Notes under the pieces: model-generated
The model's database searches: none
What the model saw: the letters and a program-made list of their open reading frames with translations, nothing else
Told to the model about the DNA's origin: nothing
Assembly: GCA_029881195.1 (NCBI GenBank)
Contig: JAOUNB010000004.1
Coordinates: 1-46,634, forward strand
From: Candidatus Nitrosopumilus sp.
GTDB lineage: Archaea; Thermoproteota; Nitrososphaeria; Nitrososphaerales; Nitrosopumilaceae
Length of the DNA stretch: 46,634 nucleotides
Direction: 5' to 3'
Program-made: the position numbers and the translations under genes
Part shown: positions 1 to 46,634 of the stretch, piece by piece
Layout of the letters: each line of letters opens with the position of its first letter
Position numbering within the stretch: position 1 is the stretch's first letter

Positions 1-57
1 GGCTTACATAAAAGCTAATTGTATTAGTTTTTAACAACCCCAAACAAAATAATCAAT

Positions 58-549
58 ATGCATCCTGATGAAAAAATTCAGGCACATTTAGTTTCAGTAT
101 GGAGGGAATCTAAAAAGTTTTTTTCAATTGGCGGAAAAGAGGGCATGTTGATTTTGACTGATAAACATTTGATGTTTATTCATAAAACAGAATCAAAAAT
201 GAGTTGGTGGAAAGCCATTACTCAAAGACAAGTGATAAATTTTATCAAATCAAAAAATACAATGATTCGTCATGATGGATATGATGAAAAAGAGTTAATG
301 AATGATTTAGAAGATGAGAGAAATATCGAGTTATCATTCAATGATATTTCCAATATAGGTTACGAAGAAAAAGACTGGGGAACTCCATTACTGTTAGAAT
401 ATGAGAAAGACGGAAAACAAGAGAAATTTCAGTATTCAATAGCTCAAGGTTGGGTAAAATATCCTGTTAAAGAGCCCATGAAGTACATGAAGGTTGATTG
501 GGGGCCATTTGTGCAATATATTAAAGACAGACAGAAATTTACAAAGTAA
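58..549 (+). CDS. Conserved hypothetical protein, PH-like domain fold
   Basis: Full ORF; N-terminal pattern 'GGKEGMLILTDKHLMFIHKT' resembles PH-like domains; followed directly by cbiE-like ORF. Confidence 0.6.
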   Translation: MHPDEKIQAHLVSVWRESKKFFSIGGKEGMLILTDKHLMFIHKTESKMSWWKAITQRQVINFIKSKNTMIRHDGYDEKELMNDLEDERNIELSFNDISNIGYEEKDWGTPLLLEYEKDGKQEKFQYSIAQGWVKYPVKEPMKYMKVDWGPFVQYIKDRQKFTK

Positions 550-551
550 AA

Positions 552-1268
552 TTGGGAAAAATTTTTGCTGTTGGTGTCGGGCCTGGTTCTCCAAAATATG
601 TAACTGAAATTGTTAAGGAAATTATTCAGAATTGTGACGTACTAATAGGCTACAAATACACCTTAAAAATAATAGAGCACCTAAGCGAAGGAAAAGAAAT
701 TTACGAGATTACTATGAATGATCAAGAAGAATCCTATCAAAGAATTCTTCCAAAACTTGGTGATAGAACATTAGTGATTCCGTTTACTGGTGATGTGAAT
801 TTTTCAGAGTCAGAAGTAGTAGATAGATTAATAGAAATTTTTGGTAAAGTGGAAATCATTCCAGGAATAAGTTCAATTCAAGTTGCCGCATCAAGAGCTC
901 AAGTTCCTCTAGATAAATCCAAAGTAATTACAATGCATGTTACAACGCCAATTGAAGATAAAAAATTAGAATTGCAAAAAGCATTGATTGATGGTTATAG
1001 TGTAATTTTAGTTCCAAGACCTTGGCCAAAACAACCAGATAAACACTTTATGCCATCAGAAATTGCAATTTATCTTAGACAAAATAATTTTGACACTAGT
1101 AGAATTAAGGTTCATGTTTATGAGGCAATAACAACTGAAAATGAAACGAGTTTTGTAGGAACTGTAAAAGATTTGGAAGGAAAAGAATTTTCAGATTTGT
1201 CTGTAATGATTTTCAATCAAACAAGTTTGGATTCATATATGAATTATCGATGGCAGTGGGAAAATTAA
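552..1268 (+). CDS. cbiE: Cobalt-precorrin-7 (C5)-methyltransferase, CbiE-like
   Basis: SAM-dependent tetrapyrrole methylase signatures 'FAVGVGPGSPKYVT' and 'VEIIPGISSIQVAASR'; TTG start. Confidence 0.8.
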   Translation: MGKIFAVGVGPGSPKYVTEIVKEIIQNCDVLIGYKYTLKIIEHLSEGKEIYEITMNDQEESYQRILPKLGDRTLVIPFTGDVNFSESEVVDRLIEIFGKVEIIPGISSIQVAASRAQVPLDKSKVITMHVTTPIEDKKLELQKALIDGYSVILVPRPWPKQPDKHFMPSEIAIYLRQNNFDTSRIKVHVYEAITTENETSFVGTVKDLEGKEFSDLSVMIFNQTSLDSYMNYRWQWEN

Positions 1269-2161
1269 TTTCCTAGGTTTTTACTTTGGCCTAAAACTAA
1301 ATTGTCTGTGGTTGGAAAGACATACGCCACAATCTTCATCCAAGTATAATCTGGATCATATAATCTATAAAATCCTGCATTCTCAAATGTTATGTTAGCT
1401 GACTCCCCTGGTTCAATCATACCAGTTGAAATTCTTCCATCCGGATCAAAAGGATTGTATCTGTCTCCATAGTTTTCTTTTCCACTAACAATACTGTGAG
1501 ATGCAATGTCATCATTTACTATAGTTATGCTTGTGCCTGGTTGGACTGAGATTCTATCATTAGAAAAGAATCGCAGAGAACTTGCAGTGTTAACTCCAGG
1601 AGTCAGATCATCAGCTGTTTTTTGCATAGACGAACCTCTAAGAATGTGAATGGTCAGATCATTTGATTTTTTTGATTCTATAGAAACTGGAGTTATCTTA
1701 GATAGTTTGGATAATTTTGTAGTGTAAAGTATTTTGTAGCTGTCATCGGTGGTCGTAATTCTTCCGGTAAATCCATAAACTGATGCATCTTTACTTTCTT
1801 CAATTAGTCTTCCAAAGAAACTAATCGAAGTGTCAAATCCATTTGGACTTTCTATGTTCCCATTAATTCTAATATATTGACCTTGACGTAAAAACTTGCC
1901 ATTTAATTGAGAGATTACAAATTCTTCATCATCTAATGTTACAAATCCATCTTCTGTTACAAAGTTAATTGTACTTCCACTTTGTTTTTGAGAAGAGATT
2001 CCTAGATCAATTTCAGACACTTTAATTGATTCTTCAGTTACAGCAAATCCGGATCCTTCTAAGAGAAATGCTTGGTTTTCAGAGATTTCAGCAAATGATT
2101 CATTTATGAAATATCCTGATGAAATCATAAGTAATGTTAGTAGAAATACAGTTGCCCTCAT
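1265..2161 (-). CDS. Secreted protein with C-terminal cupredoxin-like domain
   Basis: N-terminal signal peptide; C-terminal 'GTSITIVNDDIASHSIVSG...GESANITFENAGFYRLYDPDYTWMKIVAYV' is plastocyanin-like but lacks Cys/His in the CxxH position. Confidence 0.65.
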   Translation of the reverse strand: MRATVFLLTLLMISSGYFINESFAEISENQAFLLEGSGFAVTEESIKVSEIDLGISSQKQSGSTINFVTEDGFVTLDDEEFVISQLNGKFLRQGQYIRINGNIESPNGFDTSISFFGRLIEESKDASVYGFTGRITTTDDSYKILYTTKLSKLSKITPVSIESKKSNDLTIHILRGSSMQKTADDLTPGVNTASSLRFFSNDRISVQPGTSITIVNDDIASHSIVSGKENYGDRYNPFDPDGRISTGMIEPGESANITFENAGFYRLYDPDYTWMKIVAYVFPTTDNLVLGQSKNLGN

Positions 2162-2344
2162 GATTAAATTCTCTTTTAATTTGGTTTATAATTTGCTACT
2201 AAATTATTTTAGATTAATCTAGTAGTTAGTCTAAACATCAATTTTTGAGACCAGATTATTTGTTTTTTAGGAAGAAAAGAAGTAATTTCAGATGCCTATT
2301 CATTTCTGTATTTTCGAGGAATTTTGCAAGTATTAATTCAGAAA

Positions 2345-3163
2345 TTATTTTTTTATTTCAAAATATAGAGAGTTATGATCTGATATCTTCTTTACAAAAT
2401 GCATAAAACGTTCTTTTGAGATATTCTCAGAGTCATGATATTCACGCCAACCAGAAACTTTTACTTCTGCGTTTATTCCCACTTTATTAAATAAAATATG
2501 GTCACTAGCTAGTACATGATCTAGATTTCCAAACATCTTCTTCCCATTGGTCCAAGTATGATCAAAGTCTTTTTTTAAGAATTTCATTTCTCTGTTTTTT
2601 GCGTTTCTTGCCATTTTTTTGAGCTCAGTTTCAGCATCAATATCTTTTTTGAACGGATAATCTAGTCCCATTGTATTCAAATCACCAGTAATGATGAATT
2701 TTGCTTTGTTATTTCCTTTAGCAGTTTTGTCAAGTTTCTTTTTAAGATCAAATGCGTTTTTAAATTGATCATCTCTTATTCCGAATCCAACTGGGATTGT
2801 ATGGCTTTTTGTATGCAGGAATAATAAAGAATAATTTTCATCGCCAATTTTGAATGTGGTTAGTGTTCCGGGTCGTAGGTATGTGTTTTTTCTATTAAAT
2901 TCGGTTCTTTGAGTAGTAAATGCTTGCAACTTATTCCTAGTACCAACAAGAATTTCTTGGGATTGTTTTCCTTCGGTAATAAAAAAACTATGATTAGGGA
3001 AACGTTCCATCATGTGAGAATAGACATGTTTTCCCGTTACTTCATAGATTGCCATTACATCAGGATTGAATTTTTCAATATGATCTAAAATTCCTTTAAC
3101 ATCTTTATTTTTGAGTTTAAAGTGTTTTACGTTCCAAGATAAAACTGAAAATAATTTAGACAT
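2345..3163 (-). CDS. Endonuclease/exonuclease/phosphatase family protein
   Basis: Motifs 'SWNVKHF', 'GDLNTMG', 'LDHVLAS', 'SDHNSLYFEI' typical of the EEP superfamily. Confidence 0.8.
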   Translation of the reverse strand: MSKLFSVLSWNVKHFKLKNKDVKGILDHIEKFNPDVMAIYEVTGKHVYSHMMERFPNHSFFITEGKQSQEILVGTRNKLQAFTTQRTEFNRKNTYLRPGTLTTFKIGDENYSLLFLHTKSHTIPVGFGIRDDQFKNAFDLKKKLDKTAKGNNKAKFIITGDLNTMGLDYPFKKDIDAETELKKMARNAKNREMKFLKKDFDHTWTNGKKMFGNLDHVLASDHILFNKVGINAEVKVSGWREYHDSENISKERFMHFVKKISDHNSLYFEIKK

Positions 3164-3265
3164 GTCTCATCAATTTTAGAATTTAACTAAAGATAATTAA
3201 TCATATCTAAAAGACAAAAAGAGGTCAAAATTCATTGGTATTGATTAAGAAATTGATATAAGAAA

Positions 3266-3802
3266 TTAGAATCCAGGCATCTCAAAACCATCTTGTTGAG
3301 CCAATTCTAGCATATAAAATTCAAGATACCCTCCTGCTAAAAGAAGTGCTACAACAATTCCAATTTCTATTGCTGTTGGTTTGATAAACGAAGTTAGATT
3401 AATTTTCTTAGTGATTGCCCTAATTAAAATAAAACTTCTAGAAATTCCTAACGAGTATGCTGTAATCTCCATTAGTCCGAATGGGGATAAGAAAAGAATT
3501 GCAAGTGGAGGAACGTCTGCCAGAATGGGGGCAGTGGTAGTAATTGCTGCAAAAGCAAATCCGGTAGACCAAGCAGCAAATAATCCCCATGCTACCCCAA
3601 ATCCAGGAATAAACATTGGTAATGCAATAGTAGTATTATGTGCAAAGATTCCAAACGCATCAATGTCTAATATCAGCTCCTCAAATTCAGCCATGAACAT
3701 TTTAGCTTCCTCATCGCTTACGGTTGACATAGAACCAATTTGATAAGCAGTAGTAAAAATTATTAGAAATATAAAAAATATAATTATTCGAATTTTATTC
3801 AT
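3266..3802 (-). CDS. Stage II sporulation protein M (SpoIIM)-like membrane protein
   Basis: Multiple TM segments; 'FAHNTTIALPMFIPGFGVAWGLFAAWSTGFAF' and 'LFLSPFGLMEITAYSLGIS' resemble the SpoIIM/DUF95 family. Confidence 0.7.
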   Translation of the reverse strand: MNKIRIIIFFIFLIIFTTAYQIGSMSTVSDEEAKMFMAEFEELILDIDAFGIFAHNTTIALPMFIPGFGVAWGLFAAWSTGFAFAAITTTAPILADVPPLAILFLSPFGLMEITAYSLGISRSFILIRAITKKINLTSFIKPTAIEIGIVVALLLAGGYLEFYMLELAQQDGFEMPGF

Positions 3803-3872
3803 ATTGGCATTGGTAATGAATGATATTTGAGGGTTAGTGTAAGCGCAGATTTAATTAAACCAGATAATATTT

Positions 3873-5324
3873 TTGGATATGAAAAAGGAATTGTCTTTTG
3901 CATTAAATTATGCATTAAACAAAGGATTCCAGATTCATCCAGATGCTTTTAAAATCTTAGAAAATGTTGATGTAAAAAAACTAGAGAAAGTAATTAAAGA
4001 AATAGTAAGGGAGAAAGCTAGACAAAAACTATTTCAGATTAGTCAAGATGATTTGGAGACATATTTAGGAATTAAGGAGGATCTTACATTACAAAATGAA
4101 GTAAATGTAATATCTGAGCCTACAAGTAGAATAACATCGGGAGAGGGGGTAAAAGGTTACAATGCTTTATTTTCAAGTCGTTTTAACAAGCTTAAACGAA
4201 TAATTTCAGATAGGCCAGAATCAAGATTGCTCAAATCTGCAGCTTCTGTGAAAACAATAAAATCTGATGATGATATCTATATTTGCGGTCTTGTCACCAC
4301 AAGAAATATTGAAAGAAACATTACTAAATTGATTTTAGAAGACCCATCAGGCATTTTTGAGGGCATTATTTTTGATAATGAATTACAAAAGATAGCAAAT
4401 ACTCTTTTAATGGATCAGTTCGTTATGGCAAGAATTAGTTTAGGAAAAAATTCTGGATATATTATCAAAGATTTGATTTTGCCAGATATTCCAGATCAGG
4501 CTAAAAATAAATCAGAATCTGAAGCGTATGCGGTTTTTCTGTCTGATCTTCATATTGGAAGTAAGTACTTTATGGAAGAGGAATTTTCCGAGTTTATTTC
4601 TTGGCTATCAAGTCCTGATCCTGTTGCAAGAAAAATTCGTTTTGTGTTAATAGGTGGAGATGTGGTAGACGGGGTTGGAATTTACCCAAATCAGGATAAA
4701 GAGTTAGTTTGTCAGACTATTCAAGAGCAGTTAAAAAAAGCAGAGAATTTGATTGATAAGATTCCAAAAAATGTAAAAATTATCATAATGCCAGGTAATC
4801 ATGATCCTGGAAGACGAGCACTTCCTCAACCTGCCATTCCAAGAAAATACAACTCAGGTTTGTGGGAAAGAGAAAACGTAGTAATGGTTGGAAATCCAGC
4901 TATGATATCATTAAACGGAGTTAAAATTATGATGTTCCATGGTCAAAGTATTGATGATATAGTAAAGACTACACCAGGTCTAAGTTATGATAAACCAACT
5001 AATGTAATGAGACATCTTTTAAGAGCAAGGCATCTCAGTCCTATTTATGGCAGCCAAACGCCAATAGCACCCGAAATAGAAGATCTTTTAGTTATTGAAG
5101 ATATCCCCGATATTTTTCATGTAGGTCATGTTCATAGGGCAGAACTAGACATGTACAAGGGAATTTTGTTAGTTAATTCAGGTTCATGGCAAAAACAGAC
5201 ACCTTTTCAGGCTAGTGTTGGAATGACTCCAAATCCAGGAATAGCCATAATGGTAAATCTTAAAACTTTTCAAGTCTTCCATGAAAATTACAGTTCAAAT
5301 TCAAACAATATCTTGCAAAGTTAA
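3873..5324 (+). CDS. polB: DNA polymerase II (PolD) small subunit DP1
   Basis: Calcineurin-like phosphoesterase motifs 'DLHIGS', 'GGDVVDGVG', 'PGNHDPGRRALPQPAIP', 'FHGQSIDD', 'HVGHVH'. ATG at 3879 is an alternative start to the TTG at 3873. Confidence 0.95.
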   Translation: MDMKKELSFALNYALNKGFQIHPDAFKILENVDVKKLEKVIKEIVREKARQKLFQISQDDLETYLGIKEDLTLQNEVNVISEPTSRITSGEGVKGYNALFSSRFNKLKRIISDRPESRLLKSAASVKTIKSDDDIYICGLVTTRNIERNITKLILEDPSGIFEGIIFDNELQKIANTLLMDQFVMARISLGKNSGYIIKDLILPDIPDQAKNKSESEAYAVFLSDLHIGSKYFMEEEFSEFISWLSSPDPVARKIRFVLIGGDVVDGVGIYPNQDKELVCQTIQEQLKKAENLIDKIPKNVKIIIMPGNHDPGRRALPQPAIPRKYNSGLWERENVVMVGNPAMISLNGVKIMMFHGQSIDDIVKTTPGLSYDKPTNVMRHLLRARHLSPIYGSQTPIAPEIEDLLVIEDIPDIFHVGHVHRAELDMYKGILLVNSGSWQKQTPFQASVGMTPNPGIAIMVNLKTFQVFHENYSSNSNNILQS

Positions 5325-6503
5325 ATCATCTTTGAATGTCTTTTTTATCATTTCAGAAGAGACGGTAAGTTTGTATTTTTTTGTTCTGCCGTGAATTCCT
5401 TGATGAATTAGTCTGCCTGTAATAATTCCTGACAGTTCAATCTCACTAAGCATTTGTGTGATTCTCCTTTGGGTAAGCTCGTCTCGTCCAACCACTTTAC
5501 AGAGATTTTTGTATGATGAGTAAATCTCTCCGGTAGATGAACCATTTGCCTTCATTATTGCTAGAATTACAAGTTTTTCATGAAGAGGATATGACTTAAG
5601 GGAAGTTTCTTCCTTATTTTCTTCAATTTTTTGGGTAGCTTCTCTTACGTGATCAATTGTGACTTTATCAGATTGTTGGCGTTCAGCAATTTCCCCTGCA
5701 ACGCGAATTAAATCAATTGCTCTTCGAGCATCACCATGTTCTCCTCCTGCTAGAGCTGCACATAGATTTAGGGTTGGTTCTTCTACTGAGTTTTCTACAA
5801 AAGATTCGTGTATTCTTTCTTCAAGAATTTTTTTAAGTTGTTCAACATTATAGTTTGTAAAGACGATCTCTTCTTCACCTAAACTGCTAATCACCCTAGG
5901 ATCAAGTTTTTCTTTAAATGTCAAATCATTGGAAATTCCAACTAAGGTTAAAGAACCATTTTTTAGGCGTTCATTTGCCCTAGTAAATTGATAAAGAATG
6001 TCTTTTCCTGTTTTGGCTACTAATTGTGCCAAATAATCAATCTCATCAATTACAATTATTGCATTTAGTTTATTTTCGTCTATATTATTGAGTAATCTTT
6101 TGAAAACTTCGCTTGTGGCTAAGCCTGTAGATGGTAATTCCTTTTCAGATAGGTCCAATTGCCTGCCTAGACTAACCAATAACCCATAAAGCGTTGTTTC
6201 ATCTTTAGAATTTGAATATATTAATTTAATAGGAAAATTTGATTTTTCTACTCTTTCTTGAATTTTTGAAAGTACTTTTTTAACTACTAATGTTTTACCA
6301 GTTCCAGGCTTTCCGTATACTAGTAGATTAGATGGTCTTGATTGTTTTAGAATTGGTAATAATGATTGGGTGACTTGTTCTTGTTCGGAATTTCGATGAT
6401 GTATGGTGTTTGGTATGTATGTAAAATGAAGAATATCCCTATTTTTAATGATTGATTTTCCAAATTCTGCTGCATCCAACATTCTATCGATAGGATCAGA
6501 CAT
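5301..6503 (-). CDS. cdc6: Orc1/Cdc6 family replication initiation protein
   Basis: Walker A 'VYGKPGTGKTLVVKK', Walker B 'NAIIVIDEIDYLA', C-terminal winged helix. ATG start chosen at 6503; the track uses a GTG at 6509. Convergent 24-bp overlap with DP1. Confidence 0.95.
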   Translation of the reverse strand: MSDPIDRMLDAAEFGKSIIKNRDILHFTYIPNTIHHRNSEQEQVTQSLLPILKQSRPSNLLVYGKPGTGKTLVVKKVLSKIQERVEKSNFPIKLIYSNSKDETTLYGLLVSLGRQLDLSEKELPSTGLATSEVFKRLLNNIDENKLNAIIVIDEIDYLAQLVAKTGKDILYQFTRANERLKNGSLTLVGISNDLTFKEKLDPRVISSLGEEEIVFTNYNVEQLKKILEERIHESFVENSVEEPTLNLCAALAGGEHGDARRAIDLIRVAGEIAERQQSDKVTIDHVREATQKIEENKEETSLKSYPLHEKLVILAIMKANGSSTGEIYSSYKNLCKVVGRDELTQRRITQMLSEIELSGIITGRLIHQGIHGRTKKYKLTVSSEMIKKTFKDDLTLQDIV

Positions 6504-6504
6504 A

Positions 6505-6528
6505 CTCACACACCATCATTTCCACTAT
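6505..6528. repeat. Left arm of inverted ORB-like pair
   Basis: ctcacacaccatcatttccactat; inverted counterpart at 6647-6672. Lies directly upstream of the cdc6 ATG. Confidence 0.75.
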
Positions 6529-6530
6529 GT

Positions 6531-6646
6531 ATCATATTGATATCTAAATTAAGAGAGTAAAGAATACAATAGTAATTGTAATTCAGTTTGTAATTAATTA
6601 TTTTTAGTTAGTTTAGATTTTCTTTTTAAAAAAAATAATTAAAAAA
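6531..6646. other. Candidate DNA unwinding element (AT-rich)
   Basis: Almost entirely A/T between the two inverted ORB-like arms, including tctttttaaaaaaaataattaaaaaaat; also probably contains the cdc6 promoter. Confidence 0.55.
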
Positions 6647-6672
6647 ATAGAGTGGAAATATAGGTGTGTGAG
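6647..6672. repeat. Right arm of inverted ORB-like pair
   Basis: atagagtggaaatataggtgtgtgag; reverse complement shares CTCACACACC and ATTTCCACT with the left arm. Confidence 0.75.
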
Positions 6673-6741
6673 TAATCCTAACATGGAGTTAACAATTTTG
6701 TTATTGAAATGTTAAGAAAATATCTAAAAAGCCTATTTTAC

Positions 6742-6763
6742 CCCCTTTATTTCCACTCCAGGC
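6742..6763 (-). repeat. ORB-like element 1
   Basis: cccctttatttccactccaggc; reverse complement GCCTGGAGTGGAAATAAAGGGG resembles the archaeal Origin Recognition Box (TTCCAGTGGAAAC-AAGGGG type). Confidence 0.85.
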
Positions 6764-6802
6764 GTTAAGATAGGTGTTAACATTGTGAATATCTTGGAAA
6801 TA

Positions 6803-6824
6803 CCCCTTTATTTCCACTCCAGGC
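6803..6824 (-). repeat. ORB-like element 2
   Basis: Exact 22-bp copy of element 1, 61 bp away, same orientation. Confidence 0.85.
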
Positions 6825-6983
6825 ATGGAAATACCAGAATTCCAATCTATTTTATCAAAATAATTGTTAATAACAAAAAATAGGCCAGGCAGGGGCCAGG
6901 CAGTCAACGTTAACAAACTAATTAGTTAACAAAGATTCTTGGATCAGTTGAACTGTTAATGACTGATCCATTAGATCTCAAAG

Positions 6984-7388
6984 ATGACAAAAAAACGTAT
7001 TCGAATAGACATGGAGGATTCAGACGGAGCAAGATATGATATTAAATTAGAAGGTAATGTTACTAGAGAAAAGGTTCTTAAAATATTTGAAATGATGGAC
7101 TTAATGAATATTGAAGAGGAACAATCTGAAGCAACAAATATGGATTCAGTTGGCTCTAAAATATGGTATATTGTAGATAAATTCTTTCCTATGGGTAAAT
7201 TCACCTCTTCAAATATACTTGAAAAATATGAAGATGAATTCAATGAACCAATAAAACTTAGTATTATTTCCACTTATTTGTCTAGATTTTCTTCAAAAGG
7301 CAGGGTAGATAGATCAAGAACAGGTAGAGAATGGACATATCAAACTGTTAAGATAGGACAAAAACAAGAATTATCATCTAAGAAATAG
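6984..7388 (+). CDS. Origin-adjacent conserved protein, winged-helix-like C-terminal half
   Basis: 134-aa ORF; predicted HTH 'FTSSNILEKYEDEFNEPIKLSIISTYLSRFSSKGRVDRSRTGREWTYQ'; the first coding region past the origin. Confidence 0.7.
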   Translation: MTKKRIRIDMEDSDGARYDIKLEGNVTREKVLKIFEMMDLMNIEEEQSEATNMDSVGSKIWYIVDKFFPMGKFTSSNILEKYEDEFNEPIKLSIISTYLSRFSSKGRVDRSRTGREWTYQTVKIGQKQELSSKK

Positions 7389-7539
7389 TGACTTTTCTTA
7401 TCAATAACCTATCTTTTCCAAGAATCACCTTAACATATTCACCCTTTTGAATATCCATATATTTTCTAAATTGTTTAGGAATAGAAATTGTTCCTGCAGA
7501 AGTAATTTTTACTAAAACTTCGTTTTCCTGTACAGACAC
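7378..7539 (-). CDS. AbrB/SpoVT-like (swapped-hairpin) small DNA-binding protein
   Basis: Missing from the ORF track because it is under 60 aa. Translation from GTG at 7539: MSVQENEVLVKITSAGTISIPKQFRKYMDIQKGEYVKVILGKDRLLIRKVTIS*; AbrB pattern 'TSAGTISIPKQFRKYMDIQKGEYV'. Confidence 0.75.
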   Translation of the reverse strand: MSVQENEVLVKITSAGTISIPKQFRKYMDIQKGEYVKVILGKDRLLIRKVTIS

Positions 7540-7674
7540 ACACTCATTATAATTTAATAATATATATAATTTATTAAAATCTATATTTATTAATTTATAA
7601 TAAAATAAAGATAATTTGATGTAAACTATACTAAATTATTACAAAACAAATTTCAAAACACTCGAAAAATTTTC

Positions 7675-8280
7675 TTATGCAATAGAAGGATTGTTTTGAA
7701 CTTCCTCAACTTTGGCTAATCCCTTTTCAGTGATTGAATATGTATATGGTTTAGATTCTGTATTTCTTTGAACATAACCCTCCTCAAATAATTTCTTCAT
7801 TAATCTGGAAGTATGCTCTCTGCTTCTCTTTAATGTGATTTGTATATCACGTGATGTCATAGTTTTGTTTGTGATTAGTTGCAACACGTAATTTGTTGGG
7901 TTTGTATGTTCAATATTTGATAAATTAGGCATAGAAATTGATTTCTCTTGTTTGATATCGGGAGTAATTACCGAATCAATGGATTTCTCTTTAACCTCAT
8001 TCTTACTTAATTTCTCTAAGAATTGCTTTAGTTCCAAGTTTGGATCTTCAGATTTTTGTTCAGTTCCTTGTATCTCTAATGCATCTAGGCGTATTTTCAT
8101 ATCAATTAACTGCCTTTCATAATACTCTAGTCGTTCAGATTGAGATACATCAAACATTTCATTCTTAGTTTTAATGAAAGGACGAACTTTGTAGAAGACA
8201 TACAATCCACCTAAACCAACCAAAAATGCCAAAATCACACCTAAAATCACTTCAGGTTCAGGAATTTCAATTAACATCAT
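7675..8280 (-). CDS. Membrane-anchored winged-helix transcriptional regulator
   Basis: N-terminal TM 'VILGVILAFLVGLGGLYVFYKVRPF', coiled coil, C-terminal wHTH 'TNKTMTSRDIQITLKRSREHTSRLMKKLFEEGYVQRN'. Confidence 0.7.
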   Translation of the reverse strand: MMLIEIPEPEVILGVILAFLVGLGGLYVFYKVRPFIKTKNEMFDVSQSERLEYYERQLIDMKIRLDALEIQGTEQKSEDPNLELKQFLEKLSKNEVKEKSIDSVITPDIKQEKSISMPNLSNIEHTNPTNYVLQLITNKTMTSRDIQITLKRSREHTSRLMKKLFEEGYVQRNTESKPYTYSITEKGLAKVEEVQNNPSIA

Positions 8281-8404
8281 AACTTTTACGCCTGATTTGT
8301 GATTTATCGTGATTGAACAATATTATTTCACACTTTAGATTAACTATCTCACATACTTTATCACAAAGAACTCTAATGAACATTAATTACTATAATCACA
8401 TATA

Positions 8405-8767
8405 TCACATATTACATGCCTGTTGAATGAGCTTATCTATCACATTAATCACCTCATCTTCTCTTTCAGGAAAAACATTACTATCATTAATCACACTAAT
8501 CTGTTCTGAGAGTTTTGATATCACATCAATATCATCAGGTAAAAGTATGCCCAAACCTCGTAAAAGTATGATTGAATAGAATAATCCAATCAATTTATCT
8601 CTAGATTGCCCAACTTGCCTGTAATACGCACCTTTACTAATAGAAAAGTTGGATTTGAGAAGATCCTTTTGATTTAAAATAATTTCAATTTGTCTCTCTG
8701 TAAACAGTGATTTTTTGATAATTTCACGTATAATATTATTAAAATTAGATTTTTCTAACTCGGTCAT
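8405..8767 (-). CDS. Conserved hypothetical protein, possible small regulator
   Basis: ORF 8405..8797; internal start MTELEKS at 8767 preferred because upstream residues overlap a palindrome and look non-coding. Confidence 0.5.
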   Translation of the reverse strand: MTELEKSNFNNIIREIIKKSLFTERQIEIILNQKDLLKSNFSISKGAYYRQVGQSRDKLIGLFYSIILLRGLGILLPDDIDVISKLSEQISVINDSNVFPEREDEVINVIDKLIQQACNM

Positions 8768-8770
8768 AGC

Positions 8771-8786
8771 TATACAAATCTGTATA
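8771..8786. promoter_or_regulatory. Perfect palindrome TATACA-aatc-TGTATA in a divergent intergenic region
   Basis: 6-bp perfect inverted arms with a 4-bp spacer between divergent genes. Confidence 0.5.
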
Positions 8787-8822
8787 CTACATTCCAATTA
8801 AACTTTAAAGAGTCATCTACAA

Positions 8823-9584
8823 ATGCATTTTATGACTGAAAATAAAGTTGAAAAATTCCTAAAATCAGAATTAAAAAAGAAAAACGCATTACTATTCATA
8901 TTAATTGATTCAGAAGTGTCTAATTTAGAGGCATCATGCAAACTTGCAAAAGATGTTGAAAAGATAGGTGCATCAGCAATCCTAGTTGGTGGTTCCTCAG
9001 CTACTGATCAGATTGAGATGGCTCAAGTAGTTAAAGGAATTAAAAAAGGAATTAAAATTCCAATTATACTATTTCCAGGCAACGTCACGGGTGTTGTGCC
9101 TAACGCTGACGCAATTCTATTTAGTTCTTTAATGAATTCAGAAAATCCTTACTTTATCACTCAAGCACAAGCTTTAGGAGCTCCAAGTGTTCTCAAATTT
9201 GGTTTAGAGCCTCTTCCTACTGCTTATTTGGTTATAGGAGAAGGAACATCTGCCTGGTTTGTAGGTGCTGCTAGAGGAATTCCATTTGAAAAACCAAAAA
9301 TTGCAGCTGCATATGCTTTAGCCGCGCAATTTCTCGGTATGAGATTTGTATATTTGGAAGCTGGTTCTGGAGCAAAATCTAATGTAACTCCTGAAATGGT
9401 TAAGACTGTAAGACATACATTTAATGGATTTTTAATTGTAGGAGGAGGCATTAAAGATGTTAAGACCGCAGAAAGTCTGGTTAAAGCAGGAGCTGATGCT
9501 CTAGTGATTGGAACATTCCTTGAAAAGGGAGGAAGTATCAAAAAACTCCAAGAAATAGCAAAAGCACTTCAAAGAAGCAAGTAA
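8823..9584 (+). CDS. Geranylgeranylglyceryl phosphate synthase (GGGPS) family
   Basis: TIM-barrel prenyl-glyceryl phosphate synthase motifs 'ILVGGSSATDQIEM', 'LFPGNVTGVVPNADAILFSSLMNS', 'YLEAGSGAKSNVTPEMV', 'LIVGGGIKDVKTAESLVKAGADALVIGT'. Confidence 0.9.
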   Translation: MHFMTENKVEKFLKSELKKKNALLFILIDSEVSNLEASCKLAKDVEKIGASAILVGGSSATDQIEMAQVVKGIKKGIKIPIILFPGNVTGVVPNADAILFSSLMNSENPYFITQAQALGAPSVLKFGLEPLPTAYLVIGEGTSAWFVGAARGIPFEKPKIAAAYALAAQFLGMRFVYLEAGSGAKSNVTPEMVKTVRHTFNGFLIVGGGIKDVKTAESLVKAGADALVIGTFLEKGGSIKKLQEIAKALQRSK

Positions 9585-9597
9585 GAGTATCCATATT

Positions 9598-12500
9598 ATG
9601 TCTGAAAACGACGCAATTTCTCGTATTAATGGAATTAAGATGCCGAATTATTATTTTGATTACTACACAAATCTTTCAACTAATACATATTCAATTTTTG
9701 AGCATGCTGCAAAAGCAAAATCAAGTTTAGTGGATTCATCAGGCATAATAGAGCCGAAAATAGCATTTGATCTGGCTGATCGAGTTGCAAAGATGCATGA
9801 AATAGATATTGCAGAACCATTAAGAGAATTGTTAAAAATTAACGGAAAAGAACTATCTGCGCTAATTCTTTCAAAAGAAATTGCTTTAGGAAAATATACT
9901 CTTCCAGATGCATCCATACAAGAAAAACTTGATCTGGCAGTTCGTGTAGGTCTTGCAATTGTTACTGAAGGAGTTACTATTGCACCATTACAGGGAATCA
10001 GTGAAGTAAAAATCAAGAAAAACAAAGATGGCACTGAATATCTCTCAGTTTCAATTGCAGGACCAATGCGTTCAGCAGGAGGAACAGAATCTGCTGTAAC
10101 AATGTTGATTGCAGATCATGTTAGAAAAGCGGTTGGACTATCCAAATATCGAGCCAATTCGTTTGATGATGAAACAGGTAGATTTGTTGAAGAATTACGA
10201 ATCTATGAAAGAGAAGCTAGTAGTTTTCAATTCCATATATTAGATGAAGATATTGAACATGTAATTTCAAACCTTCCCGTAGAATTAGACGGTGTAGATA
10301 CAGATCCTTACGAGGTTGTAAATCATAAATCTATGACTAGAATTAAAACTGATAGAGTTAGAGGTGGAGCACTACGAGTTTTAAATGACGGATTAATTGG
10401 CAGATCAAAAAAACTTCTCAAAAGAATCGAATTATATAATTTAGATGGTTGGGAATGGCTAAATGATCTCAAAGGAGCAGTCCAGACCGGTGATAATCAA
10501 GAAGATGCAGCAGCTAAAAGAATGCGTGAGGTAATTACAGGAAGATCAGTACTATCAATGCCTAATAAACTGGGCGGATTTCGATTAAGATATGGGAGAG
10601 CATGTAATACTGGATTTGCATCAGTTGGAATTCATCCTGTAATTGCTGAAATTCTTGATCATACAATAGCTGTTGGGACACAAATTAAAATTGACATTCC
10701 TGGAAAAGGAGCTACAATAGCCTTTGTTGATTCCATTGATACACCAACTGTTCGTCTGAATAATGGAGATGTAGTGAGAATTAGAGATGTAAAACATGCA
10801 TTAGAAATAAAAAATGAAATTGAAAAAATACTGCATCTAGGAGATATTCTAATTTCATTTGGAGATTTTCTTGAAAATAATGCTCAACTGATTCCATCCG
10901 CATACGTGGAGGAATTTTGGATTGAGGAACTAAAACAAAAAATCCAAAATATTGAATCTAATACTCATTATCTAGAACAATTCTTAAGTGAAATTCCTTC
11001 AGTTGATGAAGCAATAAAAATTTCACTTGATTTTAAAATCCCACTTCATCCTCATTATTTGTATTTTTGGGACAAAATTTCATCTGAAGATCTTAATATG
11101 CTCTTAGAACCAATAAAAATTAGTGATACCTCTATCAAATACCCAATTAAACTCAAAAAGATTCTAGAAAATCTTGGCACACCACATAAAATTAAAAATC
11201 AAGAAATCATTCTAGAAGATCAAGAAGCAAAAATATTCTTTAACTTATTATTTAGAGAAAAGCCAATAATAAGTGATTTTTCAGTTCCTACAATATTATC
11301 AGAATCATCAGGCATTCAAATCAAAAATAAATTCTCAACTTCAGTTGGTGTTAGAATCGGAAGACCTGAAAAGGCAGCGCCAAGACAAATGAAACCTCCA
11401 ACACATGTTTTATTTCCAGTTAGTGACAAAGGAGGACCTACAAGGGACCTTCTAAAAGCATCAAGAAATGAACACTTTTTTGCAAATATCTTTAACAGAA
11501 CTTGCAGTCAGTGTAATGAACCTTCAATTGGAATAAAATGCTCTAACTGTGGTATAAAAACAACAATTACCTATAGATGCATTAACTGCAGGGATATTCT
11601 AGATGAACCATTCTGTGAAAAATGCAAGCGTAAAGCTCCTGCACATTCACATAAAGAATTTCCATTAAAGACAAGATTGCTTTTAGCCCAAGAAAAAATG
11701 GGTCTTCGAGCAAAGGAACCATTCAAAGGAGTAAAGGAACTAATTAATCAAGATAAAATTGCTGAACCTTTAGAAAAAGGACTAACACGACAAAATTTTG
11801 GATTAACAACCTTCAAAGACGGAACTGTTAGATTCGATGCAACAAATTCCCCTCTGACTCAATTCAAACCATCTTGGATTGGAACTTCCATTGAAAAACT
11901 AAAACAACTTGGGTATTATCTTGATATTGATGGTAACCCTCTTGAAAACTTAGATCAAATTATTGAACTCCGTATGCAAGACGTAATAATTCCTTATGAA
12001 AGCGGAAAATACCTTGTTTCAATTTGTAAATACATTGATTCACTTTTAGAGAAATTTTATGGCACATCTCCATTCTATAACGTAAATAATTCCAAAGAAT
12101 TGGTTGGTCATCTAATTATCGGTTTAGCACCTCATACTTCTGTTGGAATTGTTGGACGAATCATTGGATACACTGAAACCCATGTTTGTTTTGCAACCCC
12201 AAACTGGCATTCAGCAAAAAGAAGAGATGCCGATGGCGATGCTGATTCTATAATGCTCCTAATGGATAGTTTGCTTAATTTTTCAAGACAATTTCTTTCT
12301 GATAGGATAGGAGGATTAATGGATGCTCCATTGCTTGTTCAACCTCTAGTTTTACCACATGAGTCTCAGCCACAAGCACACAATCTTGAAGTTACAAAAT
12401 TATTTCCTTTAGAATTTTTTGAATCAACATTTCATCAAGTTAAAGCATCAGACATCACATCTGTAGATATTATTAAATCCCGACTTGAGACTGAAAGACA

Positions 12501-12975
12501 ATTTTATGATTATTTCTTTACGCATTCAACTTCATCACTAACAACATCAAAATCTCGTAGTGCATATTCTACACTTGGCTCTATGCTAGACAAATTTGAT
12601 ATGCAAGTCAAAAATGCAGATTTGATTGATGCTGTAAATACTTCAGAAATTGTTTCAAATGTAATTTCGACACATCTAGTTCCGGACATTATGGGAAATC
12701 TTAGAGCGTATGCTAGACAGAACTTTAGGTGTACTGGATGTGGTAAATCATATCGTCGAATGCCTCTTATTCAGACGTGTATTTGTGGCCATAAACTAAT
12801 TGCTACAATTACTAGAGGATCTGTAGAAAAATATCTAAAACTTGCAAAAAGATTAGTTGAAAAATATGATGTAAGTGAATATCAACGAGGAAGAATACAT
12901 GCATTATCAGATGAAATTGACTTAGTTTTTGGCAAGAATAAAGGAGATCAATCTCTACTTACTGATTATGCCTAA
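9598..12975 (+). CDS. polC: DNA polymerase II (PolD) large subunit DP2
   Basis: 1125-aa ORF; 'MRSAGGTESAVTMLIADHVRKAVGL', Zn-finger clusters, catalytic Asp-rich 'AKRRDADGDADSIMLLMD', C-terminal 'CTGCGKSYRRMPL...CICG'. No intein apparent. Confidence 0.95.
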   Translation: MSENDAISRINGIKMPNYYFDYYTNLSTNTYSIFEHAAKAKSSLVDSSGIIEPKIAFDLADRVAKMHEIDIAEPLRELLKINGKELSALILSKEIALGKYTLPDASIQEKLDLAVRVGLAIVTEGVTIAPLQGISEVKIKKNKDGTEYLSVSIAGPMRSAGGTESAVTMLIADHVRKAVGLSKYRANSFDDETGRFVEELRIYEREASSFQFHILDEDIEHVISNLPVELDGVDTDPYEVVNHKSMTRIKTDRVRGGALRVLNDGLIGRSKKLLKRIELYNLDGWEWLNDLKGAVQTGDNQEDAAAKRMREVITGRSVLSMPNKLGGFRLRYGRACNTGFASVGIHPVIAEILDHTIAVGTQIKIDIPGKGATIAFVDSIDTPTVRLNNGDVVRIRDVKHALEIKNEIEKILHLGDILISFGDFLENNAQLIPSAYVEEFWIEELKQKIQNIESNTHYLEQFLSEIPSVDEAIKISLDFKIPLHPHYLYFWDKISSEDLNMLLEPIKISDTSIKYPIKLKKILENLGTPHKIKNQEIILEDQEAKIFFNLLFREKPIISDFSVPTILSESSGIQIKNKFSTSVGVRIGRPEKAAPRQMKPPTHVLFPVSDKGGPTRDLLKASRNEHFFANIFNRTCSQCNEPSIGIKCSNCGIKTTITYRCINCRDILDEPFCEKCKRKAPAHSHKEFPLKTRLLLAQEKMGLRAKEPFKGVKELINQDKIAEPLEKGLTRQNFGLTTFKDGTVRFDATNSPLTQFKPSWIGTSIEKLKQLGYYLDIDGNPLENLDQIIELRMQDVIIPYESGKYLVSICKYIDSLLEKFYGTSPFYNVNNSKELVGHLIIGLAPHTSVGIVGRIIGYTETHVCFATPNWHSAKRRDADGDADSIMLLMDSLLNFSRQFLSDRIGGLMDAPLLVQPLVLPHESQPQAHNLEVTKLFPLEFFESTFHQVKASDITSVDIIKSRLETERQFYDYFFTHSTSSLTTSKSRSAYSTLGSMLDKFDMQVKNADLIDAVNTSEIVSNVISTHLVPDIMGNLRAYARQNFRCTGCGKSYRRMPLIQTCICGHKLIATITRGSVEKYLKLAKRLVEKYDVSEYQRGRIHALSDEIDLVFGKNKGDQSLLTDYA

Positions 12976-12978
12976 AAA

Positions 12979-14301
12979 TTATCTGAGCTTAACATATTCG
13001 TAAGCACCTAACTTATTGTCAAAACAAAATTTAACTTTTTGAAAATTCTTTCTGAAATGTTTAACTTTTGAAAGTACTCTCTTTGGATCCTTTTTCTCAA
13101 TGACAATATTTTTGATGAACGATGCAATCTCTTCCATTTCATTCTTCTTCATTCCAAGTCGAGTGATTTCAGAAACTCCTAATCTAATTCCACCTGGATG
13201 AAAATAATTTCTTCCAGCCTTAATATCGCCTGGAATTAGTTGTCTGTTTACAATAATGTTGGCTTTTTCTAAATCTGATTCCACTTTGCCACCATCAGAA
13301 TAATCTAAAACATTTACAGCAATCTGATGAGATTTCGTAAATCCTTTACTTTCTCCCAAGACTTTGAATCCAATTGTATTTAGAGCATCTGCTAACGACT
13401 TCGCATTTTTAATTACCTCAACAGCATAGTCTTTTCCAAACTCTAAAGCTTCTGCAAAAGCAACTGCCTTTCCAGCCATATGATGAATGTGATGACTACT
13501 TGTAAGACCAGGAAATGTTGCTTTTTTAATTACCTCTTCGTGTTTCTCTGAACCTAAAACCAGTCCCCCCTGAGGTCCAAACAATGTCTTATGAGTACTC
13601 ATAGTCATAGTGTCTGCTCCTTCACGCAAAGGATCTTGGAACTTACCCCCTGCAACCAATCCTGCAACATGTGCTGCATCATAATTAATATGAATATCAT
13701 AACTCTTTAGAAAATCTGATAACTCTTTAACAGGATGAGGAAACAAAAATAATGATCCACCAAACATTGCCATCTTTGGAAGACGATTATCTTTTTCTAA
13801 ATCCTTTACCTTTTGCTTAGTCTTGTCAACATCAATTGTCATTTCTTCGGCATCAAATGGATAAAATTCGATTTCCAATCCATGAACTAAACCTGCAGTT
13901 CCTGAATGCTCCTTTTTACCATGGGATATGTGTCCACCCGCAGGAATAGAAGGTGCTAACATTATCTCGCCAGGATTGGTAAAAGCAGAGTAAATTGCTA
14001 AATTTGCAACGACGCCTGAAATTGGTCTTACGTCAGCAAATTTTGCTTTAAATAATTTTTTAGCTAACTTCATACATTCAAACTCAACATCATCAATGTA
14101 CACACAACCTGCATAGACTCTATCTCCAGGCCATCCTTCAGCATATCTATTTCCAAAATCAGAGATTATTGCTTCACGGACAGCAGGACTTGGAATATTT
14201 TCACTTGCAATCAATGGAATTGAATTCTCAAACCACTTGTGATGTTCCTTTAATTTTGTAAAAATTTTATCATAAGATTGCCTATTCTGAGATTTTATCA
14301 T
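12979..14301 (-). CDS. glyA: Serine hydroxymethyltransferase
   Basis: 'PLIASENIPSPAVREA', 'NRYAEGWPGDRVYAG', PLP-Lys region 'TMTMSTHKTLFGPQGGLVLG'. Confidence 0.93.
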   Translation of the reverse strand: MIKSQNRQSYDKIFTKLKEHHKWFENSIPLIASENIPSPAVREAIISDFGNRYAEGWPGDRVYAGCVYIDDVEFECMKLAKKLFKAKFADVRPISGVVANLAIYSAFTNPGEIMLAPSIPAGGHISHGKKEHSGTAGLVHGLEIEFYPFDAEEMTIDVDKTKQKVKDLEKDNRLPKMAMFGGSLFLFPHPVKELSDFLKSYDIHINYDAAHVAGLVAGGKFQDPLREGADTMTMSTHKTLFGPQGGLVLGSEKHEEVIKKATFPGLTSSHHIHHMAGKAVAFAEALEFGKDYAVEVIKNAKSLADALNTIGFKVLGESKGFTKSHQIAVNVLDYSDGGKVESDLEKANIIVNRQLIPGDIKAGRNYFHPGGIRLGVSEITRLGMKKNEMEEIASFIKNIVIEKKDPKRVLSKVKHFRKNFQKVKFCFDNKLGAYEYVKLR

Positions 14302-14373
14302 ATTTTGCGACTTTATTTTCCCAATTTAAAAACACCGATAACAATTCATTTTTTCACATCTTGATCTGGAAGG

Positions 14374-14381
14374 TATAAAAG
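14374..14381 (+). promoter_or_regulatory. Archaeal TATA box of thermosome gene
   Basis: ggtataaaagggg about 24-31 nt upstream of ATG 14405, consistent with a leaderless or short-leader transcript. Confidence 0.6.
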
Positions 14382-14404
14382 GGGAATCTGAAGTTTTTGG
14401 GTTT

Positions 14405-16114
14405 ATGGGCATGCAAGCTACTTCAAAAGGAAATATGCCAGTGGTATTGTTAAAAGAAGGCGGTTCAGAAACCAAAGGCCGAGAAGCACAAAAGAATAAC
14501 ATTGCTGCATCTAAAATTATCGCCGAAATTGTTCATACCAGTCTAGGTCCTCGAGGAATGGATAAAATGCTAGTTGATTCCCTAGGTGATGTTACCATTA
14601 CAAACGATGGTGCAACCATCCTTAAAGAAATTGACGTTCAACATCCAGCTGCAAAAATGCTTGTTGAAATTTCCAAAACCACAGATAATGAAGTTGGAGA
14701 TGGTACAACATCTGCTGTTGTCCTAGCCGGTGCATTACTAGAGCATGCAGAGTCTCTGATAGATCAAGATGTGCACCCAACAATTATTGTCGATGGTTAT
14801 AGAAAAGCGGCAAAGAAAGCAAAGGAATTTCTTGAAAGTATAGCAGACAAAATTTCTGCTAACGACAAAACCATTTTAACTAAAATTGCAAAAACGTCAA
14901 TGCAAACTAAACTTGTTAGAAAAGATGCTGATCAACTTGCAGAAATTATTGTAAAATCCGTACTAGCAGTCGCAGAAAAGAGTGGAGAAAACTATGATGT
15001 TGACATTGATGATATTAAGGTAGAAAAGAAAGCAGGTGGATCTGTAAAAGATTCAATGATTATTCAAGGTATTGTACTTGACAAAGAAGTAGTTCATGGA
15101 GGCATGCCAAGAAAGATAACCGATGCTAAAATTGCATTAATCAATACTGCATTAGAGATTAGTAAAACTGAAACCGATGCCAAAATCAACATTTCAAATC
15201 CTCAACAACTAAAATCATTTCTAGATGAAGAAAACAGGATGCTAAAAACAATGGTTGACAAAGTAATTGGTTCTGGAGCAAATGTAGTGTTATGTCAAAA
15301 AGGGCTTGATGATATGGCTCAACATTATCTTGCAAAAGCAGGAATTATTGCAGTTAGAAGAATAAAAGAAAGTGATCTTACAAAACTTGCAAAAGCAACT
15401 GGCGCAAGAATAGTTACAAACCTTGACGATCTCTTTGAAAAAGATCTAGGAAGTGCAGAAATTGTCGAAGAAAGAAAAATTGAAGAAGACAAATGGGTAT
15501 TCATCGAAGGATGTAAACATCCAAAATCTGTTACACTACTTTTACGTGGAGGTTCACAAAGAGTAGTAGACGAAGTTGAACGTTCTGTTCATGATGCCCT
15601 TATGGTTGTAAAAGATGTAATTTTAAAACCTGAAATTGTTGCAGGTGGTGGTGCTCCTGAAACATTTGCTGCAACAAAACTTAGAAGTTGGGCAAAATCG
15701 TTAGAAGGACGAGAACAATTAGCTGCTGAAAAATTTGCTGACGCTTTAGAATCAATTCCATTGGCACTTTCTGAAAATGCTGGAATGGATCCAATTGATA
15801 CACTTACACTTCTTCGTTCAAAACAGCAGAAAGGTGAGAAATGGACTGGAATTGATGTAATGAAAGGAAAAGTCGGTAATATGAAATCAAGTGATATAAT
15901 TGAGCCACTCGCAGTAAAACTTCAGATAGTATCAGCAGCTGCCGAAGCTGCATGTATGATTCTTAGGATTGATGATGTAATTGCTACTCAGAAATCTGCT
16001 GGAGGTCCGCCTGGCGGAGAAGGTGGAATGCCACCTGGAATGGGTGGTATGGGTGGAATGCCACCTGGAATGGGTGGTATGGGTGGAATGCCTGACATGG
16101 GCGGAATGATGTAA
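14405..16114 (+). CDS. thsA: Thermosome subunit (group II chaperonin)
   Basis: '[31 protein letters not shown]', '[15 protein letters not shown]', Gly/Met-rich tail. Confidence 0.95.
16022..16081 (+). repeat. Perfect 30-bp tandem duplication encoding the [10 protein letters not shown] tail
   Basis: ggtggaatgccacctggaatgggtggtatg twice (16022-16051, 16052-16081) plus a partial third copy. Confidence 0.9.
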
Positions 16115-16170
16115 ATTATTTTTAAGAATTTTTTCAAAAGTTTATTTCATTACTAATTTTACGAGCAATA

Positions 16171-16449
16171 TTGAATAAAACATCCTCTAAATTTCTTGAA
16201 GGTTTTAAGTACATTTACCTTGTTGCATTCTTTGCATTACTTGCAGGATTTTTTCATCCATTAATTACTAACACAAGTTTGGATATTGTTATTATTGGAA
16301 TTTTAATATTGTTTGTAGGCCTTGCAGGTGGAGTATTACTTTATAGAGCTACTACCTCTGATAAGAAACAAGTAACATATCTTGTAGGGGGATTTGTCTT
16401 AATAGCAATTTCATTATATTATATTATTGCCCTAACTGGAAGAATCTAA
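16171..16449 (+). CDS. Small multi-TM membrane protein, hypothetical
   Basis: Three hydrophobic segments; TTG start. Confidence 0.6.
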   Translation: MNKTSSKFLEGFKYIYLVAFFALLAGFFHPLITNTSLDIVIIGILILFVGLAGGVLLYRATTSDKKQVTYLVGGFVLIAISLYYIIALTGRI

Positions 16450-17906
16450 ACATCAAAGTATAGATAAAATTCATGTGGGTGTGGCCTAATTGCTATTTCA
16501 CGTTGGTCACGTCTTTCTAACTCTATAATTTTATCAATTACATCATTTGTAAAAACTGTATTGAGGAATTTTCTATCACTTTCTAATTCATCTAATGCTT
16601 CTCCAAGACTTTTTGGAAGAACACCTATTCCTCTTCTAGCCCTATCAGATTTAGTCATCTTAAAAATATCATCACGTATCTCATCTCCAGGATCCATTTT
16701 CTTTTTTAATCCATCCATTCCAGCTGCCGTTACAGCAGCAAACACAAGATATGGATTTGATGAAGGATCAGGGGCTCTGAACTCCAGTCTTTTTAGATGT
16801 GAATAACCTTTTCCTGTTAGATGCTTAGGAACTCTTACAATAGCAGAACGGTTTCCTGAACTCCATGCAATATATGCTGGAGCTTCATAACCCGGTACTA
16901 ATCTATGGTATGAATTGGTAGTAGGATTACAAATTGCAGATAATGCTTTTGCGTGATTAATGATTCCACCACAAAAATATCTTCCAGTCTGACTTAACTC
17001 AATTTCATCATTTGGATCAAAAAATGCATTTTCATTTCCTTTCCATAAACTAACATTTACGTGCATTCCAGATCCCGAATCCATAGCAATTGGCTTGGGC
17101 ATCATTGTTGCAACTTTGCCATATTTTTGTGCAACATTTCTAATTACATACTTGTATGACTGAGCAGCATCAGCAGCATTTGTCATGTAATCATACTTTA
17201 TGTCAATTTCACATTGTCCTGCAGTTGCAACTTCGTGATGATGGTTATCACATAGTATTCCGAAATTACTTTTAAGAATATTCACACATTCATTTCTATA
17301 CGGTGTAAGAGTATCTGATGGCGTACTAGGATAATATCCTTCTTGTAATCCCATTGGATATCCATTTCCTTCTTGACTCCATGGAGCTTCTTTTGATTCA
17401 ATTGAGTATGATTGTCCTTTATACGGTGTTAAAACATCCCAATGAACTTTATCAAAAACAAAAAATTCTACCTCTGGACCCCACGTACTAAAATCAAATC
17501 CTTGAGATTTGATATACTCTTCAGCTTTTTGAGAAATTCCTCTAGGATCTCGTGATAATCTTCCTCTATTTTCTCCCCAGTAAATATCACAAAGAAGTCT
17601 GGCAGTTTTATTTTCAGTCATCCAAGGGATTATCGCAAATGTATTTGGATCTGGTTTTAAAAGCAGATCCGAATCATTGATACTGGCAAAACCGACTATC
17701 GATGAGCCATCTAATTTAGGTAATCCATCTCTCATCTGTTCGGGAGTAAAGGTATCAGCCGAAATTGTAGTGTGATGAAAATGACCTGTTAGACCAGTAA
17801 ATTGTAAATCGATAAATTGAATACCTTCATGTTGAATCCTAGAGAAAACTTCGTCAGGTGAATATGTTACTTGTATTGCTTTTCCGTGACTTACTTTATA
17901 GGGCAA
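16446..17906 (-). CDS. glnA: Glutamine synthetase type I
   Basis: 'KLDGSSIVGFASINDSDLLLKPD', 'TWGPEVEFFVFD', 'MDSGSGMHVNVSLWK', 'NSYHRLVPGYEAP', 'LEFRAPDPSSNPYL'. Confidence 0.95.
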   Translation of the reverse strand: MPYKVSHGKAIQVTYSPDEVFSRIQHEGIQFIDLQFTGLTGHFHHTTISADTFTPEQMRDGLPKLDGSSIVGFASINDSDLLLKPDPNTFAIIPWMTENKTARLLCDIYWGENRGRLSRDPRGISQKAEEYIKSQGFDFSTWGPEVEFFVFDKVHWDVLTPYKGQSYSIESKEAPWSQEGNGYPMGLQEGYYPSTPSDTLTPYRNECVNILKSNFGILCDNHHHEVATAGQCEIDIKYDYMTNAADAAQSYKYVIRNVAQKYGKVATMMPKPIAMDSGSGMHVNVSLWKGNENAFFDPNDEIELSQTGRYFCGGIINHAKALSAICNPTTNSYHRLVPGYEAPAYIAWSSGNRSAIVRVPKHLTGKGYSHLKRLEFRAPDPSSNPYLVFAAVTAAGMDGLKKKMDPGDEIRDDIFKMTKSDRARRGIGVLPKSLGEALDELESDRKFLNTVFTNDVIDKIIELERRDQREIAIRPHPHEFYLYFDV

Positions 17907-17960
17907 TTTTGTACTTCAATCAAACACAAATACATCCAACATTTAAGGATTAGGTAGGAA

Positions 17961-18518
17961 ATGTCTGAATCAAATCAAACAGATATCAATTCATTACATC
18001 ATACAGTTTTACGAGAAATTGAAAATGATTCGTTATTAGAAATTGATCCAAACTTTTATCGTAATCTTGCTGATTTTATAGGAAATTTACGAAAACAAGA
18101 ATTTGATGGTGTAGAAAAGAAAATTAAAGATACAATGATAGAAATGGCAACTGAATTATCATCATTATTGATAAATATCAGATTGGATAAAATTTTGAAT
18201 TCTCCTGAAATTGAAATCGGATGTCTTTTAGATGAAGAAAAATTCATTTTAGATTCAAAAGAAGAAGAGAAAGAAAGAACTGAAATGATTATTTCAGCAA
18301 CAATTCATGGAAAATCAAAATTTCTTGAATCGTTGGTTCAAAATCACAAGACAAAGAAAATTGTTATTCGACTTCTTAAGGAAGTAGATGAAATTGTTGG
18401 TGCTGACCTTGAAAAATATGGTCCTTTCAAGCCTGAAGATATAACAACAATTCCCTATGAAAATGCCCAAGCCCTAATTTCCAAAAATATCGCTACCAAA
18501 GTACGTTGGGAAGATTAG
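17961..18518 (+). CDS. gins51: GINS complex subunit, Gins51-like
   Basis: N-terminal 'DPNFYRNLADFIGNLRKQEFDGVEKKIKD' and C-terminal 'DEIVGADLEKYGPFKPEDITTIPYENAQALISKNIATKVRWED' match the archaeal Gins51 A/B domain layout. Confidence 0.8.
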   Translation: MSESNQTDINSLHHTVLREIENDSLLEIDPNFYRNLADFIGNLRKQEFDGVEKKIKDTMIEMATELSSLLINIRLDKILNSPEIEIGCLLDEEKFILDSKEEEKERTEMIISATIHGKSKFLESLVQNHKTKKIVIRLLKEVDEIVGADLEKYGPFKPEDITTIPYENAQALISKNIATKVRWED

Positions 18519-18551
18519 ATAGAAATTATGTCTATTTTCTTTTGGTGTTAA

Positions 18552-18836
18552 ATGTCTCATACAGGTGTAGATGTAATCGATTTTTTGTTTTACACAATTT
18601 ATCCTGTAATTGGAATTTTTGTAGTAGAAGCTATTAGTAGATTAATCAAAGCTCCAAAATGGATAAAATTATGGATACAGGCTGTGGTATCCATTGGATT
18701 TGGAATATATTATTGGTTTATTTTGCCTGCTCCAAAGAATTTTCCGTTAACTGCAATGGTGATGTTTGCACTTGCCATTGCACTTCTTTATCAGGGAAGA
18801 CGTGCAAAAATATCTCCTGACAAAAGTCCTTATTGA
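18552..18836 (+). CDS. Small membrane protein, hypothetical
   Basis: 94-aa ORF with three hydrophobic segments. Confidence 0.6.
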   Translation: MSHTGVDVIDFLFYTIYPVIGIFVVEAISRLIKAPKWIKLWIQAVVSIGFGIYYWFILPAPKNFPLTAMVMFALAIALLYQGRRAKISPDKSPY

Positions 18837-18838
18837 TT

Positions 18839-19060
18839 TTAAAATCTTCCAAAAATTCGTTTGAAAATACTTGGTTTGTTAGGTCCTCCATCTCGTATTA
18901 CTTTTTTCTCCCCAAATCTTCTTGCTCTAATCTGACTAAGTTTTACACATCTGTGTTCTTCAGGAAGCCTATGTTCTGAACAGAATGGATCCTTGCAATA
19001 ATTGCATTGAAAAGGCAAATCAGTCAAATCGCCACAGTATGCACAATTTTCAGATTTCAT
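18839..19060 (-). CDS. AN1-type zinc finger protein
   Basis: 'CAYCGDLTDLPFQCNYCKDPFCSEHRLPEEHRC' matches the AN1 Cys/His pattern. Confidence 0.85.
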   Translation of the reverse strand: MKSENCAYCGDLTDLPFQCNYCKDPFCSEHRLPEEHRCVKLSQIRARRFGEKKVIRDGGPNKPSIFKRIFGRF

Positions 19061-19168
19061 ATTCTCATTACATTTTTTCTTTTAATAAAGGTGATATGAC
19101 TGTACTCAAAATTTGCATTTTTTAGCGTCTAAACATTTTTACAATGATGATCAGTTTATAAAATTTAG

Positions 19169-19909
19169 ATGATTAAAGATAAGGTTGCAATAATTACAGG
19201 CGCAAGCAGTGGTATAGGTTTGGCTACTGCATTAGCACTATCAAAAGCAGGCGCTAGAGTTGCTATAGGAGCTAGAAGAGTTGACAGATTAGAAGAACTT
19301 GCAAAAAAAATTTCATCTGATGGCGGAGAAGTATTTTTTCAAAAATTGGACGTAACTCAAAGATCTGAATGTGAAAATTTTGCTAATGCAGTTTTAGACA
19401 AGTGGGGTTCTATTGATATTCTTGTAAACAATGCAGGTTTGATGCCCTTGAGCTTCTTCAAGAGTCTAAAAGTCGATGAATGGGATAGAATGATTGATGT
19501 GAATATTAAAGGTGTCCTATATTCTACAGCCGCAGTAATCTCTCATATGAAAGATAAAAAATCCGGTCACATTGTAAATCTCTCATCTGTAGCTGGAAGA
19601 ATTGTTTTTCCAGCAGGAAGTGTCTACTGCGCAACAAAACATGCAGTTGCAGCGTTTAGTGAGGGATTAAGACAAGAATTCAGTGTACGATCTAACATTC
19701 GAGTTACTAGTATAGAACCTGGAGTTGTTGCAACCGAACTTAATGACACGATTACTGATGAATCATTGCAAGGATTTGTTGAAAATGCAAAGAAGATGGA
19801 AGCATTACAAGCAGAAGACATTGCAAATGCAATTTTGTATGCAGTTGATTCTCCATCTCATGTAAATGTCAATGAAATCCTGATAAGGCCTACAACACAA
19901 GAACGCTAA
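19169..19909 (+). CDS. SDR family NAD(P)-dependent oxidoreductase
   Basis: 'TGASSGIGLATA', 'NNAGLMPL', Ser/Tyr/Lys 'SSVAGRIVFPAGSVYCATKHAV'. Confidence 0.93.
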   Translation: MIKDKVAIITGASSGIGLATALALSKAGARVAIGARRVDRLEELAKKISSDGGEVFFQKLDVTQRSECENFANAVLDKWGSIDILVNNAGLMPLSFFKSLKVDEWDRMIDVNIKGVLYSTAAVISHMKDKKSGHIVNLSSVAGRIVFPAGSVYCATKHAVAAFSEGLRQEFSVRSNIRVTSIEPGVVATELNDTITDESLQGFVENAKKMEALQAEDIANAILYAVDSPSHVNVNEILIRPTTQER

Positions 19910-19910
19910 G

Positions 19911-21059
19911 TTGACTGGTATCCCACATGTTGTAATTTTAGGTGGAGGTTTTGGTGGACTATCAACTGCTACTGAGTTAAGAAATTCTCTATCCTCATCA
20001 CAAGTAAAAATTACTGTAATCGACAAAAAAGACTGGTTTATGGTAGGATTTGCAAAATTGTGGATAATCAATGGGACACGAACTTTTGAAAATTCAATCG
20101 GCTCGTTAAATGAATTATCAAAAAAAGAAATCAGTTTCATTAAAGACGAAATTTTAAGAATTGATCTACAAAATAAAAACGTAAAAACACAATCCCAAAA
20201 TATTCAATATGATTACCTGATAATTTCTATGGGTGCTGTTCTAGCCTCAGAAAAAATTCCTGGATTGGTTGAAAATGGATTAATTCTGTATGATCACAAT
20301 GATCTTTTAGAAATTCATGACAGGCTGGAAAACATGGAATCTGGAAAGATTGCAATATCTATCATGGGGATGCCTTACAAGTGTCCTCCCGCTCCATTTG
20401 AGGCTAGTTTACTAATAGATTCCATGCTTAGAAAACGTCGAATACGTGATTCTATACAAATTGATTTTTACAGTCCTGCCCCTATTACCCTACCTGCAGC
20501 TGGTCCTGAAGTAAGCAAACAAATTCTAGAACTTATTAATTCTGAAAAAATTGTTTTTCATAATTCATGTAAAATAAAATCTGTCGAATCTAAAAAACTA
20601 ATTTTTGAAAACAGTGAAGCTGATTTTGATTTACTTTTGGCAGTTCCTCCACATATAGCTCCAAAAGTAATTTATGATTCCGGATTAGCTCAAGAACCTG
20701 GATTCATTTCAATAGACAGAGATTGTAAAACATCTTTTGAAAATGTTTTTGCAATAGGTGATGTTACCAATTTGACCGTTACAGAAACAATGGCGGTTCC
20801 AAAAGCGGGAGTTTTTGCAGAGGGCGAAGGGATTACAGTTGCTAAAAACATAATTTCAAAAATTCAATCAAAAGAAGAATCCGCACTTTTTGACGGAAAG
20901 GGTGGTTGTTTTATAGAATCCGGTAGAGATACTGCATCTGTTATAGAAGTAGATATGTTCTCAAACTCAAAACCTTCAACAAATCTTACAAAATCAACTG
21001 CAGATAATCTTTCTAAAAAAATAGAATTCGAAAAAGAAAGACTAGCAAAATGGTTATAG
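19911..21059 (+). CDS. FAD-dependent oxidoreductase, sulfide:quinone reductase / flavocytochrome c-like
   Basis: 'VVILGGGFGGLSTATEL', 'GMPYKCPPAPFEASLLID', 'VFAIGDVTNLTV'; 1 bp after the SDR gene; TTG start. Confidence 0.85.
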   Translation: MTGIPHVVILGGGFGGLSTATELRNSLSSSQVKITVIDKKDWFMVGFAKLWIINGTRTFENSIGSLNELSKKEISFIKDEILRIDLQNKNVKTQSQNIQYDYLIISMGAVLASEKIPGLVENGLILYDHNDLLEIHDRLENMESGKIAISIMGMPYKCPPAPFEASLLIDSMLRKRRIRDSIQIDFYSPAPITLPAAGPEVSKQILELINSEKIVFHNSCKIKSVESKKLIFENSEADFDLLLAVPPHIAPKVIYDSGLAQEPGFISIDRDCKTSFENVFAIGDVTNLTVTETMAVPKAGVFAEGEGITVAKNIISKIQSKEESALFDGKGGCFIESGRDTASVIEVDMFSNSKPSTNLTKSTADNLSKKIEFEKERLAKWL

Positions 21060-21269
21060 TTCATTTTTGTCATCTTTAGCTTTGAAAAGATGTTCTAAGA
21101 TTGCTTTTACTTCAACACCTAAATCCTGAGTATTTTTTGACAGATTCAGTCTTTCTGGGATATTATTTTTAAAATCTTCATCTTGTAATTCAATACTTCT
21201 TTTTTGAACACAATCAAGATGATCTTGATCAGTTGCTGAAATTTTGTGACAGATACTACAAATTTTCAT
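21054..21269 (-). CDS. Small conserved hypothetical protein (possible Zn-binding CxxC)
   Basis: 71-aa ORF starting MKICSICHKISATDQDHLDC. Confidence 0.55.
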   Translation of the reverse strand: MKICSICHKISATDQDHLDCVQKRSIELQDEDFKNNIPERLNLSKNTQDLGVEVKAILEHLFKAKDDKNEL

Positions 21270-21325
21270 GTATTTGATAAATCAATACGACGATTTAATA
21301 ATTTCATTTTGTGCCTCTGAAACAA

Positions 21326-21399
21326 GGGATTGTAGTCTAGCTTGGTATGATACTAGTCTGGGGGACTAGTGGTCGCAGGTTCAAATCCTGCCAATCCCA
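21326..21399 (+). tRNA. tRNA-Pro (anticodon GGG)
   Basis: GGGATTG/CAATCCC acceptor, anticodon arm CTAGT-CTGGGGG-ACTAG (anticodon GGG), T arm GCAGG-TTCAAAT-CCTGC; CCA not encoded. Confidence 0.93.
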
Positions 21400-22161
21400 T
21401 TATAATTTCAGAATTTTTAATAATTCGTCAAAACTTTCTCTTGTTTTTTCTTGTTTGTATTGTTTTAGTGCATCAATAATTTTTTCTTTGGGTGGATTTT
21501 TGTAAACCTTTTGGACCTTTTTTGCAATACCTGATCCAATAAAAAATGCTTGAGTGATAGATGTGACATTTGATGGTCTTCGCGTAGTACTGGAGCTTTC
21601 AAAATCAATTAAAGTAGACTTTGTCTTTCCTACTATGACATGTTTGGAAATATTACTTAATTCACCATGATCAAAGCCTAATTGATCTAATCTGTAACAA
21701 TCTTCTAGAATTTTTCTAATTGTGGATTTTAATTGCTTTGCACTTCCTACACCTTTTAACAAATAAACCCATTCACTAATTTTAACTCCTTCTAAATATT
21801 CCATCACTAAAAAATTTTTGCTAGCAACTAACATTTTTGGCCCAACATTCACAGAATTCACTAATTTTAGCAATGTTGCTTCTTTTTTCATTTCTTTTCT
21901 TTGTGAATCAGTTCTTCTGATTTTCAATGCAACTAATTTATAATTTTTTTTCGCAAGAACTACAACTCCTACATATCCTTTACCTAAGATAGCTAGTTTA
22001 CCAATTGTTGTAGGACCCACAAACGAAATTGATCTAATTTTTAATTTTTCTAACTCATTTATTCTTGATTTTATTTGACGACCGGTAGCTTTTGGATATC
22101 CTAGAATTTTTGAATATGGTTCATCAGAAAGTTTCTTAATTGAAATAAACGAATGTGTCAT
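21400..22161 (-). CDS. Predicted Ser/Thr protein kinase (RIO/Bud32-like, COG2112 type)
   Basis: 'ILGKGYVGVVVLAKKNYKLVALKIRR', 'LVMEYLEGVKI', 'LGFDHGELSNISKHVIV', 'STLIDFESSS'. Confidence 0.75.
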   Translation of the reverse strand: MTHSFISIKKLSDEPYSKILGYPKATGRQIKSRINELEKLKIRSISFVGPTTIGKLAILGKGYVGVVVLAKKNYKLVALKIRRTDSQRKEMKKEATLLKLVNSVNVGPKMLVASKNFLVMEYLEGVKISEWVYLLKGVGSAKQLKSTIRKILEDCYRLDQLGFDHGELSNISKHVIVGKTKSTLIDFESSSTTRRPSNVTSITQAFFIGSGIAKKVQKVYKNPPKEKIIDALKQYKQEKTRESFDELLKILKL

Positions 22162-23467
22162 CTGTTGAAATCAATTCACTTGCAACCTCTTTAATTGATT
22201 TGCTTAGATTTTTCTTTCCTACTGAAACCTTGTAACCTTGTTTGAAATCACTTTGAAGACCTTTAGGTATGCCTATTTGAAGATTTTTTTTCAAAAATTC
22301 TGACATAAATTTAACTGCATTTGTATGCTTTCTCTTTTCTAGAGAAATTATTTTTCCATTATTTTCCATCCACATTAATTCTGTGTTTTCAAGATTTTTG
22401 GAAATAAAACTCTGCGAACTGTCTTCCCTAAAAAAATCTGGCCCCTCCTTTGAATAAATTTGATTGATCTTTGATGATTCCAAGAAGAAAAACAGGTAAA
22501 CTTTATTTTTTTGATCTGTATAAGATTTACTTCTTAATACATTAAATCCACCCAATTCTAATTGTGTAGACAATGATGATGTAGCTCTCTTAATCTGTCC
22601 CCATATTATATCTGGACTTCTGATTTTAAAATTAAATTCTATCACTAACAAGTTATCCCAATACTTTTTTGCAATTCTTAATTTTTTATTCCTAAAAAAC
22701 TCTAAAGTACTTCTATCTTTAAAGGCCCTGCAAATTAGAACAAATTTCCCAATATTTTCATTAGATATTGCAGCAGCTAAGTTTCTGTTATTGTCAACAG
22801 GGTCAATTATTACAATTGGTGTTTCAAATCTCTTTGAAGTTTTTCCTATAACTTGATTTTCTTTAATTTCTGATATTGATTTTACAATATTTTCAAAATT
22901 TCCAAAATGCAAAACCAAAACCTCTGATACATATCCACTAAAACCTTGTTTTGCAATTTCTGCACCATAAATTCCGTTTGATTTTAGAAATGTTTTGAGA
23001 ATTCTTACATCATTTTTCATTTTTGATGTTAATGATTTTTGCATAAATTTTGTGTGAAATGTTGATCTATCTGCGGCGCTTTTCCATTCTCCAATTTTTA
23101 CATCATAAAATGGAACTACATTGATCTTAGTGCCTTTAATTTTAGCCTCAACATATGGATGCTCAGAATACCTGACATAAGGAAAATATTTTTTTAATGA
23201 GTTGAAACCTATCTTTTTTGAAATTTTTTCAAATTTTTCTTCTGTTGTGGATTTTTTAAATCTTACAAAAATATCTATGTCTGCATCTTCTGATAGCCAA
23301 GTACCTTTTGCAAATGATCCTCCAAATTCCAATCCTATAACTTCTGTATATTTTCCAATTTCCTTTTCTACTAACTTGAATGCTAGATCAGCAATTTCTT
23401 TTTTTGATTTCTCAATTGTTTTTAACGGAATTACATTTTTAGACACTTTACTAATAACTTGCTTCAT
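22136..23467 (-). CDS. cca: CCA-adding enzyme (archaeal class I tRNA nucleotidyltransferase)
   Basis: 'LEFGGSFAKGTWLSEDADIDIFVRF' nucleotidyltransferase motif and archaeal CCA layout. Confidence 0.93.
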   Translation of the reverse strand: MKQVISKVSKNVIPLKTIEKSKKEIADLAFKLVEKEIGKYTEVIGLEFGGSFAKGTWLSEDADIDIFVRFKKSTTEEKFEKISKKIGFNSLKKYFPYVRYSEHPYVEAKIKGTKINVVPFYDVKIGEWKSAADRSTFHTKFMQKSLTSKMKNDVRILKTFLKSNGIYGAEIAKQGFSGYVSEVLVLHFGNFENIVKSISEIKENQVIGKTSKRFETPIVIIDPVDNNRNLAAAISNENIGKFVLICRAFKDRSTLEFFRNKKLRIAKKYWDNLLVIEFNFKIRSPDIIWGQIKRATSSLSTQLELGGFNVLRSKSYTDQKNKVYLFFFLESSKINQIYSKEGPDFFREDSSQSFISKNLENTELMWMENNGKIISLEKRKHTNAVKFMSEFLKKNLQIGIPKGLQSDFKQGYKVSVGKKNLSKSIKEVASELISTDDTFVYFN

Positions 23468-24009
23468 TTTCTTGCTTGAATCTCCTCTAAATCAGAATAA
23501 ATTGGCCCAGTAGATGTAAGTTCACTTTTTTTTAATTTAAAACTAGTTATTTCTTGAATGCCAAAATCTATCATCTTTTGCTTATCCAATTCTTTTGTAA
23601 TATCATCTACCTTCTTTTTAATTCTAAATATTGTAACGTGAGGTTTGAATGGCTTGTCAGGAGAAAATCCCAAGGGTTCTAATACTTTTTCAACTTTTTT
23701 TGCCAACTGAATTAACATATTGCCTCCACCCTCGTCAGTACCTATCCAAATCACTCTTGGAAATTTAGATTTAGGAAATGCGCCAATTCCTTTCAAATTA
23801 ATCTTAAAACTTGAAAATTCAATTGTATTAAGAGCATCAATAATTTTTTCAGAGTCATCATCTGAAACTTCCCCTAAAAATTGTAATGTAAAATGTAAAC
23901 TTTCTGAATCAATAGCTTTTGCGTTGATGTTAACTTTATCTTGAATTTTTTTTATTGAATGAATAACATCATCATTTGAAATTTCCACTGCTACAAAAGT
24001 TCGCATCAT
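23464..24009 (-). CDS. thpR: RNA 2',3'-cyclic phosphodiesterase (2'-5' RNA ligase family)
   Basis: Two HxT/S motifs, 'LHFTLQFLGEV' and 'PHVTIFRIK'; N-terminus MMRTFVAVEIS places the start near 24009 rather than 24075. Confidence 0.88.
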   Translation of the reverse strand: MMRTFVAVEISNDDVIHSIKKIQDKVNINAKAIDSESLHFTLQFLGEVSDDDSEKIIDALNTIEFSSFKINLKGIGAFPKSKFPRVIWIGTDEGGGNMLIQLAKKVEKVLEPLGFSPDKPFKPHVTIFRIKKKVDDITKELDKQKMIDFGIQEITSFKLKKSELTSTGPIYSDLEEIQARK

Positions 24010-24075
24010 ATCCTTCTTTGATATATCTTTATAATAATTTCCGGTAACTTCATAGACGAGTTTCATTTTTGTCAT

Positions 24076-24627
24076 ATGTTGACAAAATTAATCGTATGCC
24101 TAACAGGCATGCCCGGTGCTGGAAAATCCACCATTGCTGAAGGTTTGAAATCAAAAGGATATGAGATTATCAATATGGGAAATGCTGTTAGGGAAGAAGC
24201 AAAAAAAAGAAATTTAGAATTAACAAGAACAAATCTTGGGAAATTGATGCTTGAACTCAGAGAGCAAAATGGCCCAGGTGCAATAGCAGAATTAGTTAAA
24301 TCACAAATTGAATCTTCTACATCTGACGTAATACTGATAGATGGAGTAAGATCAAATGATGAAATAAAAGTACTAAGAAAATATGGCACTGTAAAACTAT
24401 TAGCAATTCATGCTTCTACTGACACAAGATTTGATTTTCTACAAAAAAGAGGGAGATCAGATGATCCACAAACAAAGGAACACTTTGAAGAAAGAGATAA
24501 TCGTGAATTAGGAGTTGGAATTAGCAATTCAATCGCTTTATCTGATTATGCAATTTCAAATATTGGTTTGACAAAAGATGAATTAATCAAAAATGCCTAC
24601 GAAATTATTCAAAGTTGGATAGAATGA
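24076..24627 (+). CDS. P-loop nucleotide kinase, UPF0200 / dephospho-CoA kinase-like
   Basis: Walker A 'LTGMPGAGKSTIAEGLKSKGYEIINMG', 'ILIDGVRSNDEI'. Confidence 0.8.
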   Translation: MLTKLIVCLTGMPGAGKSTIAEGLKSKGYEIINMGNAVREEAKKRNLELTRTNLGKLMLELREQNGPGAIAELVKSQIESSTSDVILIDGVRSNDEIKVLRKYGTVKLLAIHASTDTRFDFLQKRGRSDDPQTKEHFEERDNRELGVGISNSIALSDYAISNIGLTKDELIKNAYEIIQSWIE

Positions 24628-25022
24628 AAATCCCAAACATCAATTGTATAATTCAAATGACAACTACGTTAAATCCTTCTGAAGATTCTGAGAAAGTTCA
24701 AAAATCGATTTCAAATATTTTCCCATATTCAACAATCAAAATTGAACATCTCTCAATTACAGCACAGTCAAGAGAATTGAGATCATTTGAAAAAATTTAT
24801 GAAACAATTCATTTAAAAAAATCCCAAAACACCTATCGTCGTTATCTTGAAAAAAATTTAGATAACGACACAACTTGGTTTTATCTTAATAAACAGGCAG
24901 CATTTGTTGAACAAATAGCAATTTGTGAAGAAGCAGAAGAATCTCCTTTGGGGCCAATTAAAGTAATTCTTACCTCCTCAAATATTGATAAAATACTTGA
25001 TTGGATTATTTTAGGGAATTAG
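24615..25022 (+). CDS. RNA-binding domain protein, UPF0201 / COG1325 type
   Basis: Position after UPF0200 and 'TYRRYLEKNLDNDTTWFYLNKQAAFVEQIAICEEAEESPLGPIKVILTS'; UPF0200 and UPF0201 are fused in some archaea. Confidence 0.75.
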   Translation: MDRMKIPNINCIIQMTTTLNPSEDSEKVQKSISNIFPYSTIKIEHLSITAQSRELRSFEKIYETIHLKKSQNTYRRYLEKNLDNDTTWFYLNKQAAFVEQIAICEEAEESPLGPIKVILTSSNIDKILDWIILGN

Positions 25023-25092
25023 CCAGACTTGGTTAAGAAAAATCACTCTGTTTTGACTATTTTTTTTAGTATGAATCTAAAATCATTTTCTT

Positions 25093-25497
25093 TTGAATAA
25101 CTATCAAATGTTCATAAAATTAGGCATAATTGCAGGTATTTTGATATTAGGAGGCATGATATTTTCTAATGAGATTGATATCTTGTTTCCAACAACCTCG
25201 GCAAGCGTAATTAATTCTTTAAAAACCGACGTATCAAATTTTGGCTCTAAAGCTTCAGACTCAGTTGAAAAAAGAATTGATGGTTCAATTGATAAAATAA
25301 TGGATAAAACAGGCAAAACCATCTCTAATGAAATAAGTCAAGCTGGAAATGAAATTTCCAACGAAATTTCTGAGGTAAAAAAATCTTCTCAAAAAATAAT
25401 TAGTGAAGAAATTCCTAATCTTAATCCTATTGAATCTATTAAGAATATCTTTGTGACCAATTCAACTTCACAAAATTCAAAATCAACTGATTCATAA
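25093..25497 (+). CDS. Membrane-anchored coiled-coil protein, hypothetical
   Basis: N-terminal TM followed by repetitive amphipathic 'ISNEISQAGNEISNEISEVKKSSQKIISEEI'; TTG start. Confidence 0.5.
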   Translation: MNNYQMFIKLGIIAGILILGGMIFSNEIDILFPTTSASVINSLKTDVSNFGSKASDSVEKRIDGSIDKIMDKTGKTISNEISQAGNEISNEISEVKKSSQKIISEEIPNLNPIESIKNIFVTNSTSQNSKSTDS

Positions 25498-25531
25498 TCT
25501 GTTTCATCACTATTCTAACTACACAAATTAA

Positions 25532-25832
25532 TTTTCAGGTGAAATACGAAACAATTTCTTATCTACAAAACAGGAATCTGATTATGGTATCAATATTATG
25601 ATCTTAGCGAAAAATCAAATAGTGTTAATGTTATAATTACAATTGCAAAAAAAGAAAATTTTTCTGGGATGTACTTTACTTCAACGTTAGAAACAATTGT
25701 AAATGATACTACAGATATTCCTTATCCTGTAAATATAATTTTGATCATTAGAACTAGTTTTAACTTTCTTCAATGTTTAATATGGAATATTCATCTTATT
25801 CAAATATTAATGATGTATTTTTACAAAAATAA
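25532..25832 (+). pseudogene. Decayed coding region with two frameshifts
   Basis: Protein-like runs in three successive frames: FSGEIRNNFLSTKQESDYGIN, then YDLSEKSNSVNVIITIAKKENFSGMYFTSTLETIVNDTTDIPYPVNI, then SSMFNMEYSSYSNINDVFLQK*. Confidence 0.4.
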
Positions 25833-25833
25833 T

Positions 25834-26556
25834 TTAATTTTTTTTAAATAATGTTACAAACTTGGGTAAAGAAATTGCACTTGTATTCCTTATAATCAAA
25901 TCCATTTCTGATGACATTTCAGTATTTTCTGGATTAATTTCAATCAGTAATGCATTATTTTGTTTTGCATAGATAGGTAATGTGTTTGCAGGAGATACGA
26001 CTAACGATGTACCAACAATTATCATTAAATCACATTGACTTGCTAAAACCATGGCTTTTTGCCAAACATCTTGCGGTAATGATTCTCCAAACCATACTAC
26101 ATCAGGTCGTAGAATATTTCCACATCTGCATAAAGGTGGAACTTTTGAAATTTCATATGTTGTTTCCTCTTTAAAATCACAAACTGAACATTTGATCTTA
26201 ATGATACTTCCGTGCAGCTCTAATACTTGAGAACTTCCTGCCTTTTGGTGAAGTCCATCAATGTTCTGTGTTAAAACTACTACTTTGACATATTTTTCTA
26301 ACTCAGCAATAGCCCTATGCCCAGGATTCGGTTTTGCTGCAAAGATATTGGCTCTTCTTTCATTATACCATTCCCAAACTAACTTTGGATTATTATAGAA
26401 TGCATCAATTGTTGCTAATTTCATTGCATCATGATTTCTCCATAATCCATCTTTTCCTCTAAAAGTTGGAATTCCACTTTCTTGAGAAATTCCAGCTCCT
26501 GTTACAAATACAACTTTCTTAATATTGTCAATATCATCTTTTATTAATTCAAACAT
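25834..26556 (-). CDS. cobB: Sir2 family NAD-dependent protein deacylase
   Basis: 'FVTGAGISQESGIPTFRG', 'TQNIDGLHQKAGS', 'LHGSI', zinc Cys 'CSVC...CRCG', 'VVWFGESLP'. Confidence 0.95.
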   Translation of the reverse strand: MFELIKDDIDNIKKVVFVTGAGISQESGIPTFRGKDGLWRNHDAMKLATIDAFYNNPKLVWEWYNERRANIFAAKPNPGHRAIAELEKYVKVVVLTQNIDGLHQKAGSSQVLELHGSIIKIKCSVCDFKEETTYEISKVPPLCRCGNILRPDVVWFGESLPQDVWQKAMVLASQCDLMIIVGTSLVVSPANTLPIYAKQNNALLIEINPENTEMSSEMDLIIRNTSAISLPKFVTLFKKN

Positions 26557-26557
26557 T

Positions 26558-27457
26558 TTATTTAATTTCTATTTCTAAAAGATCTCTTGCAGTAATTACT
26601 GAATCATGAATTTTGTTTGCTTCTTGTAAATGTCCAACTTCATCTTTGTATCTTGCCGAAAAGTGTGTTAAAACCAGATTTTTTACTTTTGCACTTTTTG
26701 CTATAGTTGCTGCTTGCTTTGCAGTAGAATGACATGTGTCTTGTGCTCTTTGTTTTTCTCCATCTAAAAATGTAGCATCAAACACGAGATAATCGCAATT
26801 CTCAAAAAACTTTTCTAATTCTTTAGTGGGCATTGTATCTCCTGAAATACCAATTTTTTTGCCAGAACGTTTTTCTCCTAGTACTTGTTCTGGTTTTATT
26901 ATTTTTCCATTAATTTCTATTTGATTTCCATTTTGTAGTTTTTTCCATAATTCTCCTTCCGGTATTCCTATTTTTTTTGCTTCATCAAGATTGAATCTCC
27001 CAGGTTTATCCTTTTCTTCAAACAAATATGAAAACGCCGTTACTGAATGATTAGCCTTACAAGCATAAATTGAAAATTTTTTATCTTCAAAAACTTTTCC
27101 TTCTTTAATATTGGTAATTAAGATAGGAAATGATAATCCAAAATTTAACACTTTTATATTTGCAGCAATGAATTCCTCAATTCCATTTGGTCCAAAAATT
27201 TCTAGTGCCTCTGTTCTGTTTTGCATAGACATTGTTTGCAACAATCCTAGAATTCCTACGCAATGATCCCCGTGTAGATGCGTTACAAACATCTTCATTT
27301 TTTTGTTCCATCCTAAACCTGATTTCATATAGGAAATCTGTGCTGCTTCTCCTGCATCAAACATCAGAATTTCACCATCTCTTTCTAAGCAAATACAGGA
27401 TAGTCCTCTTTTTTCGGTAGGTTGTGCAGCTGATGTCCCTAGGAATACAAGTTTCAT
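26558..27457 (-). CDS. rnz: Ribonuclease Z
   Basis: 'FLGTSAAQPTEKRGLSC', 'THLHGDHCVGILGLLQTM', 'HSTAKQAATIAK', 'LTHFSARY'. Confidence 0.95.
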   Translation of the reverse strand: MKLVFLGTSAAQPTEKRGLSCICLERDGEILMFDAGEAAQISYMKSGLGWNKKMKMFVTHLHGDHCVGILGLLQTMSMQNRTEALEIFGPNGIEEFIAANIKVLNFGLSFPILITNIKEGKVFEDKKFSIYACKANHSVTAFSYLFEEKDKPGRFNLDEAKKIGIPEGELWKKLQNGNQIEINGKIIKPEQVLGEKRSGKKIGISGDTMPTKELEKFFENCDYLVFDATFLDGEKQRAQDTCHSTAKQAATIAKSAKVKNLVLTHFSARYKDEVGHLQEANKIHDSVITARDLLEIEIK

Positions 27458-28401
27458 TTTATCAAAATTGTCCTAGTCAAGCTTTTATGCCTATAGATTT
27501 CATATTTTTTTAGTCCCTTTAATTTCAACTTATCATCTAGTTCTTTTTTATACATGATTGCAATTCTTTTTCGTCTAGGAAGAATTAAAAAAAATCTCCT
27601 TAAGATTTCTTCCGGTTTTTCTGATGTCTTTGAGGATCTTCCATAGGGTAAATCAGTAACGATTCCATCAAAATCTTGAGAAACTTTGGTTAATTCTTGA
27701 AAATCTGAATTGAAAACTTTGGATTTATACCCATTCACCTTGAGATTTTCTTTTGAAATCAAACACATCTTTTCATCAAAATCAAATCCAATTCCATGAA
27801 TTCCCATAGATTCAGCTTCTAAGAGGGTTGTACCTGTACCACAAAATGGATCACAAACCGTTTCTCCCTCTTTCATTCCTATGAGATTTATCATAACTCT
27901 TGTTAATTTCCAATCTAATTCATGAGGATATTTTGTAATCTTTATTGGTCTATTTGTTTCATTAACTCTTTTTGAAAATCCAAAAAAGTTTTCTTCATCA
28001 GTAAAAATGAGATATACTGTAATGTCTGGATTTTCTAATTTTACTTTTGCATAAGAAAATTTTGATATCATATCTCCCATTGAACTTTCTAATTCAGGAA
28101 TGTTAAATTGATTTGATGACAAATTTATTATTCTACAAACAAAGGTTTTCGCATTTTTCAAAACTCCCAAATTTTCTTCATCTAAAAATAACCCAGACAT
28201 TTTTCTTAAGATCTGACCTGAAATTTTTACAAATGATGCACGTCCTGTAATTTTTTCCCAGTTTGTTTTTGATTGAATAATTACTAAATTTGAAATAATT
28301 TTTACTTTAGAAAACCTATCGTACATTTTTGATAGCGCAATAATCTCATCAATTGCAAGTTCAAGATTATCTTTAGATAAAATGAAAAAACTTTCTGGCA
28401 T
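27454..28401 (-). CDS. THUMP-type tRNA (guanine-N2) methyltransferase, Trm-G10/Trm11-like
   Basis: 'CDPFCGTGTTLLEAESMGIHGIGFDFD' SAM motif, 'VTDLPYGRSS' N6-MTase-type motif IV, N-terminal THUMP-like region. Confidence 0.85.
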   Translation of the reverse strand: MPESFFILSKDNLELAIDEIIALSKMYDRFSKVKIISNLVIIQSKTNWEKITGRASFVKISGQILRKMSGLFLDEENLGVLKNAKTFVCRIINLSSNQFNIPELESSMGDMISKFSYAKVKLENPDITVYLIFTDEENFFGFSKRVNETNRPIKITKYPHELDWKLTRVMINLIGMKEGETVCDPFCGTGTTLLEAESMGIHGIGFDFDEKMCLISKENLKVNGYKSKVFNSDFQELTKVSQDFDGIVTDLPYGRSSKTSEKPEEILRRFFLILPRRKRIAIMYKKELDDKLKLKGLKKYEIYRHKSLTRTILIK

Positions 28402-29279
28402 TACACTATTGACTTCGCAATTGTATCTGAAATATCTACTACTGATGTTTTGCCCGGAATTGTATTTGTACTAACAATTTTTGTTACTCCTGCCTTCTTA
28501 ATTTCATTTTCTGCGTTATTCATTAAAAGAGCATGAGTACATGCAACATAGACTCTTTTACATTTTTGTTTTTTAAGAAATTGAGTAGCTTTGACTATGC
28601 TTCCTCCAGTACTTATCATGTCATCAACTAAAACAAGATCTCTTTCTGTAACATCTACATTTTTGGTTTGAATCTGAACCTTACCTGTTTTTCGGTCCCT
28701 TTTTTTTTCTAAAGCTATATACTCTATTCCAAATTCTCGTGCAAATTCTCGTGCTCTCTCTTTCCCACCCTGATCAGGTGATACGACTAGAGGATTTTTT
28801 AGCCTCAGTTTCTTAAAATATCTTACAAGATCTGGAATTGCGGTTACATTTTTTGTCTTTATGTTAAAGTGCTTAAAACCTATCAAACTGTGAATGTCAA
28901 CTGCTATTACTTTTGATGCACCTGCACCTTTGAATAATTTACCAAGAACTTTCATCGTAACAATTTCTCCAGGCAAGAACTCTCTATCCTGCCTTGCATA
29001 TCCCATGTATGGAATTACAGCAATTACTTCAGACGAAATTTCTTTAGCTTTTGAAATCAATGATAGTGCTTGAATCAAATTAGTATCAACTGGTGGGTAG
29101 ATTGACTGTAATACAACTGATTTTTTTTTAGATATTTTCCCATTTAATGTAATCTTACTTTCCCCATCGGCAAAAATTCTAATCTCTGATTTTACAAGAT
29201 TTGCCTTTATTTTACTAGATAACTTTATTGCTAAATCTTCAGAAGATTTTCCTGAAATTATTGAAATATTGCTCATCAA
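28401..29279 (-). CDS. prs: Ribose-phosphate pyrophosphokinase
   Basis: 'GYARQDREFLPGE', 'VVSPDQGGKERAREFA', 'LVLVDDMISTGGSIVKA'. Confidence 0.95.
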   Translation of the reverse strand: MMSNISIISGKSSEDLAIKLSSKIKANLVKSEIRIFADGESKITLNGKISKKKSVVLQSIYPPVDTNLIQALSLISKAKEISSEVIAVIPYMGYARQDREFLPGEIVTMKVLGKLFKGAGASKVIAVDIHSLIGFKHFNIKTKNVTAIPDLVRYFKKLRLKNPLVVSPDQGGKERAREFAREFGIEYIALEKKRDRKTGKVQIQTKNVDVTERDLVLVDDMISTGGSIVKATQFLKKQKCKRVYVACTHALLMNNAENEIKKAGVTKIVSTNTIPGKTSVVDISDTIAKSIV

Positions 29280-29318
29280 AAAAATGTGATTTGATGGGAT
29301 TCTTAAGTTTTGAGAAGA

Positions 29319-31064
29319 TCAATCCTCACCACCTCCACGACCTAAGTCCCCAATACCAAATTTATCAATAACTTGATTTCTTTCTTCATCAAGCTTTCGA
29401 ATTTCCTCATCCTCCCGTTTTTCATCTCCTTGATACACTGTTCTAATTGGCCATGGTATTCTAATATCATATTTTTTGAATTCTTCGTACATAATTATCC
29501 TAATATCCGTTTTAGTTTTGAATTGTGCACCATAATCCCTAACATAAACCCATAATGAAAAATCAAGTGACGAATCATTAAATTTGTTAAATCTCACAAC
29601 AGGTTGATTTATGTCGATATGAATATCTTTGTCACATCCACAACTTGGTCTATTATTATCCAAGTAAGGACATCTTTGTTGTTTAATGAGATGTCTTCCT
29701 CTTTCATCCATAACCTCTTTCATAGCACGTTTGCCAATCTTAACTAAAATTGCAGCTACCTGTTTAGGATTATTTAGATAAGAAACTCCTACTTCAACAA
29801 TTGCAGGCACCATTTTGATTTCTTTTGAATAATTAATTATTTGAGAATTAACAAGCTGTCTTGTTGGAATCACTGCATATGATTCATTTAATGCATCACG
29901 AATGAAAGTTACTCTGGGAGTAATTTTATGTACATATCCATTATATCCAGTATCTAATTGAACACGTTCACCTTCTGCAAAAATCTTATCTTTTCTAATC
30001 AATATATAAGCGAAATAATTTTGCATAGTTTCTTGCAATGCTAATCCTACACCTATAGCTAATCCTCCTGTAGCAGTTGCAAGTATTATCAAATCTATTC
30101 CCCACCAACTAATTACTCCAAGTATTACTGCAACAAATATTCCAAGTGGCAAAATTTGAGAAATTGACTTTGGAAGATCTTTTCTTTTTCTTTTTGCATA
30201 ACCCGGAGGTTTTGATCCAGGTATTATTGGATCAAAACTCCCAAATCTTTTTTCTTCTCTCCATGTATCTATAGGAAAAATCTCTTCAATATCTTGTCCA
30301 GGTTTTAATTTTTTTCCAGATTCATTATTTCCAGAAATACAATCATCATAATATTTCAGATATTTTCCTCTTTCAGATATCTTCCATTCTTCAAATGGAT
30401 CTTTAACTAGTTGTTCAAAACTCCCAATTGGCAATCCTTTTGTTGTTCTAAATTCTTCCAAAAATTTCCTTCCTTCTTCTGTTTCTAACTTTTTTTCAAA
30501 TTCTTCATCACTTAATTCATCTGGTGTATGTTTTGGAGGAACCCATTTATAGAATCTATGAAAAAGATCGTCATCATCATCTGGAAATCCTCGTAATTCT
30601 TTCCATGATTCAAAATCTTCTTTCTCAAAACTAGATTTTTCTTTTTTAGCAAGTATTATTGGAATTAAATGAGCAATAGAATATCCAATAACAAGAATAT
30701 TTATTGTATTGAGAATCTTCGCAAACGTTTCACTAGGAGCTAGTTTTTCCTCTGCATAAACTGAAACATCATTTTCAAATAGAGCAAATGATTGTATGTA
30801 GAAATTTACTGAGGTGATTAATATGATGGCAAAAAACGGTAAAATTACTACTCTGATAAATCTTGAAAGGTGTGGTCGTACATAATTCAATTTTTGCTTC
30901 TTAACAAATTTTGAAAATGTACGATAAATTACTACGATTCCAATAATGCCTACAATTAACACAATAAATGCTGCCTGAAGAGATTCAGATGACATTAGAA
31001 GCTGAGAAATACCCTGAAATTGGTCTACTTGCCCTGATACCGCATCAATTATTTCTTCAGCCAA
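29319..31064 (-). CDS. MscS family mechanosensitive ion channel with large cytoplasmic insertion
   Basis: MscS pore helix 'ATATGGLAIGVGLALQETMQNYFAYILI' and beta domain 'VIPTRQLVNSQIINYS'; about 150-aa charged insertion before the pore. Confidence 0.88.
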   Translation of the reverse strand: MAEEIIDAVSGQVDQFQGISQLLMSSESLQAAFIVLIVGIIGIVVIYRTFSKFVKKQKLNYVRPHLSRFIRVVILPFFAIILITSVNFYIQSFALFENDVSVYAEEKLAPSETFAKILNTINILVIGYSIAHLIPIILAKKEKSSFEKEDFESWKELRGFPDDDDDLFHRFYKWVPPKHTPDELSDEEFEKKLETEEGRKFLEEFRTTKGLPIGSFEQLVKDPFEEWKISERGKYLKYYDDCISGNNESGKKLKPGQDIEEIFPIDTWREEKRFGSFDPIIPGSKPPGYAKRKRKDLPKSISQILPLGIFVAVILGVISWWGIDLIILATATGGLAIGVGLALQETMQNYFAYILIRKDKIFAEGERVQLDTGYNGYVHKITPRVTFIRDALNESYAVIPTRQLVNSQIINYSKEIKMVPAIVEVGVSYLNNPKQVAAILVKIGKRAMKEVMDERGRHLIKQQRCPYLDNNRPSCGCDKDIHIDINQPVVRFNKFNDSSLDFSLWVYVRDYGAQFKTKTDIRIIMYEEFKKYDIRIPWPIRTVYQGDEKREDEEIRKLDEERNQVIDKFGIGDLGRGGGED

Positions 31065-31215
31065 TTAGATCCCTTTTACTCTTTTTTTCTATCATACATA
31101 GATTAACCTGATCCTCATTTCTGTTAGAATTTTCAATAAAACTATTATAAAATTTTAAATCTTTTATGTGTAAAAACCTGTAACCTTTAACAATAGTGTT
31201 TGTACTAATAACAGA

Positions 31216-32580
31216 ATGACCTATCAGAAAACAATATGGGATGATTCACCATCTTTAAAATCATATACTTTATCCAATTTTCGTACACTTCCACAAATTC
31301 AGAATCTTGGAGACGAAGTTCAGTTCGAAATGGAGGTTGTTGGAAACGTATTACCTTTTAAGGCAAATAACTATGTCGTTGAACAACTAATTGATTGGAA
31401 TAATGTCCCAAATGATCCAATGTTTGTCTTAACTTTCCCTCAAAAAGGAATGTTAAAACCTGAACATTATGACAAAATGGCAACTGCGTTAAAAAATAAT
31501 TTAGATAAAAAAGAAATTACAGCCATTGCAAATGAAATTCGCCTTCAACTAAATCCACACCCAGCTGGTCAAATGGAACTTAATGTTCCACAATTAAAAG
31601 ACGGAACTAAGTTATTTGGAATGCAACACAAATACAAAGAAACATGTCTTTTCTTCCCAAGTCAAAGTCAGACATGTCATGCATATTGTAGCTTTTGTTT
31701 TAGGTGGCCCCAATTTGTGGGAATGGATGAAATGAAATTTGCAATGCAAGAAGGAGAGCAATTAGTACAATATGTCAAAGAACATCCAGAAATTAGCGAT
31801 GTACTGTTTACAGGTGGAGATCCAATGATTATGAAAGCAAAAATTTTCTCAAAATATGTTGACACTCTGATTGATGCAAAACTTCCAAATCTCAAAACCA
31901 TTAGAATTGGAACAAAAGCTCTATCATATTGGCCTTACAAATTTTTGACAGATTCTGATTCTCAAGAAATGCTAGATGTATTTAGAAAAATTGTTGATAA
32001 TGGATTACATCTTGCAATAATGGGTCACTTTAATCATTTGAATGAATTATCAACGGATGCAGTCAAGAATGCGATTAGAGAAATAAGATCTACTGGAGCA
32101 ATAATCAGAACACAATCTCCACTTTTAGCTCACATCAACGATGATGCTGAAATGTGGGCAAAAATGTGGACTATTCAAGTTCAATTAGGATGTGTGCCAT
32201 ACTACATGTTTGTAGTTAGAGATACAGGCGCTCAACATTACTTTGGTGTTCCTTTAGTAAAGGCATATCAAATTTTCAAAAAGGCATATTCTTCGGTTAG
32301 TGGATTAGCAAGAACTGTTCGTGGACCTAGCATGTCTGCGACTCCAGGTAAAGTACATGTTATTGGAACTGCAGATCTTCAGGATCAAAAAGTAATTGTT
32401 TTGAGATTTTTGCAAGGTAGAAATCCTGATTGGGTTCAAGTACCATTTTTTGCAAAATACGATGAAAATGCAATTTGGTTAGATGATTTAAAGCCTGCAC
32501 TTACTGAAAAATTCTTCTTTGATGAGGAGATGAAAAATTTCAAAAAATCAAACCCACTGGATGATTATCCTGAATCTTAG
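31216..32580 (+). CDS. KamA family radical SAM protein (lysine/glutamate 2,3-aminomutase-like)
   Basis: Radical SAM Cys motif 'TCHAYCSFCFRWPQF' (CxxxCxxC), 'DVLFTGGDPMIM', 'LKTIRIGTKAL'. Confidence 0.88.
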   Translation: MTYQKTIWDDSPSLKSYTLSNFRTLPQIQNLGDEVQFEMEVVGNVLPFKANNYVVEQLIDWNNVPNDPMFVLTFPQKGMLKPEHYDKMATALKNNLDKKEITAIANEIRLQLNPHPAGQMELNVPQLKDGTKLFGMQHKYKETCLFFPSQSQTCHAYCSFCFRWPQFVGMDEMKFAMQEGEQLVQYVKEHPEISDVLFTGGDPMIMKAKIFSKYVDTLIDAKLPNLKTIRIGTKALSYWPYKFLTDSDSQEMLDVFRKIVDNGLHLAIMGHFNHLNELSTDAVKNAIREIRSTGAIIRTQSPLLAHINDDAEMWAKMWTIQVQLGCVPYYMFVVRDTGAQHYFGVPLVKAYQIFKKAYSSVSGLARTVRGPSMSATPGKVHVIGTADLQDQKVIVLRFLQGRNPDWVQVPFFAKYDENAIWLDDLKPALTEKFFFDEEMKNFKKSNPLDDYPES

Positions 32581-32651
32581 AATTTACCTGACCATCTTGA
32601 CAATTCTATCTTACTAAACAACATTAGTAAAATAATTCATTAAACAAACCA

Positions 32652-34097
32652 GTGAACTCAGATCAAGTGTTACAAACTATTAAAGATGAAAACATATCAT
32701 TTATCGATTTTTGGTTTGTAGATATTTTTGGAGAACTTCATAATGTTGGAATGCCAAGCTATGCAATTGATGAAAATAGTTTTATAAACGGTCTTGAAAA
32801 ATTGGATGCAAGTTCAATTGTTGGATTCAAATCAGTAAATAATTCTGATATGATTCTGATGCCAGATTCTAATTCGTTTAAAGTTCTTCCAAATGATTAT
32901 GATCCTGGCAATAGAAAAAATGCAAGAATATTTTGCGATCTTTATGATGGTAACACAAACAAAGAGTCAAGATATAACCGAGATTCAAGAGGCATTGCAT
33001 GTAAAGCATCAGAGAAACTCAAAGAATTTGGATTGACTCATACTAATTGGGGTCCTGAAATAGAATTTTTTGTTTTTGATACAATCAACGTTTATCCATC
33101 TCCTTATGCTGCAACCCATTCTGGTGGAGGTTCTGGATACTCAATTGAATCTAAAGAATCGCCTTGGGCAAAAGGAAATGTAAGCACTGCAATAGATATC
33201 AAAGAGGGATACTATCCATCACAGCCAAAAGACACTCTTAATGGTTTTCGTAAAGATGTATGTGATGATTTATACAATTATTTTGGCATAAAAATTGAAG
33301 CTGAACATCATGAAGTAGCGACCTCAGGTCAATGTGAAATTAATTTAGTTTATGACGAAATGATTGCCATGGCTGACAATGTAATTGCAGTTAAAAATTT
33401 GGTAAAGGTAAAAGCTAAAAGAAAGAATAAAGTTGCTACTTTTATGCCAAAACCAATTTTTGGTGATAATGCATCAGCAATGCATACTCACCAAAGCTTA
33501 TGGAATGAAAAAACCAATGTAATGTATGATCATGATGATGAAATAGCACAGATGAGTCAAATTGGGAGATATTATATTGGTGGAATCTTAGATCATGCAA
33601 AAGCTTTATGCGCAATCTCAAATCCTACAACAAATTCTTACAAACGACTTGTTCCTGGCTTTGAAGCACCTGTAAACGTTTGTTGGGGATTAGCAAATAG
33701 ATCTACTGCTATTAGGGTTCCAATGTATAATAGAAATCAGGAAAAAAGTAAGAGAATTGAATATAGAGTCCCTGATCCAACTGCAAACATCTATCTCTTA
33801 GAAGCTGCATTATTGTTAGCAGGATTGGATGGAATCAAAAATAAAATTGATCCTGGTGATCCCGTAGAAGAAAATGTGTACAAACTTTCTTCAGAAAAGA
33901 AACGAGAATATAATATTGGAAGTTTACCAGTATCTTTGAAAGGAGCACTTGATTCTCTTTCTAGTGATTCAAAATTCTTAGAAGAAGTTTTCACTAAAGA
34001 CTTTATTGATGCATACTCTGAACTAAAATACAAAGAATATACTGCCTTTGCACAAACCCCCACAGCTTGGGAAGTCTCAATGTATGCTGATGCCTAA
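32652..34097 (+). CDS. Glutamine synthetase family protein (divergent paralogue)
   Basis: 'KLDASSIVGFKSVNNSDMILMPD', 'NWGPEIEFFVFD', 'GDNASAMHTHQSLW', 'NSYKRLVPGFEAP', 'IEYRVPDPTANIYL'; GTG start. Confidence 0.93.
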   Translation: MNSDQVLQTIKDENISFIDFWFVDIFGELHNVGMPSYAIDENSFINGLEKLDASSIVGFKSVNNSDMILMPDSNSFKVLPNDYDPGNRKNARIFCDLYDGNTNKESRYNRDSRGIACKASEKLKEFGLTHTNWGPEIEFFVFDTINVYPSPYAATHSGGGSGYSIESKESPWAKGNVSTAIDIKEGYYPSQPKDTLNGFRKDVCDDLYNYFGIKIEAEHHEVATSGQCEINLVYDEMIAMADNVIAVKNLVKVKAKRKNKVATFMPKPIFGDNASAMHTHQSLWNEKTNVMYDHDDEIAQMSQIGRYYIGGILDHAKALCAISNPTTNSYKRLVPGFEAPVNVCWGLANRSTAIRVPMYNRNQEKSKRIEYRVPDPTANIYLLEAALLLAGLDGIKNKIDPGDPVEENVYKLSSEKKREYNIGSLPVSLKGALDSLSSDSKFLEEVFTKDFIDAYSELKYKEYTAFAQTPTAWEVSMYADA

Positions 34098-34180
34098 CTG
34101 GCACAAATCCCAAAATCTTATCAAATTCAATCTCTTTTATGAAAATAAGTAGAAGGTTTTTAAAATCAGATTAAGTTTTT

Positions 34181-34825
34181 TTGGTATTGAAATTAAAATC
34201 CACTTTATTCATTTTGTTAATTATCCCAAATTTAGCTGGAATTGCATACGGTCATACAGTTGATTCTGTTGGAGAATATAGAGTAGAAATAGGCTGGATG
34301 AATGAACCAGTAGTTTCTGGAGAAACTAATGCAATAGAATTCTATGTTAGTCCACTTGAACCAGAATTAGATTTTGAAGATCAAGTTTTTAAAAATGGGA
34401 TTACAGATTTAAAAAAAACAATTAAAATTAAATTAATCTACAAAGATGAGAGCATTACCCTTCCTCTATCCCCAGATCATAATATCCCTGGAAAATATTA
34501 TGCATTCATCAATCCAACCGTTTCTGGATTTTATCAAGCAAATATTTTAGGAACAATCAATGATACTCCAATCAGTTTATCGATGCATCCACCAAAAGTA
34601 GAAGAACGTGCTTACATCGAATTTCCTGAACCATCAGATCTTACATTAACTCAAATAATTGATGGACACACTGTACTAATTGGTGACATTCATGATCTGA
34701 AAGAATCAGTTGATTCACTTCAAGAATTAAAACAGCAAATGGATGTAGGGTACATTGGTATTGGAGTTGGTATGGCTGGTATTGCTATTGCTGTAACTGC
34801 ACTTGTAAAATCTAAAAAGAATTAA
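34181..34825 (+). CDS. Exported membrane-anchored protein, beta-sandwich (CopC-like?) hypothetical
   Basis: N-terminal signal 'LFILLIIPNLAGIAYGH', C-terminal TM 'GYIGIGVGMAGIAIAVTALV'; TTG start. Confidence 0.55.
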   Translation: MVLKLKSTLFILLIIPNLAGIAYGHTVDSVGEYRVEIGWMNEPVVSGETNAIEFYVSPLEPELDFEDQVFKNGITDLKKTIKIKLIYKDESITLPLSPDHNIPGKYYAFINPTVSGFYQANILGTINDTPISLSMHPPKVEERAYIEFPEPSDLTLTQIIDGHTVLIGDIHDLKESVDSLQELKQQMDVGYIGIGVGMAGIAIAVTALVKSKKN

Positions 34826-36045
34826 TTTGAGATCTTATCATCTTTTTTAAAAGAGTGTCTTAGTAATATTGGTCCAATAATAATGGTACCTAATATTACA
34901 AAAATTAGTGTTGAGAAAATACCTTCTGAAATAATTTCATATCCTAATCCTAATCCTGCAGTAATGAATGCAATTTCACCTCTAACAATCATTCCATAAC
35001 CTATCCGTAAACCTTTATTCTTATTTTTGAGTAATATGATTGCTGGAATTCCAGAACCTAAAATTTTACCAATAACTGCAATTATCAAAATTACAGCAAA
35101 TAAGACTAGATCTACATTCAAAATATTTGAAATATCAATATGTGTGCCAATTATTGCAAAGAAAAATGGAGCAAAAATAATTTGTAATCTTCCAACAAAT
35201 TCTTTAACCTGATTTGCTAACTTGGAATCAGCAAGTCCCATCCCTGCTGCAAATGCTCCAACTATGGGGTTAAGACCAATACTTGCAGCAATTGCTGCTA
35301 CACCAAATGCTGAACCGAGTGCAGTTGCTTGTTTTGTACCTCTAGATTCAAGTGAGTTAGGTCTCATAGTTGCTACAGCATGAACTATCTTAGGTAGCAA
35401 AAATACGGAACCAAATAGAAGAGCAACCCATAAAATCAATGATTCTGAAATCTCAAATAGCACTGTCTCCAATGATGGCAATGAATGTGCAATTACAATT
35501 GAAATAATAGATGATAAAATTGCTAAACCTAATACATCATCAAGTACTGCAGCATTAACTAAAATATTTCCTTCCTGTGTTTTCTCTTTTTTTAACTCAT
35601 CCAAAATTGTTACAGCTGCTGCAATACTTGTTGCACTCAGTGTTGCACCAATAATCATTGCAACCATCCAATCAATTCCAAGTAATGTAGAAATTCCATA
35701 TCCCAGTATTAATGGAATTATAACTCCTGCAGTACCAACTACTACAGCTTGTATTCCTGCTTGTTTTAAACTAGAAAAAGTAAAATGAAGACCAGCCGAA
35801 AATAAAATTATAATTCCAGCTATTTGCCAAAATGATAACATTAATTCATTTAACTCTACAATTGACCTATCATAGAATTGTATCCATCCTCCTAATGCAA
35901 ACGGACTTAAAATTATTCCACCAATTACAAAACCGATTATTTCAGAAATTCCAAAATGTTTACAAATTTTACCTAGTAACATTGATGGAATAACTAAAAC
36001 TAAAATACCAACTAATGTAGGAATTGCATCAAATTCTGTTACCAT
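34822..36045 (-). CDS. Kef-type / CPA2 monovalent cation:proton antiporter
   Basis: 12+ TM; 'HFGISEIIGFVIGGIILSP', 'GATLSATSIAAAVTILDEL', 'VGAFAAGMGLADS'. Confidence 0.9.
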   Translation of the reverse strand: MVTEFDAIPTLVGILVLVIPSMLLGKICKHFGISEIIGFVIGGIILSPFALGGWIQFYDRSIVELNELMLSFWQIAGIIILFSAGLHFTFSSLKQAGIQAVVVGTAGVIIPLILGYGISTLLGIDWMVAMIIGATLSATSIAAAVTILDELKKEKTQEGNILVNAAVLDDVLGLAILSSIISIVIAHSLPSLETVLFEISESLILWVALLFGSVFLLPKIVHAVATMRPNSLESRGTKQATALGSAFGVAAIAASIGLNPIVGAFAAGMGLADSKLANQVKEFVGRLQIIFAPFFFAIIGTHIDISNILNVDLVLFAVILIIAVIGKILGSGIPAIILLKNKNKGLRIGYGMIVRGEIAFITAGLGLGYEIISEGIFSTLIFVILGTIIIGPILLRHSFKKDDKISN

Positions 36046-36089
36046 TTGTTATCAAGATTGAACTGAATTATTAAAACTAATTTTAAAAA

Positions 36090-37394
36090 TCAAAATTGAG
36101 ATATGTTGTTAGATTTGGCCATAGATTTTGTAAAAATAACATAAAAAATTGTACCGATTGCTATTATTGCTAATCCTACGAGTAAAATCTCTGTTTCAAA
36201 CTGCATTGTCATGTATACTGTTGTGCCAAAACCAAACAGTGGTAGAATAGGAAATTTTCCTATATTAATTGGAACTCTAAATGGTCTTTCCAATTCAGAT
36301 TCAGTATAACGCAAAACAATTACTGCTAGATTAATTACTGCAAATGTAATAACTACCGCAAAAACAGTAATGTTTGCAATAATAACAATATCTCCAACAA
36401 AAGCAAATCCTACAGATGTAATCAAAATCCCTATTACTGCAATCCATGGTGTCTTTGTTTTAGAATGAACTTTTCCCAAAAATTGTGGTAATGAATTACT
36501 TTTAGCCATACCATACAAAATTCGTGCACCTGCAACTAATGTAATCAATACAGTACTTGCAGTTGCAAAAAGTGCCACTGCTGATAAAGTTAATCCTCCA
36601 TTTACTCCTAATATGTTATGAGCTGCATCAGCGAGAGGTGCAGAAGATGATGCTAGTTCTTCCCAATTTAAGATCCTAACAATTGACATAGACACTAAAA
36701 TGTAAATTACACCCGTAATGATTATTGATAAAATTATAGCTCTAGGAATTGTTTTATGAGGTTTTCTTACCTCTTCAGCAACATTTGCCATATCTTCAAA
36801 TCCAATAAAAGCAAAGAAAATTAAAACAAATGCGAGAATAATACCTGTAATACCATTTGGTGTTTCAACATAATTAATGGATTCGATAGGTTCTGTAGAA
36901 AATCCTAGAAATATTATCAACATCAATCCACCTGCAGTTATAATTGCAAAAACTGTATTTGCCCATGATGATTCTTTGATACCAATAAAATTTACCAATG
37001 ATAAAATTCCAATTAAAATAATTGCAATAACTGTAATTGGTAATTCTACAAATTGAGTAAAATATCCTGCGAATCCTAAAGCAACAGTTGCTGCAACTAT
37101 CATTGAAGTAATTGCAGTAAGCCATCCAATTATGAATGCAAAGAAATTATTTTTAAAAGCATTTTTCACAAAAGTATATTCTGCAGCTGCTTTTGGAAAC
37201 AATGCTGTTAACTCTGAATAACTTAATCCAGCAAATATAGCAACAATTGAACCCAACAAAAAAGAAATCCACATTGAATTTCCAGCAAATCCTGCTGCTT
37301 CTCCAATTAAGACATAAATGCCTGCACCTAAAGTCAAACCTACACCATACATGGTAAGATGAAAAAGTCCCATGTGACGCTTTAATTCAGACAT
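36090..37394 (-). CDS. APC family amino acid permease
   Basis: 'GVGLTLGAGIYVLIGEAAGFAG', 'FAFIGFEDMANVAEEVRKPHKTIPRAI'. Confidence 0.92.
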   Translation of the reverse strand: MSELKRHMGLFHLTMYGVGLTLGAGIYVLIGEAAGFAGNSMWISFLLGSIVAIFAGLSYSELTALFPKAAAEYTFVKNAFKNNFFAFIIGWLTAITSMIVAATVALGFAGYFTQFVELPITVIAIILIGILSLVNFIGIKESSWANTVFAIITAGGLMLIIFLGFSTEPIESINYVETPNGITGIILAFVLIFFAFIGFEDMANVAEEVRKPHKTIPRAIILSIIITGVIYILVSMSIVRILNWEELASSSAPLADAAHNILGVNGGLTLSAVALFATASTVLITLVAGARILYGMAKSNSLPQFLGKVHSKTKTPWIAVIGILITSVGFAFVGDIVIIANITVFAVVITFAVINLAVIVLRYTESELERPFRVPINIGKFPILPLFGFGTTVYMTMQFETEILLVGLAIIAIGTIFYVIFTKSMAKSNNISQF

Positions 37395-37406
37395 TTATTG
37401 TAAATT

Positions 37407-38090
37407 CTAGGAAACCAGAAAATTTAATCCATATCCTACCATATATGCAACAGTTGCTGCAATACCACCAATAGTTAATGTAATAATTCCTGAACGTATC
37501 ATTGATTTTTTGACAATTTTTCCTTTAATCATTCCTACTAGAAAAAATGCTGCAAGAACTGATACTGTAGAATAAGTAAATGCTTCTGAATTTGCATCAA
37601 TTCCAATCATCATAAAGATCATGAACGGAATTAATGGAATTAGTCCAATTACATTAAAACCAATAAAAGTGCTCACAGAACTATCTAGCGGATTTTTTTC
37701 ATCCTCAATTAACCCTAATTCTTCTTTCATCATAGTATCCACCCAAACTTTTCTTCTAGATGTAATAATTCGTACAATATCCTCTAGTAATTCATCTTTG
37801 AATCCTTTTTCCCTGTAAATTTCTCTAATCTCCTCTCTTTCTTGTTCTGCTAGATTATCAATCTCCCATTCTTCCTCTCTTCGCTTCATTTGAACAAACT
37901 CATTTCGTGCCTTTGATGCTTGATAATTTGCAGTAGCCATTGAAAATCCATCTGCAAATAAATTTGCAAATCCTAATATCAAAATAATTCCTGGGGATAA
38001 TGATGCTCCAACTACACCCGCAACTATAGCAAAAGTTGTTACAGCACCATCAATTGAACCATAAATAAAATCATCAAAATGCCATTTCAT
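37407..38090 (-). CDS. VIT1/CCC1 family transporter (Fe2+/Mn2+)
   Basis: 'DFIYGSIDGAVTTFAIVAGVVGASLSPGIILILGFANLFADGFSMATANYQASKAR'. Confidence 0.9.
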   Translation of the reverse strand: MKWHFDDFIYGSIDGAVTTFAIVAGVVGASLSPGIILILGFANLFADGFSMATANYQASKARNEFVQMKRREEEWEIDNLAEQEREEIREIYREKGFKDELLEDIVRIITSRRKVWVDTMMKEELGLIEDEKNPLDSSVSTFIGFNVIGLIPLIPFMIFMMIGIDANSEAFTYSTVSVLAAFFLVGMIKGKIVKKSMIRSGIITLTIGGIAATVAYMVGYGLNFLVS

Positions 38091-38917
38091 ATTGACGCAA
38101 GAGCTCTTGTCACATCAGTCTTACTAAAAATTCCTGAAATACTATTATTGCCATCAAGTACTACTAAACCACTAACATTATTTTTCACAAGAATTTCACA
38201 TGCAGAAGCTAAATCTTCATTGAATTTCACAGTGATTAGCCCTTTAGTCATTACATCTCTTGCCAATGAAATATTTCCAAATCCTTCTTCAGATAGAAAT
38301 CCTCGTCTAATATTATGTGAAAGATTAATTCCAGAATAATCTTCCTCACTTCCAAGTTCTATTGAAATTCTAAATAAGTCTCTAAACGATATTATTCCAA
38401 CTGGTTCTTCATTTTGATTTTTCACAATGATTCTTGAGATCTTTTTCTCTAACATTTTTCTTACAACTTTATACAATGGTGCGGCAGAATGAGTAAACTC
38501 ATAATCATGAGTCATAAAGTCTACAACTTTCTTTTTACCTGAAAAGTTTTCAGCAACAAATGATATTAAATCACTTTTTGTAAAAATCCCTTTGACTTCT
38601 CCATTTACTCCAATTGCCAATGAACTAATTCCTTTTTCAATCATGATTTTCGCTGAATCTTTATGATTTAATTCCTGATCTACAAATTCAATTGGTTTTA
38701 TAATTTTTGTAATAGGAATATCGTCTAATCCTTGCATTGTAGTTTCTGAGAATAAAAATAATCCTATGTCTTTCTCAGTGATTATTCCTACATGTTTTTC
38801 ATTATCCACAACAATAAGCCTGCTAATTTTTGTATTCAATAACATTCGGATTGCATCTGAAATTGTTGAGTTTTTTAGAATTGAAACCGGTTTATTTGCT
38901 ATTTGCGATATTGACAA
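38087..38917 (-). CDS. CBS domain-containing protein (four CBS motifs)
   Basis: Repeated 'xxIVVDNEKHVGIITEKDI', 'GVNGEVKGIFTKSDL', 'EEPVGIISFRDLF', 'GNNSISGIFSKTDV'; 4-bp overlap with VIT gene. Confidence 0.92.
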   Translation of the reverse strand: MSISQIANKPVSILKNSTISDAIRMLLNTKISRLIVVDNEKHVGIITEKDIGLFLFSETTMQGLDDIPITKIIKPIEFVDQELNHKDSAKIMIEKGISSLAIGVNGEVKGIFTKSDLISFVAENFSGKKKVVDFMTHDYEFTHSAAPLYKVVRKMLEKKISRIIVKNQNEEPVGIISFRDLFRISIELGSEEDYSGINLSHNIRRGFLSEEGFGNISLARDVMTKGLITVKFNEDLASACEILVKNNVSGLVVLDGNNSISGIFSKTDVTRALASI

Positions 38918-39010
38918 TTCCTTTTTTGATAGATTTTTGTATAAAAACTAAAGTATAATTTCCATTTTTGATTATATTTTAGAATTTCAACACTGAAAAT
39001 AATGACTCTT

Positions 39011-39018
39011 TTTATATT
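39011..39018 (+). promoter_or_regulatory. TATA box of uspA-like gene
   Basis: tttatatt 22-29 nt upstream of ATG 39040. Confidence 0.5.
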
Positions 39019-39039
39019 GGAAGATTCTGAATTTTAAGC

Positions 39040-39462
39040 ATGGCTAAATTCAATAAAATTCTCGTACCTCTTGACGGTTCTGCAAACTCAATGAGAGGAT
39101 TAGATAGAGCAATTGAAATTGCAAAAGGTGGGAATGCTGAAATCACTGGATTCTATGTATTTCATTTACCGATAACAGCAGGAATAAAATATACACAAAA
39201 AATGAAAGACGAAGCACAGAAAAAAGCTGTTAAAGCAATTGGTCCTGCAATGAACAAAGCTCAAAAGGCTGGTGCCACGTTCAAATATAAAACTGGCGGT
39301 GGTCATACTGGATCTGAAATTGTCAAATTTGCAAAAAACGGAAAATTTGACATGATAGTAATTGGCGCAAGAGGTGTAGGCGGTGCTAAGGAAACATTCC
39401 TTGGAAGCACCTCAAATTATGTTATGCATAAAACAAAGATTCCTGTATTAGTAGTAAAGTAG
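39040..39462 (+). CDS. Universal stress protein (UspA family)
   Basis: 'KILVPLDGSANSMRGLDRAIEIA', ATP-binding 'VIGARGVGGAKETFLGSTSNYVMHKTKIPVLVVK'. Confidence 0.95.
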   Translation: MAKFNKILVPLDGSANSMRGLDRAIEIAKGGNAEITGFYVFHLPITAGIKYTQKMKDEAQKKAVKAIGPAMNKAQKAGATFKYKTGGGHTGSEIVKFAKNGKFDMIVIGARGVGGAKETFLGSTSNYVMHKTKIPVLVVK

Positions 39463-39562
39463 TTCACTTCAAATTTTTTTCATTTTTTCATATCCTTGAT
39501 ATTCTGTATGTAATAACCTACAAGTATAGGGAATATGAAAATTTAATTTTGATGGTGTAAAA

Positions 39563-40714
39563 ATGATGGAAAGTAATTATGATATTTTAGGAATACTTGA
39601 GGGCTCAACAGAGAAAGAAATTAGAGATGCATTTAGACGATTAGCACTTCAATATCATTCAGATCGAGGAGGAGAAAACGATCAATTTATCAAAATTAAA
39701 CAAGCATATGAGGATCTTAAAATTGGTAAAAAATATCCTGATACCGATATTGAAAAAATAAAAAATTCAAGAGTATATTCTGGTGATTCTGAAGCTGATA
39801 TTAGAAGAAAAAATCAGATCCTCGGTCAAGAATTATCAAAAGAAATGAAAACTGCCGAAGAATGGGCAGCAGCTTTGAATAGATCAAACACAACTGGAAC
39901 AAGACTATTTGGATCAAAAACTCTTGGAGAAATTGAACTAGAGCGAAAAGCAAATGGTGCTTTATCAATTAAAGGAAATTTTATGGCTGGAAATCTAACT
40001 TACGACGGTCCAATAATTATGCAAGGAAGTATTACAAGTCCCTCATGGACACAAGAATTCAGATCAAACATTCATCTTACTTCAGGAGATTTCAAATTTA
40101 TTGATCCTATAGAAAATAAATACAGAATTGATAATGGTGCGACAATTATTGCAGATAATGGAAATATCATTATTGGAAATGTTTTTGGTAGAAAGTTCAG
40201 AGTAGAAGATCCGGAAGGAAAAGTTGGGATGTTTCAAATCCAGGAGCATAGAACACACATTTCAGCTCCTAAAGGAAAAGTTATTGCTGAAAATCTTGTA
40301 AATACAGTATCTGTTGATGCAGATTCTGTTATTGTTCTTAACGTAGAAGATGACGTAAAAATTTCTGCACGTGAAATTTTAATCTATGGAGGAAAATTCA
40401 CATATGATTCTGTAATTGAATTAAAAAAAGGTGGCTTAATTCGATTTTTTGAAAACTTTTCAATTCAAGGATTAAGTGGTGATGCAATAATTAAACTTGA
40501 AAATGGCAAGAAAATTAGGTTGTTTGATCTAAAAACCAAAAAAATTAGAGATTTAGCTGATGAATTTGTGCGAAATAGAGAAAATTATGGAAAAGATGAT
40601 ACGTTAGTAGGACATGGATTTACAATTACTTATGATATGCTAGATAATCTTTCAAAGAAATCATCTAAAAAACAAAGTAATTGGAAATCTAAATTTAGTT
40701 TTTCAAAAAAATAA
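39563..40714 (+). CDS. J-domain-like protein with beta-rich repetitive C-terminal region
   Basis: N-terminus 'NYDILGILEGSTEKEIRDAFRRLALQYHSDRGGENDQFIKIKQAYEDL' (HSD instead of HPD). Confidence 0.82.
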   Translation: MMESNYDILGILEGSTEKEIRDAFRRLALQYHSDRGGENDQFIKIKQAYEDLKIGKKYPDTDIEKIKNSRVYSGDSEADIRRKNQILGQELSKEMKTAEEWAAALNRSNTTGTRLFGSKTLGEIELERKANGALSIKGNFMAGNLTYDGPIIMQGSITSPSWTQEFRSNIHLTSGDFKFIDPIENKYRIDNGATIIADNGNIIIGNVFGRKFRVEDPEGKVGMFQIQEHRTHISAPKGKVIAENLVNTVSVDADSVIVLNVEDDVKISAREILIYGGKFTYDSVIELKKGGLIRFFENFSIQGLSGDAIIKLENGKKIRLFDLKTKKIRDLADEFVRNRENYGKDDTLVGHGFTITYDMLDNLSKKSSKKQSNWKSKFSFSKK

Positions 40715-40759
40715 CCAATTCGTATTTTTTAAATTACAAAGGAAATTCTTTAGTTAGAA

Positions 40760-42529
40760 TTATCTATTTCCAAATCCATCTAATCCTTTTCTTTTAACTT
40801 CAAAAACATTGTAATCATATTTCTGTTTTAATTCAATGACACATAATTCAATAAAATCATATTCATCAAATTTCTTTGAAATTTTATACATATTCTCACC
40901 AATTATCAGACTATTTTTTGGACAAAGTGAATTAATTTTAAAACATCGATTTACTGTTGGACCAAATATATCACTAATATTAGAAGTAGTACTTTCAGCT
41001 ACCTTAACAGACCCAAACGTTAAACTGATCTTATAATCCAATTGAGGCATATTTTCTGCTTTGAGTTGTTCTTGTAATTTACCATGAGACTCTATCATAG
41101 ATAAAGAACATTCTAAGACATTTTTCAATACTTTTTCATCTTTGATATCTATATTTGCAAATCTAAACATTAAAGCATCTCCAATATTTTTTACTACTTG
41201 ACCATTGTATTTCCGAATAATTTTTGCCATAAAGTTTAGAAATATTTCATATAATTTAGTGACATCACGATCAGATAATTTAGATGATATTCTAGTTGAA
41301 TCTGACATATCAATTACCCCTACACAATCATTTTGTTCATGTTGAGAAAATTTCAACAACATATCTCCCTCAAGCTGTTTGATGACCTCTTCTTTCTGTT
41401 TAATTTCAATTAATGACTCTTGTAGCTTTTGTGCCATTGAATCAAACGCATGAGACAATTCTCCAATTTCATCTCCTGTCTCAATTTTGGTTCTCACATC
41501 AAAGTTTCCACTTGAAATTTTATTTGCTGCATTTTTCAATTTAATTAGTGGTCTTGAGAGGGATTTTGATATTACAAAAGCAACAATTCCCATTACTACG
41601 GTGATTACCACACCTGTTTGAAAAATTCTTTCTTGTAGAATTATTATTGGCTTTTCCACTTCTGATTCATCAATTTCTGCTAGTAAAACAATTCCTAAAT
41701 CATCTGCACAATAAGTTGATCCAAAAGTTGGAATCTCTCTATAATCTGTGTAGAATCCTACATATTCTTCTCCTTCATTGAAGCATTTTTGGACTCCCAA
41801 AGTATTCACTTTTTGTGAAAATACTGCATCTTCAAAAAATCTAGATTCAGATAACATCAAAAACTGTTCATTGACAATGTATACCTCTCCTGTTTCTCCT
41901 AAACCACTTCTGTTGATCAAAATATTATCAATAGATGCTGTTCTCATTCTTGAAATTATTACCCCTATTGGTTCATCATCTTTTTTGCTATCGTCAGCAA
42001 AAACTGGTGAAACTACAACCATTTTCTTTCCAGACTCAACTGGTTCAAATTCTATAAAAGATTCTGTTAATCCTCTTTGGAAAAATGGATTTTCAGTAAA
42101 ATTCTCATCACTATTACCCCCCAAAGAAAAAAAGACTTTTCCATTAGAACCAATAATTTTTACGTCTTCAAATCCTATAGAAAACCCAATTAATTCCTGA
42201 AATGCTTGAACTTGAATTAAGAAATCTCTACGATTACTTTCTTTTAATTCTTGAAATTCATCTTCAGGAATTTGATTCATTTCTAAAATTAAAAATTGAA
42301 TCATTGGATCACTCGCAAGAATATTATTTTGTTCAATTCTTGATTCAAAAAGAAATCGTAAAGCATCTCCACGAACTGTTGATTCTCCCAGTAATTGATC
42401 TCCGGCTCTTTCTTTTAGAATTTGATCAGCATAATTGAAACTAAGAAATCCTGTAATTGAAAGAGCAACAACTGATACAATTAATACCAATAAGATTAGT
42501 TTTTTCCCAAGATTAAACGAAATCAACAT
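40760..42529 (-). CDS. Membrane sensor: extracellular Cache-like domain, HAMP, adenylate/guanylate cyclase catalytic domain
   Basis: Two TM segments, HAMP 'SRPLIKLKNAANKISSGNFDVRTKIETGDEIGELSHAFDSMAQKL', class III cyclase 'VGVIDMSDSTRISS', 'VKNIGDALMFRF', 'VNRCFKI'. Confidence 0.88.
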   Translation of the reverse strand: MLISFNLGKKLILLVLIVSVVALSITGFLSFNYADQILKERAGDQLLGESTVRGDALRFLFESRIEQNNILASDPMIQFLILEMNQIPEDEFQELKESNRRDFLIQVQAFQELIGFSIGFEDVKIIGSNGKVFFSLGGNSDENFTENPFFQRGLTESFIEFEPVESGKKMVVVSPVFADDSKKDDEPIGVIISRMRTASIDNILINRSGLGETGEVYIVNEQFLMLSESRFFEDAVFSQKVNTLGVQKCFNEGEEYVGFYTDYREIPTFGSTYCADDLGIVLLAEIDESEVEKPIIILQERIFQTGVVITVVMGIVAFVISKSLSRPLIKLKNAANKISSGNFDVRTKIETGDEIGELSHAFDSMAQKLQESLIEIKQKEEVIKQLEGDMLLKFSQHEQNDCVGVIDMSDSTRISSKLSDRDVTKLYEIFLNFMAKIIRKYNGQVVKNIGDALMFRFANIDIKDEKVLKNVLECSLSMIESHGKLQEQLKAENMPQLDYKISLTFGSVKVAESTTSNISDIFGPTVNRCFKINSLCPKNSLIIGENMYKISKKFDEYDFIELCVIELKQKYDYNVFEVKRKGLDGFGNR

Positions 42530-42677
42530 TTTACCCTATGTTCATTTTATGTGAATATCAAAGCTTCTAAGATTTTTGTATATTTTGTACCTAAGAAAAT
42601 TTCTTTAACTTTGTAATCCCTTCTCATTGATGAAAATTACATCAAGTATTTAATTAATGAATTAGTGATTCTAAAAT

Positions 42678-43670
42678 GTGAAATTTCTAATTTTATCAGC
42701 AATTTTTGCCATTTTCGCTTCATTTTCTGTTGTACATGCCGATGAATACATAATTGACATTCCCCTTGGAGCATATAATCCTGAATTAAATACTCCTGCT
42801 GAATTTTGGTATGATCCTCCACAACTATACGCCACAATTGGCGATACAATTACTTGGTATAATGATGACAAAGAAGGTCATACAGTTACCAGCGGAGAGG
42901 GTTCAGGAAGATTTGGATGGATGAGTGATAATTTTGGAACTCCTAATGGGATTTTTGATAGTGGCAGATTCATGCCAGGAGAATCATGGTCTTACAAATT
43001 TGAAGAATCTGGCACATTTTCATATTATTGTACTATTCATCCTTGGATGGAAGGTGTTCTAATTATTGAAAAAAAAATTCCAGACTATCCTCATGATGCA
43101 ACTGGCGCAAAAATAAAATTTCCACTATTGCAATACACTCCAGATCTAGCCTTAGAAGTCAATCTATCATGGGATCCACCTGTAATTAAAACTCATGAAA
43201 AAATACAATTTGTATATCAATTCTATGATCCTCAAACAAATTCTAATCTTGCAGAAATGAAATACAATTTTGTCATTTTTCAAAATGGGAAAGAGATTTT
43301 CCGAGATGAAGGACTGAGTCAAATTGGTGGTGATTATAGAAATTTTATCTTTAGTGATTCTGGCTCAATCATAATAAGAGTAGAGGAAATTCACACACCT
43401 TCTATATTCGCTGAAGAAAGTGTCACAGTATTTGGAAATGTAGAAAGTAAAGAACAAAGATCAGTTGATTTTACTACTGTAGTTTATGATAATCCAGAAC
43501 GAACATCTCATGAAACCTATCACATAAAACCTGCACAAAGACTTACAACTTATTACGAATTAATGCTGTTCATCATTCTTGTTCCTGGCATTTTATTTAT
43601 TGGGGCAATGCTTTGGTTAAGGAAAAAACCAAATATTCCACAAGAAAAGCCAGGCGCTGTTAAAATCTAA
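42678..43670 (+). CDS. Membrane-anchored plastocyanin-like (type 1 copper) protein
   Basis: Signal peptide; 'GHTVTSGEGSGRFGW...GESWSYKFEESGTFSYYCTIHPWMEGVLII' copper ligands; C-terminal TM; GTG start. Confidence 0.88.
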   Translation: MKFLILSAIFAIFASFSVVHADEYIIDIPLGAYNPELNTPAEFWYDPPQLYATIGDTITWYNDDKEGHTVTSGEGSGRFGWMSDNFGTPNGIFDSGRFMPGESWSYKFEESGTFSYYCTIHPWMEGVLIIEKKIPDYPHDATGAKIKFPLLQYTPDLALEVNLSWDPPVIKTHEKIQFVYQFYDPQTNSNLAEMKYNFVIFQNGKEIFRDEGLSQIGGDYRNFIFSDSGSIIIRVEEIHTPSIFAEESVTVFGNVESKEQRSVDFTTVVYDNPERTSHETYHIKPAQRLTTYYELMLFIILVPGILFIGAMLWLRKKPNIPQEKPGAVKI

Positions 43671-43705
43671 AATAATAAAAAGAAATTAAAAATTGATGAA
43701 TTAAT

Positions 43706-44005
43706 CTAATCGATTAATTCAGTCCAACCTTTGACGAAGACTGAATTCTTGTAGAGTGGAACTGGTTGTCCAACAGTAAAGTCCATTGGTCTCATCCAAA
43801 AGATTGCTTTTGTTGGGCACACACCAATGCATGCACCATCAGAAATACATCTTTCTGGGTAGAAAACAAATGCTTTACCTCTCTTCCAGCCTTCAACTGG
43901 TTTTACTCTAAGGACATCTGGACCTAATGTTGTACAGATTTCTACACATAGTGCACATCCGATACACATTTGTTCGCTGATGTCTGGAATAATTCCTACT
44001 GGCAT
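43706..44005 (-). CDS. 4Fe-4S dicluster ferredoxin
   Basis: 'CIGCALCVEIC' and 'CISDGACIGVCPTKAI'. Confidence 0.92.
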   Translation of the reverse strand: MPVGIIPDISEQMCIGCALCVEICTTLGPDVLRVKPVEGWKRGKAFVFYPERCISDGACIGVCPTKAIFWMRPMDFTVGQPVPLYKNSVFVKGWTELID

Positions 44006-44030
44006 AACAAAATTAAATCATGAATTGTTC

Positions 44031-44042
44031 TTAATATAATTT
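44031..44042 (-). promoter_or_regulatory. TATA box of ferredoxin gene
   Basis: Minus-strand aaattatattaa about 26-37 nt upstream of ATG 44005. Confidence 0.55.
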
Positions 44043-44056
44043 GCCTAAAAATTTCA

Positions 44057-44092
44057 TCTTATAACGGCGTTTCAAGTCTTATAACGGCGTTT
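44057..44092 (-). repeat. Tandem 16-bp direct repeat, 20-bp period, upstream of ferredoxin promoter
   Basis: tcttataacggcgttt-caag-tcttataacggcgttt, two perfect copies. Confidence 0.9.
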
Positions 44093-44106
44093 AAAATATG
44101 ATCGCA

Positions 44107-44730
44107 CTAAGATCGAATATTTTCATACTCTATTTTGAATGCTTTATGATCAGTTTCCTCTAAGGTAGTAAAAATCAAATCATTTTGATTTTTTTTAATA
44201 AAATAGATACCTGTTTTTACCGATTTTATGATCTGTTTTCCTCCTGGTGAAATTACCCATCCAACATTCTCTTTTTTTCTTGCCATTCCAGTGACAACAA
44301 CTGATGAACCTGTTTGATTTGCAAGAGATGATAGTAACATAATACATGAATTGACAAATCTTGCGGCTTCAAGATCATCAAATATGTTGTAAACCCCATT
44401 AAACGAATCAATTACAACTAAAAATTTCGCTTTTGAAACTTTGGTGATAATTTCAGTTAATTTTTCCTCCCAATTTTCCTTTTCTGGATGAAAAATTATT
44501 ACATTATTTTTTTTTGGGATCATACCAGATTCAACATATCCAGTATAAAGCAAATCCATGTCTACAAAGATTATTTGATTTTCAATAGAATTGATTAATC
44601 TATAAAGAAATTCTTCCTTGTGAAAAGGTTCAGAGCATAAAACTAAACTTGGTATATTCAACTCAAATTCATTTTTAATATGTACTAAATTATTATCTAA
44701 AATCAACTCAGGACTTTTATCCAACACCAT
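44107..44730 (-). CDS. RecA/KaiC-like superfamily protein lacking a recognisable Walker A
   Basis: Walker B-like 'KAKFLVVIDSFNGVYNIF', 'LLSSLANQTGSSVVVTGMARKK'; P-loop position reads 'LVLCSEPFHKEEFLYRLI'. Confidence 0.55.
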   Translation of the reverse strand: MVLDKSPELILDNNLVHIKNEFELNIPSLVLCSEPFHKEEFLYRLINSIENQIIFVDMDLLYTGYVESGMIPKKNNVIIFHPEKENWEEKLTEIITKVSKAKFLVVIDSFNGVYNIFDDLEAARFVNSCIMLLSSLANQTGSSVVVTGMARKKENVGWVISPGGKQIIKSVKTGIYFIKKNQNDLIFTTLEETDHKAFKIEYENIRS

Positions 44731-44753
44731 TTTAGCATTTTACAGATATAATA

Positions 44754-45905
44754 ATGAATTTAACATCAAGAGATATTTCTGATGATTTTCCACATTCAAA
44801 TAAAATCTATCTAAACAACGCATCAGTATCTTTGATGCCCACTCAAAGTATAGAGGCCATGAAAGAATTTTTAATCTCATACAATTCAATTGGTCCTGAT
44901 TCCAAGGATTCAGAACTATTTGTAACAGAAAAACTACAAAATATAAGAAAAATAATTGCAAAAATTATATCATGTCAGCCTGATGAGGTAGTTCTCACTC
45001 AAAGTACAACTGATGGAATAAATTTTGTTGCAAATGGTCTTTCTTTCGATGATAAATCTAATATCATCATTCGTGGAATGGGGCATGAACACCATGCAAA
45101 CTATTATCCTTGGATTAAACTTAAAGAAAGAATTTCAGTCAAAAACCTCCCTATAGACAAAAATGGTTTTTTCAAATTAGATGATTTAGAATCTTTCATC
45201 GATAATAACACAAAACTAGTTGCTTTGAGTCATGCATTGTATAATACTGGTTCAATATTACCTGTAGAAGAGATAGGAAAAATTCTTGATGACAAAATTC
45301 CATTCTTTATAGATAGTGCACAAACAGTCGGATGTATTGGAGAAATAGATGTATCCAAGATTAAATGTAATTTTATGTCCTTTAATGGTTCAAAATGGCT
45401 TTGTGGTCCAATGGGGACTGGATTATTTTATTGTAATAGAAAATCAAGCGAATTAATAAAATCTATGACCGTTGGTGGTGAATCTGCAATAATTTATGGT
45501 GAAACTAATCTTGCTTTCAAAGAATTACCAGATAAATTTCAAACTGGTTTTAGAAATTATGTTGGGATAGTTGGCTTAGAATCATCTGCAAGATATTTAC
45601 TGAATTTTGGCATGAAAAATATTCGTGAAAAAAATCTATACTTATCAAATCTTTTCAGGGAAGAATTATCAAAAATTCAAAATATTATTTTATATGGACC
45701 TGATGATCCAAATCAAAGAACCAGCATTGTATCTTTTAATCTTAAAGGATATGATTCTCAAGAAATAGTAGATAAACTTGAAAAACAAAATATTGTTTTA
45801 GCAGTTAGGGAAATTATGGAACAAAAAATTATCAGAGCATCTCCTCACTTTTTTAATACTGAATCTGAATTGCTTCAGGTAATTGATAAAATAAAGAAAT
45901 TATAG
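44754..45905 (+). CDS. Class V aminotransferase (cysteine desulfurase-like fold)
   Basis: 'YLNNASVSLMP', 'VVLTQSTTDGINFVANGL', 'FIDSAQTVGCIGEIDVSKIKCNFMSFNGSKWLCGPMGTG' (PLP Lys). Confidence 0.9.
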   Translation: MNLTSRDISDDFPHSNKIYLNNASVSLMPTQSIEAMKEFLISYNSIGPDSKDSELFVTEKLQNIRKIIAKIISCQPDEVVLTQSTTDGINFVANGLSFDDKSNIIIRGMGHEHHANYYPWIKLKERISVKNLPIDKNGFFKLDDLESFIDNNTKLVALSHALYNTGSILPVEEIGKILDDKIPFFIDSAQTVGCIGEIDVSKIKCNFMSFNGSKWLCGPMGTGLFYCNRKSSELIKSMTVGGESAIIYGETNLAFKELPDKFQTGFRNYVGIVGLESSARYLLNFGMKNIREKNLYLSNLFREELSKIQNIILYGPDDPNQRTSIVSFNLKGYDSQEIVDKLEKQNIVLAVREIMEQKIIRASPHFFNTESELLQVIDKIKKL

Positions 45906-46157
45906 GTTTTCTTGTTCTTCTATTACCATCATAGTCAATGTTGATTGAACTTTACTGATTTTTCTGATTTTGTTGGTGATGATTGCACGTAGTTTTTCTG
46001 CATCATCAGACGATAGTTTTAAGACAATATCGTATACTCCATAAACTCCCTGAATCTCATATGTGATATTCTCTTCAGCAAGAATCTGTTTTACTTCAGT
46101 GATAATTGACTCATCTGATCCTAAATCAGAATTTAATAGAACATATGCAGTAGGCAC
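45900..46157 (-). CDS. Stand-alone Lrp/AsnC ligand-binding (RAM) domain protein
   Basis: 'AYVLLNSDLGSDESIITEVKQI...YEIQGVYGVYDIVLKLSSDDAEKLRAIITNKIRKISKVQSTLTMMVIEE'; no HTH. Confidence 0.88.
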   Translation of the reverse strand: MPTAYVLLNSDLGSDESIITEVKQILAEENITYEIQGVYGVYDIVLKLSSDDAEKLRAIITNKIRKISKVQSTLTMMVIEEQENL

Positions 46158-46232
46158 AGGATGATTTTCATCAAACAGTATTTAACTTTTCATAGTTCAA
46201 AAACTGATTAATTACTAATAGATTCTATTAAT

Positions 46233-46634
46233 ATGAAACCAATAGATCTTACACTTACAATATCCAAATCTCTTCAAAGTTTTCCAGGATCTCCACAACC
46301 TCAATTCATTTTATGGTCTAATATCAAAGATGATGGTTATAATCTTGAATTATTATTCCTAAGTTCTCACACTGGAACCCATCTTGATGCACCATACCAT
46401 TTTTCACAAAATGGTATCAAAATTCATCAAATTCCTCTCAATAGACTAATTAGAAAAGCTATTCTAATTAAACTCAAAAAAACTAAAAATTCCTCAATAA
46501 CAAAGGAGGATATTATTTTATTTGAAAAAAAGAATGGAATTATTCCAAATCATTCGTCAGTCTTATTTTTCACTGAATGGCAAAAAAATCTAAAAAAAGA
46601 CAATTATTTTACTGAAAATCCTGGATTAGATAAA
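46233..46634 (+). CDS. Cyclase family protein (kynurenine formamidase-like), truncated by window edge
   Basis: Open to the window end from ATG 46233: MKPIDLTLTISKSLQSFPGSPQPQ...SSHTGTHLDAPYHF; HxGTHxDAPxH metal-binding motif. Not in the ORF track (no stop). Confidence 0.88.
   Translation, partial: MKPIDLTLTISKSLQSFPGSPQPQFILWSNIKDDGYNLELLFLSSHTGTHLDAPYHFSQNGIKIHQIPLNRLIRKAILIKLKKTKNSSITKEDIILFEKKNGIIPNHSSVLFFTEWQKNLKKDNYFTENPGLDK

Follow-up and report, generated by a model that had tools for sequence, protein, structure and literature searches.

In Candidatus Nitrosopumilus sp., a KamA-family radical-SAM gene and a second glutamine synthetase (GS) gene, GS2, lie side by side and divergent from a mechanosensitive channel gene, and together they are likely to form an osmolyte pathway in which KamA would make beta-glutamate, GS2 would make beta-glutamine and the MscS-family channel would release the solute. 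The two biosynthetic halves differ in strength. KamA probably isomerises glutamate to beta-glutamate, and this aminomutase half is well supported, whereas amidation of beta-glutamate to beta-glutamine by GS2 is plausible but weaker, an evenly balanced proposition. The features lie in the window (the whole stretch of 46,634 nucleotides analysed here), which comes from a 1.59 Mb assembly that is 99% complete:

29319 to 31064, minus strand: MscS-family mechanosensitive channel, divergent from KamA and its conserved partner (75/77 named loci)
31065 to 31215, no strand: intergenic region common to MscS and KamA, with TTAACC-type motifs on both sides and a putative function
31216 to 32580, plus strand: KamA-family radical-SAM/PLP aminomutase (454 aa), predicted glutamate 2,3-aminomutase
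32652 to 34097, plus strand: GS2 (481 aa), divergent type I glutamine synthetase with a DNASAMH loop, predicted beta-glutamine synthetase
16446 to 17906, minus strand: GS1, the canonical glutamine synthetase against which GS2 is compared
34822 to 36045, minus strand: Na_H_Exchanger-family antiporter, a neighbour in a subset of relatives and context outside the core

The layout given in the initial annotation, KamA followed by a second GS in the same orientation after 71 bp, is confirmed by these coordinates. A genome search found KamA as a single copy and one paralogue of GS2, the canonical GS1 (46% identity). In the proposed pathway, KamA would act as a radical-SAM, PLP-dependent 2,3-aminomutase that converts glutamate to beta-glutamate, which would pool as an anionic osmolyte. 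In lineages bearing GS2, part of it would react with ATP and ammonia to give beta-glutamine, a neutral zwitterionic solute, and upon down-shock the divergent MscS channel would let solute out. The sequences themselves show which genes are present, which residues are substituted, and how far the genes are conserved, linked and found together; we infer the substrates of both enzymes, the role of Arg335, the osmotic role in the window's organism and the direction and regulation of the flux.

Lysine 2,3-aminomutase (LAM; 2a5h) is the sole solved relative of KamA by sequence (alignment E 5e-18). An AF2 model of KamA likewise has 2a5h as its closest fold; the model is of low confidence (pLDDT 71) and was used for fold recognition only, so that all residue claims rest on alignments. 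The cluster motif CxxxCxxC (C154/C158/C161), GGDP and Lys379 (LAM Lys337) match LAM, as in the KamA family generally, and Arg163 (LAM Arg134) is also conserved. We take LAM Arg134 to bind the alpha-carboxylate, Lys337 to bind PLP, and Asp293 and Asp330 to bind the epsilon-amino group of lysine. A manual alignment had suggested that Arg replaces the first lysine-binding Asp, and the 2a5h alignment bears this out, with KamA 'YYMFVVRD' over LAM 'YYIYQCDL' and Arg335 at Asp293. The second Asp region, noted earlier as altered ('GPSMSATPGK'), indeed has Ser372 at Asp330 in an ungapped alignment with LAM-type relatives. Since Arg163 and Lys379 are kept while positions 335 and 372 have changed, the alpha-amino-acid and PLP machinery appears to be retained, with a side-chain pocket turned from acidic to basic. 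A basic residue at Asp293 and no acid at Asp330 is the residue pattern expected of a glutamate 2,3-aminomutase, and KamA shows it.

Arg335 is invariant in 28 aligned relatives, is retained down to 63% identity, is likewise constant in the aligned bacterial sisters, and occurs in every variant listed among 97 distinct KamA proteins (the 12 commonest per motif). Position 372 is more variable, with Val in several bacterial relatives and Ile in one genome (G003). Of the curated families, TIGR00238 (KamA) gives the highest score, yet one below its cut-off (127 vs 199 bits). Scores against the more specific models are also far below their cut-offs: glutamate 2,3-aminomutase (TIGR04368; 87 vs 650 bits), AblA (TIGR03820; 106 vs 525, with both Asp replaced), EpmB (100 vs 369) and arginine aminomutase (94 vs 600). 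KamA therefore represents a separate, uncharacterised KamA subfamily outside TIGR04368 that is probably glutamate 2,3-aminomutase-like. One further locus considered as a reference for such enzymes (L120, genome G203) was discarded because both LAM aspartates are present.

GS2 is almost confined to genomes that carry KamA. Among 172 Nitrosopumilaceae genomes, 93 carry both, 33 KamA only, 3 GS2 only and 43 neither (Fisher p = 3e-16, with phylogeny not corrected for), so that KamA is present in 126/172. These counts use a GS2 threshold of E <= 1e-150, by which fragments and strongly diverged copies are scored as absent, and a missing match in an incomplete assembly is no proof of absence. The three genomes with GS2 but without KamA (3/96 GS2 carriers) are 85-91% complete. 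Outside the window's genus, the corresponding numbers (both/KamA only/GS2 only/neither) are 36/22/1/40. In two genera, g4 (6/0/0/7) and g8 (7/0/0/20), the genes are present or missing as a pair, and genera g9, g15 and g16 mostly have KamA alone.

Linkage in relatives had been set beforehand as a test of the proposal. In 72 of the 93 two-gene genomes, KamA and GS2 are adjacent on one strand with 61-128 bp between match ends, a linkage far above chance. In another 5 they lie within 0.5-2.3 kb, and in the remaining 16 they are unlinked or on other contigs. For example, five well-assembled genomes with near relatives of this KamA (G042, G054, G060, G088 and G124) have GS2 elsewhere.

GS2 scores above the GlnA (TIGR00653) cut-off (519.6 vs 429 bits), which places it among type I GS, and its metal, ammonium and glutamate motifs are intact (by a numbering that we take to be D50, E131, Y179, E212, E220, H269, R321, E327, R339 and R359). 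It differs from GS1 in having DASSI and DNASAMH rather than DGSSI and DSGSGMH. DNASAMH stands in place of the loop DNGSGMH, with Ala as the equivalent of Gly265, a residue that in Salmonella GS touches the amino group of the substrate through its carbonyl. The Salmonella and Synechocystis references used in the motif comparison and the tree deviate from their sequences in the GS2 alignment at a few N-terminal letters and one spot, respectively, none of them in the compared motifs. Both motifs highlighted by the initial annotation are thus real, but they fare differently as markers. DNASAMH is clade-specific: it is identical in 70/71 distinct GS2 sequences, the remaining one having an ambiguous residue beside the loop, and at the DNA level 96 genomes of the family have it, and the single match elsewhere (G133) falls outside any GS gene. 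DASSI was rejected as a GS2 diagnostic because some GS2 proteins have Gly or Ser there. In the tree, GS2 forms one clade (100/100), separate from GS1 and the soil-type GS. As a sign of a beta-glutamine synthetase, the DNASAMH loop is suggestive only.

The same data bear on the main alternative, in which beta-glutamate is still the product of KamA but GS2 is a normal additional GS, linked to KamA through nitrogen supply or coordinated expression. This is a serious possibility, though a less favoured one. A GlnA-level score with catalytic and substrate-binding motifs kept is what an ordinary enzyme would have, and KamA does without GS2 in 33 genomes; however, the genome already has a canonical GS1, GS2 is hardly ever found without KamA, and the DNASAMH loop is restricted to the GS2 clade. 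The beta-glutamine half is the weaker one because of those 33 genomes and because a literature search found no report of beta-glutamine for these ammonia-oxidising archaea.

Variation among GS genes was also seen at individual loci. GS2 appears broken or truncated beside an intact KamA in some cases (L016, L110, L065; G031), which suggests that it is dispensable there. A few Nitrosopumilaceae assemblies contain an additional, soil-family-type GS, ~50% identical to GS2 (L156, L157; G112, G206, G220). In L156 and L157 its loop reads DNGSAMH, and it may be a third GS or contamination.

That KamA makes beta-glutamate agrees with metabolite data from the same genus. In N. maritimus SCM1, beta-glutamate reaches 730 mM and is the top identified metabolite (PMC8269262). 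A literature search found no biosynthetic gene named for it, and KamA occurs in 68/73 sampled genomes of the window's genus. For the sediment lineages NP-theta and NP-delta, no known osmolyte pathway was reported in MAGs (Kerou et al., PMC8397731). KamA is present in members of both, NPMR_NP_theta_1 (L083) and NPMR_NP_delta_1 (L080), the latter also with GS2.

KamA has a bacterial sister group. Full-length homologues with 43-51% identity are found on plasmids of Mycetohabitans, Burkholderia, Amycolatopsis, Nonomuraea, Nocardia, Streptomyces and Rhodococcus. Like the archaeal KamA, they fall below the TIGR00238 cut-off, and they share with it an R-D-T-G motif and an RxxRGPxMS loop. Archaeal and bacterial members form a monophyletic RDTG subfamily (100/100), with R-[DN]-T-G in 19/19 members, and the Mycetohabitans sequence adjoins the archaeal branch (support 99/96).

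One bacterial relative points to a possible functional precedent. In Streptomyces NBC_00334 (L166), it lies among PKS genes of a macrolactam-type cluster, with a PLP enzyme, an AMP-binding protein and a proline-iminopeptidase-like hydrolase as neighbours. The best solved match of the AMP-binding protein is the AMP-dependent ligase 5jjq (619 bits), which we take to be the beta-amino-acid adenylation enzyme IdnL1, and that of the hydrolase is 3wmr (481 bits), presumably the amidohydrolase VinJ. Crystal structures of IdnL1 and VinJ are covered in a review (PMC11284099), according to which the 3-aminobutyrate of incednine derives from glutamate via beta-glutamate and the radical-SAM gene idnL4 is genetically required for it, IdnL4 activity not having been observed in vitro. 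IdnL4 of the incednine-producing Streptomyces resembles the window's KamA as a radical-SAM enzyme proposed to convert glutamate to beta-glutamate, and L166 clusters with a similar adenylation enzyme and amidohydrolase. Judging from this similarity of gene clusters, IdnL4 may belong to the RDTG clade. It differs in serving an antibiotic starter-unit pathway that includes a beta-glutamate decarboxylase, and we know of no GS or MscS partner for it. To our knowledge, no RDTG-clade enzyme has been found to act on glutamate in vitro.

The bacterial neighbourhoods are varied. In Amycolatopsis AA4 (L161, 8014-20218), an RDTG KamA lies by a Glu/Leu-type dehydrogenase, CoA ester lyases, MaoC dehydratases and a PLP aminotransferase, a setting that looks like amino-dicarboxylate metabolism. 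Two rhizobial KamA relatives (L169 and L170; ~34% identical) likewise carry Arg where LAM has Asp293. Both have ATP-grasp-type genes nearby, and L169 has an ectoine synthase gene as well.

Such variety among the bacterial clusters would also fit a 2,3-aminomutase acting on a different amino acid whose side chain bears a carboxylate or amide (aspartate, glutamine or 2-aminoadipate), and Arg335 implies an acidic or polar side chain without fixing its length. Against this, beta-glutamate is the top identified metabolite of N. maritimus and the incednine precedent uses glutamate, so that a different substrate appears improbable. The proposal of the initial annotation, an aminomutase for an acidic side chain that feeds an osmolyte pathway, is supported indirectly by the invariant Arg, the bacterial sisters, the co-occurrence with GS2, the channel neighbours of two types, the lack of markers for other routes in the genome and the beta-glutamate pool of N. 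maritimus, and glutamate remains the preferred candidate.

The channel neighbours point in the same direction. Of the 77 named loci that extend sufficiently, 75 have a divergent MscS-family gene whose start lies upstream of KamA at a distance of 118-297 bp, and genus g2 has another, short type of MscS downstream of KamA. Two unlike MscS types by one biosynthetic gene suggest that its product is an osmolyte. Na+/H+ exchangers lie beside several KamA loci. The position of the Mycetohabitans sequence next to the archaeal clade is consistent with horizontal transfer, and KamA could in principle have come from bacteria with a pathway of another kind, secondary or catabolic, so that its neighbourhood would be coincidental; but its retention in most family genomes, the recurrent MscS linkage and the different MscS in another genus make this very improbable.

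Further details of these loci may bear on regulation. In L133 (7676-10991; genus g2), KamA, a DUF432 protein, the short MscS, an AsnC-type ligand-binding domain and GS2 are arranged like an operon, in which the AsnC-type protein might sense an amino acid. In the intergenic region of the window, a TTAACC-type near-palindrome (consensus AGGTTAACCT in 12 relatives) lies on the MscS side, and another TTAACC-type motif, AACCTTTAACAA, precedes the KamA start (12 relatives). Both may form a common MscS/KamA operator.

Other osmolyte routes were considered for the window's genome. A lysine 2,3-aminomutase making beta-lysine, which would agree with LAM as best solved relative and with the annotation of the plasmid homologues as lysine 2,3-aminomutase, has a next to negligible probability, as both lysine-binding Asp are replaced, the AblA and EpmB scores are far under the cut-offs, and AblB was not found in the genome, for which reason the LAM/AblB pathway was dropped. 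The HGD-D dehydratase (PF06050), taken here as the marker of the beta-glutamate route proposed for methanogens, has no match in the genome, and that route was set aside on this ground. Ectoine was dropped because the only ectoine synthase match is weak and below the cut-off.

Several known systems can be compared with the archaeal genes. The glutamate 2,3-aminomutase of Clostridium (TIGR04368) has the KamA-family radical-SAM fold, the same predicted reaction and a basic residue at LAM Asp293, which is Lys in that enzyme; in contrast, the window's KamA has Arg and matches the model over only part of its length. AblA (2a5h) and AblB of methanogens share with the proposed pathway the fold, cluster cysteines and PLP lysine, as well as the principle that an aminomutase forms a beta-amino-acid osmolyte, whose charge the product of a second gene then neutralises; the differences are the loss of both lysine-binding Asp and a GS, not an acetyltransferase, as partner. 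In methanogens, a different lineage, NMR evidence excluded an aminomutase route to beta-glutamate, and a GS of Methanohalophilus forms beta-glutamine (PMC1224877). The likeness to Methanohalophilus portucalensis, that is, beta-glutamate amidation for osmotic balance, is one of reported activity in that organism and of prediction for GS2, which differs in being a second GS beside an aminomutase. The ectABCD cluster of Nitrosopumilus maritimus (PMC5924519) likewise serves osmolyte biosynthesis in the same genus. However, ectoine synthase scores strongly in only 12/301 sampled class genomes, the window's not among them, while KamA is found in most family genomes.

Few cells in the ocean are as abundant as marine ammonia-oxidising archaea. 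Tentatively, and with somewhat less than even confidence, KamA, a dedicated beta-glutamine synthetase and MscS may be the osmotic module of most of them, in which GS2 lineages would switch between an anionic and a neutral solute and many small-genome lineages would keep the first step only. If true, the proposed pathway would supply the missing gene for the top identified metabolite of Nitrosopumilus maritimus. If confirmed, KamA would provide a genetic marker by which metagenomes could be screened for beta-glutamate production and would represent a second archaeal origin of beta-glutamate, distinct from that proposed for methanogens, and GS2 would likely be a specialised beta-amino-acid GS.
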